Source: Methylobacterium nodulans ORS 2060 | Lineage (GTDB): Bacteria > Pseudomonadota > Alphaproteobacteria > Rhizobiales > Beijerinckiaceae | DNA: 64,000 nt | Direction of reading: 5' to 3' | NCBI RefSeq assembly: GCF_000022085.1 | Contig: NC_011894.1 | Location: 1,576,501-1,640,500, forward strand | Shown here: piece after piece, positions 1-64,000 of the stretch | Position numbering within the stretch: position 1 is the first letter of the stretch | Layout: the number at the start of each line of letters is the position of its first letter | The notes under the pieces: generated by a model | Seen by the model: only the letters and a program-made list of their open reading frames with translations | The model's database searches: none | What the model was told of the DNA's origin: nothing | Translations under genes and position numbers: made by a program

Positions 1-383
1 CCCTGCGCCGCCACATCACCGAGACGCATGGCCAGCGCGACCGGCTGGAGCAGGCGCTCGCGGCTCTCGGCGAGAAACCCTCGGCGCTGAAGGAGGGCGT
101 GCTCGGCCTGATGGGCAACCTCGCGGCGCTCGCCCACACGCCGGCCCAGGACGAGATCCTGAAGAACGCCTTCGCCAACCGCGCCTTCGAGAACTACGAG
201 GCGGCGGCCTACGATTCGCTCATCACCATCGCGGAAGCCGCCGGCCAGACGGGCGCGCTCTCCGGCTTCCAGCAATCGCTGAAGGAGGAACTGGCGATGG
301 CCCAGACTGTCGCCGACCTCGTCAAGCCGACGACGCGGCGCTACCTCGAGCTCACCACCGCGGGCGCCAAGGCCGACCGCTGA
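1..383 (+). CDS. DUF892 ferritin-like protein (YciE/YciF family), C-terminal part
   Basis: The frame is open from base 3, so the N-terminus lies outside the window; about 126 residues are visible. Helical segments with HITETHGQRDRLEQ and NYEAAAYDSLITIAEAAG match the E. coli YciF pattern of Glu/His-rich helices typical of the DUF892 ferritin-like four-helix fold. Family members are small soluble di-metal-type proteins often induced by stress; the exact reaction is not established. The stop TGA is at 381-383. Because the start is missing I cannot see the promoter. The fold assignment rests on a few conserved acidic and His positions but the overall resemblance is clear. Confidence 0.8.
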   Translation, partial: LRRHITETHGQRDRLEQALAALGEKPSALKEGVLGLMGNLAALAHTPAQDEILKNAFANRAFENYEAAAYDSLITIAEAAGQTGALSGFQQSLKEELAMAQTVADLVKPTTRRYLELTTAGAKADR

Positions 384-494
384 GCAAGGCCGAGCCTTGA
401 CGGAGCCACCCGCCGGGCTTGCAGCGCGCGCGGGTGCGCCGCCGACCGATCGGGCCTATATGCGGGGCTCTTCTCCTCCCGAGACCCGGTCGTG

Positions 495-2438
495 ATGAAA
501 GACACTCCTCCGGCGGGCGGGGCCTCGGAGCGGCCCGGCCTCGTCGAGACCTATCGCCGCCTCTGGCCCTATCTCTGGCCGCACGGTCGCCCGGACCTGC
601 AGCGCCGCGTCTTCGCGGCGTTCGGCCTGCTGCTCGTGGCCAAGGGCGTCACCATGGTGACGCCCTTCACCTTCAAATGGGCGACGGATGCGCTCGTCGC
701 CGCGACCGGGGCGAAGGACGGCGCGGTGCCGACCGGCCTCTGGGCCGCACCGATGCTGCTCATCGGGCTCTACGGCCTGTCGCGGGTGGCGATGGCGCTG
801 CTCACCCAGATGCGCGACGGGCTCTTCGCCAAGGTGGCGATGCACGCGGTGCGGCGCCTCGCGCTCCAGACCTTCACGCATATGCACCGCCTGTCCTTAC
901 GCTTTCACCTGGAGCGCAAGACCGGCGGCCTCACGCGGGTGCTGGAGCGCGGGCGCAACGGCATCGAGGAACTGTCGCGCCTGATGGTGCTGACGCTGGT
1001 GCCCACCATCGTCGAGTTCCTCCTGGTGCTCGGAATCCTCGCCTACGAGTTCGACCTCGTCTATTCGCTGGTCGTGCTCGTCATGGTCGCGGCCTATCTG
1101 GCCTTCACCTACAAGGCCACGGAGTGGCGCATCGCCATCCGCAAGCGGATGAACGACTCCGACACGGATGCCAACACCAAGGCGGTCGACTCGCTCCTGA
1201 ACTACGAGACGGTGAAGTATTTCGGGGCGGAGCGCCGCGAGTCGGCCCGCTACGACGCCTCGATGGCGAAATACGAAAAATCCTCGACGCAGACCTATGT
1301 CTCGCTCGCCGTTCTCAACGCCGGCCAGGCGGTGATCTTCACGGCCGGCATGACCGTGGTGATGTGGCTGTCCGCGCGCGACATCATGGCGGGGAAGACC
1401 ACGATCGGCGGCTTCGTGCTCGTCAACACGATGCTGGTGCAGCTCTCGATGCCCCTGAACTTCATGGGCATGATCTACCGGGAGATCAAGCAGGCGCTGA
1501 TCGACATCGACGACATGTTCCGCATCCTGCACCGCAACCCGGAGATCGCGGACCGGCCGGGGGCGGCCCCGCTCGCGGTCGGCTCAGGGGTGGTGCGCTT
1601 CGAGGAGGTGCGCTTCGCCTACAACCCGGACCGCCCGATCCTGAAGGGCGTGAGCTTCGAGGTGCCGGCCGGGCGCACCGTCGCGGTGGTCGGCCCCTCG
1701 GGGGCGGGCAAGTCGACGATCTCGCGGCTGCTGTTCCGCTTCTACGAGCCGCAATCGGGCCGCATCCTCATCGACGGCCAGGACATCGCGGGCGTGCAGC
1801 AGGATTCCTTGCGGGCCGCGATCGGCATGGTCCCGCAGGATACGGTGCTGTTCAACGACACGATCGGCTACAACATCCGCTACGGCCGCTGGGAGGCCAG
1901 CGAGGCGGAGGTGCGGGAGGCCGCCCGCCTCGCCCAGATCGACCGCTTCATCGCGGGGCTCCCCGAGGGCTACGACACGCCGGTCGGCGAGCGCGGCCTG
2001 AAGCTCTCGGGCGGCGAGAAGCAGCGCGTGGCGATCGCCCGCACCATCCTCAAGGGCCCGCCGATCCTCGTCCTCGACGAGGCGACCTCGGCGCTCGATT
2101 CCTTCACCGAGCGCGAAATCCAGGACGCCCTCGACCGCGTGAGCCGGGGCCGCACGACCCTGGTCATCGCCCACCGGCTCTCGACCGTGGTGGGGGCCGA
2201 CGAGATCATCGTCCTCGACCGCGGCGTGATCGTGGAGCGCGGCGACCACGCGGCGCTGCTCGCCAGGGGCGGCGTCTATGCGGCGATGTGGAACCGCCAG
2301 CGCGAGGCGGACGCGGCCCGCGAGGCGCTCAAGCGGGCCGAATCGAGCGAGGGCGAGAGCCTGCGCCGGCACCTCGACCCCGGCGACCTGCCGGAGCAGC
2401 CCCCCGCCAAGGCGCCGGAGCCGGCCTCGGTGGTATGA
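495..2438 (+). CDS. ATM1-type ABC exporter, fused permease/ATPase
   Basis: About 647 residues: an N-terminal region, six predicted membrane helices (roughly residues 45-340) and one ATP-binding domain (about 370-600). The ATPase has Walker A GPSGAGKS, signature LSGGEKQR and Walker B ILVLDEATSALD, so it should be active as a homodimer. Architecture and length fit the ATM1/ABCB7 half-transporters of alphaproteobacteria, which export glutathione-linked sulfur or metal conjugates from the cytoplasm; the substrate here is inferred from family only. A GTG at 492 directly precedes the ATG at 495 and either could be used. The C-terminal 50 residues are charged and probably disordered. It stands alone, with about 290 bases before psd. 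Confidence 0.88.
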   Translation: MKDTPPAGGASERPGLVETYRRLWPYLWPHGRPDLQRRVFAAFGLLLVAKGVTMVTPFTFKWATDALVAATGAKDGAVPTGLWAAPMLLIGLYGLSRVAMALLTQMRDGLFAKVAMHAVRRLALQTFTHMHRLSLRFHLERKTGGLTRVLERGRNGIEELSRLMVLTLVPTIVEFLLVLGILAYEFDLVYSLVVLVMVAAYLAFTYKATEWRIAIRKRMNDSDTDANTKAVDSLLNYETVKYFGAERRESARYDASMAKYEKSSTQTYVSLAVLNAGQAVIFTAGMTVVMWLSARDIMAGKTTIGGFVLVNTMLVQLSMPLNFMGMIYREIKQALIDIDDMFRILHRNPEIADRPGAAPLAVGSGVVRFEEVRFAYNPDRPILKGVSFEVPAGRTVAVVGPSGAGKSTISRLLFRFYEPQSGRILIDGQDIAGVQQDSLRAAIGMVPQDTVLFNDTIGYNIRYGRWEASEAEVREAARLAQIDRFIAGLPEGYDTPVGERGLKLSGGEKQRVAIARTILKGPPILVLDEATSALDSFTEREIQDALDRVSRGRTTLVIAHRLSTVVGADEIIVLDRGVIVERGDHAALLARGGVYAAMWNRQREADAAREALKRAESSEGESLRRHLDPGDLPEQPPAKAPEPASVV

Positions 2439-2516
2439 GTTGCCACCGGCGCTGCCGCCCCTGGCGGTTGAAACCGGCTGACTGAGCGCTCCCTCCGTGG
2501 CAGCCACTCCGCCCCC

Positions 2517-2575
2517 TCATGCTGAGGCGCGGGGCGGCTTCCACGCATCTCAGCTTCTATTGAGACGGCTGACGG
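2517..2575 (+). repeat. short dispersed intergenic repeat, copy 1 (TCATGCTGAGG type)
   Basis: This stretch in the 290-base gap before psd begins TCATGCTGAGG and continues through GCGGCTTCC to ATTGAGAC. A clearly related copy in the same orientation lies at 21282-21340. Neither is in a gene. No coding potential is seen in the rest of 2439-2727. Confidence 0.6.
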
Positions 2576-2727
2576 CCGGATCACTTCGTGACCATCGCCG
2601 CGGCCATGCGGAGACCGGCTCAGGATGAGCGCGGATGGCCACCCGCCGGGCCGCGGGCGATTGACGGGACGGGCGCCGCCTGCCATCCGCGTCGCGACCT
2701 CGCGCCTGCCGGAGTGCCTGAAGGCTG

Positions 2728-3441
2728 ATGACCGACCTCTTCGAGACGATCCGCCGCGTCCTCGTGCCGATCCACAAGGAGGGCTACCTTTTCATCGCGA
2801 TCGGCATCGTGCTGACGGTGCTCACGGGCGCCTACGTGCAGGCGCTGGGCTGGATCTTCTTCCTGCTGACGCTCTGGGTCTGCTACTTCTTCCGCGATCC
2901 CGAGCGCGTGGTGCCGGTGGGCGATGGCCTCGTGGTCTCGCCCGCGGACGGGCGCGTGAACCTGATCAGCACGGTGGTGCCGCCCTCCGAACTCGACCTG
3001 CCCTCCGAGCCGATGCTGCGCATCTCGGTGTTCATGAACGTGTTCGACTGCCACGTGAACCGCGTGCCGGTCACCGGCCGCATCGACCAGATCAACTACA
3101 CGCCCGGCCTCTTCCTCAATGCCGAACTCGACAAGGCGAGCGAGGACAACGAGCGCAACGGGCTCGTGATCGAGACCGTGAGCGGGGGCGAGGCGGTGCG
3201 GATCGGCGTGGTGCAGATCGCCGGTCTCGTGGCGCGCCGCATCGTCGACTGGGTCAAGCCCGGCGACGCGCTGGTGGTCGGGGACCGTTTCGGGCTGATC
3301 CGCTTCGGCTCGCGGGTCGATGTCTACCTGCCGGCGGGATCGCGGGTGCTGGTGGGCCTCGGCCAGAAGGCGGTCGCGGGCGAGACGGTGCTCGCCGACC
3401 TTCGCCCCGGCGGCCCGGTGCGCCAGTTCCGCCGGGTGTGA
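2728..3441 (+). CDS. psd: phosphatidylserine decarboxylase
   Basis: 237 residues. Converts phosphatidylserine to phosphatidylethanolamine at the inner membrane using a self-made pyruvoyl group. Two hydrophobic segments (about 20-55) anchor the N-terminus. The catalytic Asp/His region [12 protein letters not shown] is at about 105-115. The autocleavage site is FGS at 193-195 within [11 protein letters not shown], so Ser195 would become the pyruvoyl group of the small alpha chain. The short length and FGS site match the compact Psd subfamily that pairs with pssA in alphaproteobacteria. pssA follows 212 bases downstream on the same strand, giving the two consecutive steps of the pathway. Confidence 0.95.
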
Positions 3442-3540
3442 GCGGCGCGCCGCCCTGGCGCCAGCCGCGGCGGCGCACCTACATTCCTGATCTTGCATCA
3501 TGGCCGGCCGCGAAAAGCCTTGCGCGGCATGATGCGCCCT

Positions 3541-3641
3541 AGAGCATTTTCCGACGAAGTGGATACCGGTTCGTCGCAGAAAATGCGGCACAATCAAAAA
3601 CCGAGAGCAGGATCCGTTCACGGTGGAACGGATCCTGCTCT
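3541..3641 (+). repeat. dispersed repeat with conserved core and perfect 16-bp hairpin, copy 1
   Basis: The core (AGAGCATTTTCCGACGAAG through ATGCGG, about 3541-3590) recurs at 13534-13580 in the same orientation. It is followed by a perfect 16-bp inverted repeat, 3604-3619 with 3626-3641, and a 6-base loop. The second copy also has a perfect hairpin after the core, but of unrelated sequence. The hairpin ends one base before the GGGAGG ribosome-binding site of pssA, so it sits in the leader of that gene. Confidence 0.8.
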
Positions 3642-3653
3642 AAGGGAGGCGAC

Positions 3654-4487
3654 ATGGACGACCATCTCTTCCCGCCCTTCGCGCCCGAGACGAACGAGCC
3701 CCGCCCGCGGCGCTTCAAGCCGATCCCGGTGCGGATGATCATCCCCAACATGATCACCCTGATGGCGGTCTGCCTCGGGCTCACGGCGGTGCGGCTCGCC
3801 TTCGAGGGGCGTTTCGAGCCCGCCGTCATCGCCATCGTGGTGGCGGCGGTCCTCGACGGCATCGACGGGCGCGTGGCGCGCCTGCTCAAGGGCACCTCGC
3901 GCTTCGGGGCGGAACTCGATTCGCTCGCCGACTTCGTGAATTTCGGCTGCGCCCCGGCGCTCATCCTGTACAGCTTCACGCTCCACCACCTGAAGTCGCT
4001 CGGCTGGATCGTGGCCCTGATCTTCGCCATCGCCATGGCGCTGCGGCTCGCCCGCTTCAACGTGATGCTGGACGACCCCGACCGGCCTGAGTGGAAGAAG
4101 GATTACTTCGTCGGCATGCCGGCCCCGGCCGGCGCGCTGACCGCGCTGCTGCCGCTCTACCTCCACTTCCTCGGCCTCACCTTCGGGCCGGGGCTGGCCC
4201 CGGCCGCCCTCGCCTATATCCTGGTGCTGGCGATCCTGGTGATCTCCACCGTGCCGACCTATGCGGGCAAGACCATCGGCAAGCGGGTGCCGCGGGAATA
4301 CGTGCTGCCGATCTTCGTCGTCACGGTGGCGGGCTTCGGCCTGTTCATCAGCTTCCCGTTCGAGACGCTTGCGGTCGTCAGCATCGCGTATCTGTGCGCG
4401 ATCCCCATCGGCGCCAACCAGTACCGCCGCCGCCTCAAGGCCGAGGCCGCGGCGGCGGCGCTGCCGCGGGAGAATCCGGTCGCCTGA
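3654..4487 (+). CDS. pssA: CDP-diacylglycerol-serine O-phosphatidyltransferase
   Basis: 277 residues, integral membrane. Makes phosphatidylserine from CDP-diacylglycerol and serine, the substrate for the Psd enzyme encoded upstream. The CDP-alcohol phosphotransferase signature DG-x2-AR-x8-G-x3-D-x3-D is present as DGRVARLLKGTSRFGAELD followed by SLAD (about residues 71-93). About eight hydrophobic segments follow. The start ATG at 3654 has a good GGGAGG box at 3643-3648. The only oddity is the repeat hairpin that ends just before this box. Confidence 0.95.
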   Translation: MDDHLFPPFAPETNEPRPRRFKPIPVRMIIPNMITLMAVCLGLTAVRLAFEGRFEPAVIAIVVAAVLDGIDGRVARLLKGTSRFGAELDSLADFVNFGCAPALILYSFTLHHLKSLGWIVALIFAIAMALRLARFNVMLDDPDRPEWKKDYFVGMPAPAGALTALLPLYLHFLGLTFGPGLAPAALAYILVLAILVISTVPTYAGKTIGKRVPREYVLPIFVVTVAGFGLFISFPFETLAVVSIAYLCAIPIGANQYRRRLKAEAAAAALPRENPVA

Positions 4488-4561
4488 GGCTGGCGACCCG
4501 AGGCGGGCGACACACGGCTGTCACACGAGCGGCGCTCGAATGGGCGCGGGGAGGGATTGGA

Positions 4562-5680
4562 ATGAGCTGGTCGTTGCCGCTCGGCGTGGTGATGGGCACC
4601 GTGATCCGGGTCCACGTCACCTTCCTGCTGTTCCTCCTCTGGATCGGGGCGGCGGCCTTCGCGAAGGGTGGACAGGGGGCGGCGCTGCAGAGCGTCGTCT
4701 ACATCGTGCTCCTGTTCCTCTGCGTGCTCCTGCACGAGTTCGGCCATGTCTACGCGGCGCGGCGCTACGGGGTGCAGACGCCCGACATCACGCTCCTGCC
4801 GATCGGGGGCGTCGCGCGGCTCGAACGCATCCCCGAGGATCCGCGCCAGGAGCTCGTCATCGCGCTGGCCGGCCCGGCCGTGAACGTCGTCATCGCGGCC
4901 CTGCTGTTCCTGGCGCTGGGAGCCGCCGCGCCGAGCGCGGAGGTGGAGAATCCGGGCGTCTCGCTGTTCGAGCGCCTGCTCTGGGTCAATCTCTTCCTCG
5001 TCGGCTTCAACCTGATCCCGGCCTTCCCGATGGATGGCGGGCGGGTGCTGCGGGCGATCCTCGCCGCGCGGCTCGGCTATGCGCGCGGCACCCAGATCGC
5101 CTCGGGGGTCGGCCAGGCGGTCGCCTTCGCGCTCGGCCTTCTCGGCCTCGTCGGCGGCAACCCGCTCCTCATCTTCATCGCCCTGTTCGTCTATCTGGGC
5201 GCGGCCTCGGAGGCGCATGCGGTGCAGATGCGGCAGGTCTCCCGCGGCCTTCTCGCCGGCGACGCCATGATCACCCGCTTCGAGAGCCTGGGCCCGAACA
5301 GCCGGGTGGAGGACGCGGTGCAGGGCCTCATCGCCACCACCCAGCACGAATTCCCGGTGGTCGACGGCGCGGGCCGCCTGCGGGGCGTGCTGACCCGCGA
5401 CGACATGATCCGGGCCCTGCGCGACCGCGGCCCGGACGCGCCGGTCCTGGAGGTGATGCGCGCGGACATCCCGACCGTGCGCGACCGCCAGCCCCTGGAG
5501 GACGCTCTGCGGCTGATGCAGGAGGGCCGCCTGCCGGCGGTCGGCGTGACGGACGGGTTCGGGCGGCTCGTCGGCTTGGTCACGCCGGAGAATATCGGCG
5601 AGATGATGATGATCCTGGCCGCACGGCCGGGGGGGCGGACGGGCTTGCGCCGCAACTCGGCGGCGTGGCCGGAGAGCTGA
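4562..5680 (+). CDS. site-2 protease family protein (M50) with two CBS domains
   Basis: 372 residues from the ATG at 4562, chosen for its GGGAGG box 9 bases upstream and because the family alignment starts here. Intramembrane metalloprotease: the zinc motif HEFGH is at 58-62 in a hydrophobic helix and the third ligand lies in NLIPAFPMDGGR (about 150-165). The C-terminal third (about 235-355) holds two CBS repeats, which usually bind adenosine nucleotides and could gate proteolysis. This is the M50 class related to SpoIVFB and Rip3, distinct from RseP at 43-44 kb. The substrate is unknown. It lies 74 bases after pssA on the same strand and may be co-transcribed. Confidence 0.88.
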   Translation: MSWSLPLGVVMGTVIRVHVTFLLFLLWIGAAAFAKGGQGAALQSVVYIVLLFLCVLLHEFGHVYAARRYGVQTPDITLLPIGGVARLERIPEDPRQELVIALAGPAVNVVIAALLFLALGAAAPSAEVENPGVSLFERLLWVNLFLVGFNLIPAFPMDGGRVLRAILAARLGYARGTQIASGVGQAVAFALGLLGLVGGNPLLIFIALFVYLGAASEAHAVQMRQVSRGLLAGDAMITRFESLGPNSRVEDAVQGLIATTQHEFPVVDGAGRLRGVLTRDDMIRALRDRGPDAPVLEVMRADIPTVRDRQPLEDALRLMQEGRLPAVGVTDGFGRLVGLVTPENIGEMMMILAARPGGRTGLRRNSAAWPES

Positions 5681-5764
5681 TCCGCCCAGGGGGAGGTGCG
5701 CGGGTCCCCCTCCCGCCTGGAAGGGATTCTCTGCACCTGACCCGGACGATGGGATGACGGGGCC

Positions 5765-6310
5765 TCAGCCCCGCTTCGCGCCCGCGCGGTCATCCGGCGA
5801 GGCCAGCGGATCCCGCGGCGATTCCCGGCCCTCGCGGGCGGCGTTCGAGAACACCGTGTGGCCGCCCGGGCCCGTATCCTCGCGCCGGCGCGGGTTGCGG
5901 GAGCGGTCGTCGTCGCGGCCGGCGAGCTCGTCGGGATTGCCGCGCTCGGAGGGGGGCACGTCGTCGATCCGCACGGCCTTCGCCTCGGTGCCGCCCGGCT
6001 CGCTCAGCGTCCCCGAATGCGTGGTCCCGTCGCCGCCCATCCCGCCGAAGGAATGCTCCCCACTCTGCGCCGGGCTGCCGGGGGTGCCGAAGGCCGCGCG
6101 CTCATCGTCGGCCTCGCCCGGGAGATCGCCCGGATCGGGCGCACGGCCCGCATCGGCGCGCGGCCCCTCGGGGCGGGCGAGGCGCCGGTCGAGTTCGCGC
6201 TGCTCCTCGGGCGTGAGGACCGCGCGGCGGGCGGCACCCGCCGCTCCGGTCGTGGGCGAGACCCCGCCGCCGGGCACCGGTGGCTCTCGGTCGCTCTGGT
6301 TGTTCGGCAT
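5765..6310 (-). CDS. hypothetical protein, predicted disordered
   Basis: 181 residues rich in Pro, Gly, Arg, Asp and Glu, with no hydrophobic core, signal peptide or recognised domain. The start ATG at 6308-6310 has a strong AAGGAGG box upstream on the minus strand, which supports it as a real gene. The composition suggests an intrinsically disordered cytoplasmic protein; I do not recognise a family. Upstream on the minus strand there is an imperfect match to the general-stress promoter (GGAAC, 16 bases, CTTT), which is weak evidence. Confidence 0.6.
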   Translation of the reverse strand: MPNNQSDREPPVPGGGVSPTTGAAGAARRAVLTPEEQRELDRRLARPEGPRADAGRAPDPGDLPGEADDERAAFGTPGSPAQSGEHSFGGMGGDGTTHSGTLSEPGGTEAKAVRIDDVPPSERGNPDELAGRDDDRSRNPRRREDTGPGGHTVFSNAAREGRESPRDPLASPDDRAGAKRG

Positions 6311-6398
6311 GCGCGCCCTCCTTGGCTCCGCCCCGGGCCGGGATGGCCTCGGGACGGACCAAAGCGCTGAGCGCGCGGGTGTTCCGGCGCGCCCCGGC

Positions 6399-7049
6399 TC
6401 AGCGCCCGGCCTCGACCGTGACCTCGCCCGCCCGGCAGTTCTGCCGGGCCAGTTCGGGGCACGCGGTGAAGCCGCGCAGATCGCGGGTGAAGCAGATCCG
6501 CACCTCTTCGAGGCGGCCGGCGCGGCAGGTCACCGCCATCATGTCGGGGCGAAGCCCCGGATTGCTCGCGACGAAGAGCCGGGCGACGTCGATCGGGGCG
6601 ACCCGCTGGTCGCCCGCGGGCCTGGCGAAGCGCTCCGGGATGGTCACGGCGTCACGGGCGCGGCGCGTGAGCCGGAAGTAGCGCGCCGGATCCTCGCCCG
6701 AGCAGGTCCCGTGCTTGCGCCACTCGTAGCGGGCGAGCCCCTCGGTCGGAAACACCCCCTCGGCCTCGGCGAGGGCTTGGCGGGAGGGTGAGCGCGGGAA
6801 GGCGCCGCATTCGCCAGGATAGCCCCGGTCGTATTGCGGCCACAGGCCATGCACCACGAAGCCGAGGCGCCGCCCCGCATCGCATTGCGCATCGCCCCGC
6901 CGCTCGCCGGTCAGCGCGCAGAAGGTCGGCGACCAGGACAGGGCGAGGACGTAGAAGTCGAAACGGCCGGGAACGCCGCCGCGCTCCTGCGCGGCCGCGC
7001 CGAACGCCGTCAGCGCCAGGGCGACGGCGAGGGCCGCCCGCCGGATCAG
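6399..7049 (-). CDS. secreted ribonuclease T2 family protein
   Basis: Endoribonuclease of the T2 family, cleaving single-stranded RNA through a 2',3'-cyclic phosphate. Both catalytic blocks are present: CAS I as FVVHGLWPQ and CAS II as YEWRKHGTC, each with its catalytic His. The N-terminus LIRRAALAVALALTAFGAAA is a typical signal peptide, so the enzyme should act in the periplasm or outside; Cys residues fit disulfides. No ATG, GTG or TTG lies between the upstream stop and the signal peptide. The best start is a CTG at 7047-7049 that overlaps the TGA of the upstream gene (216 residues). Longer starts would force an implausible Arg-rich extension antisense-like to the neighbour. Confidence 0.85.
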   Translation of the reverse strand: MIRRAALAVALALTAFGAAAQERGGVPGRFDFYVLALSWSPTFCALTGERRGDAQCDAGRRLGFVVHGLWPQYDRGYPGECGAFPRSPSRQALAEAEGVFPTEGLARYEWRKHGTCSGEDPARYFRLTRRARDAVTIPERFARPAGDQRVAPIDVARLFVASNPGLRPDMMAVTCRAGRLEEVRICFTRDLRGFTACPELARQNCRAGEVTVEAGR

Positions 7050-7516
7050 GGCCGGGCCTCGCGGCAGGAGGTCGCCGAGGCGTAGGCGTAGGCGAGGTTG
7101 CGGTCGAGGCCGTGCACGCAGAATTCGACGCCCCAGGTGGCGCCGATGATGCCGAGGCTCTCGCGCACCGAGTAGTCCACCCGGCGGCGCACGCCGTCCG
7201 AGGTGGTGGCGACCGCCGTGCAGAAGCGCCGGGGATAGAAGTCGAGGCCCCAGGGCCGCCACGCGGTCCGCTCGATCCGCTCGAAGCTGAGGATCGTCAG
7301 CGAGGAGTTCCAGAACTTGGACTCCTTCTCGGCGAACTGCGTCGAGACCTTCTCCAGCACGCCCGGATCCTGGCAGCCGGGGATGTCGGCGTCGAACGGG
7401 AATTCCCGCTCCTCGGCGGGGGTGACCTCCTGGCGGGCCGAGCGGGCGAGCGCCGGCGACAGGGAGGCCGCGACGGCAAGGCCGGCGAGGAGCAAGACGA
7501 GACGGGGCATGCGCAT
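7046..7516 (-). CDS. conserved exported protein next to RNase T2
   Basis: 156 residues from the ATG at 7514-7516 (a second ATG two codons later is also possible). Residues 1-25 form a signal peptide ending PALARS. The mature part contains DIPGCQDP, FPFDADIP and several Cys residues, suggesting a periplasmic disulfide-bonded domain. I do not recognise a named family. Its stop overlaps the start of the RNase T2 gene, so the two are almost certainly translated together. A role linked to RNase T2 (partner, inhibitor or maturation factor) is inference from this coupling only. Confidence 0.75.
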   Translation of the reverse strand: MRMPRLVLLLAGLAVAASLSPALARSARQEVTPAEEREFPFDADIPGCQDPGVLEKVSTQFAEKESKFWNSSLTILSFERIERTAWRPWGLDFYPRRFCTAVATTSDGVRRRVDYSVRESLGIIGATWGVEFCVHGLDRNLAYAYASATSCREARP

Positions 7517-7775
7517 GGCCGGACCTTGAGGTTCGGGCGGGCGCGCGAAAGCGGCGCCCCGCGAGGGACGGCCTGGCGCGCGCTCCGGGATAAGGGCGTC
7601 GCTGGAGACTGAGACGAGCCTGTAGGCCACGGTCAAGTCAAGGCTCGGCGGCGGCGGCCCTCGCGCTTTCCGGCGACCTGGTGTGCCGGCACCACACGGG
7701 CCGCGGCAGGAGCCCGCGGCGGACCGGTGGTCCTCGCTTCAGTCGGGGGCGGACCTGCTCTATGGAGGGGCGGCC

Positions 7776-10700
7776 GTGTCAGGAACCGAGCCGCCCCGCA
7801 TGACCGCCGATTCCGCCCCCGAGACGAAGCCCGTCGGCCCCGGCGATCAGGTGCTCCTGGTCGACGGATCCTCCTTCATCTTCCGGGCCTATTTCCAGTC
7901 CATCAACCAGCCGGAGCGCTACAACTTCCGGCCCTCGGACGGGCTGCCCACCGGCGCCGTGCGGCTGTTCTGCGCCAAGATCGCCCAGTTCGTGCAGGAG
8001 GGGGCGGCCGGGGTGAAGCCGAGCCATCTCGGCATCGTCTTCGACAAGTCGGAGGGCTCGTTCCGCAAGGAGATTTTTCCCGACTACAAGGGCCACCGGC
8101 CGGACGCGCCCGAGGACCTCAAGCGGCAGATGCCGCTGATGCGCGAGGCGGTGCGGGCCTTCGGCCTCGAACCGATCGAGCTCGAACGCTACGAAGCGGA
8201 CGACCTCATCGCCACCTATGCGCGGCAGGCGGAGGCGCGGGGCGCGGGCGTCATCATCGTGTCCTCCGACAAGGACCTGATGCAGCTCGTCGGCGACCTC
8301 GTGCGGTTCTACGACTTCGAGTCGGGCCAACAGGGCAAGCCCGGCTACCGGCCCGAGCGCAACCTCGACGCGGCGGCGATCGTCGAGCGCTGGGAGGGCC
8401 TGAGCCCGGCGCAGATCGGCGATGCGCTGGCGCTGATCGGCGACACCTCCGACAACGTGCCGGGCGTGCCGGGCATCGGGCTCAAGACCGCGGCCGTGCT
8501 GATCAAGGAGTTCGGCAGCCTGGAGGCCCTGCTGGAGCGGGCCGCAGAGATCAAGCAGCCCAAGCGCCGCGAGACGCTGCTCGCCAATATCGAGCAGGCC
8601 CGCCTGTCGCGACGGCTCGTGACCCTCGACGAGGCGGTGCCGGTGCCTGTGCCGCTCGAGGCGTTGCGCCTGCGCAAGCCCGACCCGGATCGGCTCGTCG
8701 GCTTCCTCAAGGCGATGGAGTTCAACACGCTGACGCGGCGCATCGCCTCGCTGCTGCATGTCGACCCGGAGGCGGTGAAGCCCGACCCGGCCCTGCTGCC
8801 GGGCGGCGCGGCGTCCTACGCCAACGAGAAGGGCGGCAGCGACGTCACCCCGTTCTTCGGCGACGAGGCCAGGGATCAGCCCGCCGCCGAGGTCGACCCC
8901 TTCGCCGATCTCGGCCTGCCGGACGCGCCCCTCAAGCCCCGCGGGCCCGTCGAGGCGACGCCGGGCAGCCTGGTCGCTGCCCGCGCCGCCGAGGCGGTGA
9001 AGCCCTTCGACACCGACGCCTACGAGACCATCACCTCCCTCGACCGGCTCGATGCCTGGGTCGCGGAGGCCGCCGAGGCCGGCGTGCTCGCGGTCGACAC
9101 CGAGACCAACGCCCTCGACGCGCACAGGGCGGATCTGGTCGGCGTCTCGCTCGCCACCGCGCCGGGGCGCGCCGCCTATATCCCGCTCTCCCATCGCGGC
9201 AGCGAGGACCTGTTCGGCGAGGGGCTGCTGCCGAACCAGCTCCCCTGGGAGGCCGTGCGGGCGCGCCTCAAGCCGCTCCTCGAAGACCCGGCCGTGCTCA
9301 AGGTCGGGCAGAACCTGAAATACGACTGGCTGGTGCTGGCCCGCCACGGCATCGAGGTGCGGCCCTACGACGACACCATGCTGATCTCCTACGTGCTCGA
9401 CGCCGGCAAGGGCTCGCACGGCATGGACGAGCTCGCGCGCCGCCATCTCGGGCACCAGCCGATCACCTTCGCGGATGTCACCGGCACGGGCCGCACCAAG
9501 GTCACCTTCGACCGCGTTCCCCTCGACAAGGCCACCGCCTATGCGGCGGAGGATGCGGACGTCACCTTGCGCCTGTGGCGCCTGATGAAGCCGCGGCTCG
9601 CCGCCGAGCGGCGCGCCACCGTCTACGAGACCCTGGAGCGCCCCCTGGTACCGGTGCTCGCCCGCATGGAAAGCTGCGGCATTCGGGTCGACCGGGGCAT
9701 GCTGAGCCGGCTCTCGGGCGATTTCTCGCAATCCCTGGCGCGGCTGGAGGCCGAGATCCAGGAGATGGCGGGCGAGAGTTTCTCCGTCTCCTCCCCGAAG
9801 CAGATCGGCGACATCCTGTTCGGCAAGTTCGGGCTTCCCGGCGCCAAGAAGACGCCGTCGGGCCAATGGGCGACGCCCGCCACCCTGCTGGAGGAGCTTG
9901 CCGGCCAGGGCCATGCGCTGCCGAAGAAGATCCTGGAATGGCGCCAGCTCTCGAAGCTGAAATCCACCTACACGGACACCCTCCAGGAGCATGCCGACCG
10001 GGAGACGAACCGCGTCCACACCTCCTTCGCGCTCGCCGCCACCACGACCGGGCGGCTCTCCTCCTCGGACCCGAACCTGCAGAACATCCCGATCCGCACC
10101 GAGGAGGGGCGGCGCATCCGGCAGGCCTTCGTGGCGGATGAGGGCCACAAGCTGATCTCGGCCGATTACAGCCAGATCGAGCTCAGGCTGCTCGCCCACA
10201 TCGCCGACATCCCGCAGCTGCGCGAAGCCTTCGCGGCGGGCATCGACATCCATGCGGCCACCGCCTCGGCGATGTTCGGCGTGCCCCTCGACCAGATGAC
10301 GCCCGACCTGCGGCGGCGGGCCAAGACCATCAATTTCGGCATCATCTACGGCATCTCGGCCTTCGGCCTCGCCGACCGGCTCGGCATCCCGCAGGGCGAG
10401 GCCGCGGCCTTCATCAAGCAGTATTTCGAGCGGTTCCCCGGCATCCGCGCCTATATCGACGACATCAAGAAGACCTGCCGGGACAAGGGCTACGTGACGA
10501 CGCTGTTCGGGCGCGTCTGCCACTATCCGCAGATCCGCTCGAACAACCCGCAGGAACGGGCCTCGGTGGAGCGGCAGGCGATCAACGCGCCGATCCAGGG
10601 CTCGGCCGCCGACATCATCCGGCGCGCGATGGTGCGGATGGAGGGGGCGCTGGCGGCGGCGGGCCTCACCACGCGCATGCTGCTGCAGGTGCATGACGAG

Positions 10701-10850
10701 CTCGTCTTCGAGGCGCCCGACGACGAGGTGGAGCGGGCGCTGCCGATCATCGCCCGGGTGATGGAGGAGGCGCCGCACCCGGCGGTGCAGCTCCGGGTGC
10801 CGCTTGCCGTCGAGGCCAAGGCCGCCACGAACTGGCAGGAGGCGCATTGA
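7776..10850 (+). CDS. polA: DNA polymerase I
   Basis: About 1024 residues from a GTG at 7776, preferred because GGAGGGG lies 5 bases upstream; an ATG at 7800 (1016 residues) is the alternative. Three domains: 5'-nuclease from VLLVDGSSFIFRAYF to about residue 300 with the GDTSDNVPGVPGIG helix-hairpin-helix; 3'-5' exonuclease with VDTETNALDA and YAAEDADVTL, its acidic residues intact, so proofreading should work; and family A polymerase with ISADYSQIELRLLAH and the terminal motif QVHDELVFEAP. It serves Okazaki fragment processing and excision repair. An insert of about 100 residues between nuclease and exonuclease is low-complexity, as in other rhizobial PolA. Confidence 0.97.
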   Translation: MSGTEPPRMTADSAPETKPVGPGDQVLLVDGSSFIFRAYFQSINQPERYNFRPSDGLPTGAVRLFCAKIAQFVQEGAAGVKPSHLGIVFDKSEGSFRKEIFPDYKGHRPDAPEDLKRQMPLMREAVRAFGLEPIELERYEADDLIATYARQAEARGAGVIIVSSDKDLMQLVGDLVRFYDFESGQQGKPGYRPERNLDAAAIVERWEGLSPAQIGDALALIGDTSDNVPGVPGIGLKTAAVLIKEFGSLEALLERAAEIKQPKRRETLLANIEQARLSRRLVTLDEAVPVPVPLEALRLRKPDPDRLVGFLKAMEFNTLTRRIASLLHVDPEAVKPDPALLPGGAASYANEKGGSDVTPFFGDEARDQPAAEVDPFADLGLPDAPLKPRGPVEATPGSLVAARAAEAVKPFDTDAYETITSLDRLDAWVAEAAEAGVLAVDTETNALDAHRADLVGVSLATAPGRAAYIPLSHRGSEDLFGEGLLPNQLPWEAVRARLKPLLEDPAVLKVGQNLKYDWLVLARHGIEVRPYDDTMLISYVLDAGKGSHGMDELARRHLGHQPITFADVTGTGRTKVTFDRVPLDKATAYAAEDADVTLRLWRLMKPRLAAERRATVYETLERPLVPVLARMESCGIRVDRGMLSRLSGDFSQSLARLEAEIQEMAGESFSVSSPKQIGDILFGKFGLPGAKKTPSGQWATPATLLEELAGQGHALPKKILEWRQLSKLKSTYTDTLQEHADRETNRVHTSFALAATTTGRLSSSDPNLQNIPIRTEEGRRIRQAFVADEGHKLISADYSQIELRLLAHIADIPQLREAFAAGIDIHAATASAMFGVPLDQMTPDLRRRAKTINFGIIYGISAFGLADRLGIPQGEAAAFIKQYFERFPGIRAYIDDIKKTCRDKGYVTTLFGRVCHYPQIRSNNPQERASVERQAINAPIQGSAADIIRRAMVRMEGALAAAGLTTRMLLQVHDELVFEAPDDEVERALPIIARVMEEAPHPAVQLRVPLAVEAKAATNWQEAH

Positions 10851-10902
10851 GCGGGGGGCCTGTCGCCGCGCTTCCCCCTTTCTCAACCCGGTCCTCCTTC
10901 CC

Positions 10903-10960
10903 GGATCTCCTTCCGCTGCCGCTGCATGCGCCCGGGACAGAGGGAGCGGGCGACAGGGGA
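10903..10960 (+). repeat. dispersed repeat (GGATCTCCTTCCGCTG type), copy 1
   Basis: In the gap between polA and the amidotransferase gene, CCCGGATCTCCTTCCGCTG continues through CGCTGCATGC to CCCGGGACAGAGGGAGCGG. An inverted copy lies at about 21355-21415 and related copies on the plus strand at about 21485 and 46521. Confidence 0.65.
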
Positions 10961-10965
10961 CCGTC

Positions 10966-11757
10966 TCAGGCCGCGATGCGGCCCTCCGGGGCCTCGGGCG
11001 CAATGACCCGAGTCGGCTCGCCGGCCCGGGCGATCAGCGTCGCGCCCTTCGGCACCACGCTCCAGCCCTCGCGGCAGCCGTCGATCGGCTCGGAGACAAC
11101 CACGATCCCGCTTCCGGTCTCGCGCCAGTAGAGGCTCGGCGGGCGCCCGTCGCAGGCCCAGCGGAAGGCGGTCAGGCTCTCGCCGTCGCTCAGCACGGCG
11201 GTGAGCCGCAGGGGCTCCTCAATGCCGGCCGCCCGCATCAGGCCGCGCACCGCCGCCACCGACTCGGCCATGGCGGCCACCGGATCCGTCTCGAGGCCGT
11301 TCGCGAGCGCGAGCAGGAACAGCGCCTCGGAATCCGTCGAGCCGGCCCGGGCCTCGTAGAGGTGGTCCGGGATCAGCGCCTCCAGGCGCCGCTTGATGCG
11401 GCCATAGCCGCCGATCTGGCCGTTATGCATGAAGAGCAGCCGGCCATACGCGAAGGGATGGCAGTTGGCGCGCGCCGTCGCGGTGCCCGTCGAAGCGCGC
11501 ACATGCGCCAGGAAGGTGCGGGCCCGGATCTGCCGGGCGAGGCTGCGCAGATTCTCATCGGACCAGGCCGGCCGCACGTCGCGGAAGAGCCCGGGCTCGG
11601 GGCGCTCGCCGTACCAGCCGATGCCGAAACCGTCGCCGTTCGTCTCGGTCTTCGCCTCGGCGGCGTGGAGCGACTGGTGGATGAGGGAGTGGGTCGGCGT
11701 GCAGACGAGGTCGTCGAGATAGACTGGTTCGCCGTGATAGGCGAGGAAGCGGCACAT
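10966..11757 (-). CDS. class II glutamine amidotransferase (YafJ/EgtC-like)
   Basis: 263 residues. The start at 11755-11757 gives the sequence MCRFLAYHG; removal of Met exposes Cys2, the N-terminal nucleophile required by Ntn-hydrolase glutaminases. Further motifs TNGDGFGIGWYG, RTFLAHVRAST and LLFMHNGQIGGY form the glutamine-binding site. The domain stands alone without a synthase partner, as in YafJ and in EgtC of ergothioneine synthesis; no other ergothioneine gene is near, so the acceptor reaction is unknown. It is on the minus strand, convergent with polA. Confidence 0.85.
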   Translation of the reverse strand: MCRFLAYHGEPVYLDDLVCTPTHSLIHQSLHAAEAKTETNGDGFGIGWYGERPEPGLFRDVRPAWSDENLRSLARQIRARTFLAHVRASTGTATARANCHPFAYGRLLFMHNGQIGGYGRIKRRLEALIPDHLYEARAGSTDSEALFLLALANGLETDPVAAMAESVAAVRGLMRAAGIEEPLRLTAVLSDGESLTAFRWACDGRPPSLYWRETGSGIVVVSEPIDGCREGWSVVPKGATLIARAGEPTRVIAPEAPEGRIAA

Positions 11758-12070
11758 CGCCCGAGCACCCGTGGGTTGAGGCGCCGCGCGCCTGCCCCTC
11801 GCCGCGCCGCCCGACGCTTTCATCGAACCGTAACATTCCGACTGTCGAGGTGAACAGCCCGTTAATGCGCCGCAGCATGGCGCGGAAAGCGGCAACATCC
11901 GGGCGGGTCTGATCGCACGATCACCGCGGCCAGGATCGAACCACCGGATCGGCCGTTGATCCCGGTCGGAGTTCCGACAGGCAGCCCGCCGCGACGGCCC
12001 CTTCCCTGATCCAGACCTTCGCCCAGCCGTCGGCGACGGTCGACATCTTCATAATGCGACAGGAGGCATC
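11758..12070. other. 313-base intergenic region
   Basis: This region separates the divergent amidotransferase and receiver genes and must hold both promoters. I see no gene and no clear sigma-70 boxes. The only firm element is the AGGAGG ribosome-binding site a few bases before the ATG at 12071. Confidence 0.5.
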
Positions 12071-12463
12071 ATGGGCAGAACTGCGTCCGCCGGTCCGATC
12101 GCCGTGGTGGTGGAGGACGACGCATCCGTGCGCGACTTCGCGGCGGCGATCCTCGAAGAGACCGACCTCGACGTGATCGCCTGCGAGACCGCCGAGGATG
12201 CGCTGGACGTGATCCGCGCGCATGCGGACGAGGTCGCGCTGGTGTTCACGGAGGTCCGGCTCGGGGGCGCAATGGACGGGGCGACGCTCGCCCGCACGGT
12301 GGAGCAGGAATGGCCGGAGGTGCGGGTGGTCGTCACCTCGGCGGAGGGCCGCACGCAGCCGCTGCCCGATCACGCGGTCTATATGCGCAAGCCCTGGCGC
12401 CCCCTCGACGTGCTGGTGCAGGCCGAGCGGGCGACCGTGGAATCGACGGGCCGGGCGGCCTGA
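12071..12463 (+). CDS. stand-alone receiver-domain protein with Asp-to-Glu at the phospho-site
   Basis: 130 residues, a single response-regulator receiver fold without an output domain. The acidic pair is present in VVVEDDASVRD, the conserved Thr in VVVTSAEG and the Lys in YMRKPW. At the phospho-acceptor position, where relatives read FTDVRMPG, this protein has FTEVRLGG, so the Asp is replaced by Glu (codon GAG in 12250-12270). Glu often mimics the phosphorylated state, so the protein may be constitutively active or not phosphorylated at all. A strong AGGAGG box precedes the start. Partner and output are unknown. Confidence 0.85.
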   Translation: MGRTASAGPIAVVVEDDASVRDFAAAILEETDLDVIACETAEDALDVIRAHADEVALVFTEVRLGGAMDGATLARTVEQEWPEVRVVVTSAEGRTQPLPDHAVYMRKPWRPLDVLVQAERATVESTGRAA

Positions 12464-12496
12464 GGGCGGGCCGCTTCCCGGTCGGCGGGGAGCGCT

Positions 12497-13522
12497 CTAG
12501 CGCGCCGCCTCGAACCCCTGCAGCACCGCCGCGAGGTTGGGGCCGAGATGTTCGGACAGATAACCGCCCTCCTGCACCAGGACGGTCGGCAGCCCGAGCC
12601 GCGCGAGCGCCGCCCCGATCCGGGAAAAACCCTCCGTCGTGACGGCGAGGCCCGCGAGCGGGTCGTAGACCGAGGCGTCGAGGCCGAGCGCCACCACGAG
12701 GGCGCTCGCCCCGAAGGCCCGGATGATCCGCGCCGCCTCGTCGAGGGTCGCCAGATAGCCCTCGTCCCCGGTGCCGAGGGGCAGCGGCAGGTTGCGGTTG
12801 GCGCCGAGCCCCGCGCCCTCGCCGCGCTCGTGCGCATAGCCCCAGACGAAGGGATAGAACCGCGCCGGGTCGGCGTGGATCGACACCGTCAGGACCGTCG
12901 GGTCGGCGTAGAAGATGCCCTGCGTGCCGTTGCCGTGGTGGACGTCGACGTCGAGGATCGCGACGCGGGCGTGCCGCGTGCGCAGGAGCGCGGCCGCCAC
13001 CGCGCTGTTGTTGAAGAAGCAGAACCCGCCCGCCCGGTCGCGATAGGCGTGGTGGCCCGGCGGACGGCAGAGGGCATAGGCCGCATCCTCCCCGTCCATG
13101 ACGAGCTGCGCGGTGCTCGCCGCCACGTCGGTCGCCGCGCAGGCCGCCGCATAGGTGCCGGGGCCGATCGGGCAGGCGGTGTCCACCGTGTGCCAGCCGA
13201 GCCGGCCGACGATGTGCTCCGGATAGGTCGCGTCGTCGCGCATCGGGTGGATGTTGGCGACCATCTCGGGCGCCGCATCCCCGAGGGCCGCCCAGGCGTC
13301 CCAGGCCTCCGCCAGGAAGGCGAGGTAGTCGGGGCCGTGGACCCGCGCGCGGGCCTCGTGCCCGAATGTCTGGGGCTCGACCAGGCTGTGGCCGCCCGCG
13401 CGCAGGCCCGCGAGCAGGCGGTCGGCCCGCTCGGGCTGCTCGGTCGTGCGCGTGACGCGGCCCCGCACCAGGAAGAACTGCGGGTCGTGGCTGCGGTGAT
13501 CCTCGGTGTAGACGGCTTTCAT
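12497..13522 (-). CDS. histone deacetylase-family / acetylpolyamine amidohydrolase
   Basis: 341 residues. The arginase/deacetylase fold is indicated by RPPGHHAYRD (catalytic His pair), DVDVHHGNGTQ (zinc Asp and His) and LGLDASVYDPL (third zinc ligand), followed by QEGGYLSEHLG. The N-terminus KAVYTEDHRSHDP, with its Asp/His-rich start, is typical of the bacterial acetylpolyamine amidohydrolase subgroup, which removes acetyl groups from acetylputrescine or similar amines in the cytoplasm. The start at 13520-13522 is chosen over an ATG four codons upstream because the family begins with this Met. It is convergent with the receiver gene, only 33 bases away. Confidence 0.88.
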   Translation of the reverse strand: MKAVYTEDHRSHDPQFFLVRGRVTRTTEQPERADRLLAGLRAGGHSLVEPQTFGHEARARVHGPDYLAFLAEAWDAWAALGDAAPEMVANIHPMRDDATYPEHIVGRLGWHTVDTACPIGPGTYAAACAATDVAASTAQLVMDGEDAAYALCRPPGHHAYRDRAGGFCFFNNSAVAAALLRTRHARVAILDVDVHHGNGTQGIFYADPTVLTVSIHADPARFYPFVWGYAHERGEGAGLGANRNLPLPLGTGDEGYLATLDEAARIIRAFGASALVVALGLDASVYDPLAGLAVTTEGFSRIGAALARLGLPTVLVQEGGYLSEHLGPNLAAVLQGFEAAR

Positions 13523-13533
13523 GGGGCCTCCCA

Positions 13534-13632
13534 AAGCATTTTCCGACGAAGTGGATTCCGGTTCGTCGAAGAGAATGCGGCGAGATCAGGAGCCGAGGGA
13601 CATCTTGCGGTCCTCCGCAAGATGTCCCTCGG
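13534..13632 (+). repeat. dispersed repeat with conserved core and perfect 18-bp hairpin, copy 2
   Basis: The core AAAGCATTTTCCGACGAAG through AATGCGG (13534-13580) matches the copy at 3541. The attached hairpin, 13593-13610 with 13615-13632 and loop TCCT, is a perfect 18-bp inverted repeat unrelated in sequence to that of copy 1. The hairpin lies inside the 3' end of the GntR regulator reading frame. Confidence 0.8.
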
Positions 13633-14317
13633 CGGGGGAGAGGGTGCGTGCGAGCCGGCCGACCTCGCGCCACGCCACCCCGATGTGGTGGTCGACATGC
13701 GCGACGATGCGCTCGGGATGCCCCGCCTCGATGGCGGCGAGCACCGGCTCGTGGGTGCGGGCGATTTCCTGGGGGTCGTCGTAGAGCCGGCCGATCAGGC
13801 CGATCACCACCTTCAGCTCCGAGGCGAGCCCGTCGAAGACCCGCAGCAGCCGTCCGTTGCCGGCGATCTCGCAGATCAGCCGGTGGAAGCGGTAATCGGC
13901 CTCGACGATGCGGGCCGCATCGTCGCGGTGGGCGGCGGCGTAGAGGGCGTCGAGCTGTTCGCGCAGGGCCGCGCGGGAGGCGGGCGTGAGGCGGCGGGAT
14001 GCCTCCACGGCAGCGTGGCGCTCGATGCACAGGCGCAGGTCGTAGACCTCGTCCAGGTCGTCGGGCGAGATCTCGCGCACGAAGAAGCCGCGCCGCGGGC
14101 AGGCGCGCAGGAGCCCCTGGCTCTCGAGGAGCCGTGCCGCCTCGCGCACCGGCGCCCGGCTGATGCCGAGTTCGCGCGCCACCGCCGCCTCGGCCACCTT
14201 GGCGCCCGGGGCGAGCTGCCCGCTCGTGATCGCGTCGGTGAGCCGGCGGGCGACCTGCCGCACGAGGTCGCTGTCCGACAGGACGGGCAGGCCGACAGGG
14301 GGGGACAACGGGCGCAT
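13586..14317 (-). CDS. GntR-family regulator, FCD (FadR-type) domain
   Basis: 243 residues. The N-terminal winged helix (about 15-85) includes ISRAPVREAARLLESQGLL, the recognition helix of the family. The C-terminal all-helical FCD ligand domain has YRFHRLICEIAGN and HEPVLAAIEAG with the His/Asp metal site. Such proteins sense organic acids or their derivatives and usually repress an adjacent catabolic operon. Here the divergent six-gene operon starting at 14436 is the obvious target. The last 13 or so codons run through the hairpin of a dispersed repeat, so the original C-terminus has probably been replaced; FCD domains normally end near the HHIGVAWREV helix, so function is likely kept. Confidence 0.9.
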   Translation of the reverse strand: MRPLSPPVGLPVLSDSDLVRQVARRLTDAITSGQLAPGAKVAEAAVARELGISRAPVREAARLLESQGLLRACPRRGFFVREISPDDLDEVYDLRLCIERHAAVEASRRLTPASRAALREQLDALYAAAHRDDAARIVEADYRFHRLICEIAGNGRLLRVFDGLASELKVVIGLIGRLYDDPQEIARTHEPVLAAIEAGHPERIVAHVDHHIGVAWREVGRLARTLSPAEGHLAEDRKMSLGS

Positions 14318-14356
14318 GGCACCTCCGGCGGCAGAGTGTGCACCGGGTAAGCGTCG

Positions 14357-14368
14357 ATTGTCGACACT
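14357..14368. promoter_or_regulatory. candidate GntR operator
   Basis: ATTGTCGACACT contains the perfect palindrome TGTCGACA and lies between the divergent regulator (start 14317) and the aldolase gene (start 14436). FCD-type GntR proteins commonly bind TTGT/ACAA half-sites separated by 2 bases. Assignment is by motif and position only. Confidence 0.45.
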
Positions 14369-14435
14369 TTCGGCTTGATCCCCTCCGGCCGCCGCGCCAG
14401 TCTGCCGTCACCGATCGTCGAAGGAGGGTTCGACC

Positions 14436-15194
14436 ATGCCGTCACCCCTTAAGCCCGAAGAGGCCGCCATCCGCATCGACCTCGCGGCCGCCTACCGGCT
14501 CATCCACCGGCTCGGCCTCGACGACAGTATCTACACCCACATCTCGGCCCGCCTGCCGGGACCGGAGCACCGCTTCCTCATCAATCCCTACGGCTTGCGC
14601 TTCGAGGAGGTGACGGCCGGCAACCTCGTCACCGTCGACCTCGACGGGCAGGTGATCGACGATCCGTTCGGGAGCGGCATCAACCCGGCGGGCTTCACCA
14701 TCCACAGCGCCATCCACGCGGCGCGCGAGGACGCGATGTGCGTCCTCCACACCCACACGGTGGCGGGCGTCGCCGTCTCCTGCCAGGAGGATGGGCTGCT
14801 GCCGCTCAACCAATGGTCCATGCAGTTCACGGACCGCATCGCCTACCATGCCTACGAGGGCATCGCCCTCGACCTCGACGAGCGCGAGCGGCTGGTGGCG
14901 GATCTCGGCGACAAGTTCGTGATGATCCTGCGCAACCACGGCCTGCTCACCTGCGGGCGCACGGTCGGCGAGGCGTTCAAGCTGATGCACAACATGGAGC
15001 GGTCCTGCCGGGCGCAGCTCGCGATCCAGGCCGCGGGCGCGCCCCTGGTCCGGCCCTCGGCCGCCATCGCCCGCAAGACCGCGGGCCAATACGCCACCTT
15101 CGGCGAGAAGGTCGCGTCGGGCGCGCTGGCCGATACCGAGTGGGAGGCCTTCAAGCGCATGCTGGAGCGCAGCGACCCGGACTACAAGGGCTGA
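14436..15194 (+). CDS. class II aldolase/adducin-family protein
   Basis: 252 residues. Zinc-dependent class II aldolase fold: VLHTHTVAGVA supplies two His ligands, LRNHGLLTCG a third, and a Glu lies in the GLRFEEVTAGNL region. Members cleave or epimerise sugar phosphates or decarboxylate keto acids; this long subgroup without an obvious phosphate-binding loop often acts on non-phosphorylated hydroxy acids. It is the first gene of an operon with an ABC importer and a 2-hydroxyacid dehydrogenase, so it probably degrades the imported compound. The start has a GAAGGAGGG box upstream. The exact substrate cannot be read from the sequence. Confidence 0.88.
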   Translation: MPSPLKPEEAAIRIDLAAAYRLIHRLGLDDSIYTHISARLPGPEHRFLINPYGLRFEEVTAGNLVTVDLDGQVIDDPFGSGINPAGFTIHSAIHAAREDAMCVLHTHTVAGVAVSCQEDGLLPLNQWSMQFTDRIAYHAYEGIALDLDERERLVADLGDKFVMILRNHGLLTCGRTVGEAFKLMHNMERSCRAQLAIQAAGAPLVRPSAAIARKTAGQYATFGEKVASGALADTEWEAFKRMLERSDPDYKG

Positions 15195-15205
15195 CCAGTT
15201 CAGGA

Positions 15206-15240
15206 GGGATCCCCTCCTCCCGTGCGGGAGAGGGGATCCC
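15206..15240 (+). repeat. palindromic hairpin repeat (CCCCTC...GAGGGG family), copy 1
   Basis: Arms 15206-15221 and 15226-15240 pair with one bulged C around the loop GTGC. Relatives with the same inner arms are at 34071 (split by the IS), 35482 and 58371. It lies inside the operon between the aldolase and substrate-binding-protein genes and could stabilise or attenuate the message. Confidence 0.7.
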
Positions 15241-15304
15241 GCGCATCCCGCGCCCGAAAGGACGTGGCGGGTGTGACGCGATCGACCGAGCGGAGAGGGC
15301 GCAG

Positions 15305-16855
15305 ATGATCAGGCAGTTCGTGGTGGGGACGGCATTGCTTCTCACCCTGGCGGGCGCGGCCTTCGCGCAGGCGCCGAAGCCTGGCGGCATCGCCAACGCG
15401 GTGATCCAGCCCGAGCCGCCGGGGCTGATGCTGGGCCTGCTCCAGAACGGCCCGACCCAGATGGTGGCGGGCAACATCTACGAGGGCCTGCTGCGCTACA
15501 GCGAGACCCTGGAGCCGAAGCCCGGCCTCGCCGAGAGCTGGACGGTGAGCCCGGACGGCAAGACCTACACCTTCAAGCTCGTGAAGAACGCCACCTGGCA
15601 CGACGGCAAGCCCTTCACGGCCGACGACGTGCTGTTCTCGGTCGAGTTCGTGAAGCAGACCCTCCCGCGCGCGCGGAGCAACATGGCCAAGGTCGCAAGC
15701 GTCACGGCGCCCGACCCCTTCACCGTGGTGTTCACGCTCTCCGAGCCCTTCGGCCCCTTCCTCGGCGTGTTCGAGGTCGGCTCGCTGCCGATGATCCCGA
15801 GGCACCTCTACGAGGGCACCGACTACAAGACCAACCCGGCGAACAACACGCCGATCGGCACCGGTCCCTTCATGTTCAAGGAGTGGAAGAAGGGCTCCTA
15901 CATCCGGCTCGTGAAGAACCCGAACTACCACGTCGCCGGCAGGCCCTATCTCGACGAGATCTACTGGCACGTGATCCCGGATGCCGCCTCGCGCGCGGTC
16001 GCCTTCGAGACCGGCAAGGTCGACATCCTGCCGGGCGGGTCGGTCGAGAATTTCGACGTGCCGCGCCTGTCGCAGATGAAGGGCGCCTGCGTGACCGGCA
16101 AGGGCTGGGAGTTCTTCGGCCCCCATTCCTGGCTCTGGCTCAACAACCGCCAGGGCCCCACCGCCAACAAGGCCTTCCGGCAGGCGGTGTCCTATGCGGT
16201 CGATCGCGACTTCGCGAAGGACGTGATCTGGAACGGGCTCGGCAAGCCGGCGATCGGCCCGATCTCCTCCTCGACGCGCTTCTTCAACCCGAGCCTCGCC
16301 AAGTATTCCTACGATCCAGCCAAGGCAAAGGCCCTCCTCAAGCAATCGGGCTACAAGGGCGAGACGGTGCGCATCCTGCCCGTGCCCTATGGCGAGACGT
16401 GGCAGCGCTGGGCCGAAGCGCTGAAGCAGAACCTGGAGGATGTCGGCATCAAGACGGAGATCGTCGCCACCGACGTCGCCGGCTGGAACCAGAAGACCTC
16501 GGACTGGGACTACGACATCGCCTTCACCTACCTCTACCAGTATGGCGATCCGGCGCTCGGGGTCGCGCGCAACTACATCTCCTCGCAGATCGCCAAGGGC
16601 TCGCCCTTCAACAACGTCGAGGGCTATTCCAACCCCGCCGTCGACAAGGGCTTCGCGGAGGCCGCGGTGGCGGTGAGCCCGGCCGACCGGCAGGCGCTGT
16701 ACGACAGCGTCCAGAAGACCCTGATCGAGGACGCGCCCGTGGCGTGGCTGCTCGAACTCCAGTTCCCGACCATCACCCGCTGCAAGGTGCACGACCTCGT
16801 CACCACGGGCATCGGCGTGAACGACGGGTTCCGCGACGCCTGGATCGAGCGCTGA
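15305..16855 (+). CDS. ABC transporter periplasmic solute-binding protein (peptide/opine type)
   Basis: 516 residues. The start at 15305 gives a classic Sec signal peptide, MIRQFVVGTALLLTLAGAA cleaved after AFAQ. The mature protein is a family 5 solute-binding protein: VAGNIYEGLLRY, GLAESWTVSPDGKTYTF, WHDGKPFTADDV and IGTGPFMFKEW are the usual landmarks. Family members deliver peptides, nickel, opines or oligosaccharides to DppB/C/D/F-type importers. Placement between an aldolase and a hydroxyacid dehydrogenase argues for a small carboxylic or amide compound rather than general peptides, but this is inference. Confidence 0.92.
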   Translation: MIRQFVVGTALLLTLAGAAFAQAPKPGGIANAVIQPEPPGLMLGLLQNGPTQMVAGNIYEGLLRYSETLEPKPGLAESWTVSPDGKTYTFKLVKNATWHDGKPFTADDVLFSVEFVKQTLPRARSNMAKVASVTAPDPFTVVFTLSEPFGPFLGVFEVGSLPMIPRHLYEGTDYKTNPANNTPIGTGPFMFKEWKKGSYIRLVKNPNYHVAGRPYLDEIYWHVIPDAASRAVAFETGKVDILPGGSVENFDVPRLSQMKGACVTGKGWEFFGPHSWLWLNNRQGPTANKAFRQAVSYAVDRDFAKDVIWNGLGKPAIGPISSSTRFFNPSLAKYSYDPAKAKALLKQSGYKGETVRILPVPYGETWQRWAEALKQNLEDVGIKTEIVATDVAGWNQKTSDWDYDIAFTYLYQYGDPALGVARNYISSQIAKGSPFNNVEGYSNPAVDKGFAEAAVAVSPADRQALYDSVQKTLIEDAPVAWLLELQFPTITRCKVHDLVTTGIGVNDGFRDAWIER

Positions 16856-16858
16856 CGC

Positions 16859-17830
16859 GTGGCCCTCTTCCTCGCACGGCGGCTGGGCAAGGGGCTCCTG
16901 GTGCTCCTCGCCATCGTGGTCCTGAACTTCTTCCTCATCCGCCTCGCGCCGGGTGACCCCGCCCTGGTGATGGCCGGCGAGGCCGGCGCCGGCGACGAGG
17001 TCTACGTGGCGCAGCTCAAGGAGAAGTTCGGGCTCGACAAGCCGCTGCCGACGCAGCTCGGGCTCTATCTCGGCAGCATCCTCACCCTCGACCTCGGCTA
17101 CTCGGTGCGCCAGCAGATGCCGGTCGGCCAGCTGATCCTCGACCGGCTGCCCGCGACGCTCCTCCTCACCGGCACCGCCTTCCTGATCTCGCTGACGCTC
17201 GGCGTGCTCTTCGGCGCGCTCGCCGCGCGGCGGGCGGGGCGGTGGTCGGACACCGTCATCACGGGCCTGGCGCTCCTGTTCTACGCCACGCCCCTGTTCT
17301 GGGTGTCGCTGATGGCGATCATTGTCTTCTCGGTGCGGCTCGACTGGCTGCCCGCCTTCGGCTTCGAGACGGTGGGCGGGGGCCATGCGGGGCTTGCCCG
17401 CGCGGCCGATATCGCCCGCCACCTCGTGCTCCCGTCCATGACCCTCGGGCTGTTCTTCATGGCGGTCTATGTCCGCATGACCCGCGCCGCGATGCTGGAG
17501 GTGGCCGGCCAGGACTTCGTGAAGACCGCCCGGGCCAAGGGCTTGGCCGAGGGGGTGATCCAGCGCCGGCACGTGCTGCGCAATGCGCTCCTGCCGGTCG
17601 TCACGCTGGCGGGCCTCCAGGCCGGCACCCTGGTCGGCGGCGCGATCCTCACCGAGACGGTGTTCGCGTGGCCGGGCATCGGCCGGCTGATGTACGAGGC
17701 GCTGCTCCAGCGCGACTACAACCTCCTGCTCGGCGTCTTCGTCGTCTCCTCCGCGATGGTGCTCGTCTTCAACCTCGTCACCGACGTGATCTACCGGGTG
17801 GTCGACCCGCGCATCGAGGCCACCCCATGA
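16859..17830 (+). CDS. ABC transporter permease, DppB-like
   Basis: 323 residues from a GTG at 16859, three bases after the preceding stop. Six membrane helices; the binding-protein-dependent transport motif is at MLEVAGQDFVKTARAKGL, the EAA loop that contacts the ATPase. RLAPGDPALVMAGE near the N-terminus is characteristic of DppB/OppB. The gene overlaps the next permease by four bases (ATGA). It acts in the inner membrane as one half of the channel. Confidence 0.93.
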   Translation: MALFLARRLGKGLLVLLAIVVLNFFLIRLAPGDPALVMAGEAGAGDEVYVAQLKEKFGLDKPLPTQLGLYLGSILTLDLGYSVRQQMPVGQLILDRLPATLLLTGTAFLISLTLGVLFGALAARRAGRWSDTVITGLALLFYATPLFWVSLMAIIVFSVRLDWLPAFGFETVGGGHAGLARAADIARHLVLPSMTLGLFFMAVYVRMTRAAMLEVAGQDFVKTARAKGLAEGVIQRRHVLRNALLPVVTLAGLQAGTLVGGAILTETVFAWPGIGRLMYEALLQRDYNLLLGVFVVSSAMVLVFNLVTDVIYRVVDPRIEATP

Positions 17831-18669
17831 GGCGCGGCCCCCTTGCCACCTTCCTGCGCCATCCGGGCGCGGTGTTCGGGATCGTCATCCTCTGCCTCGT
17901 CGTGGCGGCGGCTCTGCTCGCCCCCGTCCTCTACCCGACCTCGCCCTGGCGGATGGTGCAGCGGCCCTTCGTGCCGCCCTTCACCCTCGAGCGCGTACCG
18001 CTCGGCACCGATGCGCTCGGGCGCGACATCGCCGCCGGCCTGATGCACGGGGCGGGCGTCTCGCTGATGGTCGGCCTCGTCTCGACCCTCGCCGCCCTCG
18101 TCATCGGCGTGCCGATCGGCGCGCTCGCCGGCTATTTCGGCGGCCGGGTCGACGATCTGCTGATGCGCTTCACCGAGCTGTTCCAGACCATCCCGAGCTT
18201 CGCGCTCGCCATCGTGCTGGTGGCGATCCTCCAGCCCGCGCTCTCCTCGCTGATCCTCGCCATCGCGCTGGTGAGCTGGCCGCCGGTGACGCGGCTCGTG
18301 CGCGGCGAGGTGCTGTCGCTGCGCTCGCGCGACTACGTGCAGGCGGCGATCGTCACCGGCCAGACCACCTTCACGATCCTGCGGCGCGAGATCCTGCCCA
18401 ACACCCTGTCGCCCATCGTGGTGCTGGCCTCCCTGATGGTGGCGACCGCGATCCTGCTCGAATCCTCGCTCTCCTTCCTGGGGCTCGGCGATCCCAACCG
18501 GATGTCCTGGGGCTTCATGGTGGGCGCCGGCCGCACGGTGATCCGGCAGGCCTGGTGGATCACCGCCTTCCCGGGCTTCGTCATCCTGCTCACCGTGCTC
18601 GCCCTCAATCTGATCGGGGAGGGGCTCAACGACGCCCTCAACCCGCGCCTGTCCCGGGAGGGACGATGA
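17827..18669 (+). CDS. ABC transporter permease, DppC-like
   Basis: 280 residues. The OppC N-terminal segment (about 1-50) includes the first membrane helix and is followed by PLGTDALGRDIAAGLMHGA, a DppC hallmark. The EAA loop is VLSLRSRDYVQAAIVTG. The start overlaps the preceding stop as ATGA and its own stop overlaps the ATPase start the same way, so the importer genes are translationally coupled. Confidence 0.93.
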   Translation: MRRGPLATFLRHPGAVFGIVILCLVVAAALLAPVLYPTSPWRMVQRPFVPPFTLERVPLGTDALGRDIAAGLMHGAGVSLMVGLVSTLAALVIGVPIGALAGYFGGRVDDLLMRFTELFQTIPSFALAIVLVAILQPALSSLILAIALVSWPPVTRLVRGEVLSLRSRDYVQAAIVTGQTTFTILRREILPNTLSPIVVLASLMVATAILLESSLSFLGLGDPNRMSWGFMVGAGRTVIRQAWWITAFPGFVILLTVLALNLIGEGLNDALNPRLSREGR

Positions 18670-20270
18670 GCGCCGTCGTCTCCGTCCGGAACTTGCGCCT
18701 TGCCCTGCCGGCGGGGGCCGACCGGCCCTTCGCGGTCGACGGCGTGTCCTTCGACCTCAATCCCGGCGAGATCCTCTGCCTCGTGGGCGAATCGGGCTCG
18801 GGCAAGTCGATGTGCGCCCACGCCCTCATGGGCCTCCTGCCGAAGGCGGTGCGGCCGGCGGGTGGTGCGATCGACTTTCGCGGCAGCGACCTCCTCGCCC
18901 AGGACGAGGCGGGCTGGCGCGACACCCGCGGCCGGCGCATCGGCATGATCTTCCAGGAGCCGATGACGGCGCTCAACCCGCTGATGCGCATCGGCGACCA
19001 GATGGCCGAGATGTTCGAGGCGCACGGGCTGCTCACCCCCCGCGAGCGCCGCGCCCGCGCGGTGGCGCTCGCCCGCGAGGTCGGTCTGCCGGAGCCGGAG
19101 CGCATCGTGCGCGCCTATCCGCACCAGCTCTCGGGCGGGCAGCGCCAGCGGGCGATGATCGCCATGGCGCTCGCCCTCGAACCGGCGGTGCTCGTCGCCG
19201 ACGAGCCGACCACGGCGCTCGACGTCACCACCCAGGCGCAGATCCTCGCCCTCATCCGCGACCTGCAGCGCCGCCACCACATGGCGGTGCTGTTCATCAC
19301 CCATGATTTCGGCGTGGTGGCGGAGATCGCCGACCGGGTGCTGGTGCTGCGCCACGGCCGCGTCGTCGAGGAGGGCCCGGCCGCCGCCGTGCTCGGGCGC
19401 CCCCAGGATTCCTATACCCGCACGCTGCTCGCCGCCGTGCCCTCCATGGACCCCCCGGCCCGCACGCCGCCGGGCGGCCCCAAGGCCGTCGAGGTGGCGG
19501 GCCTCACCAAGACCTACGTCACGGGCGGCGGCTGGTGGCGCCCGCCCCGTCGGGTCGAGGCCGCCCGCGCGGTCGCCTTCGCGCTCCACAAGGGCGAGAC
19601 GCTCGGCCTCGTCGGCGAATCGGGCTCCGGCAAATCCTCCGTCGCCAAGCTGGTGATGCGCCTCGTCGAGCCCGATTCCGGCACGGTGCGGCTCGGCGAC
19701 ACCGACCTGACGCGGCTCTCGGGCGAGGGGCTGCGCCGCGCCCGCCGCCGGATCCAGATGGTGTTCCAGGACCCCTTCGCGTCGCTCAATCCCCGCCGCT
19801 CGGTCGGGCGCATCATCGCGGACGGGCCCCGCGCCCACGGCGTGACGGAGGCGCAGGCGACGGCGCGCGCCCGCGAGCTTCTGAGCCTCGTCGGGCTCGA
19901 TCCGTCCGCCTTCGAGCGCTTCCCGCACGAATTCTCGGGGGGCCAGCGCCAGCGCATCGGCATCGCCCGGGCGCTCGCCCTCGATCCGGAGATCCTGGTG
20001 GCGGACGAGGCCGTCTCGGCCCTCGACGTCTCGGTGCAGGCGCAGGTGCTGGCACTGCTCGAAGACCTGAAGCGGCGCCTCGGCCTCTCGATGCTGTTCA
20101 TCACCCACGACCTGCGGGTGGCCGCCCAGATCTGCGACCGCATCGCCGTGATGCGGCACGGCGAGATCGTGGAGCTCAGACCCGCCGCCGCCCTGTTCGC
20201 CCATCCCGAGCATCCCTACACGCGCGCCCTCCTCGACGCCGTGCCGGGCCGGACGCGGAGCGCCGCATGA
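18666..20270 (+). CDS. ABC transporter ATP-binding protein, two fused ATPase domains (DppDF type)
   Basis: 534 residues with two complete ATPase domains. Each has Walker A GESGSGKS, a signature (LSGGQRQR and FSGGQRQR) and Walker B ([12 protein letters not shown] and [12 protein letters not shown]). The domains correspond to DppD and DppF, which are separate proteins in E. coli; the fused form is common in alphaproteobacteria. Each half ends with the oligopeptide-transporter C-terminal extension ([15 protein letters not shown] in the second). It energises the two permeases encoded upstream. Confidence 0.94.
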
Positions 20271-21214
20271 CCACGCCCCTGCGCTGCGTTCTTCTCAGCG
20301 AGACGCTCGACCTCGCCCGGCTGTTCGGCCCGGTGCTCTCGGAGATCGCCGATGCGGTCGAGGTGGTGACCCACCCGGTGCGGGAGGGGGCGGAGGCAGT
20401 GCGGCTGGCGCTGGCGTGGTTCCCGCCGGCCGATGCCTTCTCGCGCTACCCGAACCTCGAGGCCGTCTGCTCGATCGCCGCGGGCGTCGACAGCCTGCTC
20501 GCCTGCCCGGGCCTGCCGCCGGACCTGCCCATCGTGCGGGTGGTCGATCCCGAGCAGGCCCGCGCCATGTCCTGCTTCGTGCTCTGGCACGTGATCGGGC
20601 ACCAGCGGCGCTTTCGCACCTATGCGGAGAACCAGGCGAGGGCCGTCTGGATGCCGCTCGGCCAGCAGGCGGCGGGCGAGATCACGGTCGGGCTCCTCGG
20701 CTACGGCCGGATGGGCGCGCAGGTCGCGGCCGATCTCGCGGCGCTCGGCTTCAAGGTGCTGGCCTGGAGCCGCAGCGAGCGTCCGCCGGAGGCCGGGGTC
20801 GCGCATCTCCACGGCGCGGATGGTCTCGCCGCCCTCCTGCCGCGCACCGACGTCCTGGTGAACCTGCTGCCGCTCACGCCCGAGACCCGGGGGATCCTGA
20901 ACGCGGCGCTGTTCCGGCGGCTGAAGCCGGGCGCGACCCTCGTGCAGGTCGGGCGCGGCGACCACCTCGTGGAAGCCGACCTCCTCGCCGCCCTCGACGA
21001 GGGGACGCTCGGTGCGGCGGCTCTCGACGTCTTCGCGGTGGAGCCGCTGCCGGCGGCGCACCCGTTCTGGCGCCACCCGAGAATCGTGATCACGCCGCAC
21101 GAAGCCTGCGATGCGAGCCCGCAGGCGGTCGCCGCGATGCTGCGGGCGACGGCCGAGGCGCTGCGGATGGGGGCGCCGATCCCGCATGCGGTCGACCGGC
21201 GGCGCGGCTACTGA
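20267..21214 (+). CDS. D-2-hydroxyacid dehydrogenase (GhrA-like)
   Basis: 315 residues. NAD(P)-binding motif LLGYGRMGAQVA, catalytic Arg in LVQVGRGDHLVEADLL, Glu in LDVFAVEPLP and His in VITPHEAC, so all three active-site residues are present. The short N-terminal domain and overall length match the glyoxylate/hydroxypyruvate reductase A group. It overlaps the ATPase gene by four bases and closes the operon. It probably oxidises or reduces a 2-hydroxy acid made from the imported compound; direction and cofactor preference are not readable. Confidence 0.9.
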   Translation: MTTPLRCVLLSETLDLARLFGPVLSEIADAVEVVTHPVREGAEAVRLALAWFPPADAFSRYPNLEAVCSIAAGVDSLLACPGLPPDLPIVRVVDPEQARAMSCFVLWHVIGHQRRFRTYAENQARAVWMPLGQQAAGEITVGLLGYGRMGAQVAADLAALGFKVLAWSRSERPPEAGVAHLHGADGLAALLPRTDVLVNLLPLTPETRGILNAALFRRLKPGATLVQVGRGDHLVEADLLAALDEGTLGAAALDVFAVEPLPAAHPFWRHPRIVITPHEACDASPQAVAAMLRATAEALRMGAPIPHAVDRRRGY

Positions 21215-21281
21215 GCCGATGGTGTCACGGCGCCCGACCGACTGCGCAGTCCTTCGGCTGATGGGCCTCGCGACACTCCTC

Positions 21282-21340
21282 TCATGCTGAGGAGCGTAGC
21301 GGCTTCCGCACCTCTCAGGTTCGATTGAGACCGCGTCAGC
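21282..21340 (+). repeat. short dispersed intergenic repeat, copy 2 (TCATGCTGAGG type)
   Basis: Matches the element at 2517-2575 along its whole length with scattered differences (TCATGCTGAGG, GCGGCTTCC, CTCAG, ATTGAGAC). Confidence 0.6.
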
Positions 21341-21354
21341 CCACGCGACAATGT

Positions 21355-21420
21355 CCGCTCCCTCTGTCCCGGGAGCATGCAGCGTCAGCGGAATGCGACC
21401 CGGGATCCAGCACGAGAACT
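21355..21420 (-). repeat. dispersed repeat (GGATCTCCTTCCGCTG type), inverted copy
   Basis: The reverse complement reads CTGGATCCCGGGTCGCATTC, then CGCTGACGCTGCATG and CCCGGGACAGAGGGAGCGG, matching 10903-10960. With the direct copy at 21485 it forms an inverted pair about 65 bases apart. Confidence 0.65.
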
Positions 21421-21484
21421 CGCCGCGAAGCGGCTCCGTATGTCAGCACTGTCGCTGAAAGCGGTCGCTGCGCGACTTCATTGT

Positions 21485-21640
21485 CTGGATCCCGGATCTC
21501 CTTCCGCTGGCGCTCCAGTCGTCCGGGAAAGCGCGGAGAATCCGGCAAGAGGCGGAAAACCTGCGATCCTGTCTGCGAACGCTCGCTCCGAGACACGATC
21601 ATCGCGCCCGCGCGGCGCGGAACTCTGCTCGGGGCCGACC
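21485..21640 (+). repeat. dispersed repeat (GGATCTCCTTCCGCTG type), longest copy
   Basis: Begins CTGGATCCCGGATCTCCTTC and continues through GCGCTCCAGTCGTCCGGGAA and GGCGGAAAACCTGCGATCC to ATCATCGCGCCCG. The stretch 46521-46645 matches it over about 120 bases, and the far end (about 21599-21640) resembles the reverse complement of 25585-25625. Confidence 0.7.
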
Positions 21641-22012
21641 CTGGCGGTTTCCACATTCGCCAAGGTTGTGTCAGAAAGTACAGCATCGGCTTTGGAAGCG
21701 CCATGTTCAAGCATATGTCGAGGAGTTCTCTGAATAGATACGCGGATTCTGCGCCGGTCGCTCGATGTTCGTGAAGCGGGACTCGCAGGCCTCCATCCCA
21801 TGACGCACGGTCGTGCGGGACGGGAGGGCAGCGCGTGACGACCTCGGCGGCAGCCCGAAGCCTTTCGTTAACCATCCGGCCGCAGATTCGGCCGGCGAGC
21901 GGCAAGGCGCCCGGACCCTCCGCCGCCTTCCGGCCCCGGGACGTGACGTCGTTTCGCCGTGTTCCGGGTCCACGCTCAAGTCCGGCGAATCAAAAGCCAA
22001 GGAGCGATGCTC

Positions 22013-22246
22013 ATGCTCGGCACGGTGTCCGCCTTCCTGATGATCCTGACGGTTCTGGCCCTCCGGAACCTGGCCAAGGCGGTGCTGCTGCCGGTCTATG
22101 CGGTGCGCGACATCCACCGGGGCCGCTACCTCCGCGGCCTGGTGCTGCTCTCCTGCTCGGGGCTCGCCGCCTGGGCGATCTGGAGCACCACGCATGCGGG
22201 CCGCGTGCCGGCGGCGCCCGTCGCGGTCTCCGTCTATACCGGCTGA
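22013..22246 (+). CDS. small membrane protein, function unknown
   Basis: 77 residues from the ATG at 22013, chosen because AAGGAG ends 8 bases upstream; an ATG at 22007 is too close to that box. Two hydrophobic stretches (about 3-25 and 43-60) with a basic stretch (VRDIHRGRYLRG) between them suggest a two-helix inner-membrane protein. I do not recognise a family. It converges with, and overlaps by 13 bases, the minus-strand gene that follows. Confidence 0.6.
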   Translation: MLGTVSAFLMILTVLALRNLAKAVLLPVYAVRDIHRGRYLRGLVLLSCSGLAAWAIWSTTHAGRVPAAPVAVSVYTG

Positions 22247-22557
22247 GCGGCCGCGCGCTCCGCCGCCGCGACGGCGCGCAGCGCCGAGGCGACGCGCTCC
22301 CGCACGGCGGCCTCCGAGAGCGGGTCCGCGATGACGAGGCTCGCCACCACCTGCTTGTATTGCTGCCGCCGCTTCGGCGTGCGGGCATGATCGGCGATCC
22401 GGACCTGATGCGGGAGGCCCGGCGCCCGCAGGTAGAGGCTGCCGCTGCGCGCGCCCTCGGCCACCGGCTCGAACCCCGCCGCCAGGAGGAGATCCCGCGC
22501 GAGCGCCCGCGCCGCCCGCGGCGTCAGGCGGTCAGGGCCGCCAAGCCGGCGCCGCAT
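22234..22557 (-). CDS. conserved hypothetical protein downstream of rlmE
   Basis: 107 residues, soluble, with [19 protein letters not shown] at about 39-57 followed by a basic [12 protein letters not shown] do not recognise a family. It overlaps the 3' end of rlmE by 26 bases, so it is translated from the same message. The Ala/Glu-rich C-terminus (about 80-107) is likely helical. Confidence 0.6.
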
Positions 22558-23299
22558 CCTCGCCGGGCTCCTCGTCCTCCGGCGCCGCCTCCGTCCCGGG
22601 CTCGCCCCGGAAGCCGGTGGCGAGCACGTAGAGCTCGCTCGAATCCGCCCGGCTCGCCGCCGGCTTCACGTGGCGCACCGCGGAGAAGTCCCGCTTGAGG
22701 TCGGCGAGCAGGGTGCCTTCGGTTCCGCCCTGCAGCACCTTGGCGAGGTAGGCGCCACCCGGCGCCAGCACCTCGCGGGCGAAGGCGGCGGCCGTCTCGG
22801 CGAGCCCCATGATGCGCAGGTGGTCGGTCTTCTTGTGGCCGGTGGCGTTCGCCGCCATGTCGGACATCACGAGGTCGGCCGGGCCGCCGAGAAGCTCGAT
22901 CAGGCGCGCCGGCGCCGTCGCGTCCAGGAAGTCGAGGGTGATGAAGTCGACTCCCGGCAGGGGCTCGATCTCCAGGAGGTCGATGCCGACGACCCGCCCG
23001 CGCGGCTTGGGCGCGCCGGGATGGCTGCCGACCTTCGCGGCCGCCACCTGCGACCAGCCCCCAGGCGCCGCCCCGAGATCGACCACCCGATAGCCGGGCT
23101 TCAGGAGGTGGAAGCGCTCGTCGATCTCCAGGAGCTTGTAGGCGGCGCGCGAGCGGTAGCCCTCGCGCTTGGCGCGGGCCACGTAGGGGTCGTTGAGCTG
23201 CCGCTCCAGCCAGCGCTTGGATGAGACCGTGCGGCCGCGCGCCGTCCGCACCCGCTGCTTCAGGTCGCCCCGCGGCCCGCCGCCTCGCCGATCGCTCAT
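22532..23299 (-). CDS. rlmE: 23S rRNA (uridine-2'-O)-methyltransferase
   Basis: 255 residues. RlmE/FtsJ methylates the 2'-hydroxyl of U2552 in the ribosomal A-loop, using S-adenosylmethionine, late in 50S assembly. The K-D-K-E tetrad is visible: Lys in [10 protein letters not shown], Asp in LVMSDMAAN, Lys in YLAKVLQGG and Glu in [11 protein letters not shown]. The SAM-binding motif is [13 protein letters not shown]. The start at 23297-23299 gives MSDRRGGG. The acidic tail of about 25 residues exceeds the E. coli protein. ppx lies upstream on the same strand, a pairing often seen in this order. Confidence 0.95.
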
Positions 23300-23492
23300 C
23301 GTCTTACTCCCGCACCTGCCCGTGCAGATGACGCCGAACGGCCGGCGCCGCAAGGGTTCCCGTCCCGTGATGCGACCGCGCCGGCGCCGTCCGAGCGCGT
23401 GTGATCCGGATCACGGAGGCCGCGTCTCCCATCCGGCATCGTCGTCTCATCTCGAAGGGAGTGGTTCTTTTCGAGACGAGAGGAGAGACCAC

Positions 23493-23678
23493 ATGATCAA
23501 GACCATCCTGGGCGCGGCCGTCATCTCGGGCATTGCCGCAGTGAGCTTCGCGGGTTCGGCCGAGGCGCGCGGCTTCGGCGGCTACCACGGCGGCGGCTAC
23601 CACCACGGGTTCCATGGCGGCTACGGGCATTTCGGCGGCTATCACCACGGGTGGAAGTTCCACCGCTTCGGCTTCTAG
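23493..23678 (+). CDS. small Gly/His-rich exported protein
   Basis: 61 residues. A signal peptide (about 1-25, ending GSAEA) precedes a short mature part made of Gly, His, Tyr and Phe repeats such as GGYHGGGYHHGFHGG. The AGGAGAG box precedes the ATG at 23493. His/Gly-rich tails can bind metal ions, but no function is known. Similar low-complexity exported proteins occur at 61.8 and 62.2 kb in this window. Confidence 0.7.
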   Translation: MIKTILGAAVISGIAAVSFAGSAEARGFGGYHGGGYHHGFHGGYGHFGGYHHGWKFHRFGF

Positions 23679-23701
23679 CGCTGAAGGCTCGTTGCATCCG
23701 A

Positions 23702-23743
23702 GGGACGGCCGGTTCGCCGCGCAGGTGCCGGACCGGCCGTCCC
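23702..23743. terminator. hairpin between convergent genes
   Basis: A perfect 12-bp inverted repeat (23702-23713 with 23732-23743) lies between the ends of the small exported-protein gene and ppx. It is placed to stop transcription from both sides; there is no T-tract. Confidence 0.5.
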
Positions 23744-23767
23744 GATCCGCTCCCGGCCCCCGGCCGG

Positions 23768-24898
23768 TCAGCCCCGCCCGCCCCGCCGCCAGACGCCGTC
23801 CTCGCGCATCATGTTCATGAGCAGTCCCTCGCGCAGGCCGCGGTCGGCGATGCGCAGGCGCTCGGACGGGAAAGCCCGGCGGATCGCCTCCAGAATGGCG
23901 CAGCCCGCGAGCACGAGGTCGGCCCGGTCGCGGCCGATGCAGGGATTGCGCGCCCGCTCGGCGAGGCGCGTGTCGAGGAGGTCGCCGATCGCCGTCGAGA
24001 CCTCCTGGTCCCTCATCCAGAGCCCGTCGATGCGCCGCCGGTCGTAGCGGGGCAGGCGCAGATGCATGGCGGCAAGCGTCGTCACGGTGCCGGACGTGCC
24101 GAGCAGGTGGAAATGCGGTGCATGGACCGCGGCGCCCGCCATCAGGGCGAACTTGGTGAGCTTGCTCGAAACGTCCTCGACCATGCCCTCGAAGATCGCC
24201 GGGGTGACGTCGGTCCCGCCATAGCGCTCCGCCAGGGTCACCACCCCCACCGGCAGGGAATCCCAGGCGCGGATGCGCAGGGTCGGATCCGCGCTGCGCG
24301 CCAGCGCCGCGCTGCCGTTCAGCCAGACGATCTCCGTCGAGCCTCCGCCGATGTCGAAGATCACGACCGATTCCGCCTGCCGGTCGGCGAGCGCCGCGCA
24401 GCCGGTGACCGCCAGATAGGCCTCCGTGCGCCGGTCCACGATCTCGAGGTCGAGCCCGATCTCGCGGCGCACCCGCGCCACGAAGTCCGGACCGTTGACG
24501 GCGAGCCGGCACGCCTCCGTGGCGATGGTCTTCGACCGGACGACGCCGCGCGCCTCCATCTTGGTGCGGCAGACGCTGAGTGCCTCGACGGTGCGCTCGA
24601 TCGCCTCCTGGCTCAGGTAGTCGGTGCTGCCCAGACCCTCCCCGAGGCGCACGATGCGCGAGAAGGCGTCGACGACGCGGAAGCCGTAAGGGGCGGGCTC
24701 GGCGATCAGGAGCCGGCAATTGTTCGTGCCGAGATCGAGGGCCGCATAGGACCTGCGCCGGGCGGGCGGCGGGGGAGGGGCGGGGCGGGGCGAGGCGTAG
24801 CCGGCCGCTCGCGTCTCGCGCAACAGCACGGTCTGGCGCGCAGGCTCCACCCTCTCCGCGGCGCGCGCCGGCACGGGGGCGGCAGTCTCGTCCCTCAC
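23768..24898 (-). CDS. ppx: Ppx/GppA-family phosphatase (exopolyphosphatase)
   Basis: 376 residues. Actin-like ATPase fold with phosphate loops ALDLGTNNCRLLIAEP (about 53-68) and VIFDIGGGSTEIVW, and the catalytic Glu in IATEACRLA. Enzymes of this group remove terminal phosphate from polyphosphate or convert pppGpp to ppGpp. At this length it is the short form without the C-terminal HD-like domain. The first 50 residues are Pro/Ala/Arg-rich and poorly conserved, so a later start is possible. It precedes rlmE on the same strand, but they are separated by the exported-protein gene on the other strand. Confidence 0.88.
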   Translation of the reverse strand: MRDETAAPVPARAAERVEPARQTVLLRETRAAGYASPRPAPPPPPARRRSYAALDLGTNNCRLLIAEPAPYGFRVVDAFSRIVRLGEGLGSTDYLSQEAIERTVEALSVCRTKMEARGVVRSKTIATEACRLAVNGPDFVARVRREIGLDLEIVDRRTEAYLAVTGCAALADRQAESVVIFDIGGGSTEIVWLNGSAALARSADPTLRIRAWDSLPVGVVTLAERYGGTDVTPAIFEGMVEDVSSKLTKFALMAGAAVHAPHFHLLGTSGTVTTLAAMHLRLPRYDRRRIDGLWMRDQEVSTAIGDLLDTRLAERARNPCIGRDRADLVLAGCAILEAIRRAFPSERLRIADRGLREGLLMNMMREDGVWRRGGRG

Positions 24899-25010
24899 GA
24901 CGCCAACAATCCTTCCAGCCCAGGCAGCATGGCATGGGCAGTGCTTTCAGGGCCCAAGCTTACGTCCCTGTCGTGGGAACGCAATGCGTCGTTGCAACGG
25001 ACCCCCGGCG

Positions 25011-25490
25011 TCAGGCGACCACCTTCGGATTCAGGGAGAGAGCGACGCGCGGCAGGGGGCGCAGCAGGCTCTTGACCTGCGAGAAGGGGCGCGGGCGGTT
25101 GATGACCTCGTCGAGCCGCGACCACAGCGTCTTGGGCGAGAAGGGCTTGGCGATGATCTCGTTGACCCCGAGATTGACCGCCCGGTCGACGATGTTGCGC
25201 CGGGGCTGGGCGAGCATGAGGATGATCGGCACGGTGGGTGCGGGCGAGGTCGCGGGCGTGCGCGCGAGGCGGATGAACTCCTCGCCCGAGAGGATGGCGA
25301 GGTCCCAGTCCAGCACCACGAGGTCGGGTTTGCTCTCGGCGAGCACGCCCAGCGCCTCGGCCCCGTCCGGGGCTTCGAGCACCCGCTTGATCCCGACCCG
25401 CATCAGCATGTCGCGCACGATGCGGCGGATATAGAGGCTCTCGTCGACCACCAGGGCGGAGAGGTCCGGGAAGATCGGGGTGGCGATCAT
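25011..25490 (-). CDS. response regulator, receiver domain only
   Basis: 159 residues from the ATG at 25488-25490. Receiver landmarks are intact: VVDESLYIRR, phospho-acceptor Asp in LVVLDWDLAI and Lys in EIIAKPFSP. A further 30 residues (SQVKSLLRPLPRVALSLNP) form no known output domain. It resembles CheY-like single-domain regulators of alphaproteobacteria. A 9-bp dyad lies in its leader. No kinase gene is near. Confidence 0.85.
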   Translation of the reverse strand: MIATPIFPDLSALVVDESLYIRRIVRDMLMRVGIKRVLEAPDGAEALGVLAESKPDLVVLDWDLAILSGEEFIRLARTPATSPAPTVPIILMLAQPRRNIVDRAVNLGVNEIIAKPFSPKTLWSRLDEVINRPRPFSQVKSLLRPLPRVALSLNPKVVA

Positions 25491-25514
25491 GACTGGCGGG
25501 CTCGCAACCCCCCG

Positions 25515-25538
25515 ACCGTAGGGGCGCCTCCCTACGGT
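25515..25538 (-). promoter_or_regulatory. dyad upstream of the response-regulator gene
   Basis: ACCGTAGGG at 25515-25523 pairs with CCCTACGGT at 25530-25538 around a 6-base spacer, 25 bases before the start codon at 25490. It could be an operator or a leader hairpin. Confidence 0.4.
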
Positions 25539-25584
25539 TCCCCTAACGCGATCGACGCAAGGCGGATTTCGGCTTCGCTCAAGC

Positions 25585-25655
25585 CGGCGCGGAGCAGAAC
25601 TCCGCGCCGCGCGGGCTTGGTGATCCGGGTTCCGAACCGATCGTCCGGAAACCGG
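25585..25655 (-). repeat. possible repeat fragment
   Basis: The reverse complement contains ATCACCAAGCCCGCGCGGCG followed by CGGAGTTCTGCTCCGCGCC, which resembles about 21599-21640 (ATCATCGCGCCCGCGCGGCG then CGGAACTCTGCTCGGGGCC). It fills the gap between the response regulator and the MFS gene. Confidence 0.45.
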
Positions 25656-25656
25656 A

Positions 25657-26865
25657 TCATGGGGATGGCGGCGCCTCCGGCAGGGGCGGCAGCACCGACA
25701 GCCGCAGCGCCGCGGCGAGCGCCACGAGGTAGAGGGCGCCCACGAAGCCCGCCACGCCCGCCCAGCCCGCATGGGCGAAGAACCAGCCGCCCGCGGTGCC
25801 GAGCACCGAGGAGCCGAGATAGTAGAGGAAGAGATAGAGGGAGGAGGCCTGCGCCCGGTCGGTGAGGGCCCGGCGCCCGACCCAGCTGCTCGCCACCGAA
25901 TGCGCGCCGAAGAACCCGACCGTCGCCACGACGATCCCCAGGATGATGAGGGCGAGGGACTCGGCGAGGGTCAGCGCGATCCCGGCGAGCGCCGTCAGGA
26001 TGGCGAGCCACAGCACCCGCCGCCGCCCGAACAGGCTCGCCGCATGGCCGACCATGGTCGAGGAGGCGGTGCCCGCGAGGTAGACGACGAAGATCGCCGC
26101 GATGGCGGTCTGGCTGAGGGAATAGGGCGGGTCGAGCAGGCGGAAGCCGATATAGTTGTAGAGCGTGACGAAGCCGCCCATGAGCAGGAAGGCCTCGGCG
26201 AACAGCCAGGGCAGGCCCGCATCGCGGAAATGGTGCAGGAAGCTGCCCGGCACCGCGCGCCAGGGCAGCGGGTGGGGCGTGAACCGGGTCGAGGCCGGCA
26301 GGCTGCGCTGGAAGGCCACGGCCGCCGCGAGGGCGAGGAGCCCGATCGCCGCGAGGGCGGCGCGCCAGCCGACGAGGTCGGTGAGCGCCCCGCTGAGGAG
26401 CCGCCCGGTCATGCCGCCGAGGGAATTGCCGCTGATCAGGAGCCCCATGGCGAGCCCGATGGCCCGCCCGTGCATCTCCTCGCTGAGATAGGCCATCGCC
26501 ACGGCCGGCACCCCGCTCATGGCGAGGCCGGCGAGCGCCCGCACCACCAGGAAGCCGTGCCAGGTCGGCATCGCGGCAGCGACGAGGGTGAGGAGCGCCG
26601 AGGCGAAGAGCGAGACCACCATCACGGGCTTGCGCCCCCAGACCTCGGACAGGGGGCTGACCACCAGGAGCGCGACGGCGAGGAGGCCGGTGGAGAGCGA
26701 CAGCGACAGGCTGCTCGCCGCCGGGCCCACGCCGAACGCCTCGGCGAAGACCGGCAGCAGCGGCTGGACCGCGTAGAGCACCGCGAAGGTGGAGAACCCG
26801 GCCGCCGCGAGCGCCCAGGCGGTGCGCCGGAAGGCGGGCGTTCCGACCTCGATGCTGTCCTGCAT
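25657..26865 (-). CDS. MFS transporter (YnfM-type)
   Basis: 402 residues from the ATG at 26863-26865, chosen for the GGAGGCGGAG box just upstream; an ATG seven codons earlier is possible. Twelve membrane helices. The MFS signature between helices 2 and 3 is SPLSEVWGRKPVMVVS, and a second related loop is HAASLFGRRRVLWLA. Inner-membrane secondary transporter; relatives are drug or metabolite exporters. Nothing in the neighbourhood identifies the substrate. Confidence 0.88.
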   Translation of the reverse strand: MQDSIEVGTPAFRRTAWALAAAGFSTFAVLYAVQPLLPVFAEAFGVGPAASSLSLSLSTGLLAVALLVVSPLSEVWGRKPVMVVSLFASALLTLVAAAMPTWHGFLVVRALAGLAMSGVPAVAMAYLSEEMHGRAIGLAMGLLISGNSLGGMTGRLLSGALTDLVGWRAALAAIGLLALAAAVAFQRSLPASTRFTPHPLPWRAVPGSFLHHFRDAGLPWLFAEAFLLMGGFVTLYNYIGFRLLDPPYSLSQTAIAAIFVVYLAGTASSTMVGHAASLFGRRRVLWLAILTALAGIALTLAESLALIILGIVVATVGFFGAHSVASSWVGRRALTDRAQASSLYLFLYYLGSSVLGTAGGWFFAHAGWAGVAGFVGALYLVALAAALRLSVLPPLPEAPPSP

Positions 26866-26954
26866 GGGCGCTCCGCCTCCCGCCATCCCGGACCCGATCG
26901 GTCCGCGGCGGGGCGTGGCTCAAGCGGAGGAGCCGGTCAACCGCGGCGGCCCGG

Positions 26955-27212
26955 TCAGGCGGCTTCGGCGGGAGCGGCCCGGGGCTCGGCGCTGAGCGGG
27001 CAGGCGGCGCTGCAGGCCGTCGCGCAGGTCGCGTGAACCTCGGCGAGCGCCCGCGAGAGGATGCCGCGAATCGTGCGCGCGCAGCGCCCGCATTTCGGGC
27101 TGCAGCCCAGGCAGGCATAGACCTGGGCCGGTGTACGGGGGCAGCCCGGGCCGGGATGAAGGCACGCGCGCACTTGGCCGTCGGAGAAGACGTTGCAGGA
27201 ACAGACGATCAT
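26955..27212 (-). CDS. Bfd-like [2Fe-2S] ferredoxin
   Basis: 85 residues from the ATG at 27210-27212. The four cluster cysteines are laid out as CSC near the N-terminus and CLGCSPKC...C at about 40-50, the BFD arrangement. Bacterioferritin-associated ferredoxin reduces stored ferric iron so that it can leave bacterioferritin. The C-terminus (about 65-85) is longer and has extra Cys residues (ATCATACSAACP). An upstream in-frame ATG at 27245 is possible. A less GC-rich stretch upstream (27268-27300) probably holds the promoter, which in iron-responsive genes of this order would be Irr- or Fur-controlled. Confidence 0.85.
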   Translation of the reverse strand: MIVCSCNVFSDGQVRACLHPGPGCPRTPAQVYACLGCSPKCGRCARTIRGILSRALAEVHATCATACSAACPLSAEPRAAPAEAA

Positions 27213-27619
27213 GCTGAGGATCGAGGCACCCGGTTCGCAGAGCATCCGGCTGCTGCACCGGACCCTCCTAGATTAGAATTCTTGAAAACTGCAGCACTTT
27301 CAACACGTTAGTGGGACTGTCAGGATTCCGCAAGCGCGGCGGCCGGCCTGCGACGGAATCACGCCGACGACCTTGTCGGGGCCGGCCGTCCTCGCCTCGG
27401 CGCCGGATCGCGGGTGATGGGGCTGTGAGAGATCATCCGGGCCTCGCCTGACCGGAGCGGTGCGCGGGGACACGGCCCTGGCCCAGGCGCTGCATCCGCG
27501 CCGGCAGAGCGCGGCACGATGGGCGCATGGCGCCCGGCCCCGCGGGGCGGAGCGGCTGCAGCCTCCCGACGAGGCCGCAGGCATCCGCGGCGGAGCGGCA
27601 TCCGGACGGCCGAAAAGCT
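27213..27619. other. about 400-base intergenic region
   Basis: Bases 27268-27300 are unusually AT-rich for the window and contain the palindrome AGAATTCT (27275-27282); on the minus strand TTGAAA near 27295 is a possible -35 box for the ferredoxin gene. The rest, 27300-27619, is GC-rich without a convincing gene on either strand. Confidence 0.4.
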
Positions 27620-28033
27620 CTAGCCTCGGCCGTAGGGGTAGCACCGCGTCCGGTCGAGGTCGCGGCCGAGACGGGCAGCGAGCGCGCGGATTGCCGCCGC
27701 GTGCTCGACGTAGGGGTCGCGGTTGCCGACGCCGACGATGATCGGGCAGGCATCGCCGCGCTGCGGCACCATGGCGGTGGCGAGGCCAGCGCCCTCCGCG
27801 TCCCGCAGGGTGTAGAAGCGGGGCATCGTGCGCTCGATATGGCCCTTGAGGCCGATCTCCTGCTCGATGAAGGGGCCGGGCGGCGGCACGTAGGAGGCCC
27901 GGGCGCGCGCCTCGGCCTGCCGGAAATGCTTCTCAACGGCGTGGCCCATCAGGGCCGATTCGCGGATCGCCTCCGCTTCGGTCTCGATGCGAAACCAGGT
28001 CTTGCCGCCCTCGGCATCGCAGACGAATTCCAT
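27620..28033 (-). CDS. conserved hypothetical protein
   Basis: 137 residues from the ATG at 28031-28033, with a strong GGGAGGAG box upstream. Begins MEFVCDAEGGKTWFRIETEA. No signal peptide or membrane segment. A mixed alpha/beta composition with FIEQEIGLKGHIERTMPRFY and PIIVGVGNRDPYVEHA suggests a compact cytoplasmic domain. I do not recognise a family; codon use and ribosome-binding site support it as real. Confidence 0.65.
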   Translation of the reverse strand: MEFVCDAEGGKTWFRIETEAEAIRESALMGHAVEKHFRQAEARARASYVPPPGPFIEQEIGLKGHIERTMPRFYTLRDAEGAGLATAMVPQRGDACPIIVGVGNRDPYVEHAAAIRALAARLGRDLDRTRCYPYGRG

Positions 28034-28080
28034 CGCTCCTCCCGGGTCGGAAACCGCCCCGGAGGGCGGCACCCGGTATG

Positions 28081-28377
28081 TTACCGCTGCGGCGCCCCAG
28101 CCCCAAACGGCACTGCGTCGCGGGTGGGGGTGCGCATCTGGGCCTCCTTCACCTGCAGGGCGGCGCGCCCGCGCTCGGTGATCTGCCAGATCGCGAAGGT
28201 CCCGCCGATATGCGGGCCGGCCTGCTCGCCGACGAAGCGCAGATGGCCGTCGTTCTCCAGGGCGCAGAGCCGGCTGTGGTCGCCCGGCCAGGAGCGGTCC
28301 GGGTCGCGCTTCACCGAGATGCGGCCCTCGGCGGTTTGGGCGGCCTTGCTGAGCAGGCGGCGTTCGTGATCGATCAT
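28081..28377 (-). CDS. conserved hypothetical protein
   Basis: 98 residues from the ATG at 28375-28377, preceded by GAGAGGA. It starts MIDHERRLLSKAAQTAEGR and has FAIWQITERGRAALQ, which looks like a short winged-helix-like strand-helix pattern (TERGRAAL is common in small DNA-binding proteins). Function is unknown. It lies 47 bases upstream of the preceding minus-strand gene and could share its message. Confidence 0.6.
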   Translation of the reverse strand: MIDHERRLLSKAAQTAEGRISVKRDPDRSWPGDHSRLCALENDGHLRFVGEQAGPHIGGTFAIWQITERGRAALQVKEAQMRTPTRDAVPFGAGAPQR

Positions 28378-28677
28378 CGCGTGTCCTCTCGCGCAAAGGG
28401 GATCGTGCGGGCGCGGGCGCCCGTGGGGGATCCGGTCTGACCAGCGCCGGGGGCAGCCTTGAGCCCGATATCGGCGCACAGGATGGAGAAGGGCCACCCA
28501 CGCCCGATCGAGGCGCGGGGACGCGGGCACCACAATCCGCGGTGCGGACAAGCCGAACCCGCGTGGGCGGCCAAAACGGCCGCCCCGTCGCGCCCTGGTG
28601 ACGGGCTCACGGTTCGGTGAACGCCAGCTTAGCAGCTTGAGCGTGAGGGGCAACCCAGCTTGGCCGATCCGGCGGGT
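28378..28677. other. 300-base intergenic region
   Basis: No gene seen. An 8-bp GC hairpin (28565-28572 with 28578-28585, loop AAAAC) lies about 100 bases past the end of comEC and may terminate it, though without a T-tract. Confidence 0.4.
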
Positions 28678-30888
28678 TCAGGGGGCCCATTCCGTCGGGT
28701 CGGGCTCGGGCGAGGCCGCCGGCGGCGGGGCGGGCGGCGGCGGGAGGCGCCAGGGCGCGTGCTCGCCGGGGCGGCGCGCGGTCGTCACCACGGGGCCTTC
28801 GGGCGCAAACCGCACCGTGGTGGCGCCGTGGGCGGCGAGGAAGGCGCGGTCGATGACGAGCCGCGCCGCGCAAGCGGCCGGCGCCGTCGTGCGGGCGATG
28901 ACGATGTCGGCGCGGGCGCAATCCGCCTCGAAGGCGCGCTTGTCCCTGGCGAGGGCCACGCGCCAGCCGTTGCGCGCGGTCGCGACGCAGCCGACGGCGT
29001 CGCAGCGCTCGGCCCGGGCGAGGCCCGGATCGTCGCGGGAGCGGCCGTCGGCCTTCAGCCATTGCTCCAGCCCGAAGGCCGGCGGACGGCCGAGCGTCGC
29101 GAGGCGCCCGTCCGCAACCCGCACGGCCGCGCCCGCCCCGTCGCGGTCGACATAGAGGTCGGGGCGCTCCGGCCGCGCCGCGGCCGCAAGCCCGGCGAGA
29201 GCCGGAACGAGGCCGAGCCAGCGCAGGCGCGAGGCCGGAAGCGTCAGGAGGAGCAGGCCGAGGGTGAGGAGCGTCAGCGCGCCGGCGCCGAAGGCCGGCA
29301 GCACCAGGGTCGCATGGTCGAAGCCGCGGATCCAGGCGGCGATGTCGAGCATGCCGCGCACCGCGAGGCCCATCGCCCACCAGACCGGCCGGTCGAGGGC
29401 GAACGGATAGGCCAGGATGCCGAGCACCGCGGCCGGCATGACCACGGCCGACACGAGGGGCAGGGTCAGCGCGTTGCCGACGACCCCGAAGGGCTGCAGG
29501 GTCTGGAAGTGGTAGGTGGCGAAGGGCGCGGTCGCGGCCTGCGCCACCAGGGTCGTGGCCAGGGTCCCGGCGAGGGCGGCGGCCCCCCAGGCCAGCGCCC
29601 GGCCGAGCGGGCCTGCCCCCTCGGCCCGCAGGAGCCTTCCGTCGAGGAGGCGCGCGCAGGCGATGAGCCCGGCCACCGCCGCGAAGGACATCTGGAAGCT
29701 CGGTCCCAGCAGCCCCTCGGGCTCGCGGGCAAGCGCGATGAGCGCCGCGAGCGCAAGATTGCGCAGGCTGAGCGCCGGCCGGTCGACCAGGATCGCGCCC
29801 AGCATGATCAGCGTCATCACGAGCGCGCGCTCGGCCGCGATGTCCCAGCCGGAAAAGACGCAATAGGCGGTCACCCCGACCATGGCGAGAGCCGCCGCGA
29901 TCTTCTTGATCGGCCAGGACACGGCGAGACCGGGGCCGAGGGCGAGGAGCGCCCGGGCGATCCAGAACACCACGCCCGCCGCCAGCACCATGTGCAGCCC
30001 GGAGATCGACACCACGTGGTAGATGCCCGCCGCCCGTAAGGTATCGTTGGTGGTGGCGTCGATGAGCCCGCGCTTGCCCGTCACGAGCGCCGCCGCGACG
30101 GCGCCCGCCTGCCCGCCATTGGCGTCGGTGATGCGGCGGGTGAGGCCGTTGCGGGCGTCGTCGATCGCGGCGGCGATCCGCAGGCGCAGGGGCGGCGGCT
30201 CGGGCGCGTCGCGCAGCACCGTGACGGGGCCGAGGAGCGAGCCCACCGCGCCGATCCCGCGAAAATAGGCGTCGCGGGCGAAGTCGTAGCCTCCGGGCCG
30301 GGCGGCCTCGGGGGGCGGCAGCAGCCGCGCCTTCGCGGTGATGGAGTCGCCGGGCCGCAGGGGCGCCGACCCGCGGTAGGAGACGCGCACCCGCATGGGG
30401 CGCTGCGCGGGGGCGAGATCGCCGAGGCTGCGCACCAGCAGCACCAGCCGCGCGCCCTCCTCGCGCTCCTCGAGCGCCTCCACGAAGCCCGCGAGCGGCG
30501 CGATGGTGGTGCGCGCGAGCACCGGCGCCGCGACGCTGGCGACCCGGAGGGTGGCGGCCGCGAAGCCGAGGAACAGGGCAGCGAGCCCGAGCGCCACCGC
30601 GAGGGCGACCGGGCGGGCGCGGAAGCCGGCCGCCGCGGCGCCGCAGAGGCAGGCGGCGAGAAGCGGGCTTACGGGCGAGGGCAGGCCGTCGGCGCCCGCG
30701 AAGAACACCAGGATGCCGGCCCCGAAGGCGACGGCGAGCCAGGGGAAGAGCCGGCGCTGAGCGGCCTCCTCGGCGAGGCGGGCCGTCATCCAGGTCCCGA
30801 GACCGAGAGCAAGGTGCCGCGGGGCGAGGAGGGCCGCAAGGCCAGCCCCCCGCACCACGAGCCCCGTGCTAGCCTCTCCGCGTGCCAT
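28678..30888 (-). CDS. comEC: ComEC/Rec2-family inner-membrane protein
   Basis: 736 residues. The N-terminal part (about 45-200) is the DUF4131 region with an OB-like segment (VRVSYRGSAPLRPGDSIT). The competence domain (about 250-530) has the hallmark YHVVSISGLHMVLAAG followed by many membrane helices. ComEC forms the channel for single-stranded DNA during transformation. The C-terminal soluble part (about 590-736) does not show the HxHxDH metallo-beta-lactamase motif found in Firmicutes ComEC, which is usual in alphaproteobacteria. It is divergent from gltX across 134 bases. Confidence 0.9.
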   Translation of the reverse strand: MARGEASTGLVVRGAGLAALLAPRHLALGLGTWMTARLAEEAAQRRLFPWLAVAFGAGILVFFAGADGLPSPVSPLLAACLCGAAAAGFRARPVALAVALGLAALFLGFAAATLRVASVAAPVLARTTIAPLAGFVEALEEREEGARLVLLVRSLGDLAPAQRPMRVRVSYRGSAPLRPGDSITAKARLLPPPEAARPGGYDFARDAYFRGIGAVGSLLGPVTVLRDAPEPPPLRLRIAAAIDDARNGLTRRITDANGGQAGAVAAALVTGKRGLIDATTNDTLRAAGIYHVVSISGLHMVLAAGVVFWIARALLALGPGLAVSWPIKKIAAALAMVGVTAYCVFSGWDIAAERALVMTLIMLGAILVDRPALSLRNLALAALIALAREPEGLLGPSFQMSFAAVAGLIACARLLDGRLLRAEGAGPLGRALAWGAAALAGTLATTLVAQAATAPFATYHFQTLQPFGVVGNALTLPLVSAVVMPAAVLGILAYPFALDRPVWWAMGLAVRGMLDIAAWIRGFDHATLVLPAFGAGALTLLTLGLLLLTLPASRLRWLGLVPALAGLAAAARPERPDLYVDRDGAGAAVRVADGRLATLGRPPAFGLEQWLKADGRSRDDPGLARAERCDAVGCVATARNGWRVALARDKRAFEADCARADIVIARTTAPAACAARLVIDRAFLAAHGATTVRFAPEGPVVTTARRPGEHAPWRLPPPPAPPPAASPEPDPTEWAP

Positions 30889-31022
30889 GGCGGGGTTTTC
30901 CGTGGATTCCTTAACGCCCGGTCGCGCGCATGCTACAGGACGCCTCGTCGGCGGGTCGACCGGAACGATCTAGGCTGCCCGGCACCCGTCCCCCGCTTCC
31001 TCCTGACCGGTTCTCGTTGCTG

Positions 31023-32447
31023 ATGTCCTCTGTCGTCACGCGCTTCGCCCCGTCGCCCACGGGCTTCCTCCACATCGGCGGAGGCCGCACGGCGCTGTTC
31101 AACTGGCTCTACGCCCGCAAGACTGGCGGCCGGATGCTGCTGCGCATCGAGGACACGGACCGCGAACGCTCGACGCAGGCCGCCATCGACGCGATCCTCG
31201 ACGGCCTGTCCTGGCTCGGCCTCGATTGGGACGGGGAGGTCGTCTACCAGTTCGCCCGCGCCGCCCGGCACTGGGAGGTGGCCGAGAGCCTCCTGGCCTC
31301 GGGCCGGGCCTATCGCTGCTACGCCACGCCGGAGGAACTCGCCGAGATGCGGGAGGCCGCCCGGCGCGAGGGCCGGCCCCTGCGCTACGACGGGCGCTGG
31401 CGCGACCGCGACCCCTCCGAGGCGCCTCCCGGGGCCAAGCCGGTGATCCGTCTGCGCGCGCCCACCGAGGGCGAGACGGTGGTGGAGGACGAGGTCCAGG
31501 GCCGGGTGGTCTGGCAGAACAAGGATCTCGACGACCTCGTGCTGCTGCGCTCGGACGGCACGCCGACCTACATGCTCGCCGTCGTGGTGGACGACCACGA
31601 CATGGGCGTCACGCACGTGATCCGCGGTGACGATCACCTCACCAATGCGGCGCGCCAGACCCAGATCTACGAGGCGCTGGGCTGGGCGGTGCCCAGCATG
31701 GCGCATGTCCCGCTCATCCACGGGCCGGACGGCGCGAAGCTCTCCAAGCGCCACGGGGCGCTCGGCGTCGATGCCTACCGGGATCTCGGCTACCTGCCGG
31801 GCGCCCTGCGCAACTACCTCGTGCGCCTCGGCTGGAGCCACGGCGACCAGGAGATCTTCTCCACCGAGGAGATGATCCGGGCCTTCGACCTGAAGCAGAT
31901 CGGCCGCTCGCCCGCCCGCTTCGACTTCGCCAAGCTCGAGAACCTGAACGGTCACTACATCCGCAGCACGCCGGACGAGGAGCTGGTGGCGGCCATCGAG
32001 GCGATCCTGCCGACGCAGGGCCCCCCGCGCGGGCTGCCCACCCGGCTCGATCCGGCGCTGCGCCAGCGCTTCCTCGCCGCCATGCCGGGGCTGAAGGAGC
32101 GGGCGAAGACCCTGGTCGAGCTGCTCGACAGCGCCTACTACCTCTATGCCCCGCGCCCCCTGGCCCTCGACGACCGGGCCGTGGGCCTGCTCGGCAATGG
32201 CGGGCGCGAGCGGCTCGCGGGCGTGCTGCCGCGCCTCGAAGCCCTCTCCGACTGGAGCGCCGCCTCGACCGAGCAGGCCGTGCGCGACTTCGCCGAGGCG
32301 GCGAGCGTGAAGCTCGGGCAGGTGGCGCAGCCGCTCCGGGCGGCGCTGACCGGCCGCGCCACCTCGCCCGGCCTCTTCGACGTGATGGCGGTGCTCGGCC
32401 GCGAGGAGAGCCTCGGGCGCCTGCGCGACCAGGCGCGCGCGGCCTGA
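31023..32447 (+). CDS. gltX: glutamate-tRNA ligase
   Basis: 474 residues from the ATG at 31023. Class I aminoacyl-tRNA synthetase: the HIGH-type motif lies in [19 protein letters not shown] and the KMSKS-type motif in [12 protein letters not shown]. Charges tRNA-Glu (and, in many alphaproteobacteria, tRNA-Gln for later amidation). The standard length and both motifs indicate a functional enzyme. A TTG six bases upstream is possible but the family begins with [11 protein letters not shown]. Confidence 0.97.
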
Positions 32448-32459
32448 TTTATGCTTGAT

Positions 32460-32503
32460 CGGGCGGGCCGGCCGGCGCGGCCCCGCGCCGGCCGGCCCGC
32501 CCG
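32460..32503. terminator. long GC palindrome after gltX
   Basis: A 21-bp perfect inverted repeat (32460-32480 with 32483-32503) made only of G and C starts 13 bases after the gltX stop. No T-tract follows. It is likely to block transcription into the gltA leader. Confidence 0.55.
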
Positions 32504-32729
32504 GATCCACCGCGCATCGCGGGCGGGCTGAAGGGACTATGAACAGGACGTGAATTTTGTAACCCGGTTTCGGCGGTCCAGTTGAAGACGGTGCGTCGAT
32601 CCGCTAACCCGGTCGGCGAGTGAGCACCTGCAGCAAATTCCCGCCGCAGCGCCCCGCGCCCGTGAACCGCGCCGGGCTCCCGGCCCATGCCTCGACGCTC
32701 ATTCCGTTGATGAAAGGGTCCAAAACCCC

Positions 32730-34022
<1,293 letters not shown>

Positions 34023-34070
34023 GGACACATCGCCTGACGTCGCCCCGCGCCTGACTGAACGGGCGCGGGG

Positions 34071-34089
34071 AACCCCTCTCCCGTGCGGG
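34071..34089 (+). repeat. palindromic hairpin repeat, copy 2, split by the insertion sequence
   Basis: The left arm ACCCCTCTCCC (34072-34082), loop GTGC and first bases of the right arm end at 34089. The right arm resumes at 35360 (AGAGGGGT) after the IS and its duplicated GCGGG. Removing the IS and one GCGGG restores a perfect hairpin of the same family as 15206, 35482 and 58371. Confidence 0.85.
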
Positions 34090-34138
34090 TGTATAGACCG
34101 GAGACAAGGGTTACAGGTGTTCGGAGACATGGGTGACA
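34090..34138 (+). repeat. IS481 left terminal inverted repeat
   Basis: 49 bases beginning TGTATAGACCGGAGACAAGG; differs from the right end at positions 5 and 6 only. Confidence 0.93.
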
Positions 34139-34157
34139 CAATGGCCAAGAGCAATCG

Positions 34158-35333
34158 ATGCGGGAGCGTGTCGTGCCTTGGCAAGAGGTGTCAGTCATAG
34201 ACAACCGCGCCGAGTTCGTGGGTCTGGCCCAGCAGGAGGCGGCGAACGTGGCGGCGCTGTGCCGCCGCTTCGGGATCAGCCGCAAGACTGGCTACAAGTG
34301 GCTGGGCCGGGCGCGGAGTGGCGCGGGCTTGGACGACCGCTCGCGGCGCCCGCACGCCAGCCCGGCCCGCACGTCCCCCGAGATGGAGGAGGCGGTGCTG
34401 GAACTGCGCACGGCTCATCCGAGTTGGGGTGGGCGCAAGCTGCGCCGACGGCTGCAGGATCAGGGCCAGGAGGTGGTCCCGGCCGCCTCGACGATCACCG
34501 CCGTGCTGGCGCGCCACGCCCGGCTGGGCCAACCCGATGCCCCCAGCATCCCGTTCACCCGCTTCGAGCACCCCCGGCCCAACGCTCTCTGGCAGATGGA
34601 CTTCAAGGGCCACTTCGCCCATGCCGGCGGCCGCTGCCACCCTCTCACCGTGCTGGACGACCACAGCCGCTACGCGCTCTGCCTGGCGGCCTGTGCCGAC
34701 GAGGTCACCGCGACCGTGCAGGGGCAGCTGAGTGCCACGTTCCGGCGCTACGGCCTGCCCGAGCGGATCAACCTGGACAACGGCAGCCCCTGGGGCAACG
34801 GACCGGGCCAGCGCTACACGCCTCTCACCGTGTGGCTGCTGCGGCTGGGCATCCACATCAGCCACAGCCGGCCCTACCATCCGCAGACCAACGGCAAGGA
34901 CGAGCGCTTCCATCGCACCCTCAAGCGCGACGTGCTGCATGGCGCGTTCTACGCCAGCCTGGCGGCCTGCCAGCGGGCGTTCGATCGCTTCCGGCTGATC
35001 TACAACAGCGAGCGCCCGCACGAGGCCTTAGGCTTGGCGGTGCCGGCCAGCCGCTACCAGATCAGCCGGCGCGCTTATCCGGCCGAGCTGCCGGCGATCG
35101 AGTACGATCCGACCGATCAGGTGCGGCGCGTGCAGCGGGACGGCTGGATCAGCGTGCGCGGCCAGCTCGTGCGAGTGCCCAAGGCGTTCGTCGGCCAGCC
35201 GCTGGCCCTGCGGCCCACTCAGACCGATGGTCGGGTCGACCTTGTGTTCATCACCCACAGGGTGGGGCAGATCGACCTGACACAGCCAACACTCAGGGTG
35301 CAACCTGTCACCCATGTCTCCGAACACCTGTAA
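34158..35333 (+). CDS. IS481-family transposase
   Basis: 391 residues. N-terminal helix-turn-helix (VAALCRRFGISRKTGYKWL, about 32-50), then an integrase-type DDE core: Asp in LWQMDFKGH, Asp in NLDNGSPWG and Glu in HPQTNGKDERFHRT. A C-terminal beta-rich region follows. The last residues (VTHVSEHL) and stop are encoded inside the right inverted repeat, so the end of the gene and the transposase binding site share sequence. The ATG at 34158 lies 20 bases past the left inverted repeat. All catalytic residues are present, so it should be functional. Confidence 0.95.
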   Translation: MRERVVPWQEVSVIDNRAEFVGLAQQEAANVAALCRRFGISRKTGYKWLGRARSGAGLDDRSRRPHASPARTSPEMEEAVLELRTAHPSWGGRKLRRRLQDQGQEVVPAASTITAVLARHARLGQPDAPSIPFTRFEHPRPNALWQMDFKGHFAHAGGRCHPLTVLDDHSRYALCLAACADEVTATVQGQLSATFRRYGLPERINLDNGSPWGNGPGQRYTPLTVWLLRLGIHISHSRPYHPQTNGKDERFHRTLKRDVLHGAFYASLAACQRAFDRFRLIYNSERPHEALGLAVPASRYQISRRAYPAELPAIEYDPTDQVRRVQRDGWISVRGQLVRVPKAFVGQPLALRPTQTDGRVDLVFITHRVGQIDLTQPTLRVQPVTHVSEHL

Positions 35334-35354
35334 CCCTTGTCTCCGGTCCGTACA
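35306..35354 (-). repeat. IS481 right terminal inverted repeat
   Basis: Reverse complement begins TGTACGGACCGGAGACAAGG and matches the left end over 49 bases with two differences. It also encodes the last codons of the transposase. Confidence 0.93.
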
Positions 35355-35479
35355 GCGGGAGAGGGGTATGGGGATCGAAGATCCCACGTGAGGGTGGCGC
35401 GGCTTGCGACTGAAGCTGAAACGGTGCCGTTGGAGCAGCACGGTTCAGGCTTCTTGCTGCACCGTCTCCACCCTCACCC

Positions 35480-36679
35480 CTACCCCTCTCTCACTCGGGA
35501 GAGGGGTTTTTCGCTTTTTTGAGCGGCTGCCAGCACGATGCGGGCGGCGCTGCGGCTGGGATCGTCCCCGTCCGGCAGCCGCATGGCGGCGTCGAGCCGC
35601 TGCAGCGCCCTGTCCTGCGCGGTGCGCGCCGCGCCCCCGGCGAGGAGCGGCGCCAGGGCCGCGGCGAGGCGCTCCGGCCGGCAGTCGGACTGGATCAGTT
35701 CGGGGATCGCGTTCTCGCCCAGGATCAGGTTCGGCAGGACGATGGTCGGCACCTGAATCAGGCGGCGCACGATCACCTCCTCGATCTTCGGCACCTGATA
35801 GGCCACGACCATCGGCACGCCCGCGAGCGCCAGTTCGAGCGTCACGGTGCCGGAGGCCGCGAGCGCCGCCCGCGCCCGGCGGAAAGTGGCGAGCTTGTCC
35901 GCCTCCCCGTCGACGAGGCGCGGCGGGACCGGCCAGGCGGCGGCGAGCTGCCCGATCAGGCCCCGGTGGCGCGCCACGGCCGGCAGCTCCACGGAGAACC
36001 GCGCGCCCTCCGCCCGCAGCCGCCCGAGCGTCGCGCCGAAGATCGGCATCAGCCGCTCGATCTCCGAGCGGCGCGAGCCCGGCAGCACCGCGAGCACCGG
36101 CACCTCCGCCTCGCGCGTCCGCGCCTCCTCGGCATCCGGGCGCAGCTCGGCGAGACGCTCGACCAGCGGATGGCCCACATAGGTGCAGGCGGGACCGCCG
36201 AGTCGGCGATGCGCCTCCGGCTCGAAGGGCAGGAGTGCAAGCACGTGGTCGATATAGGACCGCATGGTCTTCGCCCGCCAGGGCCGCCACGCCCAGACGC
36301 TCGGGCTGACGTAATCCACCACGGCCAGGTCCGGCAGCTGCTTGCGCACCCGGCTCGCCACGGCGTGGGTGAAGCCCGGGCTGTCGATGATCACCAGCAC
36401 GTCGGGCCGGGCCGCGACGCAGGCCCGCACCGTCTCGCGGATGCGCCGCATCAGCAGGCGCAGGCGCGCCGCCACGGCGAGATAGCCCATGACCGCCACG
36501 TCCTCGAGGGGGAACAGGGAGGGCATGCCTGCCGCCGCCATGGCGTCGCCGCCGACGCCCGAGACGGCGACCGGGCCTGAGGCCGTCGCCTTCAGCGCGC
36601 GGATCAGCTTGGCGCCAAGCTGGTCGCCGGATTCCTCGCCGGCAACGAGCCAGATCGAGAGCGGCTTCTCCCCGGTCAC
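35480..36679 (-). CDS. lpxB: lipid-A-disaccharide synthase
   Basis: 399 residues. Joins UDP-2,3-diacylglucosamine to lipid X at the inner membrane to make the lipid A disaccharide. Landmarks: LVAGEESGDQLGAKLI at the N-terminus, VVDYVSPSVWAWR in the middle, VLPGSRRSEIERL and SGTVTLELALAGVPMVVAY in the C-terminal half. It overlaps lpxI by four bases. The last codons and stop (KPLSRVREG) lie inside a palindromic repeat, so the tail has been shaped by that element; the catalytic core is unaffected. Confidence 0.95.
   Translation of the reverse strand: MTGEKPLSIWLVAGEESGDQLGAKLIRALKATASGPVAVSGVGGDAMAAAGMPSLFPLEDVAVMGYLAVAARLRLLMRRIRETVRACVAARPDVLVIIDSPGFTHAVASRVRKQLPDLAVVDYVSPSVWAWRPWRAKTMRSYIDHVLALLPFEPEAHRRLGGPACTYVGHPLVERLAELRPDAEEARTREAEVPVLAVLPGSRRSEIERLMPIFGATLGRLRAEGARFSVELPAVARHRGLIGQLAAAWPVPPRLVDGEADKLATFRRARAALAASGTVTLELALAGVPMVVAYQVPKIEEVIVRRLIQVPTIVLPNLILGENAIPELIQSDCRPERLAAALAPLLAGGAARTAQDRALQRLDAAMRLPDGDDPSRSAARIVLAAAQKSEKPLSRVREG
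35482..35511 (+). terminator. intrinsic terminator from the palindromic repeat family, copy 3
   Basis: ACCCCTCTC at 35482-35490 pairs with GAGAGGGGT at 35499-35507 and is followed by a run of T (35507-35511) on the plus strand. It ends plus-strand transcription from gltA and the IS, and overlaps the 3' end of lpxB on the other strand. Confidence 0.7.
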
Positions 36680-37521
36680 GCCGACGCCTCCAGGCCGAGC
36701 AGGAACAGGCCGAGCCGGTCCGCGAGGGCGGCTGTCTCGGCGCGGTCGAGGATCAGCGTGTCGCCGGCCCCGACCGCGATCCCGCTGCAGCCCGCGGCCG
36801 CGGCGGCCCGCACGGTGCGCGGGCCGATCGCCGGCAGGTCGACCCGCAGGTCCTGGCCGCTTTTGGCGAGCTTCACCAGGACGAGCCCCGTGGGCGGGCG
36901 CCCGAGGCCGAAGGGGCGCCGGGCGAGGGAGCGGGCGCGGGCCAGCATGCGGTCGGTGCCCTCCGGCCCCTCGATCGCCAGCACGCGCCGATTCGCCACC
37001 ACGGCGGCCTGCCCGACATCATGGGCCGAGAGGCTGGCGAGGAGCGCCCGCCCGGTCGCGACCGAGGTCTCGGCCGCCGCGTCCGGGCGGCCTGCGCCGA
37101 GGGGGCCGGGCTTGGCCATCAGATCGGGGGCGAGTTCGTGCACGCCGAGGATGCGGTGGCCGTGCTCCTCCAGGAGCGCCAGCACGCCGCGCAGCAGGTG
37201 GTCGTCGCCGCCCTGGGCGAGCGAGCGCAGCTCGTCGCGGTTGCGCAGCACGGCCAGCGTGTTGAGGAGGGCCGCCGGGCTCGGCCGCGCCACGGCGCCC
37301 GCGAGCGTCACCCCGGAGGGCGCCCAGGCATCGAGCCGCGCGAGCGCGCCGCGCACGTCGAGGAGATCGACCGTCGCATGCGCGCGCCGCCGCGTGGCCG
37401 GATCCGCGAAGCCGCGGATCGCCAGGATGCGGAAGGGGCGCCCCGCCGCTTCGAGGGCCGCCGCGACGAGGAGCGGGAGCCGCCCCGCCCCGGCCACGAT
37501 CGCCACGGTGCCGCCGGCCAT
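36676..37521 (-). CDS. lpxI: UDP-2,3-diacylglucosamine pyrophosphatase, LpxI type
   Basis: 281 residues. LpxI (DUF1009) hydrolyses UDP-2,3-diacylglucosamine to lipid X and UMP, the role played by the unrelated LpxH in enterobacteria. The family is recognised from AIVAGAGRLPLLVAAALE, GGDDHLLRGVLALLEEHG, LVKLAKSGQDLRVDLPAIG and AVGAGDTLILDR. It sits between lpxA and lpxB, overlapping lpxB by four bases, which fits the pathway order. Confidence 0.93.
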   Translation of the reverse strand: MAGGTVAIVAGAGRLPLLVAAALEAAGRPFRILAIRGFADPATRRRAHATVDLLDVRGALARLDAWAPSGVTLAGAVARPSPAALLNTLAVLRNRDELRSLAQGGDDHLLRGVLALLEEHGHRILGVHELAPDLMAKPGPLGAGRPDAAAETSVATGRALLASLSAHDVGQAAVVANRRVLAIEGPEGTDRMLARARSLARRPFGLGRPPTGLVLVKLAKSGQDLRVDLPAIGPRTVRAAAAAGCSGIAVGAGDTLILDRAETAALADRLGLFLLGLEASA

Positions 37522-37530
37522 CGCGCGCGC

Positions 37531-38357
37531 TCAGGCCGGTCCCGGCGCCTCGCGCGGCATGCAGACCGAGCGCTTGCCGCCCTCGCGGATGAAGGCGAGG
37601 ATCTCCTGGACGATGGCGTGGGTCTCGAACTCCGCCGCCACGTCCTCGACGCGCTCCATCAGCGTGCCTTCCTGCGCGAAGAGCAGCCGGTAGGCGCGGC
37701 GCAGCGCATGGATGTCCTCGCGCGAGAAGCCGCGGCGCTGCAGGCCGATGATGTTGAGCCCCGACAGGTGGGCCCGGTTGCCGAGCGCCATGCCGTACGG
37801 GATGAGGTCGTTCTCCAGTCCCGAGAGGCCGCCCACGAAGGCGTGCGGGCCGACCCGCGCGAACTGGATCACGGCCGCGCCGCCCCCCAGGATCGCGTAG
37901 TCGCCGACGCTGCAATGGCCCGCCAGCATGACGTTGTTCGAGAACACGACGTTGTCCCCGATCCGGCAATCGTGCCCGACATGGCTGTTGGCCAGGAAGG
38001 CGCAGCGGTCGCCGACGACCGTCTTCAGGCCGCCGCCGGCGGTGCCCGGATTCATGGTCACGCCCTCGCGGATCAGGCAATCGGCCCCGATCGTGAGGGT
38101 CGAGGGTTCGCCGCGATACTTCAGGTCCTGCGGCGGATGGCCGATCGACGCGAAGGGAAAGATCCGCGTGCCTGCGCCGATGGTCGTGCGGCCCGCCACC
38201 ACGACGTGGCTCACGAGCTCGATCCCGTCCCCAAGGTGCACCTCCGGCCCGACATGGCAGAACGGGCCGATGCGGACGCCCTCGCCCAGCACCGCGCCGT
38301 CCTCGATGACCGCGCTCGGATGGATCCGGGTCTCGGCCGGGGCGGTGGCCTGCATGG

Positions 38358-38361
<4 letters not shown>
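37531..38361 (-). CDS. lpxA: UDP-N-acetylglucosamine acyltransferase
   Basis: 276 residues from the ATG at 38359-38361, which overlaps the fabZ stop as ATGA; an ATG two codons later is possible. First step of lipid A synthesis: 3-O-acylation of UDP-GlcNAc by hydroxyacyl-ACP. A left-handed parallel beta-helix of hexapeptide repeats covers about 12-190, with the catalytic His in [11 protein letters not shown]. The helical C-terminal domain binds acyl carrier protein. Confidence 0.96.
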
Positions 38362-38837
<476 letters not shown>

Positions 38838-38954
38838 GCGAGGCCTCGAGGGGCAGAGGGTCTCGTCGGCCGCCGCGGCGACCGGTCGTGATCTCGTCTT
38901 TGGCGAGAGAAGAGGGGCCGATGCAAGGGATTTGCGGCAGCACGGCGGCAGCCG

Positions 38955-40013
38955 CTATTCGGCCGTGTCCTCGGCGAGGCGCTCGCGCGCGGCGATTCGC
39001 TTGAGGGTGGTCATCTCGCGGAACCACTCGCGTACGGGCTTGGCCGGCGTGCCGCCCCAGCGGGCGCCCGGGGGCACGTCCTTGTTGATGTTGCTGGAGC
39101 CTGCGATCTGCGCGCCCATGCCGATCCGCAGGTGGCCGACGACGCCGACCTGCCCGCCGAGCACGACGTAGTCCTCCAGCGTCGTCGAGCCGGAGATGCC
39201 GACCTGCGCGACGATCACGCAGTGGCGCCCGATGACGACGTTGTGGGCGATCTGCACGAGGTTGTCGATCTTGGTGCCCTCGCCGATGATGGTGTCGCGG
39301 CTGGCGCCCCGGTCGATCGTCGTGTTGGCGCCGATCTCGACATCGTCCTGGATGATGACGCGGCCAACCTGAGGTACCTTGAGGTGCCCGCCCGCGCCCA
39401 TGGCGAAGCCGAAGCCGTCCTGGCCGATGCGGGCGCCGCCATGGATGATGACGCGGTTGCCGATCAGCGCGTGCAGCACCGAGGCGCCGGGGCCGACGGC
39501 GCAGCCGCGGCCGATCCGGGTGCCGGGGCCGATCACCGCGCCGGCCGCGAGCACGGTCTCGGCGCCGATCTCGGCGCCCGGCCCGATCACCACGCCGGGA
39601 TCGACCACCACGCCCGGTTCGAGGCGGGCCGCCGGATGCACGAAGGAGCCCGGGGAGACGCCCGTCGCGCCGAACAGGGAGGTCGGGCGCGCGGCGCTCG
39701 GAAACAGGCGGGCCAGCACCTTGGCGAAGCCCCGGTAGGGCTGGGGCGTGACGAGTGCGATGGTGCCCTCCGGCACCCGGGCCGCGAAGCGCGGCGAGAC
39801 GAGGCAGGCCCGCGCGCGGGTGAGGCCCAGCGCCTCTGCGTATTTCGCGTTGTCCATATAGGCGAGGTCGTCCGGGCCCGCGCTCTCGAGCGGGGCGGCG
39901 CCACGGATCGCGAGCTCGCGGTCGAGCCCCTCGGGCAGGGCGGCCCCGGCAAGCGCCGCCACCTCCGCCAGGAGAATCGGGCCGACGGAGGAGAAGAAGA
40001 CCGGGTCGGACAT
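38955..40013 (-). CDS. lpxD: UDP-3-O-acylglucosamine N-acyltransferase
   Basis: 352 residues from the ATG at 40011-40013. Third step of lipid A synthesis. N-terminal uridine-binding domain (about 1-100) followed by a beta-helix of hexapeptide repeats (about 105-310) with the catalytic His in [13 protein letters not shown], and a C-terminal helix for acyl carrier protein. bamA lies upstream but a terminator separates them, so lpxD probably has its own promoter in 40014-40100. Confidence 0.96.
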
Positions 40014-40103
40014 GCGCGCTCGCAGGGAGTGCGGCGGGCGTAAGGCCGCGCCGCCGGTTCGACGGGCGCCCGACCTACCCGCTCGCGGGGGCGGGGACAA
40101 ACG

Positions 40104-40130
40104 AAAAAGCCGGCTCCTCGCGGAGCCGGC
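40104..40130 (-). terminator. intrinsic terminator after bamA
   Basis: On the minus strand a 9-bp stem (40122-40130 with 40109-40117, loop 40118-40121) is followed by TTTTT (40104-40108). It lies 25 bases past the bamA stop and before lpxD. Confidence 0.75.
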
Positions 40131-40154
40131 CGGGATGGTGACGGGAGCGCGCCG

Positions 40155-42689
40155 TCAGAAGCGCGAGCCGCCCGAGAAGCGGAAGGCCTGGATCTGGTCC
40201 TTGCCGACACGGCCGAGGAAGGTGCCGTCCTGCGCAAAGACCTTCTGGCCCTCATCGCGGGTGAGCGCATAGGCGTAGTCGAAGCGGATCGGGCCGAGCG
40301 GCGAGTTCCACAGGATCGAGGCACCGATCGAGGAGCGCAGCGTGGGCTTGTCGCGCACGTTCACGCATTCGGGCTCGACGCCGATCGAGAAGGTGTTGAA
40401 GTTGCAGCCATTCGGGCCGAACCCGTTGATGATGGCGTCGCCGTTCACGTCGAAGCCCCGCCGGGCCTTGTAGCCGAACAGCGTGCCGGCATCCGCGAAG
40501 ACGGCACCCTTCAGGCCGATGTCCCGCGGCAGGCCCCAGATCGGGAACTGCACCTCGAGCGTGCCGCCCACATAGGTCGTGCCGCCGAGCGCGTTCGAGC
40601 GGGCATCCGTCGTCCCGATGTCGCGCGGGCCGATGCCGTTCGGGGCGAAGCCGCGCACCAGCGACGGGCCGAGGAAGAACTGGTCGGTGATGCGCAGGTT
40701 GTTGCCCTCGGTCGGCAGGATGTGGCCGCCCTGGAGCTTCACGAATCCGATGACGTCCTCCCACAGCTCCTTGTAGTAGCGGGCCTCGCCGGTGATGCGG
40801 AAGAACTTCGAGTCGCCGCCGAGGCCGGCGAATTCCGGCTTCAGCTCGCCATAGAAGCCGTTGCGGGGCAGCTGCAGGTTGTCGAGGGTCGAGTAGGCGA
40901 GGGTGACGCCCGCGAGCGAGGTGAGCGTCGAGCCGACGGACGACTTGAGCGCGATCGACGCCTCGCCGTCAAAGGCGCAGTTCGGATACTGCGCGAGGCC
41001 GCTCACGTTCTGCCCGTTGATGACCGTGCCTGCAGGCCAGGTCTGGGTGTATCCCGGGATCGGCACCGAGCAGTCGTTGTAGGGCCGCTTGAGGGTGTTC
41101 GGGATCTTCAGGTCGGTGTTGTAGATCGAGTAGCGCAACGTGACGCCGAATTCCTCGGTGACCGGCAGGCCGAGGCGGAGCTGGCCGCCGGTCACGTCGG
41201 TGACGTAGCGCGAGTAGCGGGTCAGGTCGCTGTACTTGCTGAAGACGTCGAAGCCGGCGGCCAGGCGATAGCCGAGGAAGTACGGCTCGGTGAACGAGAA
41301 GTCGACGCCGCGGGTGTACTGGCCGGCCGAGACGCCGAGACGGACATACTGGCCGCGGCCGAGGAAGTTCGACTCGGAGACCGAGACCTCGCCGATGACG
41401 CCGTCCGCCGTCGAGTAGCCGCCCGCCACCGAGAAGGAGCCGGTGGGTTGATCCTCGACGTCGATGTTGACCACGACGCGGTCGGGGGCGGAGCCGGGCT
41501 CGTTCGAGAAGCGGACCTTCTTGAAGAAGCCGAGGCCGTTCAGGCGGCGCTCCGCCCGGTCGACGAGCACGCGGTTGTAGGCGTCGCCCTCGGCGAAATC
41601 GAGCTCGCGCCGCACCACGTAGTCGCGGGTGCGGGTGTTGCCGCGGACGTTGATGCGCTCGACATAGACGCGCGGGCCGTCCTCGACGATGAAGCCCAGC
41701 GAGACGGTGCCCGAGGCGCGGTCGCGCTCGCCGGTCGGGCGCACCTGCGCGAAGGGATGGCCGCGGCGGGCGACCTCGGTGGTGACGCCGGTGAGCGTCT
41801 TCTCCACGTCCTCGGCATTGTAGATGTCGCCGACCTCGGTGCGGACCTCGTCGCGCAGGGTCGCGCCGTCGACGCCGCCGAGTCGCGAGTCGATCGCCAC
41901 CGCGCCGACGCGGTACTGGCGGCCTTCCTCGACCGTGATGGTGATGATCCAGCCGCCCGCGCCCTCGTCGAAGCGCGCATCCGCCGACACCACCCGGAAA
42001 TCGGCATAGCCGTTCTTCAGGTAGTAGCGGCGCACCAGATCAAGGTCATTGGCGATCCGGTCCGGATCGTAGACATCCGAGGTCTTGATGAAGCTGAGGA
42101 GATTCATCTCCGTCGAGGTCATCAGGTCCTTGAGGCGCCCCTCGGAATAGGCCTGGTTGCCGACGAAGTGGATCTCCTTGATGCCGGTCTTGTCGCCCTC
42201 GTCGATGGTGTAGATGACGTCGATGCTGCCGTTGGGCAGGTCGACCGTCCGATAGGTCACCTTGGCGAGGCCGCGGCCCGAGCGGCGATAGACCTCGCGG
42301 ATGCGCTCGACGTCGGCCTGCACGACGGCGGGGTTGAAGCCCGCCCGGGACTTCGCCTCGACGATGCTCTCGAGGGTGCTCTTCTCGACCTTCTTGTTGC
42401 CCTCGAAGACGACGCGGTTGATCGTGTTGTTCTCGCGCACCGTGACGATCGTGCGGCCGCCGCTCTGCGACACCCGCACGTCCGAGAACATCCCGCTCGC
42501 GATCAGGTTGCGCCGGGCCTCCTCGGGCGACACGCCCGTCACGTAGGACCGCACCGTGTCGGCGTCGACGCGGCTGTTGCCCTGCACGACGACCTGCTGC
42601 GCCTGAGCGCCACCCGCAGCCAGTCCGGCGACCATCACGATGGCGCCAGTGGCCGACACGCGCGCGCGCTTCCCCGTCATCGACATCAT
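40155..42689 (-). CDS. bamA: outer membrane protein assembly factor BamA
   Basis: 844 residues. Signal peptide (about 1-35, ending GGAQAQ), five POTRA domains (about 35-430) and a 16-strand Omp85 barrel ending in Phe (SGGSRF). BamA inserts beta-barrel proteins into the outer membrane. The first ATG at 42687-42689 is used; further ATGs follow at 42686 and 42680. The barrel contains the family motif VRGF (SLVRGFAPNG). It sits between rseP and the lipid A genes as in most proteobacteria. Confidence 0.95.
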   Translation of the reverse strand: MMSMTGKRARVSATGAIVMVAGLAAGGAQAQQVVVQGNSRVDADTVRSYVTGVSPEEARRNLIASGMFSDVRVSQSGGRTIVTVRENNTINRVVFEGNKKVEKSTLESIVEAKSRAGFNPAVVQADVERIREVYRRSGRGLAKVTYRTVDLPNGSIDVIYTIDEGDKTGIKEIHFVGNQAYSEGRLKDLMTSTEMNLLSFIKTSDVYDPDRIANDLDLVRRYYLKNGYADFRVVSADARFDEGAGGWIITITVEEGRQYRVGAVAIDSRLGGVDGATLRDEVRTEVGDIYNAEDVEKTLTGVTTEVARRGHPFAQVRPTGERDRASGTVSLGFIVEDGPRVYVERINVRGNTRTRDYVVRRELDFAEGDAYNRVLVDRAERRLNGLGFFKKVRFSNEPGSAPDRVVVNIDVEDQPTGSFSVAGGYSTADGVIGEVSVSESNFLGRGQYVRLGVSAGQYTRGVDFSFTEPYFLGYRLAAGFDVFSKYSDLTRYSRYVTDVTGGQLRLGLPVTEEFGVTLRYSIYNTDLKIPNTLKRPYNDCSVPIPGYTQTWPAGTVINGQNVSGLAQYPNCAFDGEASIALKSSVGSTLTSLAGVTLAYSTLDNLQLPRNGFYGELKPEFAGLGGDSKFFRITGEARYYKELWEDVIGFVKLQGGHILPTEGNNLRITDQFFLGPSLVRGFAPNGIGPRDIGTTDARSNALGGTTYVGGTLEVQFPIWGLPRDIGLKGAVFADAGTLFGYKARRGFDVNGDAIINGFGPNGCNFNTFSIGVEPECVNVRDKPTLRSSIGASILWNSPLGPIRFDYAYALTRDEGQKVFAQDGTFLGRVGKDQIQAFRFSGGSRF

Positions 42690-43041
42690 CAAATGGCCCG
42701 TCTCATTATTATCGGTCCGGGTTCGCACCCGCGGGTCTCCGACCCTCGCGAGAGGGCGGGGACCGTCTGGTCCTCGCCCGCTTCTACTGAGAATCCCCCG
42801 CGAAGCAAACGCCAAGCTCGCAGCGGGTCCGGATTTTGGGGGGACGTGGCCTTCCTGTCACGGGCTCGGCCCAGGCTTTTCACCAGGCAAGGTGAGCAAG
42901 CCCTGAAGGACCGCCGTTGCGCGAAGGCCCAGTTCGGGATTCGCGCAATAGAAGAGAGACGATCCTGACGGTTTTATGTCCGGACCCGTTCGGGAAGGCT
43001 GAACCCGATCGCTCGAATTGACTGCGATCGGCGGGCGGGAT
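42690..43041. other. 352-base gap between rseP and bamA
   Basis: No gene seen. An 8-bp dyad CCGATCGC...GCGATCGG lies around 43005-43032. The gap is large for this usually tight gene pair, so bamA probably has its own promoter here; I cannot point to clear boxes. Confidence 0.4.
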
Positions 43042-44202
43042 TCAAGTCCCGCGGGTCCAGGAGGTGCCGATCTGCACAATATCGTTCCAGGTCGCGAACA
43101 GCATCAGCATCAGCACGAGGGCGAGCCCGATGCGGAAGCCGATCTCCTGGGCGCGCTCGCTCAAGGGGCGCCCGCGCAGGATCTCGATCGTGTAGAACAG
43201 CAGGTGCCCGCCGTCGAGGAGCGGGACCGGGAAGAGGTTGATCAGCCCGATCGAGACCGACAGGACCGCGATGAGGCCGACCACGGCACCGAGGCCCCCG
43301 GCCCTGGCCGCCTGCCCGGAGACGCGGGCGATGCCCATCGGCCCGGAGAGCTGGTCGGCCGATTCGCGGCCGGTGATGAGCTTGCCGATATAGTCGAAGG
43401 TGCGCTCGACGACGTAGTAGGTCTCGGAGACGCCGATCCGGAGGGAATCGACGGCGCCGTAGCGGACGAGCTTCACGTCCGCGGTGTCGCGGGGCCCCTG
43501 GATGCCGAGCCGGCCGAGGCGGTGGGTGCCGAACGGCGTCTTCTCCTGCACCGTGTCGGGCACCGCCTCGATGGACGTGGGCACGCCGCCGCGGTCGACC
43601 GTGACGACGAGCCGCTCGCCGCCGGCTCCCGAGACGATGCGCTGCATGTCGGCGAAGTTCGTCACCGGCCTGCCGTTGATCGCCTGCACCACGTCGCCGG
43701 CCTGGAAGCCGGCCCGCTCGGCGGCGCTCCCGGCCTGCACGCCGGAGACGCGCGGGGCCACCTCGTAGCGCCCGATCGCGTAGATCGAGCCCGCGAAGAC
43801 CGCGATGGCGAGGAGGAAGTTGGCGGCCGGCCCGGCCGCCACGATGGCGATGCGCTTCCAGACATTCTGGGTGTGGAAGCTCACGGCACGCTCGGCCGCG
43901 CTCATCCGCGCGAGGCTGCCGGCATCGGGCACGCTGGCGCCGTTCTGGTCGCCCACGAACTTGACGTAGCCGCCGAGGGGAATCGCCGAGAGCTTCCAGC
44001 GGGTGCCCTTGCGGTCGGTGAAGCCGAGGATCTCGGGGCCGAAGCCGATCGAGAAGCTCGTCACCCCGACGCCGCACCAGCGGCCGACCAGGAAATGGCC
44101 GAGTTCGTGGATGAACACCACCACGGTCAGCACGAACAGGAACGACGGCACGATGTAGAGCAAGCTGCCGGTCGTCTCGGTCAGGGTGCTGAGAAAGGTC
44201 AT
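43042..44202 (-). CDS. rseP: site-2 intramembrane zinc protease RseP
   Basis: 386 residues. Zinc motif HELGH at 32-36 in the first membrane helix, third ligand in NLFPVPLLDGGH (about 330-342). One PDZ domain (about 130-215: VSGVQAGSAAERAGFQAGDV) rather than the two of E. coli RseP. Cleaves membrane-anchored substrates such as anti-sigma factors or leftover signal peptides. Its place between dxr and bamA is conserved across proteobacteria. Confidence 0.94.
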   Translation of the reverse strand: MTFLSTLTETTGSLLYIVPSFLFVLTVVVFIHELGHFLVGRWCGVGVTSFSIGFGPEILGFTDRKGTRWKLSAIPLGGYVKFVGDQNGASVPDAGSLARMSAAERAVSFHTQNVWKRIAIVAAGPAANFLLAIAVFAGSIYAIGRYEVAPRVSGVQAGSAAERAGFQAGDVVQAINGRPVTNFADMQRIVSGAGGERLVVTVDRGGVPTSIEAVPDTVQEKTPFGTHRLGRLGIQGPRDTADVKLVRYGAVDSLRIGVSETYYVVERTFDYIGKLITGRESADQLSGPMGIARVSGQAARAGGLGAVVGLIAVLSVSIGLINLFPVPLLDGGHLLFYTIEILRGRPLSERAQEIGFRIGLALVLMLMLFATWNDIVQIGTSWTRGT

Positions 44203-44368
44203 GCTTGGCCAGCCCGGCGGCGCCGGTTCCTCTCGGGCGTCCGCGGACCGGCCGGTCCACGGGGCGCCATCGGCGTGTCATACCGCGGGCGGGCGCCCGA
44301 TGACAGAGTGCGGATGCGAGGCCGTCCCGTCCCGGATTCAGTTCCGGTTAACCGGGATGGGCGCGGCT

Positions 44369-45565
44369 CTAGGCCGCGAGCGCCCGTGTGCTCCAGCGCC
44401 GCACCTCGTCGTCGATGGCCAGCGCCTCGGCCACGTCGGCGGGCGCCGCGGGGAAGCGCGCAGCGAAATCCTCGCAGGCCCGCTCGACCAGGGCGGCGAT
44501 GTCGTAGAAGCCGATCCGCCCGGCGATGAAGGCGGCGACCGCGATCTCGTTGGCCGCGTTCATCACGGTGGGCTGCGCGCCGCCCGCCGCGAGCGCCGCC
44601 CTGGCGATGCGCAGGCACGGGAAGCGCTCCTCGTCCGGGCGCTCGAAGGTGAGGCTGCCGGTCGCCGCGAGGTCGACCGGGCGGCCCCGCGCGATGGACA
44701 GCCGATCGCCGATGCCGAGGCAATGGGCGATCGGAACCCGCATGTCCGGCATGGCGAGCCCGGCCGTCACCGCTCCGTCGCGCCAGGTCACGAGGCCGTG
44801 GACGATCGATTGCGGGTGCACGACGACGTCGAGCCGCGCGGCGTCGATGGAGAAGAGGTGGTGCGCCTCGACGAGTTCGAGGCCCTTGTTCATCAGGGTG
44901 GCGGAATCGATGTTGATCTTCATCCCCATCGACCAGGTCGGGTGCGCGGCGGCCTCCGCGGCGCTCGCCGCCGCGATCCGCTCGCGCGGCGCCGTGCGGA
45001 ACGGCCCCCCCGAGGCCGTGATGGTCATGCGGGTGATGTCGTCGATGCGGCCCTCGCCGATGGCCTGGGCGAGCGCATTGTGCTCGGAATCCATCGGCAG
45101 GATGCGGGCGCCGTAGCGCTTGGCGTCGCGCATGAAGGCGTCGCCCGCGCAGACGAGGCTCTCCTTGTTGGCGAGCGCCACCGTGCGCCCGAGGCGGATG
45201 GCTGCGTGGGTGGGCGTGAGACCTGCCGCCCCGCTCACGGCGGCGACGACGAGGTCCGCATCCCGGCTCGCCGCCTCGATCACCGCCTCCGGCCCCGCCC
45301 CGCAGGCGATGCCGCTGCCCGCGAGCGCGTCCCGGAGCGCAGGGCCCCCGTCCGGGTCGGAGAGGGCCGCGAAGCCGGCGCCGAGTTCGCGCGCGACGCG
45401 CGCCAGCGCCGCCGCATCCTTGCCTCCCGCGACGGCCGCGACCCGGAAGCGGTCGCGGTGCTGGTCGAGGAGATCGGCGGTGGAGCGTCCGATGGAGCCG
45501 GTCGCTCCGAGCACGGTGACGGTGCACGTCAAGGTCGAGGATCCTCGTTGTCCGCGCCCAGCCAT
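44369..45565 (-). CDS. dxr: 1-deoxy-D-xylulose 5-phosphate reductoisomerase
   Basis: 398 residues from the ATG at 45563-45565 (a TTG at 45532 is also possible). Converts DXP to methylerythritol 4-phosphate with NADPH, the committed step of the non-mevalonate isoprenoid pathway; uppS in the same cluster uses the product. NADPH loop TVLGATGSIGRSTADLL, VALANKESLV, and metal ligands in PMDSEHNALAQ. The next conserved gene, cdsA, is pushed about 1.15 kb away by a chemoreceptor remnant. Confidence 0.96.
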   Translation of the reverse strand: MAGRGQRGSSTLTCTVTVLGATGSIGRSTADLLDQHRDRFRVAAVAGGKDAAALARVARELGAGFAALSDPDGGPALRDALAGSGIACGAGPEAVIEAASRDADLVVAAVSGAAGLTPTHAAIRLGRTVALANKESLVCAGDAFMRDAKRYGARILPMDSEHNALAQAIGEGRIDDITRMTITASGGPFRTAPRERIAAASAAEAAAHPTWSMGMKINIDSATLMNKGLELVEAHHLFSIDAARLDVVVHPQSIVHGLVTWRDGAVTAGLAMPDMRVPIAHCLGIGDRLSIARGRPVDLAATGSLTFERPDEERFPCLRIARAALAAGGAQPTVMNAANEIAVAAFIAGRIGFYDIAALVERACEDFAARFPAAPADVAEALAIDDEVRRWSTRALAA

Positions 45566-45825
45566 ATCCAAGCTGGGGGGCGAAGGGCAATCCGTCCGGC
45601 CGAGATGCCGGGCTCGCGTCCCCGGGCGCCCCTGAGGTTCCGGGTGGCGTAGCGTTGCGGGCCGGAATGGCTCTCCTGACGCAGCTGCCGCGGCGCTGCA
45701 TCGGCGGCTGTGTCGCTGCTGATCGTCGTGCGAAATGTCTAGATCCGGAAAGTATTTTTCTGGTAAGAATGTATTAGGCAATCTACGGCTCTCTCGGTCA
45801 TTGTAGTCTTGGTGGGATTGCATTG

Positions 45826-46689
45826 ATGAGAATCGGAATCCGCTCCCGTCTCTATGCTGGATTTGGCAGTCTGGTTCTCATCACGGCCGGGCTCGGAGGA
45901 TTCTCGCTCTATCAGCAGAGTTCCATCGTCGGGCAGTTCGAGCAGCGTGCCCGGTACGACCAGCGCGCCCGCACCGTGTTCGATGCCGAAGCGCAGGCGA
46001 CCCGGCTCGCCGGATTGTCGGAGATCTATCGCAGCACCTGGAGCGCCGAGAGGGTCCCCCAGATGGAGGAGGCCCGCCACGCCACCGAGACGATCAGCGC
46101 GACGATGGCCGGGGGCGCCTTGTCGGAGGAGCGGCGGCAGATCTACACGCGGATGCGGGACGAGGCGCAGGCGCTCAAGGGCGAGCTGCAGCGGCTGGCG
46201 GCGGCCGGGTCCGCGATCGCGTCCGAGAAGGCCAAGCTGTTCACGGGCGGCGACGAGCTCACGCGGGCGACCGACAGGCTCCTGGCCGAGATCCGCGCGC
46301 GCGGCGATGCGGCGCAGGTCGCCCAGGGCGCGCTCGTCGAGGCTGCCGTGCTCCTGGTGCGGGTCGCGAACTGGCGCTTCCTCGCCACCCTCGATCCCAA
46401 GGGGCCGGCGACCTTCGCGATGAATGCCGGCAAAGCCGAGGCGGCCCTGAAGAGCCTGCGTGGCCGCGATCCCGAGGGACAATTCACCGGTTCGATCAAG
46501 GCGGTGGAGGGCAGCCTGGCCCTCCTTCTAGCGCTCCAGTCATCCGGGAAAGAGGAAGCGGGAAGGGGCGGAGAATCCGGAAAAGGGCGAAGACCTTGTG
46601 ATCCGGTCTGCGAAGGCTCTGTTTGGAGACCGGACCATCGCGCCCCCTTAAGTGAAGTCGATATCCGCTGGTCTGTCGCAGGTTTTTGA
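45826..46689 (+). pseudogene. truncated methyl-accepting chemotaxis protein (sensor part only)
   Basis: The frame opens with MRIGIRSRLYAGFGSLVLIT, a typical chemoreceptor N-terminus: short basic cytoplasmic end and first membrane helix (about 10-30). A helical periplasmic region follows to about residue 230 and resembles bimodular helical sensor domains. The second membrane helix, HAMP and signalling domains are absent. At about 46521 the homologous sequence stops and the frame runs into a dispersed repeat, giving a nonsense tail to the stop at 46687-46689. The DNA before the start (45730-45825) is less GC-rich than its surroundings. It lies on the strand opposite to the cdsA-dxr operon it interrupts. 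Confidence 0.75.
46521..46645 (+). repeat. dispersed repeat copy that truncates the chemoreceptor gene
   Basis: CTCCTTCTAGCGCTCCAGTC through GGAGAATCCGG and TGATCCGGTCTGCGAAGGC to CCATCGCGCCC matches 21501-21612 in the same orientation, with small indels. Confidence 0.7.
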
Positions 46690-46722
46690 CGGAAAACCGC
46701 GGGGCACTGTTCCGAAACCTGC

Positions 46723-47607
46723 TTAGAGTCCGGCGGCGAGAAGGATGCCGGCGAGCAGAGCCACGGCGAAGAACCCGTCGAGACGGTCCATCACGCCGCC
46801 GTGGCCGGGGATCAGGCGGCCCGAATCCTTCGCGCCGTAGGCCCGCTTGAGAGCGGATTCGGCGAGGTCGCCGCCCTGGCTCAGCACCGAGCCGAGGGCG
46901 GAGAGGAGGAGGGCGGGGCCGAGCGGCAGGCTCGTCTGCGCGCCGAGATGGGTCGCGCCCGCCGCCACCGCGCCGCCGACGAGGGTCGCGCCGAGCAGCC
47001 CCCCGCAGAAGCCCGACCAGGTCTTCTTCGGGCTGACCGCCGGCCACAGCCTGGGGCCGCCGAGGGTGCGCCCGGTGAAGTAGGCGGCGATGTCGGTGGT
47101 CCAGACGACGCCGAACAGCCAGAGCGGGCCGGCGAGCCCGATGCGGGGATCGTCCCGCAGCAGCACCGGCACCAGGGCGACGATGGCAGCGCAGGCGAGG
47201 CTCAGCGGGGCCCAGAGCCGGCCCGGCCGGGGCCGGGCGACGAGCGCCAGGACGGCACCGCCGCCGATCCCGAGGCCCAGGAGCGGCAGCGGCGGCAGGG
47301 CGAGCCGCGCCCCGACGACGAGGCCCGCCAGCACCAGCCCGGCCAGGGCGAGGAGAGGCCGGTGCGGCCCCGTGCGGGTGATGGCGAGCCACTCGCCCAC
47401 GATGGCGAGCCCGGCCGCGAGCCAGATCAGCGCGAAGAACCAGCCGCCGCTCAGGGTCGCCGCCAGAACGAGCAGGCCCAGCACCACGCCGGACACGGCC
47501 CGCACCCCGAGTTCGCTCGCCGGCCAGGGCCGAGGTCTGTCCGGGGCCGGGCCCGGGGGCGGGGCGGAGCCCCCCGTGGAGGCGGGGGCGTCCCCGCGCT
47601 GGGCCAT
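46723..47607 (-). CDS. cdsA: phosphatidate cytidylyltransferase
   Basis: 294 residues from the ATG at 47605-47607, overlapping the uppS stop by one base. Makes CDP-diacylglycerol, the substrate of PssA encoded at 3.7 kb. About eight membrane helices; the family signature is SPKKTWSGFCGG and, near the C-terminus, KDSGRLIPGHGGVMDRLDG. The first 35 residues are Pro/Ala-rich and cytoplasmic. Confidence 0.95.
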   Translation of the reverse strand: MAQRGDAPASTGGSAPPPGPAPDRPRPWPASELGVRAVSGVVLGLLVLAATLSGGWFFALIWLAAGLAIVGEWLAITRTGPHRPLLALAGLVLAGLVVGARLALPPLPLLGLGIGGGAVLALVARPRPGRLWAPLSLACAAIVALVPVLLRDDPRIGLAGPLWLFGVVWTTDIAAYFTGRTLGGPRLWPAVSPKKTWSGFCGGLLGATLVGGAVAAGATHLGAQTSLPLGPALLLSALGSVLSQGGDLAESALKRAYGAKDSGRLIPGHGGVMDRLDGFFAVALLAGILLAAGL

Positions 47608-48380
47608 CAGCCGGCCTGTGCGGTCAGGCCGCCGAAGCGGCGCTCGCGGCTCTGGTACTCGCCGACCGCCGCCGCAAAGGCGGCGTGGTCGAAGTCCGGC
47701 CACAGGTCCTGGATGAACACGAATTCCGAATAGGCCGTCTGCCAGGTGAGGAAGTTCGACACCCGCTGCTCGCCCGAGGTGCGGATCACGAGGTCGGGGT
47801 CCGGGATGCCCTGCGTGTCGAGGGCGGCCGCCACCGTGCCGAGGTCGATCGCCTCCGGGCTCAGGCGCCCCTCCTGCACGGCCCGGGCCATCGCCTGGAC
47901 GGCGCGGACGATCTCCTGGCGCCCGCCGTAATTGAACGCGACCACAAGGGTAAGCCGCGTGTTCTGGGCGGTGCGCTCCTCGGCCTCGCGCAGCAGGGCG
48001 GCGATGTCGTCGGCCAAGCCCCGCCGCTCGCCGATGATCCGCACCCGCACGCCGTTCGCGTGCAGGTCGGCGAGGTCGCGGCGCACGAACAGCTTGAGCA
48101 GCCCCATCAGGTCGGCCACCTCGGAAGCGGGCCGGCGCCAGTTCTCCGACGAGAAGCTGTAGACGGTGAGATACTGGATGCCGAGGTCGATCGCCGCGCG
48201 CACCGCCCGGCGCACCGCCTCGACCCCCCGGCGGTGGCCCTCCGCCCGCGGCAGGCCGCGGCGGGCCGCCCAGCGCCCGTTGCCGTCCATGATGATGGCG
48301 ACATGCGCGGGAACGCCGCGCTTAAGCCCGGCGGTCTCGGCCGTGCCCGCGAGGAGTGCCGTCTTGCTGTCGCCCGCCAT
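47607..48380 (-). CDS. uppS: isoprenyl transferase (undecaprenyl diphosphate synthase)
   Basis: 257 residues. Cis-prenyltransferase making the undecaprenyl carrier for peptidoglycan and O-antigen. Catalytic Asp and substrate loop [17 protein letters not shown] (about 29-45), [11 protein letters not shown], and the C-terminal [16 protein letters not shown] and YSEFVF motifs are all present. Coupled to cdsA by overlap. Confidence 0.96.
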
Positions 48381-48451
48381 CCCGGCCTAACCTGCGCGCG
48401 GACCGGGCCCCGACCCGCGCGTCCCTTCCTGACGATCCATGCCGGTCCGGA

Positions 48452-49015
48452 TCAGACCTGCATGATCTCCTTCTCCTTCGCCGCCAGGGTCTGGTCGACC
48501 TCGGCGATGTGCTGGTCCGTGATCTTCTGCACCTGATCGGCCTGACGCTTCTCGTCGTCCTGGCTGATGGCGCCATCCTTCTCCAGCTTCTTGAGCAGGT
48601 CGAGCCCGTCGCGGCGCACGTGGCGGACGGCGACACGCGCCTCCTCGGCATATTTGTGCGCCACCTTGACCATCTCCTTGCGGCGCTGCTCGCTCATCTC
48701 GGGGATGCGCAGCCGGATGGTCTGGCCCTCGGTCATCGGGTTGAGGCCGAGGTCGGATTCGCGGATCGCCTTCTCGACGGCGCTCACCATGCCGCGGTCC
48801 CACACGGCGACGCTGAGCAGCCGGGGCTCGGGCACGCTGATCGTCGCGACCTGGGCCATCGGCATCACGGCGCCGTAAGCCTCGATCTGGATCGGATCGA
48901 GCAGGGTGGGGCTCGCCCGACCGGTCCGCAGCGAGCCGAGATCGTGCTTGAGCGCATTCACCGCACCCTGCATGCGGCGCTTGAGGTCGGCGAGATCGAA
49001 GGTGGGGGTGGCCAT
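48452..49015 (-). CDS. frr: ribosome recycling factor
   Basis: 187 residues, the normal length. With EF-G it splits the post-termination ribosome. Recognised from [47 protein letters not shown] and [19 protein letters not shown] in the three-helix bundle and beta domain. It lies between pyrH and uppS as in most proteobacteria. Confidence 0.97.
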
Positions 49016-49136
49016 TCCTGCTCTTCCCGAGACGGACCGTGCGTCGGGGGGGCGGGCGTCTCACGCGCCCGCCTCCCGTTCCGGCTTCAATGGACCAAAA
49101 CCCGACCTGCCGCAAATGGCTCCGCGGACGATTGCT

Positions 49137-49859
49137 TCACGGCACCACGCGGGTCGCGGGCGCTTCCCCGGTCAGGATCGCCGTCACGGAGCTCGGCGGA
49201 TGGACCGAGCCGACCACCAGCGAGAGCCGGCTCTCGCGCGCGAGCGCGAAGGCGGCCGTGTCCATCACCTTGAGGTCGCGGGCGATGGCCTCGTCATGGG
49301 TGAGCCGGTCGTAGCGCACGGCCTGCGGGTCGTATTTGGGGTCGGCCGAGTAGACGCCGTCGACCTGCGTCGCCTTGAGCACGGCGTCGCATCTCAGCTC
49401 GGCGGCCCGCAGCACCGCCGCGGTGTCGGTGGTGAAGAAGGGGTTGCCGGTGCCGCCGGCCAGCACCACGACCTGCCCCTTGTCGAGGTGGTGGAGCGCC
49501 GGCTGGCGGGCATAGGTTTCGCAGATCGTCGGCATCGACACCGCCGACATGGTGCGGGCGGTGACGCCCGCGGCGTTGAGGGCCGTCTCCAGCGCCAGCG
49601 AGTTCATGACGGTGGCGATCATCCCGAGGGAGTCGCCGGTCGCCCGGTCGATCCAGCCTGCGGCGGAGACCCGCGCCCCCCGGATCACGTTGCCGCCCCC
49701 GACCACGAGCGCGACCTGGATGCCGGCCGCGACCGTGCGGGCGATGTCCTCGGCGAGCGCCGCGAGGGTCGGCGGATGCAGCCAATAGCCGTCCGGGGCG
49801 GCCAGAGCCTCGCCGGAGAGCTTCACGAGCACGCGACGAAACGGCGTCGTCTCCGACAT
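49137..49859 (-). CDS. pyrH: UMP kinase
   Basis: 240 residues from the ATG at 49857-49859, preceded by AGGAGGC. Amino-acid-kinase fold: VLVKLSGEAL, ALVVGGGNVIRGA, LGMIATVMNSLALE and VVVLAGGTGNPFFTTDTAA. Phosphorylates UMP to UDP; bacterial hexamers are regulated by GTP and UTP. First gene of the leftward frr-uppS-cdsA-dxr-rseP-bamA cluster in this window. Confidence 0.97.
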   Translation of the reverse strand: MSETTPFRRVLVKLSGEALAAPDGYWLHPPTLAALAEDIARTVAAGIQVALVVGGGNVIRGARVSAAGWIDRATGDSLGMIATVMNSLALETALNAAGVTARTMSAVSMPTICETYARQPALHHLDKGQVVVLAGGTGNPFFTTDTAAVLRAAELRCDAVLKATQVDGVYSADPKYDPQAVRYDRLTHDEAIARDLKVMDTAAFALARESRLSLVVGSVHPPSSVTAILTGEAPATRVVP

Positions 49860-50010
49860 GGGGCCTCCTGGCTGGAATCGAATGCGGGCGGGTTCTACCC
49901 CGCGCTCCCGGACCCGTCGAGGCGGGATCGTGCCAGTGGGAAGCGGGGATTGAGGCGGCCCGGGCCGCCCCCTTTGCATCCCGGACGCGGGACGCGCCGG
50001 GGAGGGGGGC

Positions 50011-50949
50011 TCAGGCGGGTTGGGCCAGCACCGCGAGCCAGCCCGGCACGTCCTCTGCGCGCTCCCGCCGGGTGGAGGCCGCCGCGAGGGTCACGATGGC
50101 GAGCCCGGCGGCTGCGGCCTCTCGGCGCACCAGGGCCTCGCCATGGGCGTAGCGCCCGTCCGGGCCCAGCACCGCCCCCGCCCCGTCATGGGCCTGCAGC
50201 GTGAAGGCGAACAGCCCGCCCGGCACCAGGGCGCGGGCGACGCCCGCGAAGACCGGCCCGAGGTCGCGCAGATACACGAACACGTCCGCCGCCACGACGA
50301 GGTCGACCCCCTGCGGGGGGTGACCGGCCAGGAAGGTCCCGATCTCGGCCTCGTGCAGGGCCGCGTAGCGCCCGAGCCGCCGCGCCTCGGCGAGCATGCC
50401 GGGCGACAGATCGACGCCCTCGATCCGGTCGACGAGATCGTCGAGCGCGCGCGCCGCGAGCCCGGTGCCGCAGCCGAGGTCGAGGGCGCGCCGGAAGGGG
50501 AGGGGGCGGTCCCGCGCCGCCGCGAGCAGCGCCTCGCGGATCATCGCCGGGGCGCGGTAGCCCAGGCCCTCGACGAGATGCCGCTCGAAGCGGTCCGCAT
50601 AGCCGTCGAACAGGGCCCGCACATAGGCGGGCGACAGGGCGGCCTCGCCCGCCTGCTCGCCGAGCTGCGCGAGGCGCAGCCGCGCACCGAGCGCGTCGTC
50701 CGGATCGAGGTCGAGGGCCGCCGCGAAGGCGCGCCGGGCGCGCTCGCGGGCGGCCGGATCCTCCGCCGCCAGGGCCTCGCGCGCGCGGCCGAGCAGCAGC
50801 CATGCCGGCACATAGGCGGGCACCCGCTCCAGCACCTGCTCGGCGAGATCGGCGGCGGCGGCGGCATCGCCCTCCGCCAGCGCGGCCTCGGCCCAGACGT
50901 AGCGGCGGTCGGCGAGGAGGTCGCCGGAGGAGCGGAGCGGCACGGCCAT
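50011..50949 (-). CDS. class I SAM-dependent methyltransferase with N-terminal TPR-like repeats
   Basis: 312 residues. Residues 15-100 form helical repeats of TPR character (LAEGDAAAAADLAEQVLERVPAY, AFAAALDLDPDDALG). A Rossmann methyltransferase domain follows with motif I LDLGCGTGLAARAL, motif II IEGVDLSPGMLAEA and motif IV VDLVVAADVFVYL. Such fusions are common in alphaproteobacteria; the substrate is unknown. The start at 50947-50949 is taken because earlier in-frame starts add sequence overlapping the divergent exonuclease promoter. Confidence 0.85.
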   Translation of the reverse strand: MAVPLRSSGDLLADRRYVWAEAALAEGDAAAAADLAEQVLERVPAYVPAWLLLGRAREALAAEDPAARERARRAFAAALDLDPDDALGARLRLAQLGEQAGEAALSPAYVRALFDGYADRFERHLVEGLGYRAPAMIREALLAAARDRPLPFRRALDLGCGTGLAARALDDLVDRIEGVDLSPGMLAEARRLGRYAALHEAEIGTFLAGHPPQGVDLVVAADVFVYLRDLGPVFAGVARALVPGGLFAFTLQAHDGAGAVLGPDGRYAHGEALVRREAAAAGLAIVTLAAASTRRERAEDVPGWLAVLAQPA

Positions 50950-51026
50950 GGACGAATGATGAATGCGGCGAACGGGAATCGGTCGAGGCGCGCCTATATA
51001 CGGTCTCGCGCAGGTCCCGGACCAGC

Positions 51027-52064
51027 ATGGCACGCAAAGACGCCGACATCCTCTGCCTCACCCGCGAGGGCCTCTACTGTCCCCTCGGCGACTTCCACGT
51101 CGATCCGGTCCGCCCGGTGCCGCGGGCGCTGATCACCCACGGCCACGCCGACCATGCCCGCGCCGGCCACGGCCGGGTGCTCGCCACCCTCGAGACCCTG
51201 CGCATCATGGCGGTGCGCTACGGCGAGGATTTCTGCGGCGCCCGCCAGGAGGCGCGGCTCGGCGAGGCGATCCGCCTCGGCGAGGTCACGGTGCGCTTCG
51301 CGCCCGCCGGCCACGTCCTCGGCTCGGCGCAGATCGCGATCGAAGCCGGCTCCCGCCGCATCGTCGTCTCGGGCGACTACAAGCGGGCGCCCGACCCGAC
51401 CTGCCGGCCCTTCGAGGTGGTGCCCTGCGACGTCTTCATCACCGAGGCGACCTTCGGCCTGCCCGTCTTCCGCCATCCCGATGCGCGGGACGAGGTCCGC
51501 CGCCTGCTCGATTCCGTGCGGCTCTTCCCCGAGCGCACCCACATCGTCGGCGCCTACAGCCTCGGCAAGGCCCAGCGCGTGATGGCGCTCCTGCGCGAGG
51601 CCGGCTACGACGCCCCGATCCACCTGCACGGCGCGCTGGACAAGCTCACCGCGCTCTACAAGCGCGAGGGCGTCCCGCTCGGGGAGACCCCGAAGGTGGC
51701 CGCCGCCGACCGGCCGAAGCTCGGCGGCGCCATCGTGCTGTGCCCGCCCTCGGCGATCCAGGACCTGTGGTCGCGCAAGTTCCCCGACCCCGTCACGGCC
51801 TTCGCCTCGGGCTGGATGCGGGTGCGCGCCCGGGCCCGCCAGAAGGGCGTGGAACTGCCCCTCGTCATCTCCGATCATTCGGACTGGGACGACCTCTGCC
51901 GCACCATCCGGGAGACGGGGGCCGGCGAGGTCTGGGTCACGCACGGCCAGGAGGACGCCCTGGTGCATTGGTGCGCGACGCAAGGCATCGCGGCGCGACC
52001 CCTCCACATGCTGGGCTACGGCGACGAGGGCGAGGCGGAGCCGGCCGTGGAGAGCGCCGCGTGA
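51027..52064 (+). CDS. ligase-associated MBL-fold DNA exonuclease
   Basis: 345 residues. Metallo-beta-lactamase motif THGHADHARAGH (HxHxDH) and a later His in GHVLGSAQI and SGDYKRAPDP, then a beta-CASP region with a conserved VISDHSDWDDL. This is the exonuclease that accompanies an ATP-dependent DNA ligase in many proteobacteria. Its stop overlaps the start of that ligase gene as GTGA. The pair is thought to act in repair of DNA damage such as crosslinks or breaks. Confidence 0.9.
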   Translation: MARKDADILCLTREGLYCPLGDFHVDPVRPVPRALITHGHADHARAGHGRVLATLETLRIMAVRYGEDFCGARQEARLGEAIRLGEVTVRFAPAGHVLGSAQIAIEAGSRRIVVSGDYKRAPDPTCRPFEVVPCDVFITEATFGLPVFRHPDARDEVRRLLDSVRLFPERTHIVGAYSLGKAQRVMALLREAGYDAPIHLHGALDKLTALYKREGVPLGETPKVAAADRPKLGGAIVLCPPSAIQDLWSRKFPDPVTAFASGWMRVRARARQKGVELPLVISDHSDWDDLCRTIRETGAGEVWVTHGQEDALVHWCATQGIAARPLHMLGYGDEGEAEPAVESAA

Positions 52065-53773
52065 ACGACTTCGCCCACCTCCTCGACCGCCTCGCCTACG
52101 AGCCGCGCCGCAGCGCCAAGCTGCGGCTCCTGCAGGACTTCTTCGCGCATACGCCGGACCCGGACCGCGGCTTCGCGCTCGCCGCCATGACCGGCTCCTT
52201 AAGCTTCCGCGAGGCGAAGCCCGGCCTGATCCGCGGCCTCGTGGAGGAAAGGGTCGATCCGGTCCTGTTCCGGATGTCCTACCATTATGTCGGCGACCTC
52301 GCCGAGACGACCGCCCTGATCTGGCCGGCGCCGGAGGCCGCCGCCCCCGATGCCGCGGGAAGCGGCCACAACAACCCGCCGCCTCACGTGCCGAGCCTCG
52401 GCGAGGTCGTCGAGGCGCTGGCGACCATCGGCAAGGGCGAGTTGCCTTCCCGCCTCGCCGGGTGGCTCGACAGGCTCGACGAGACCGGGCGGTGGGCGCT
52501 CATCAAGCTCATCACCGGCGAATTGCGGGTCGGCGTCTCGGCCCGCCTCGCCAAGACCGCGGTCGCGAGCCTCGGCGGCTTCGAGGCCGACGCCGTCGAG
52601 GAGGTCTGGCACGGGCTGAAGGCCCCCTATCGGGCGCTCTTCGCCTGGGTGGAGGGAAGGGCCGAGCGGCCCGAGACCCTCAACCCCGCCCCGTTCCGGC
52701 CGCCGATGCTCTCGCATCCGGTCGACGAGGAGACCGACTTCGGCAAGCTCGACCCCGCAGCCTTCTGCGCCGAGTGGAAGTGGGACGGCATCCGGGTGCA
52801 GCTCGTCGGCGGGCGCGACCGGGCCGGCGATCAGGTCGCGCGCATCTACTCGCGCACCGGCGAGGACATCTCGGGCGCCTTCCCGGACCTCGCTGCGGCG
52901 ATCGGCTTCACGGGGGCGCTCGACGGCGAGCTTCTGATCCTGCGCGAGGGCCGGGTGCAGAGCTTCAACGTTCTCCAGCAGCGCCTCAACCGGAAGGCCG
53001 TGACGCCGAAGCTGCTGCAGGACTTTCCCGCGCATGTCCGCGCCTACGATCTCCTCGCCCTCGACGGGGAGGATCTGCGCGCGCTGCCCTTCGCGGAGCG
53101 CCGCGCGCGGCTGGAAGCCTTCGTGCGCGGCCTCGACCATGCCCGGATCGACCTCTCGCCCCTCGTGCCCTTCGGCGACTGGGAGGAACTGGCCGCCGCC
53201 CGCGCCGATCCGGCGAGCGTCGGGGCGGGCGAGGATGCCGAGGCGATCGAGGGCGTGATGCTCAAGCGCCGCACCAGCGCCTATGTGCCGGGCCGGCCGA
53301 AGGGGCCGTGGTGGAAGTGGAAGCGCGAGCCCTACCGGGTCGATGCGGTGATGATGTACGCCCAGCGCGGCCACGGGAAGCGCTCCTCCTTCTTTTCCGA
53401 CTACACGTTCGGGGTCTGGCGCGATTCCCCGGAAGGCGGCGAGGAGCTGGTCCCGGTCGGCAAGGCCTATCACGGCTTCACCGACGAGGAACTGGCCAAG
53501 CTCGACCGCTACGTCCGCAACCACACGGTCAAGCGCTTCGGCCCGGTCCGCGAGGTCGAGTACGGGCTTGCCAAGGGGCTGGTCCTGGAGATTGCCTTCG
53601 AGGGGCTGCAGCGCTCGACCCGGCACAAGTCGGGCGTGGCGATGCGCTTTCCCCGCGTGAGCCGGGTCCGCTGGGACAAGCCGCCCGCCGAGGCCGACCG
53701 GCTCGAGAGGCTGCACGAGATCCTGGAGCGCGGCGAGCGCGAGGTGATGCCGGGACGGGAGATGGTGCCATGA
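52061..53773 (+). CDS. ATP-dependent DNA ligase (exonuclease-linked type)
   Basis: 570 residues from a GTG overlapping the previous stop. N-terminal helical DNA-binding domain (about 1-190), adenylation domain with the nucleotide-accepting Lys in AEWKWDGIRVQL (motif I) and DGELLIL (motif III), and an OB domain with VEGRxx-like IEGVMLKRR (motif IV) and WWKWKREP (motif V). Bacterial housekeeping ligation uses the NAD-dependent LigA, so this is an accessory repair enzyme working with the preceding exonuclease. A Pro/Asn insert (GSGHNNPPPHVP) lies near residue 105. Confidence 0.92.
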   Translation: MNDFAHLLDRLAYEPRRSAKLRLLQDFFAHTPDPDRGFALAAMTGSLSFREAKPGLIRGLVEERVDPVLFRMSYHYVGDLAETTALIWPAPEAAAPDAAGSGHNNPPPHVPSLGEVVEALATIGKGELPSRLAGWLDRLDETGRWALIKLITGELRVGVSARLAKTAVASLGGFEADAVEEVWHGLKAPYRALFAWVEGRAERPETLNPAPFRPPMLSHPVDEETDFGKLDPAAFCAEWKWDGIRVQLVGGRDRAGDQVARIYSRTGEDISGAFPDLAAAIGFTGALDGELLILREGRVQSFNVLQQRLNRKAVTPKLLQDFPAHVRAYDLLALDGEDLRALPFAERRARLEAFVRGLDHARIDLSPLVPFGDWEELAAARADPASVGAGEDAEAIEGVMLKRRTSAYVPGRPKGPWWKWKREPYRVDAVMMYAQRGHGKRSSFFSDYTFGVWRDSPEGGEELVPVGKAYHGFTDEELAKLDRYVRNHTVKRFGPVREVEYGLAKGLVLEIAFEGLQRSTRHKSGVAMRFPRVSRVRWDKPPAEADRLERLHEILERGEREVMPGREMVP

Positions 53774-54270
53774 GGCGCATTGAGAGGATCGCCGAGGGGG
53801 AGGTGACGCGGCAGGTCACGGGCCGGCTCACCGTCGCGACGCAGGGGCAGGGCTTCACCGAGATCACCGCCGACATCGCGGGCTTCGTGCGCGAGAGCGG
53901 CCTGACGCAGGCTCTCCTCACGGTCTTCTGCCGCCACACCTCGGCCTCGCTGACGATCCAGGAGAATGCCGACCCGGACGTGCGCACCGACCTCCTCACC
54001 GCCCTCGACCGGCTCGCCCCGCGCCAGGGCGCCTACCTCCACGACGCCGAGCTGCCGGACCGATTGCAGGGACGGATGTTCTACCTGCATCGGGACGAGG
54101 GTCCCGACGACATGCCGGGCCACATCCGCACGATGCTGACCGACTCAGGCCTCGCGATTCCGGTGATCGAAAGCCGCCTCGCGCTCGGCACATGGCAGGG
54201 CATCTACCTGATCGAGCACCGGGACCAGCCGCATCGCCGGGAGGTGATCCTGCACCTTGCCGGCGCGTGA
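53770..54270 (+). CDS. YjbQ family protein (secondary thiamine-phosphate synthase type)
   Basis: 166 residues, overlapping the ligase gene by four bases (ATGA). The YjbQ/UPF0047 fold is recognised from VFCRHTSASLTIQENADPD and LALGTWQGIYLIEHR. E. coli YjbQ shows weak thiamine-phosphate synthase activity, but the real role is unclear; conserved His and Glu residues suggest a metal site. Coupling to a DNA repair pair may be coincidental. Confidence 0.88.
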   Translation: MRRIERIAEGEVTRQVTGRLTVATQGQGFTEITADIAGFVRESGLTQALLTVFCRHTSASLTIQENADPDVRTDLLTALDRLAPRQGAYLHDAELPDRLQGRMFYLHRDEGPDDMPGHIRTMLTDSGLAIPVIESRLALGTWQGIYLIEHRDQPHRREVILHLAGA

Positions 54271-54415
54271 TCGGGCGGGACAGCGCGGATTTACGCAGCG
54301 CGCCGAAATTGTCGGCGGGGCCACAAAGGCTTAAGTTCGGTGCCAAGAATTCCGTGCCAAGAGAGCCGCCCGGTCGCCGGGTCCGAGGCTCCTTCGCGTG
54401 GGCGGGAGGCGCCGC

Positions 54416-55081
54416 TTGAGTTCCGAGACCACCATCGTCGTCGCCGACGATCATCCGCTCTTCCGGGGCGCCCTGCGGGGCGCGGTCGGCGCGATGCTGC
54501 CGGAGGCCCGGATCGTCGAGGCGAGCGGGCTCGACGCACTGACCGCCCTGCTCGACCGCGAGGACGAGGTCGACCTCATCCTCCTTGACCTCACCATGCC
54601 GGGCGTGCAGGGCTTCTCCGGGCTCATCTACCTGCGGGCGCAGCATCCGGCGATCCCCGTGGTGATCGTCTCGGCCAACGAGGATCCGGTGGTGATCCGC
54701 CGGGCGCTCGATTTCGGCGCCGCGGGCTTCATTCCGAAATCCCTCGACATCGACGAGATCGGCGAGGCGATCCGGCAGGTTCTGGCGGGCGGGACCTGGG
54801 CGCCGCCGGACATCGCCCTCTCGGCCTCCGAGGACAAGGAGACCGCCGACCTGATGCGCCGGCTCGCCACGCTCACGCCCCAGCAGGTGCGGGTGCTGAT
54901 GATGCTGTCCGAGGGGCTCCTCAACAAGCAGATCGCCTACGAGCTCTCCGTCTCCGAGGCGACTGTGAAGGCGCATGTCTCGGCGATCCTCCAGAAGCTC
55001 GGCGTCGAGAGCCGCACCCAGGCGGTGATCGCCTCCTCGCGCATCGGCGCGACGCTGAAGCCCCCGGCCGGGGTGGCGTGA
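54416..55081 (+). CDS. NarL/FixJ-type response regulator, LuxR helix-turn-helix
   Basis: 221 residues from a TTG at 54416 with GGGAGG 6-7 bases upstream; a GTG at 54398 adds six residues. The receiver domain has VVADDHPLFRG, phospho-Asp in LILLDLTMPG and Lys in FIPKSLD. The C-terminal LuxR DNA-binding domain reads LTPQQVRVLMMLSEGLLNKQ through VSEATVKAHVSAILQKLGV. No kinase gene is adjacent. It converges with the importer operon, leaving only four bases between the stops. Confidence 0.88.
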   Translation: MSSETTIVVADDHPLFRGALRGAVGAMLPEARIVEASGLDALTALLDREDEVDLILLDLTMPGVQGFSGLIYLRAQHPAIPVVIVSANEDPVVIRRALDFGAAGFIPKSLDIDEIGEAIRQVLAGGTWAPPDIALSASEDKETADLMRRLATLTPQQVRVLMMLSEGLLNKQIAYELSVSEATVKAHVSAILQKLGVESRTQAVIASSRIGATLKPPAGVA

Positions 55082-55085
55082 GCCT

Positions 55086-55802
55086 TCAGGCGGCCGAGCG
55101 GCCCGCCCGGCCGAGATAGAGATCCGCCGCCCGCTCGTCGGCCAGAAGGCCGTCGGCCGGGCCCTCGATGGCGACGCGCCCGCCGTCGAGGATGTAGCCG
55201 TGATGCGAGATCGCGAGCGACTGGCGGGCGCGTTGCTCCACCACGAACACGGTGACGCCGAGATCCGGCAGGCGCCGGATCAGCGCGAAGGCATCCGCCA
55301 CCCGGGCGGGGGCGAGCGCCGCGGTCGGCTCGTCGAGGACGACGAGCCGCGGACGGGGCATCAGCGCGCGGGCGAAGGCGAGCTGCTGGCGCTCGCCCCC
55401 CGAGAGGCTGCCGGCCCGGGCGCGGCGGCGCTCGCGCAGGAGCGGGAAGGCGTCGAACAATTCCTCGATCCGCCGCGCCCGGTCGGGGACGCCGGCCACG
55501 ACCTGGAGGTTCTCGCGCACGCTGAGCGCCCCGAACACGTTGCCGACCTGCGGCACGTAGCCGATGCCGCGGGCGATGCGCGCCTCGGTGGGGAGCCGGA
55601 CGATGTCCTCCCCCTCGAACAGGATGCGGCCGGCGACCCGCGGCAGCAGCCCGAGGATCGCCTTGGCGAGGGTCGACTTCCCGGCCCCGTTGGTGCCCGC
55701 GACGGTCACGATCCGGTTCGGCTCGAGGGTGAGCGAGATCCCGTTGAGGATGTCGACCTCGCCGTAGCCCCCGCGGACGTCCTCGATGACGAGCAGGCTC
55801 AC
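55086..55802 (-). CDS. livF: ABC transporter ATPase, LivF-type
   Basis: 238 residues. Walker A AGTNGAGKSTLAKAI, signature LSGGERQQLAFARAL, Walker B LVVLDEPTAAL. Second ATPase of a branched-chain amino acid/amide importer (HAAT family). Overlaps livG by four bases. The substrate depends on the binding protein at 58.4 kb. Confidence 0.92.
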   Translation of the reverse strand: MSLLVIEDVRGGYGEVDILNGISLTLEPNRIVTVAGTNGAGKSTLAKAILGLLPRVAGRILFEGEDIVRLPTEARIARGIGYVPQVGNVFGALSVRENLQVVAGVPDRARRIEELFDAFPLLRERRRARAGSLSGGERQQLAFARALMPRPRLVVLDEPTAALAPARVADAFALIRRLPDLGVTVFVVEQRARQSLAISHHGYILDGGRVAIEGPADGLLADERAADLYLGRAGRSAA

Positions 55803-56557
55803 GCCGCACCTCCCAGATAGGCTTCCCGCACGGTCCGGTCGGCGAGCACCGCCTCGGGCGGGCCCGCGGCGATCACGCGCCCGCGGTCCATGACCGCGAG
55901 CCGCGGCACCAGACGGGTGAGGGCATCGAGGTCGTGCTCGATCACCAGGAAGCCGATGCCCCGGGCGTTGAGCTCCAGGATGCGCTCCATCAGCTCCTCG
56001 ATCAGCACCGGGTTCACCCCCGCGAAGGGCTCGTCGAGGAGGATCAGCCGCGGCTCGACCATCAGCGCGCGGCCGAGTTCGAGGAGCTTCTTCTGGCCGC
56101 CCGAGAGCCGGCCGGACGGCGTGTCGGCCACCCGGGCGAGCTTGAGGAAGCGGATCGTCTCCTCGACCTGCGCGGCGATCGCCGCCTCCTCGGCCCGCAC
56201 CCGGGAGGGCCGCAGGAACAGGCCGAGGAGGCCCTCGCCGGTCTGGTTGGGGGCCGCGGCCATCAGGTTCTCGCGCACGGTGAGGTGGCGGAACTCCCGC
56301 GGCACCTGGAAGGTGCGCACCATGCCGGCCCGCGCCCGGGCGGCGGCGGGCAGCGCGTCGATGCGCCGGCCGTCGAGCCGCACCTCGCCGGCATCGGCCC
56401 GCAGGAAGCCGGAGACGACGGAGAACAGGGTCGACTTGCCCGCGCCGTTCGGCCCGATCAGGCCGAACAGCCCGCCCGCCTCCATGCTGAGCCGCACGCC
56501 GTCGAGGGCCCGGAAGCCCCCATAGGCCTTGCTGATGTCCCGGATCTCGAGGGTCAT
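55799..56557 (-). CDS. livG: ABC transporter ATPase, LivG-type
   Basis: 252 residues. Walker A GPNGAGKSTLFSVV, signature LSGGQKKLLELGRAL, Walker B LILLDEPFAGVNP, typical of LivG including the C-terminal VREAYLGGAA. Overlaps livM and livF by four bases each, so the importer genes are coupled. Confidence 0.92.
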   Translation of the reverse strand: MTLEIRDISKAYGGFRALDGVRLSMEAGGLFGLIGPNGAGKSTLFSVVSGFLRADAGEVRLDGRRIDALPAAARARAGMVRTFQVPREFRHLTVRENLMAAAPNQTGEGLLGLFLRPSRVRAEEAAIAAQVEETIRFLKLARVADTPSGRLSGGQKKLLELGRALMVEPRLILLDEPFAGVNPVLIEELMERILELNARGIGFLVIEHDLDALTRLVPRLAVMDRGRVIAAGPPEAVLADRTVREAYLGGAA

Positions 56558-57438
56558 CGCTTGGTGTAGTCCCCCATCAGGCCCTGGGGCCGGAACATCA
56601 CGAACAGGATGAGGAGGAGCCCGACGACGCCGATCCGCACCGAGGCCATGTCGACCTCCGAGATGCCCGGCACGAGGTCGCGCAGGAAGCGCGAGCCTTC
56701 GAGGAAGGCCATCAGGATGGCGGTGCCGACGACCGCGCCCGAGACGCGCCCCACCCCGCCCATGATCATCGCCATCCAGACGTAGAAGGTGACGAGGGGC
56801 ACGAACTGCTCGGGCACGATGTAGGTGATGTAGTGGGCGTAGAAGGCGCCCGCGATGCCGGCGAGCCCCGCTCCCACCACCAGCACCTGCACCTTGAGGC
56901 GGGCCGGGTCCTTGCCGAGCGCCGTGACGGCCTCCTCCGCGTCGCGGATCGCCTCGATCAGCCGGCCGAAGGGCGAGGCGGCGATCCGCCGGATCATCCA
57001 GACCGCCGCCAGGGTGACGGCGAGCACGGTCGCGAGGGTCGCTCCCTGCGCGGCCGGGCCGGTGAGGCCCGGATAGAGGCGCGGGATGCCGGGCAGGCCC
57101 TGGACGCCGTTCGTCAGCCAGCGCTCGCTCGTGACGACGATGCGCACCACCTCCGAGAAGCCGAGCGTGACGATGGCGAAGTAATCGTCCCGCAGGCGTA
57201 AGGCGACGAGGCCGAGGGGCCAGGCGGCGAGGCCCGCGAGCAGGGCGGCGGCGGCGAAGCCGAGCGGCACCGGCACGCCCTTCAGAGCGAGCAGCGCGCT
57301 CGCATAGGCGCCGATGGCGAAGAAGCCGACATGGCCGAAATTGATCAGGCCGGTGAGCCCGTATTGCAGCGTCAGCCCGAGGCTGAGCAGCATGTAGATC
57401 AGCGCGATGATGGCGATCGCCGCCAGATAGGCTTCCAT
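56554..57438 (-). CDS. livM: ABC transporter permease, LivM-type
   Basis: 294 residues from the ATG at 57436-57438. About nine membrane helices; hallmark GLTGLINFGHVGFFAIGAYAS near the N-terminus and the EAA loop IRDAEEAVTALGKDPARLKV. Inner-membrane channel subunit. Overlaps the livH stop by one base. Confidence 0.92.
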   Translation of the reverse strand: MEAYLAAIAIIALIYMLLSLGLTLQYGLTGLINFGHVGFFAIGAYASALLALKGVPVPLGFAAAALLAGLAAWPLGLVALRLRDDYFAIVTLGFSEVVRIVVTSERWLTNGVQGLPGIPRLYPGLTGPAAQGATLATVLAVTLAAVWMIRRIAASPFGRLIEAIRDAEEAVTALGKDPARLKVQVLVVGAGLAGIAGAFYAHYITYIVPEQFVPLVTFYVWMAMIMGGVGRVSGAVVGTAILMAFLEGSRFLRDLVPGISEVDMASVRIGVVGLLLILFVMFRPQGLMGDYTKR

Positions 57439-58301
57439 CAGCGGGCCCCCTCGACGCGGCCGAACAGGCCCCGCGGGCGCACCAGCAGGACGGCGAGCAT
57501 GATCGCGAAGGCGACGGCGATCTTGTAGGTGAAGCCGACGATCGGGGTCGAGACCTCCTGGGCCATGCCGAGCAGGAGCCCGGCGAGCACGGCGCCCGCC
57601 GGCGAGCCGATGCCGCCGAAGATCGCCGCCGTGAAGGCCGGCAGCAGGATCTCCCAGCCGCTCTCGGGGGCGACCACGGTCTTGATGCCGAGCATCATCC
57701 CGGCCGTGCCCGCGACCGCGCCGGCGAGCAGCCACAGGGCCACCATCACCCGGCCCGGCCGGATGCCGGAGACGCGGGCGAGATCCCGGTTGTCGGCCAC
57801 CGCCCGCATGGCCCGCCCGATCGGCGTGAGGTAGAGGAGCCCGAAAGTGACCGCGAGCGCGGCGAGCGCCACCGCGCCGAGCTGCAGGTCGATCGGCGCG
57901 ATGCGCAGGCCCCCGACCAGGTAGGGCCGGGCGAGCGGCACCCGGAAGACCTGCTGGCCGTGCCCGAACGCGACCCCGAGCCCGGCCCGGATGACGAAGC
58001 CGACGCCGATCGAGGCGACGAGGAGCGCCACCACCGAGCGGTCCGCGAGGCGCCGGAACACCAGGGCGTAGGCGAGGAGCGAGGCGGCCGCGCCCGCGAC
58101 GAGCGCCGTGACGCCGGCCGCCGCGAGCGAGCCGGTGGCGCGGTGCACCATCAGGGCCGCGTAGGCGCCGAGGGTCATCGTGTCCCCGGTCGCCGCGTTC
58201 GGGAAGCGGGCGATGCCGAAGACGAGCGTGATCGCAAGCGCCGAGAGCCCGATCACGAGTCCCTGCACGAGGCCGTTGAGGAGGAGTTGCGCGGTCGCCA
58301 T
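57438..58301 (-). CDS. livH: ABC transporter permease, LivH-type
   Basis: 287 residues, eight or so membrane helices. LivH landmarks: LVQGLVIGLSALAITLVFGI at the N-terminus, EAA-like loop MRAVADNRDLARVSGI and AAIFGGIGSPAGAVLAGLLLG. Separated from the binding-protein gene by a 15-bp hairpin. Confidence 0.92.
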   Translation of the reverse strand: MATAQLLLNGLVQGLVIGLSALAITLVFGIARFPNAATGDTMTLGAYAALMVHRATGSLAAAGVTALVAGAAASLLAYALVFRRLADRSVVALLVASIGVGFVIRAGLGVAFGHGQQVFRVPLARPYLVGGLRIAPIDLQLGAVALAALAVTFGLLYLTPIGRAMRAVADNRDLARVSGIRPGRVMVALWLLAGAVAGTAGMMLGIKTVVAPESGWEILLPAFTAAIFGGIGSPAGAVLAGLLLGMAQEVSTPIVGFTYKIAVAFAIMLAVLLVRPRGLFGRVEGAR

Positions 58302-58370
58302 GCGGGGCCGGGATCTGTCGATCGTTCAATGAGAACAAGGGGTTTGGGCAAGGGGTTTGGGATGGAGCGC

Positions 58371-58404
58371 GGGAACCCCTCTCCCGCACGGGAGAGGGGT
58401 TCCC
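58371..58404. terminator. palindromic hairpin repeat, copy 4, between the binding-protein and permease genes
   Basis: A perfect 15-bp stem (58371-58385 with 58390-58404) and loop GCAC. Same family as 15206, 34071 and 35482. Within an operon it probably acts as a partial terminator or message stabiliser, so that the binding protein is made in excess of the membrane parts. Confidence 0.7.
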
Positions 58405-58424
58405 CATGCCCTCTCGTGAGGGCG

Positions 58425-59642
58425 TCAGATCTTCACCACGTATTTCCGGTTCAGCACGCCGTTCTGGATCAAGGACACGCCGAAATCCGGCGTGACGTCG
58501 CCGTATTGGTCGAAATCCAGCACCGAGGAGGCGCCCTCGTAATTGATCTTGCCCGCCTTCAGACCGGCCTTGCCCTCGGCGAAGCTGGAGACGGCCGCGC
58601 CCGGCGGGTTCGAGACCTCGCGCAGTTTGGCGACGATCGACGCCGTGTCGGTGGCGCCGGCCGCCTCGATGGCGAGCGCGAGGCAGGTCACCATGTCCCA
58701 GGTCATCGCCGCATAGACGTTCGACTGACCCGGCACGCCCATCGCCTTGCGGTAGGCCGCGTCGTAGGCCTGGAAGGCGGGGGCGGTCTCGTTCGAGATC
58801 GAATCGACCGAGATCACGCCCTCGACCACCTCCGGCCCCGTCGCCTTGACGAGTTCCGGGCTCCCCGCCCAGCCGGGCATGATCCACTTCACGTCCTGGC
58901 CGGTCTGGAACCACTCTCGCATCAGGATGGTGGTGTCGGCGAGATAGGAGCCCGTGACGATCACGTCCGGCTTGGCGGCGAGCACCTTCTGCAGCTCCGA
59001 GGCATAGGTCGGCTGGTTCGGCTCGTAGACGACCGCCTCGACCACCTTGCCTCCCTTGGCCTCCCAGGCCTTGCGGAAGCCTTCCGTGTTGCCGATGCCC
59101 GAGGCGTTGTTGAAGGCCATGGTGGCCGGGCGCTTGAACCCTTCCTTGACGCAGATCTCCGCGAAGGCGCGGCCGAAGCGGTCGTTCGTCGCCTGGAAGC
59201 GGAAGCCGAGGTGCTTGGCATTGGCGGGCGGCACCGACAGGGCGGGCGCGCCCGAGCAGTGCAGGAGCGGGATGTTCGCCTCGTTGGTGAGCGGGATCAC
59301 CGCGAGCGAGACGCCCGACGACCACGTGCCCAGGATCGCCTGCACCTTGTTGACGTCGATGAGCTTCTTGGCGGCGAGCACGCCCGCCTGCGGGTTCGTC
59401 TGCGTGTCCTCGGCGATCACCTCCAGCCGGCGCCCGGCCGCGCCGCCCGCCGCATTCACCGCCTCGGCGGCGGCGATGATCATCTTCTGCATGCCCGAGC
59501 CGAAGGGGCTGCCCGATCCCGTCACCGGGCAGAGCGCCGCGAGGCGGAAGCGCGCCTCGCCCTGCGCCCGCAGGATGGCGGGGGCCGCCACGAGCGCCGA
59601 AGCGGCGCCGGCCGACCTGATGAACTGCCGACGGGTTGTCAT
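58425..59642 (-). CDS. ABC transporter substrate-binding protein, LivJ/AmiC type
   Basis: 405 residues. Tat-like signal MTTRRQFIRSAGAASAL with cleavage after ILRAQG. The mature part is a type I periplasmic binding protein of the branched-chain amino acid/amide group (LCPVTGSGSPFGSGMQKMII, VQAILGTWSSGVSLAVIPL, PDVIVTGSYLADTTILM). The neighbouring amidohydrolase suggests an amide or cyclic amide ligand, but the pocket cannot be read from sequence alone. Confidence 0.9.
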   Translation of the reverse strand: MTTRRQFIRSAGAASALVAAPAILRAQGEARFRLAALCPVTGSGSPFGSGMQKMIIAAAEAVNAAGGAAGRRLEVIAEDTQTNPQAGVLAAKKLIDVNKVQAILGTWSSGVSLAVIPLTNEANIPLLHCSGAPALSVPPANAKHLGFRFQATNDRFGRAFAEICVKEGFKRPATMAFNNASGIGNTEGFRKAWEAKGGKVVEAVVYEPNQPTYASELQKVLAAKPDVIVTGSYLADTTILMREWFQTGQDVKWIMPGWAGSPELVKATGPEVVEGVISVDSISNETAPAFQAYDAAYRKAMGVPGQSNVYAAMTWDMVTCLALAIEAAGATDTASIVAKLREVSNPPGAAVSSFAEGKAGLKAGKINYEGASSVLDFDQYGDVTPDFGVSLIQNGVLNRKYVVKI

Positions 59643-59691
59643 CGCGTGTGTCCCCTCCAGGCGGGTGCCGCCTCGTCGTTGATCGGTGCCC

Positions 59692-60933
59692 TCAGGCGTT
59701 CAGTTCGTTCTTGTGCAGCCGGCCGCGGGCCAGGATGAGCGGCAGGTGCCGGCCCTGGCCCGTGAGCAGCGACAGGTCGGCGAGCGGGTCGCCGTCCACC
59801 ACGATCAGGTCGGCTTCCGCCCCCGGCGCGATCGTGCCGATGCGGCCGGAGAGGCCGATGAGCTCGGCCGCGTTCACGGTGGCGGCGCGGATCACCTCGA
59901 TCGCCGGCAGCACCCGGCCGCGGATGACGAATTCCTCCGACTGGTGCCGGTGCATCTCGCCGAGGAGGTCGGTGCCGAACGCCATCGTCACCCCCGCCGC
60001 CCGCAGGATCTCGAGGGATTCGAGGCCGCGCAGGCGCACGTCGTCGATCTTGTCGACGGAGGTCTGGGGGAAGCCGAGCGAGGCGCCCTCGCTCTTCAGC
60101 GCCTCGTAGGTCACCAGGGTCGGGCAGGCGATGGCGCCGCGCTCCTTCATCAGGGCAGCGGTCTTGGCCTCGATCAGGTTCGCGTGCTCCACCGAGCGCA
60201 CCCCGGCCGTGACCGCGCGGGCGATCGCCTCGTCGGTGTAGAGATGGGCGGCGACGTAGGTCTGGGCGTTGCGCGCCTCCTCGACGATCGCCGTGAGCTC
60301 GTCGGTGGAGAAGCCCAGGAAGGCGATCGGGTCGGTCGGAGAGGCGACGCCGCCATTCGCCATCACCTTGATGAACTGCGCGCCCTGGCGGATCTCGTCG
60401 CGGGCCGCCGCCCGGCAGGCCTCGACCCCGTCGCAGACGCGCCCCATCGCCCCGAGGCGCAGCGTCTGGTAGCCGGCGTCGCGGTGGTCGTAGCGCCCGC
60501 GGAAATCCGCGTGGCCGCCCGTCTGCGACAGGGCCTTGCCGCAGATCACGAGGCGCGGCCCGGTGATCAGGCCCTGCTCCAGCGCCTCCACGAGGGCATG
60601 GGTGGCGCCGCCCACGTCCCGTACCGTGGTGAAGCCCCGGTCCAGCATGCCGCGCATGATCCGCGCGGCGTGATAGGCCACGAGGGCGTCCGGCAGCAGC
60701 GCGTTGCGGCCGAGATCCACCATCGCGGCGATGACGTGGACGTGGCAGTCGATGAGGCCGGGCATCAGGGTCCGGCCCTTCAGGTCGACGACCCGCGCGC
60801 CCGCATCCCGGATCGGCCGGTCCGAGACCTCCCGGATCACGCCGCCCTCGACGCGCACGAAGCGGTCATGCTCGCCTTCGGGCTCACGGCCGTCGAGCAG
60901 GCGGGCATTCGCGAAGATGATCGACTCGGACAT
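59692..60933 (-). CDS. metal-dependent amidohydrolase
   Basis: 413 residues. Amidohydrolase-superfamily TIM barrel: HxH in LIDCHVHVIAAM, Lys in FIKVMANGGV, His in VAAHLYTDEA and SVEHANLI, Asp in FGTDLLGEM, so a binuclear metal site is complete. Closest in pattern to the imidazolonepropionase-like/prolidase-like group (Xaa-Pro or cyclic imide hydrolases). It acts in the cytoplasm, with no signal peptide. Placed between the TetR regulator and the importer, it probably opens the imported amide. Confidence 0.9.
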   Translation of the reverse strand: MSESIIFANARLLDGREPEGEHDRFVRVEGGVIREVSDRPIRDAGARVVDLKGRTLMPGLIDCHVHVIAAMVDLGRNALLPDALVAYHAARIMRGMLDRGFTTVRDVGGATHALVEALEQGLITGPRLVICGKALSQTGGHADFRGRYDHRDAGYQTLRLGAMGRVCDGVEACRAAARDEIRQGAQFIKVMANGGVASPTDPIAFLGFSTDELTAIVEEARNAQTYVAAHLYTDEAIARAVTAGVRSVEHANLIEAKTAALMKERGAIACPTLVTYEALKSEGASLGFPQTSVDKIDDVRLRGLESLEILRAAGVTMAFGTDLLGEMHRHQSEEFVIRGRVLPAIEVIRAATVNAAELIGLSGRIGTIAPGAEADLIVVDGDPLADLSLLTGQGRHLPLILARGRLHKNELNA

Positions 60934-60962
60934 GGGGAACCTCTTGTCGGGGGCCTTTTGGG

Positions 60963-61592
60963 TCAGGGGCCGGCGGGCGCGATGCCGGGCCGGCCGCTCA
61001 GCATGGCGGTCCAGTAATCGGCCAGCCGCCGGTAATAGACCGGATCATGGCGCAGGATGCTCTGCACGCCCATGCCGCGCAGCAGGCAGAGCGTGGCGTT
61101 GAGGGCGGTCTCGACCTCCCGGTCCGGGGCGTCGTTGCCCCGGAAGAGATCGCGCCACGTGGCGTCGAGGGCGGCGTGGAACTCGCGCACCACCGGCACC
61201 AGCGCCTCGCGCAGGGCCGCGTTGTGGCGCGCCTCGGTGACGTGTTCGAGCGTGATCAGGAACAGGCGCCCGGAGAACATCTCCCAGAGCCGGTCGATGA
61301 AGCCCGGCAGCGCCAGCGATCCGTTCCGGACGAGTTCGGCGAGCGCGCGGATCTCGCCGGTCGAGGTCCGGAGCTGGTGCTCGACCGAGTGGACCACGAG
61401 GTCGTCCTTGCCGGTGAAATGGTGGTTGAGCGCGCCGCGGGTCACGCCCGCGCGCTCGGCGATCTCGGCCGTCGTCGTGCGTGCATAGCCGCGCTCCATC
61501 AGCAGGTCGAGCGTCGCCGCGATCAGCCGGGCCCGCGTCTCGGCGGTCCGTTGCTCCTGGGTCCGGCGCGGCTTGACGGCGGCTCTCGACAT
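60963..61592 (-). CDS. TetR-family transcriptional regulator
   Basis: 209 residues. Helix-turn-helix TTTAEIAERAGVTRGALNHHF (about 40-60) followed by the TetR linker TGKDDLVVHSVE. The C-terminal part matches the AcrR-like C-terminal domain. First gene of the leftward operon (regulator, amidohydrolase, importer), which it probably represses until the substrate is present. Confidence 0.9.
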   Translation of the reverse strand: MSRAAVKPRRTQEQRTAETRARLIAATLDLLMERGYARTTTAEIAERAGVTRGALNHHFTGKDDLVVHSVEHQLRTSTGEIRALAELVRNGSLALPGFIDRLWEMFSGRLFLITLEHVTEARHNAALREALVPVVREFHAALDATWRDLFRGNDAPDREVETALNATLCLLRGMGVQSILRHDPVYYRRLADYWTAMLSGRPGIAPAGP

Positions 61593-61611
61593 GGCGCGCG
61601 ACGCTAGGCTG

Positions 61612-61641
61612 CAACAAACAAACAGGCAAGTATGAATGTTG
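61612..61641. promoter_or_regulatory. possible TetR operator
   Basis: An AT-rich stretch just upstream of the TetR start, with CAACA at 61612-61616 and TGTTG at 61637-61641 as a spaced dyad. Position suits autoregulation; the motif is weak. Confidence 0.25.
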
Positions 61642-61793
61642 TGGAAATCTACGCCAACCTGCCCGCGCCGCGGGCGGCAGCGGGAGGACGCTGCGGGCGG
61701 CAGCCGCCGGATGCTACGCTGCGCTGGGGACGTTCAGCGGGCGCCGTGGCGCGGATTGCACCGTCATTGGTCAGTCATGCACATTATTCGTTC

Positions 61794-61819
61794 GGAACGA
61801 TCGGCGTGCGACTGCCGTT
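61794..61819 (+). promoter_or_regulatory. EcfG-type general-stress promoter, exact match
   Basis: GGAAC at 61794-61798, 17 bases, CGTT at 61816-61819. The -10 box ends 31 bases before the ATG at 61851. This is the consensus for the EcfG sigma factor of alphaproteobacteria. Confidence 0.8.
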
Positions 61820-61850
61820 GAGGGCCCATTCCCGCAATGGAGGTGAAGCA

Positions 61851-62099
61851 ATGATGAAGATCGCGCTGATCACCGTGGCCATGGCGGCCCTTGGTCCGGC
61901 TCTGGTGAACTCTGCGGAAGCTTATGAATGGGGTGGCGGCAGCTGCGTCGGCTATGGCTGCGTGCGCGCCCTGCACGACGAGGATTATCGGCCGGTTCGG
62001 CACTACCGGACCTACGAGGAGCGGCCGGCGGTTCGGGTCTATGAGCGCCGGACCCATCGCGGCTGGCGCCACCACGACTGGGACGATGACGACGAGTGA
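61851..62099 (+). CDS. small exported protein, charged C-terminus
   Basis: 82 residues from the ATG at 61851 (a second ATG follows immediately), preceded by GGAGGTGAAG. Signal peptide about 1-25 (ending NSAEAYE). The mature part has two Cys (SCVGYGC), many Arg, His and Tyr residues, and ends in an acidic run (DWDDDDE). Function is unknown. The exact EcfG-type promoter upstream suggests induction in the general stress response. Confidence 0.75.
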   Translation: MMKIALITVAMAALGPALVNSAEAYEWGGGSCVGYGCVRALHDEDYRPVRHYRTYEERPAVRVYERRTHRGWRHHDWDDDDE

Positions 62100-62159
62100 T
62101 TGATCGATAGCGGGCGGGAACCTCAGGAGGCTCCGCCGGAACGATCGTTCATGGAGACC

Positions 62160-62196
62160 GACACCGGCCGGACCGCGAGGTCCGGCCGGTGTCTTT
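62160..62196. terminator. strong hairpin between convergent genes
   Basis: A perfect 15-bp stem (62160-62174 with 62179-62193), loop GCGA, followed by TTT on the plus strand. It lies between the converging small genes and ends the plus-strand one, and possibly both. Confidence 0.8.
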
Positions 62197-62198
62197 AG

Positions 62199-62645
62199 TC
62201 AGTAGCCGAAGCGGACGTGGCGGTAGCCGTGATGGCGCCAGCCGTAATGACGGCCATGGTGCCAACCGTAGTGGCGCCAGTGATGGTGCCGCCAGCCATA
62301 GTGGCGATGCCTCCAGCCGTAATGGTGCCAGTAGGGGCGGTGGTGCCAGCCATAATGTCGCCAATGGTGCCGCCGGTAGCCGTAACGCACCGGATAATAG
62401 GCGACGGGGCGATAGCCGTAGTGCACGGTGCGGTAGCCGAAGGGCCGGCCATAGCCGTGCCGGTACCAGCCGAGATGGCGGCCGCGGCCGTGCCATCCAT
62501 GTCCGCCATGCCACCCGTGTCCGCCGTGCCAGCCCGTCCAGGCCGTGGGCGCGGTCGCCCGCCCGGTCGCCGCCGGCTCGGCCCGCAGGGCGGAGCCGAA
62601 GCCGCAGACGAGCATCAGTACGAGGAGTAATCGTCCAAGACGCAT
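62199..62645 (-). CDS. His/Tyr/Trp-rich exported repeat protein
   Basis: 148 residues with a perfect AAGGAGG box before the ATG at 62643-62645. Signal peptide about 1-22. Then three WHGGHG-type repeats (about 38-53) and a region of Tyr/Arg (about 58-90) leading into five HYGW repeats (93-138). Nearly half the mature residues are His, Trp, Tyr, Gly or Arg. No known domain; His density suggests metal binding or a structural envelope role. It has an exact EcfG-type promoter 29 bases upstream. Confidence 0.8.
   Translation of the reverse strand: MRLGRLLLVLMLVCGFGSALRAEPAATGRATAPTAWTGWHGGHGWHGGHGWHGRGRHLGWYRHGYGRPFGYRTVHYGYRPVAYYPVRYGYRRHHWRHYGWHHRPYWHHYGWRHRHYGWRHHHWRHYGWHHGRHYGWRHHGYRHVRFGY
62232..62369 (-). 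repeat. tandem repeats encoding HYGW units
   Basis: Five imperfect units with the core CACTACGGCTGG-like codons, each encoding HYGW plus Arg/His, spaced 8-13 residues apart. Unit number could vary between strains by slippage or recombination. Confidence 0.7.
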
Positions 62646-62674
62646 CCAGACCTCCTTCCGAGTGAGGGGGCAGG

Positions 62675-62699
62675 AACGAAGTGCGGCGCGGTTGGTTCC
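62675..62699 (-). promoter_or_regulatory. EcfG-type general-stress promoter, exact match
   Basis: On the minus strand GGAAC (62699-62695), 16 bases, CGTT (62678-62675). The -10 box ends 29 bases before the start at 62645. Confidence 0.8.
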
Positions 62700-62791
62700 G
62701 CAGCGGCGCCCGCCTGCTCAGGACGAAGGAGCGCCGGCGTCGTCGCGACGGCACCGGCCGCAGGGGTCGGTGCCGTTGCGAAGGGCCCCAC

Positions 62792-63049
62792 TCAGTCGCA
62801 GCTCTCCTTGTGCACGGTCTTGGACTCGCCGAGGTCGTTCTCCTTGTGCACGGTCTTGGAGCCGCAGCCCACGCCGTCCGAGGAGTGGGTCACGGTCTTC
62901 TTCTCGACGGTGCCGGTGGTGCTGCGGTCGACCACCGTGCCGGCCGGGCCATCGCGATGGATGACGGTGGTGTCCTCGGCCCGGGACGCAGTCGACACCC
63001 CCGCGACGGTGGCGAGGGCGGCGAGGGCGATCAGCGTATGACGCATCAT
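62792..63049 (-). CDS. small exported protein with KTVHKE repeats
   Basis: 85 residues from the ATG at 63047-63049 (a second ATG follows), preceded by AAGGAG. Signal peptide about 1-24 (ending ASRA). The mature part is polar with repeats KKTVTHSS, SKTVHKEN and SKTVHKES and two Cys residues. Function unknown. An exact EcfG-type promoter lies 29 bases upstream. Confidence 0.75.
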   Translation of the reverse strand: MMRHTLIALAALATVAGVSTASRAEDTTVIHRDGPAGTVVDRSTTGTVEKKTVTHSSDGVGCGSKTVHKENDLGESKTVHKESCD

Positions 63050-63078
63050 TCCAGCTCCTTGTTCAGAACCGGCTCCTC

Positions 63079-63103
63079 AACGCCAACCCCCATGACCAGT
63101 TCC
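63079..63103 (-). promoter_or_regulatory. EcfG-type general-stress promoter, exact match
   Basis: On the minus strand GGAAC (63103-63099), 16 bases, CGTT (63082-63079). The -10 box ends 29 bases before the start at 63049. Confidence 0.8.
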
Positions 63104-63336
63104 GGCCGGACAAAATGCATATCAGGCAATCTTGTCGCACACGAATTTTCAGAAAACATAGAAATCCATCGACACTCCTGACCCCGGCTTGACCGTTCCG
63201 ATCGATGGGTTTGGCGTCGGTTCCGGCGGTTATGGGCGTCTGTAACGGGGTTGGACTGCATATGGCGCGCCCGAGGGGAAGAATTAGCAATCGGGCAGGG
63301 AACGGTTCCTGCTGAACGGCATTCCTGGCCATCAGC
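63104..63336. other. 233-base intergenic region before the sigma-factor gene
   Basis: Less GC-rich than average around 63110-63170. A partial EcfG-type match on the plus strand (GGAAC at 63299-63303, 16 bases, CATT at 63320-63323) could drive the sigma-factor gene by autoregulation but lacks the consensus -10. No gene seen. Confidence 0.4.
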
Positions 63337-64000
63337 TTGGCCGACCTTGACCCGGAGCAGAGCCACTTGCGATCCGATATCCGCGGCCCGATCCCCGATG
63401 ACGGGCCCCCCGGCGCGGTCCAGGCCGTCGCCGTCCACATGGCGGTGAACGCTGCCCTGGACGGGCGTCCGGACCTGCCGCCATTCCTGCGCGACCATCT
63501 GGGCACGCATCTGCGGGCCTGTTACGCCGCGCTGCTGGCCGAGCCGCAGCCGGCGCTGCTCATCGAACTCGTCGGCCGCCTTGAGGCCGCGCTGGCGGTC
63601 GTCCGCCCGGCCTTCTCCTTCCGCGACGAACTCCTGGCGACCCTGCCGTCGCTGCGGGCTTTCGCCCTGTCGCTGACCACCACCCTCTCCCAGGCCGACG
63701 ATCTGGTACAGGAGACGCTGCTGCGGGCCTGGCAGAACCAGCACCGCTTCGAGGCCGGCACGAACCTCAAGGCCTGGCTGTTCACGATCCTGCGCAATCA
63801 GTTCTACACGGTTGCGCGCAAGCGCCGCCGGGAGGTGGAGGATGTCGACGACGCGGCGGCGGGCCGGATGGTCGCCCTGCCGGACCAGGAGGACGGGATC
63901 GCGCTGCGCGAGGTCTGGGACCAGGTGGCGCGCCTGCCGCCGCTCCAGCGGGAGGCCCTGCTTCTCGTCGCGGTGCAGGGGCTGACCTACGAGGCCGCCG
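63337..64000 (+). CDS. NepR-like anti-sigma segment fused to EcfG-type sigma factor, cut by window end
   Basis: The frame opens after a stop at 63313-63315 and runs off the window (221 residues visible). Start is uncertain: TTG 63337, TTG 63367 or ATG 63439; codon use looks coding from 63337 and no start has a good ribosome-binding site. Residues about 50-84, LRDHLGTHLRACYAALLAEP followed by QPALLIELVGRLEAA, match the conserved NepR pattern (HLG-x2-LR-x2-Y...EP-x-P...LL-x2-LE). From about residue 95, FRDELLATLPSLRAFALSL, ADDLVQETLLRAWQN, GTNLKAWLFTILRNQFY and KRRREVEDVDD are sigma region 2 of EcfG; LPPLQREALLLVAVQGLTYE begins region 4. No ATG, GTG or TTG separates the two parts. NepR normally is a separate protein that holds EcfG until PhyR releases it. 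Confidence 0.85.
   Translation, partial: MADLDPEQSHLRSDIRGPIPDDGPPGAVQAVAVHMAVNAALDGRPDLPPFLRDHLGTHLRACYAALLAEPQPALLIELVGRLEAALAVVRPAFSFRDELLATLPSLRAFALSLTTTLSQADDLVQETLLRAWQNQHRFEAGTNLKAWLFTILRNQFYTVARKRRREVEDVDDAAAGRMVALPDQEDGIALREVWDQVARLPPLQREALLLVAVQGLTYEAA

Follow-up and report, generated by a model that had tools for sequence, protein, structure and literature searches.

A NepR-like extension in frame with an EcfG sigma factor in Methylobacterium nodulans: a known family trait, its likely origin and its possible role

The fused gene

The window, that is the whole 64-kb stretch of DNA that was analysed (G000:C7:1576501-1640500, in an 8.84-Mb genome of 8 contigs), ends inside an open reading frame of the forward strand (63337..64000) in which a NepR-like anti-sigma segment precedes an EcfG sigma factor. 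The first-pass annotation, made from the letters of the window, had described a NepR-like core and an EcfG sigma factor in a single frame; this is borne out by the order of the Pfam matches, by the absence of a stop codon between them and by the profile and shuffle tests described below. When the frame is followed past the end of the window, as the annotation had suggested, it runs on to a stop codon at L009:2608, so that the whole gene spans L009:1838-2608 and codes for 256 amino acids counted from the TTG at 63337.

Two other start codons of the same strand have to be considered, and all three candidates (63337, 63367 and 63439) precede the NepR-like segment. The TTG at 63367..63369, which gives a protein of 246 amino acids, has a GGAG ahead of it, is conserved in the orthologue of Methylobacterium sp. 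WSM2598 (L043), and its equivalent is the start of the database protein P0003; judging from these features, it is the likeliest choice and probably the start of the gene. The ATG at 63439..63441 is, by sequence comparison, the first codon of the database copy P0001 (222 amino acids, 100% identical), and it is not conserved in L043. The WSM2598 orthologue (L043:3030-3780) shifts frame inside sigma region 4, which is either real decay or an assembly error.

The NepR-like segment (residues 53-85, 63493..63591, forward strand) matches the Pfam family PF18557 with 16.9 bits, below the cut-off, and a profile of free NepR proteins with 19.8 bits. It is followed on the same strand by a linker (63592..63639), by sigma region 2 (residues 102-165, 63640..63831; PF04542, 58.4 bits) and by sigma region 4 (residues 191-243, from 63907 to the window end at 64000 and beyond it; PF08281, 58.7 bits), so that the protein has both sigma regions of an EcfG (ECF15) factor. 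The two parts had been described as separated by about 10 residues with no internal start: the NepR and sigma-2 matches are in fact 16 residues apart, and the linker indeed contains no in-frame ATG, GTG or TTG. Reading of the frame reveals neither a stop nor a start codon between the NepR-like and sigma parts, and the NepR-like part is thus not a separate small protein, unlike NepR proper.

The surroundings of the gene

The surroundings of the gene were searched for EcfG-type promoters, defined as exact matches to GGAAC-N16-18-CGTT. One match (63079..63103, reverse strand, GGAAC-N16-CGTT) lies before a divergent small ORF (62792-63049, reverse strand), another (62675..62699, reverse strand) before the ORF 62199-62645 of the same strand, and a third (61794..61819, forward strand) before a small ORF that would start at the ATG 61851 of the forward strand, where the listed ORF (61632-62099) begins further upstream. 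A fourth (L009:2980-3005, reverse strand) is found just downstream of the window gene. All three matches of the 64-kb window lie between 61794 and 63103, a short way before the gene, whereas 0.58 are expected in the whole window (4 of 100 shuffled sequences reach three); the 8-kb locus contains four, against 0.10 expected, a number which is reached in none of 200 shuffles. The pattern also occurs between the nepR and phyR genes of this genome (L175), which served as positive control, and EcfG-type matches flank the WSM2598 orthologue on both sides.

Each of the four matches precedes a small gene, and the four products, read by eye, look exported; three of these proteins were scanned, and none of the three has a Pfam match. 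Since there are promoter matches on both sides, the window gene lies amid probable general-stress targets, the flanking small genes being the putative targets. No exact EcfG-type promoter is found upstream of the window gene itself, which agrees with what the study of Francez-Charlot et al. 2016 (PMC4814048) says of M. extorquens.

Homology of the extension to NepR

The first-pass annotation had proposed to compare the protein with NepR and sigma-70 profiles. The sigma regions come out clearly, but the score of the NepR-like segment (E 0.0049) does not reach the curated Pfam cut-off of 25.7 bits. The other extended paralogues of the genome score 26.5 (L013), 21.8 (L012), 16.5 (L010), 14.9 (L016) and 11.9 bits (L011), and the extension of own_L014 gives no Pfam NepR match at E values up to 1. 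In a six-frame Pfam search, with its neighbours in frame included, L012 scores 26.5 bits, so that by Pfam alone the number of extensions over the cut-off is one or, with this value, two out of seven. A scan of NCBIfam gave no NepR model among the best 25 of the 79-86 families matched by each protein.

A profile made of 21 extensions only was searched against 177,635 distinct PDB sequences, and its top three matches are all NepR chains: 5uxx_B (E 7e-6), 4qic_B and 2lfw_B, with E values from 7e-6 to 4e-5. A fourth NepR chain, 3t0y_B, has an E value of 0.24 and ranks under an unrelated chain. The score of the window segment against the free-NepR profile, built from 17 proteins, compares with a maximum of 10.8 bits in 5000 shuffles; against a 12-row extension profile, built without the window protein, three near rows and five paralogues of the same genome, the segment scores 59.1 bits and the shuffles at most 10.9. 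With the free-NepR profile, the N-termini of fused proteins (here those with an extension score of at least 40, five intermediate genes being in neither set) obtain 11-41 bits, and the 76 N-terminal entries of unfused proteins that score at all, in which overlapping loci are counted repeatedly, obtain at most 2.7.

The core positions of NepR are conserved: in the 34 distinct extensions that score at least 40 bits (weaker ones being left out), they are occupied by G in 34, L in 34, Y in 34, P in 28, L in 33 and L in 31 sequences. In 20 free NepR proteins the glycine is present in 19 and the five other residues in all 20; this set takes 16 of its members from the genus Methylobacterium, and it lacks two of the 18 NepR loci taken from the genus, L181 and L191, which were missed by the motif. 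We consider that the homology of the segment to NepR is secure in spite of the weak match of the single protein, because one paralogue is over the cut-off, the extension profile retrieves NepR chains from the PDB and the shuffled sequences score far lower.

Two trivial explanations were considered. Chance resemblance is ruled out by the shuffle tests and by the NepR chains that the extension profile retrieves from the PDB. A sequencing frameshift between the two parts, named in the first-pass annotation as what would undo its reading, is ruled out as well: the same architecture is found in six further paralogues, which makes seven fused genes, and across the genus, with matches in 111 of 111 genomes.

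Paralogues and distribution

The genome contains eight EcfG-type genes (sigma profile score of at least 223 bits, loci from whole-genome searches), seven of which carry the extension. A profile covering the NepR-like part and sigma region 2 matches every genome of the genus, and in at least 105 of the 111 (99, plus five, plus G019) the match runs through both parts without a stop. The other six (G003, G036, G043, G069, G075 and G100) are represented by their best E values (2.0e-32 to 5.7e-32); we read them as fused since, in the inspected genomes, matches to sigma region 2 only reach 8e-15 at best and matches broken by a stop 8e-24. The fusion is a multi-copy, genus-wide trait, not a lone odd gene.

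Outside the genus, a survey of the family (397 genomes) shows that genus g32 also often has a full-length match, with E values about 1e-30, and named fused loci beyond Methylobacterium and Methylorubrum are those of Microvirga (L052, L053 and L057). In a sample of the class, 2 of 385 genomes pass 1e-16, both of the same genus as the window. The megaplasmid of M. extorquens AM1 has a paralogue with the extension (26.3 bits). Strongly degenerate extensions are also observed, in L134 (9.8 bits), L162 (7.0 bits) and L052:3799-4614, referred to as L052_3798 (5.9 bits). Among the best 120 of 7997 relatives of the window protein, the fused proteins P0016, P0034, P0042, P0073 and P0096 are named 'NepR family anti-sigma factor' by NCBI.

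A 2009 PNAS paper is probably the earlier reference (number 4) for the NepR-like extension in the later study which we discuss now. The first-pass annotation had guessed that such fusions might already have been noted, and rightly so: PMC4814048 describes that the EcfG proteins of Methylobacteriaceae bear an N-terminal extension of about 55 residues, whose resemblance to NepR suggests an ancient fusion. The fusion itself is therefore already known, and the window gene is an ordinary member of a published family trait. A search of the CC-licensed PMC literature for Microvirga and NepR returned nothing, and neither did a literature search for NepR together with SigG, Bartonella and PhyR.

Free NepR, PhyR and an unfused pair in the same genome

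A phyR gene and a separate nepR/ecfG pair, for which the first-pass annotation had proposed to look, are both present in the genome. The phyR gene (267 amino acids) is divergent from a free nepR (L175), and EcfG-type promoter matches lie between the two. The eighth EcfG-type gene, own_L015 (L015:4500-5450, G000:C7 near 5695000), is unfused and directly preceded by a nepR frame of 106 amino acids; the stop codon of nepR overlaps the start codon of ecfG as ATGA, so that the two genes are in different frames. The nearest neighbour of own_L015 in the tree described below, L147 from another genome of the genus, also has an upstream nepR. A third free NepR-like gene, with a frame of 98 amino acids, is found at G000:C7:7250718-7250813 (L176), and neither a phyR nor an ecfG frame was picked up within 3 kb around it.

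Origin of the fusion

In a survey of the order, 44 of 397 genomes pass a threshold of 1e-16, which hides the true frequency of the layout in which nepR, a stop codon and ecfG follow each other in frame; nine of these genomes belong to the genus and 35 do not. Among the latter, the match contains a stop in 34 cases (exactly one in 33, two in G646), and only that of G731 contains none. In three of the 34 (L171, L172 and L173), and in G145 (L169), which belongs to the family of the window organism, nepR, the stop and ecfG were seen to lie in one frame; in these four loci, nepR and ecfG are thus a single stop codon away from being fused. It is likely, from these layouts, that the fusion arose by loss of the stop codon in such an in-frame operon and that the fused gene was then duplicated.

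The distribution of the extension was mapped on a tree built from 106 sigma domains, where a gene counts as fused if its extension scores at least 7 bits (L052_3798, with 5.9, is therefore unfused). To build it, 26 locus ids were dropped by hand, mostly similar rows from Hyphomicrobium, the Rhodobacter group and acetic acid bacteria, and distant or partial ECF factors; identical sigma domains and rows with fewer than 150 sigma positions were also left out, the short rows including L043, with its frameshift, and the partial L141. The fused label needs three changes on this tree. All but one of the 36 fused rows, together with one degenerate Microvirga row, lie on one side of a branch whose support is 82 (106 rows, unstarred) and 94.7 when three long rows are removed (103 rows, unstarred), and the sigma domain of the window protein falls inside this clade in both cases.

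The AU test, run after removal of the three long rows, rejects holding all 36 fused rows together (p 0.029), and the row that sits elsewhere is that of G182 (L123), whose genus is a different one of the same family. G145 (L121/L169), which is of the genus of G182, has an in-frame TAG between nepR and ecfG. Because of this separate placement in the tree and of the stop retained in the congener, G182 (L123/L168) looks like an independent fusion of NepR and EcfG, which we consider probable, bearing in mind that the p value is modest and that long branches are present. As for G731 (L167), from another family of the order, its genome is 85% complete and the contig with the fused gene is 6.5 kb long; this gene may result from transfer, contamination or a further fusion.

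Sequence constraint and structure prediction

The pN/pS ratio (mean and uncorrected) of seven EcfG1-like orthologues is 0.50 in the extension, 0.10 in sigma region 2 and 0.08 in sigma region 4, and in the clade of the window gene (six rows, paralogues included) the values are 0.53, 0.36 and 0.41, respectively; synonymous changes are frequent, and these ratios are rough. The value for the free NepR of the genus is 0.51 (six of seven genomes). The extension matches free NepR in this respect, which suggests that its evolution resembles that of a genuine NepR and not that of nonfunctional sequence. The mean identity is 0.55 among free NepR proteins, versus 0.67 among EcfG1-like extensions.

The extensions and the free NepR proteins differ at a few residues. 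At position 11, an arginine in 15 of 20 free NepRs contrasts with a histidine in 30 of 34 extensions; just ahead of the second proline, all 20 free NepRs have a hydrophobic residue (V, I, L or A), where 15 of the 34 extensions have Q; the residue after this proline is D or E in 18 of 20 free NepRs, and mixed in the extensions. We give no weight to these differences, because the NepR proteins of Bartonella and Sphingomonas in the PDB also deviate at some of these residues; the free set itself is drawn mostly (16 of 20) from Methylobacterium. Between the extension and the sigma profile there is a short linker of 2-8 residues, and of five in 21 of the 34 genes. A GTG, TTG or ATG occurs near it in 17 of the 34 distinct fused genes, the ATG in only one of them; an internal restart producing a sigma-only isoform is not favoured, the linker of the window gene being devoid of start codons.

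The solved structure nearest to the window protein is 5uxx_A, the sigma factor of B. quintana determined together with NepR (E 2.4e-42, the next one being at 3.6e-16), with which the sigma part shares 48% identity in a structural alignment. The AlphaFold model of the whole protein, based on an alignment of 63 rows taken from the best 120 of 7997 protein matches, has a pLDDT of 84.1 and a pTM of 0.42; that of a fragment consisting of the NepR-like part and sigma region 2 (18 rows) has values of 80.5 and 0.55. In both models the extension is a hairpin of two helices whose position is of low confidence. The first-pass annotation had expected that a prediction of the protein alone would show whether the NepR helices pack on the sigma regions in cis, but no confident docking was obtained. 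In the whole model, sigma regions 2 and 4 are arranged unlike those of NepR-bound EcfG (rmsd 22 A to 5uxx). Fold searches, run with the whole model, align almost solely the sigma part, and VIA-align, by its own account, barely tests the other parts.

The window protein may transcribe from GGAAC/CGTT promoters such as those counted at the neighbouring genes, as a putative accessory general-stress sigma factor of minor role. A minor role is probable because it groups apart from own_L016, which we call EcfG1-like solely on account of its near-invariant sigma part (its relatives in six other genomes of the genus hardly vary in this part).

What the extension may do

The experimental data considered here come from PMC4814048, and they concern EcfG1 and EcfG5 of M. 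extorquens, which are other paralogues than the window protein. In vitro, NepR is bound only by EcfG1 from which the extension has been removed; in two-hybrid assays, a signal with NepR is seen only for truncated EcfG1 and, weakly, for truncated EcfG5; in pull-down experiments in vivo, however, NepR interacts with both isoforms of EcfG1. The same study reports that acute induction depends on EcfG1, reportedly under the control of free NepR, and that after stress the EcfG3 protein accumulates while EcfG2 seems to decrease (PMC4814048).

The explanation that we put forward, and to which we give about an even chance, is that the EcfG paralogues descend from one ancient fusion and that the tethered NepR-like relic sits on the NepR site of its own sigma factor. 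An in-frame operon of nepR, stop and ecfG would have lost its stop codon, and duplication would have multiplied the fused gene into several EcfG (ECF15) paralogues. In each of them the tethered hairpin would cover the surface by which its own sigma factor binds NepR, keep free NepR off and lower or tune the activity of the sigma factor, until RNA polymerase or PhyR displaces the hairpin. Occupation in cis fits with the observation that the extension prevents EcfG1 from binding free NepR (PMC4814048), an observation that concerns free NepR and does not bear on contact between PhyR and the extension. This occlusion cannot be absolute, since both EcfG1 isoforms bind NepR in the pull-down experiments of the same study (PMC4814048). 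It may also be that the linker is too short for this geometry.

A different reading, in line with the first-pass annotation, which had suggested that the protein could be self-inhibited until PhyR binds or that NepR may have become a regulated handle, keeps the same pieces but turns them into a partner switch within a single chain: the extension would be a working NepR that holds the attached sigma factor inactive, and phosphorylated PhyR would turn the sigma factor on by binding this tethered NepR. The preserved core positions and NepR-like constraint would be expected of such a switch, PhyR is encoded in the genome, and the extension does block free NepR in the published assays (PMC4814048). 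However, the extensions have lost residues that are nearly fixed in free NepR on either side of the second proline (a hydrophobic one ahead of it and an acidic one after it), binding of PhyR to an extension is not found in the parts of the papers available to us, and acute induction in M. extorquens goes through EcfG1, reportedly controlled by free NepR (PMC4814048); we hold such a switch to be unlikely. The broader version, in which single-chain switches operate throughout the genus, NepR being peeled off in cis by phosphorylated PhyR or another sigma-like domain, with an unfused pair that persists and a stop codon lost at least twice, seems to us quite doubtful.

It could also be that the hairpin is a relic with another, for instance structural, job (stability, control of proteolysis, contact with RNA polymerase or dimerisation) and that NepR-like regulation is gone. 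The histidine of most extensions, at the position where most free NepRs have an arginine, would then be a new conserved feature, the degenerate extensions of L134, L162 and L052_3798 would be unsurprising, and the changes of EcfG3 and EcfG2 levels after stress would fit (PMC4814048). Yet the conserved positions are exactly those of free NepR, and EcfG1 with its extension loses the binding of free NepR (PMC4814048), so that we see this job as possible, on the improbable side. As to an artefact of either kind dismissed above, the only argument for it is the Pfam score of the window protein under the curated cut-off, and the seven fused paralogues, the 111 genomes, the shuffle tests and the PDB chains leave it practically no room.

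For specialists, the presence of the fusion is no surprise and the interest lies in the function of the extension, that is in the question, raised by PMC4814048, of the role that a NepR relic plays once it shares a chain with the sigma factor. What we add is the likely origin, one probable independent fusion, the presence in this genome of a nepR-ecfG pair that is not fused, and the free-NepR-like constraint. The coexistence of fused and unfused paralogues, the operons that are one stop codon from fusion and the probable second fusion provide material to address this question.

Comparison with known systems

The closest system is that of the NepR-extended EcfG proteins of Methylobacterium (PMC4814048), which have, like the window gene, an extension of about 55 residues in frame with EcfG, and occur as several paralogues per genome with a free nepR elsewhere, as is the case here. 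The study names M. nodulans in its section on other species; an unfused ecfG with its own upstream nepR, such as that of the present genome, is not found in the part of PMC4814048 available to us. The canonical nepR-ecfG operon, whose products form the NepR-EcfG complex of Bartonella quintana (PDB 5UXX), consists of the same modules in the same order, but 5UXX contains two separate proteins and the window gene codes for a single polypeptide. Regarding the PhyR-NepR complexes, the NepR chains of 2LFW and 4QIC (2lfw_B and 4qic_B) are matched by the extension profile with E values below 1e-4, whereas that of 3T0Y (3t0y_B) only has an E value of 0.24, and the likeness is at the level of sequence. 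Last, ECF36, ECF41 and IutY (PMC8999054, PMC8103513) share the general principle of an ECF sigma factor that carries an inhibitor or regulator in the same chain; the fused examples found in the available parts of these two papers have it as a C-terminal domain or as a transmembrane anti-sigma part, whereas the window protein has a small N-terminal NepR-like segment and no transmembrane part.
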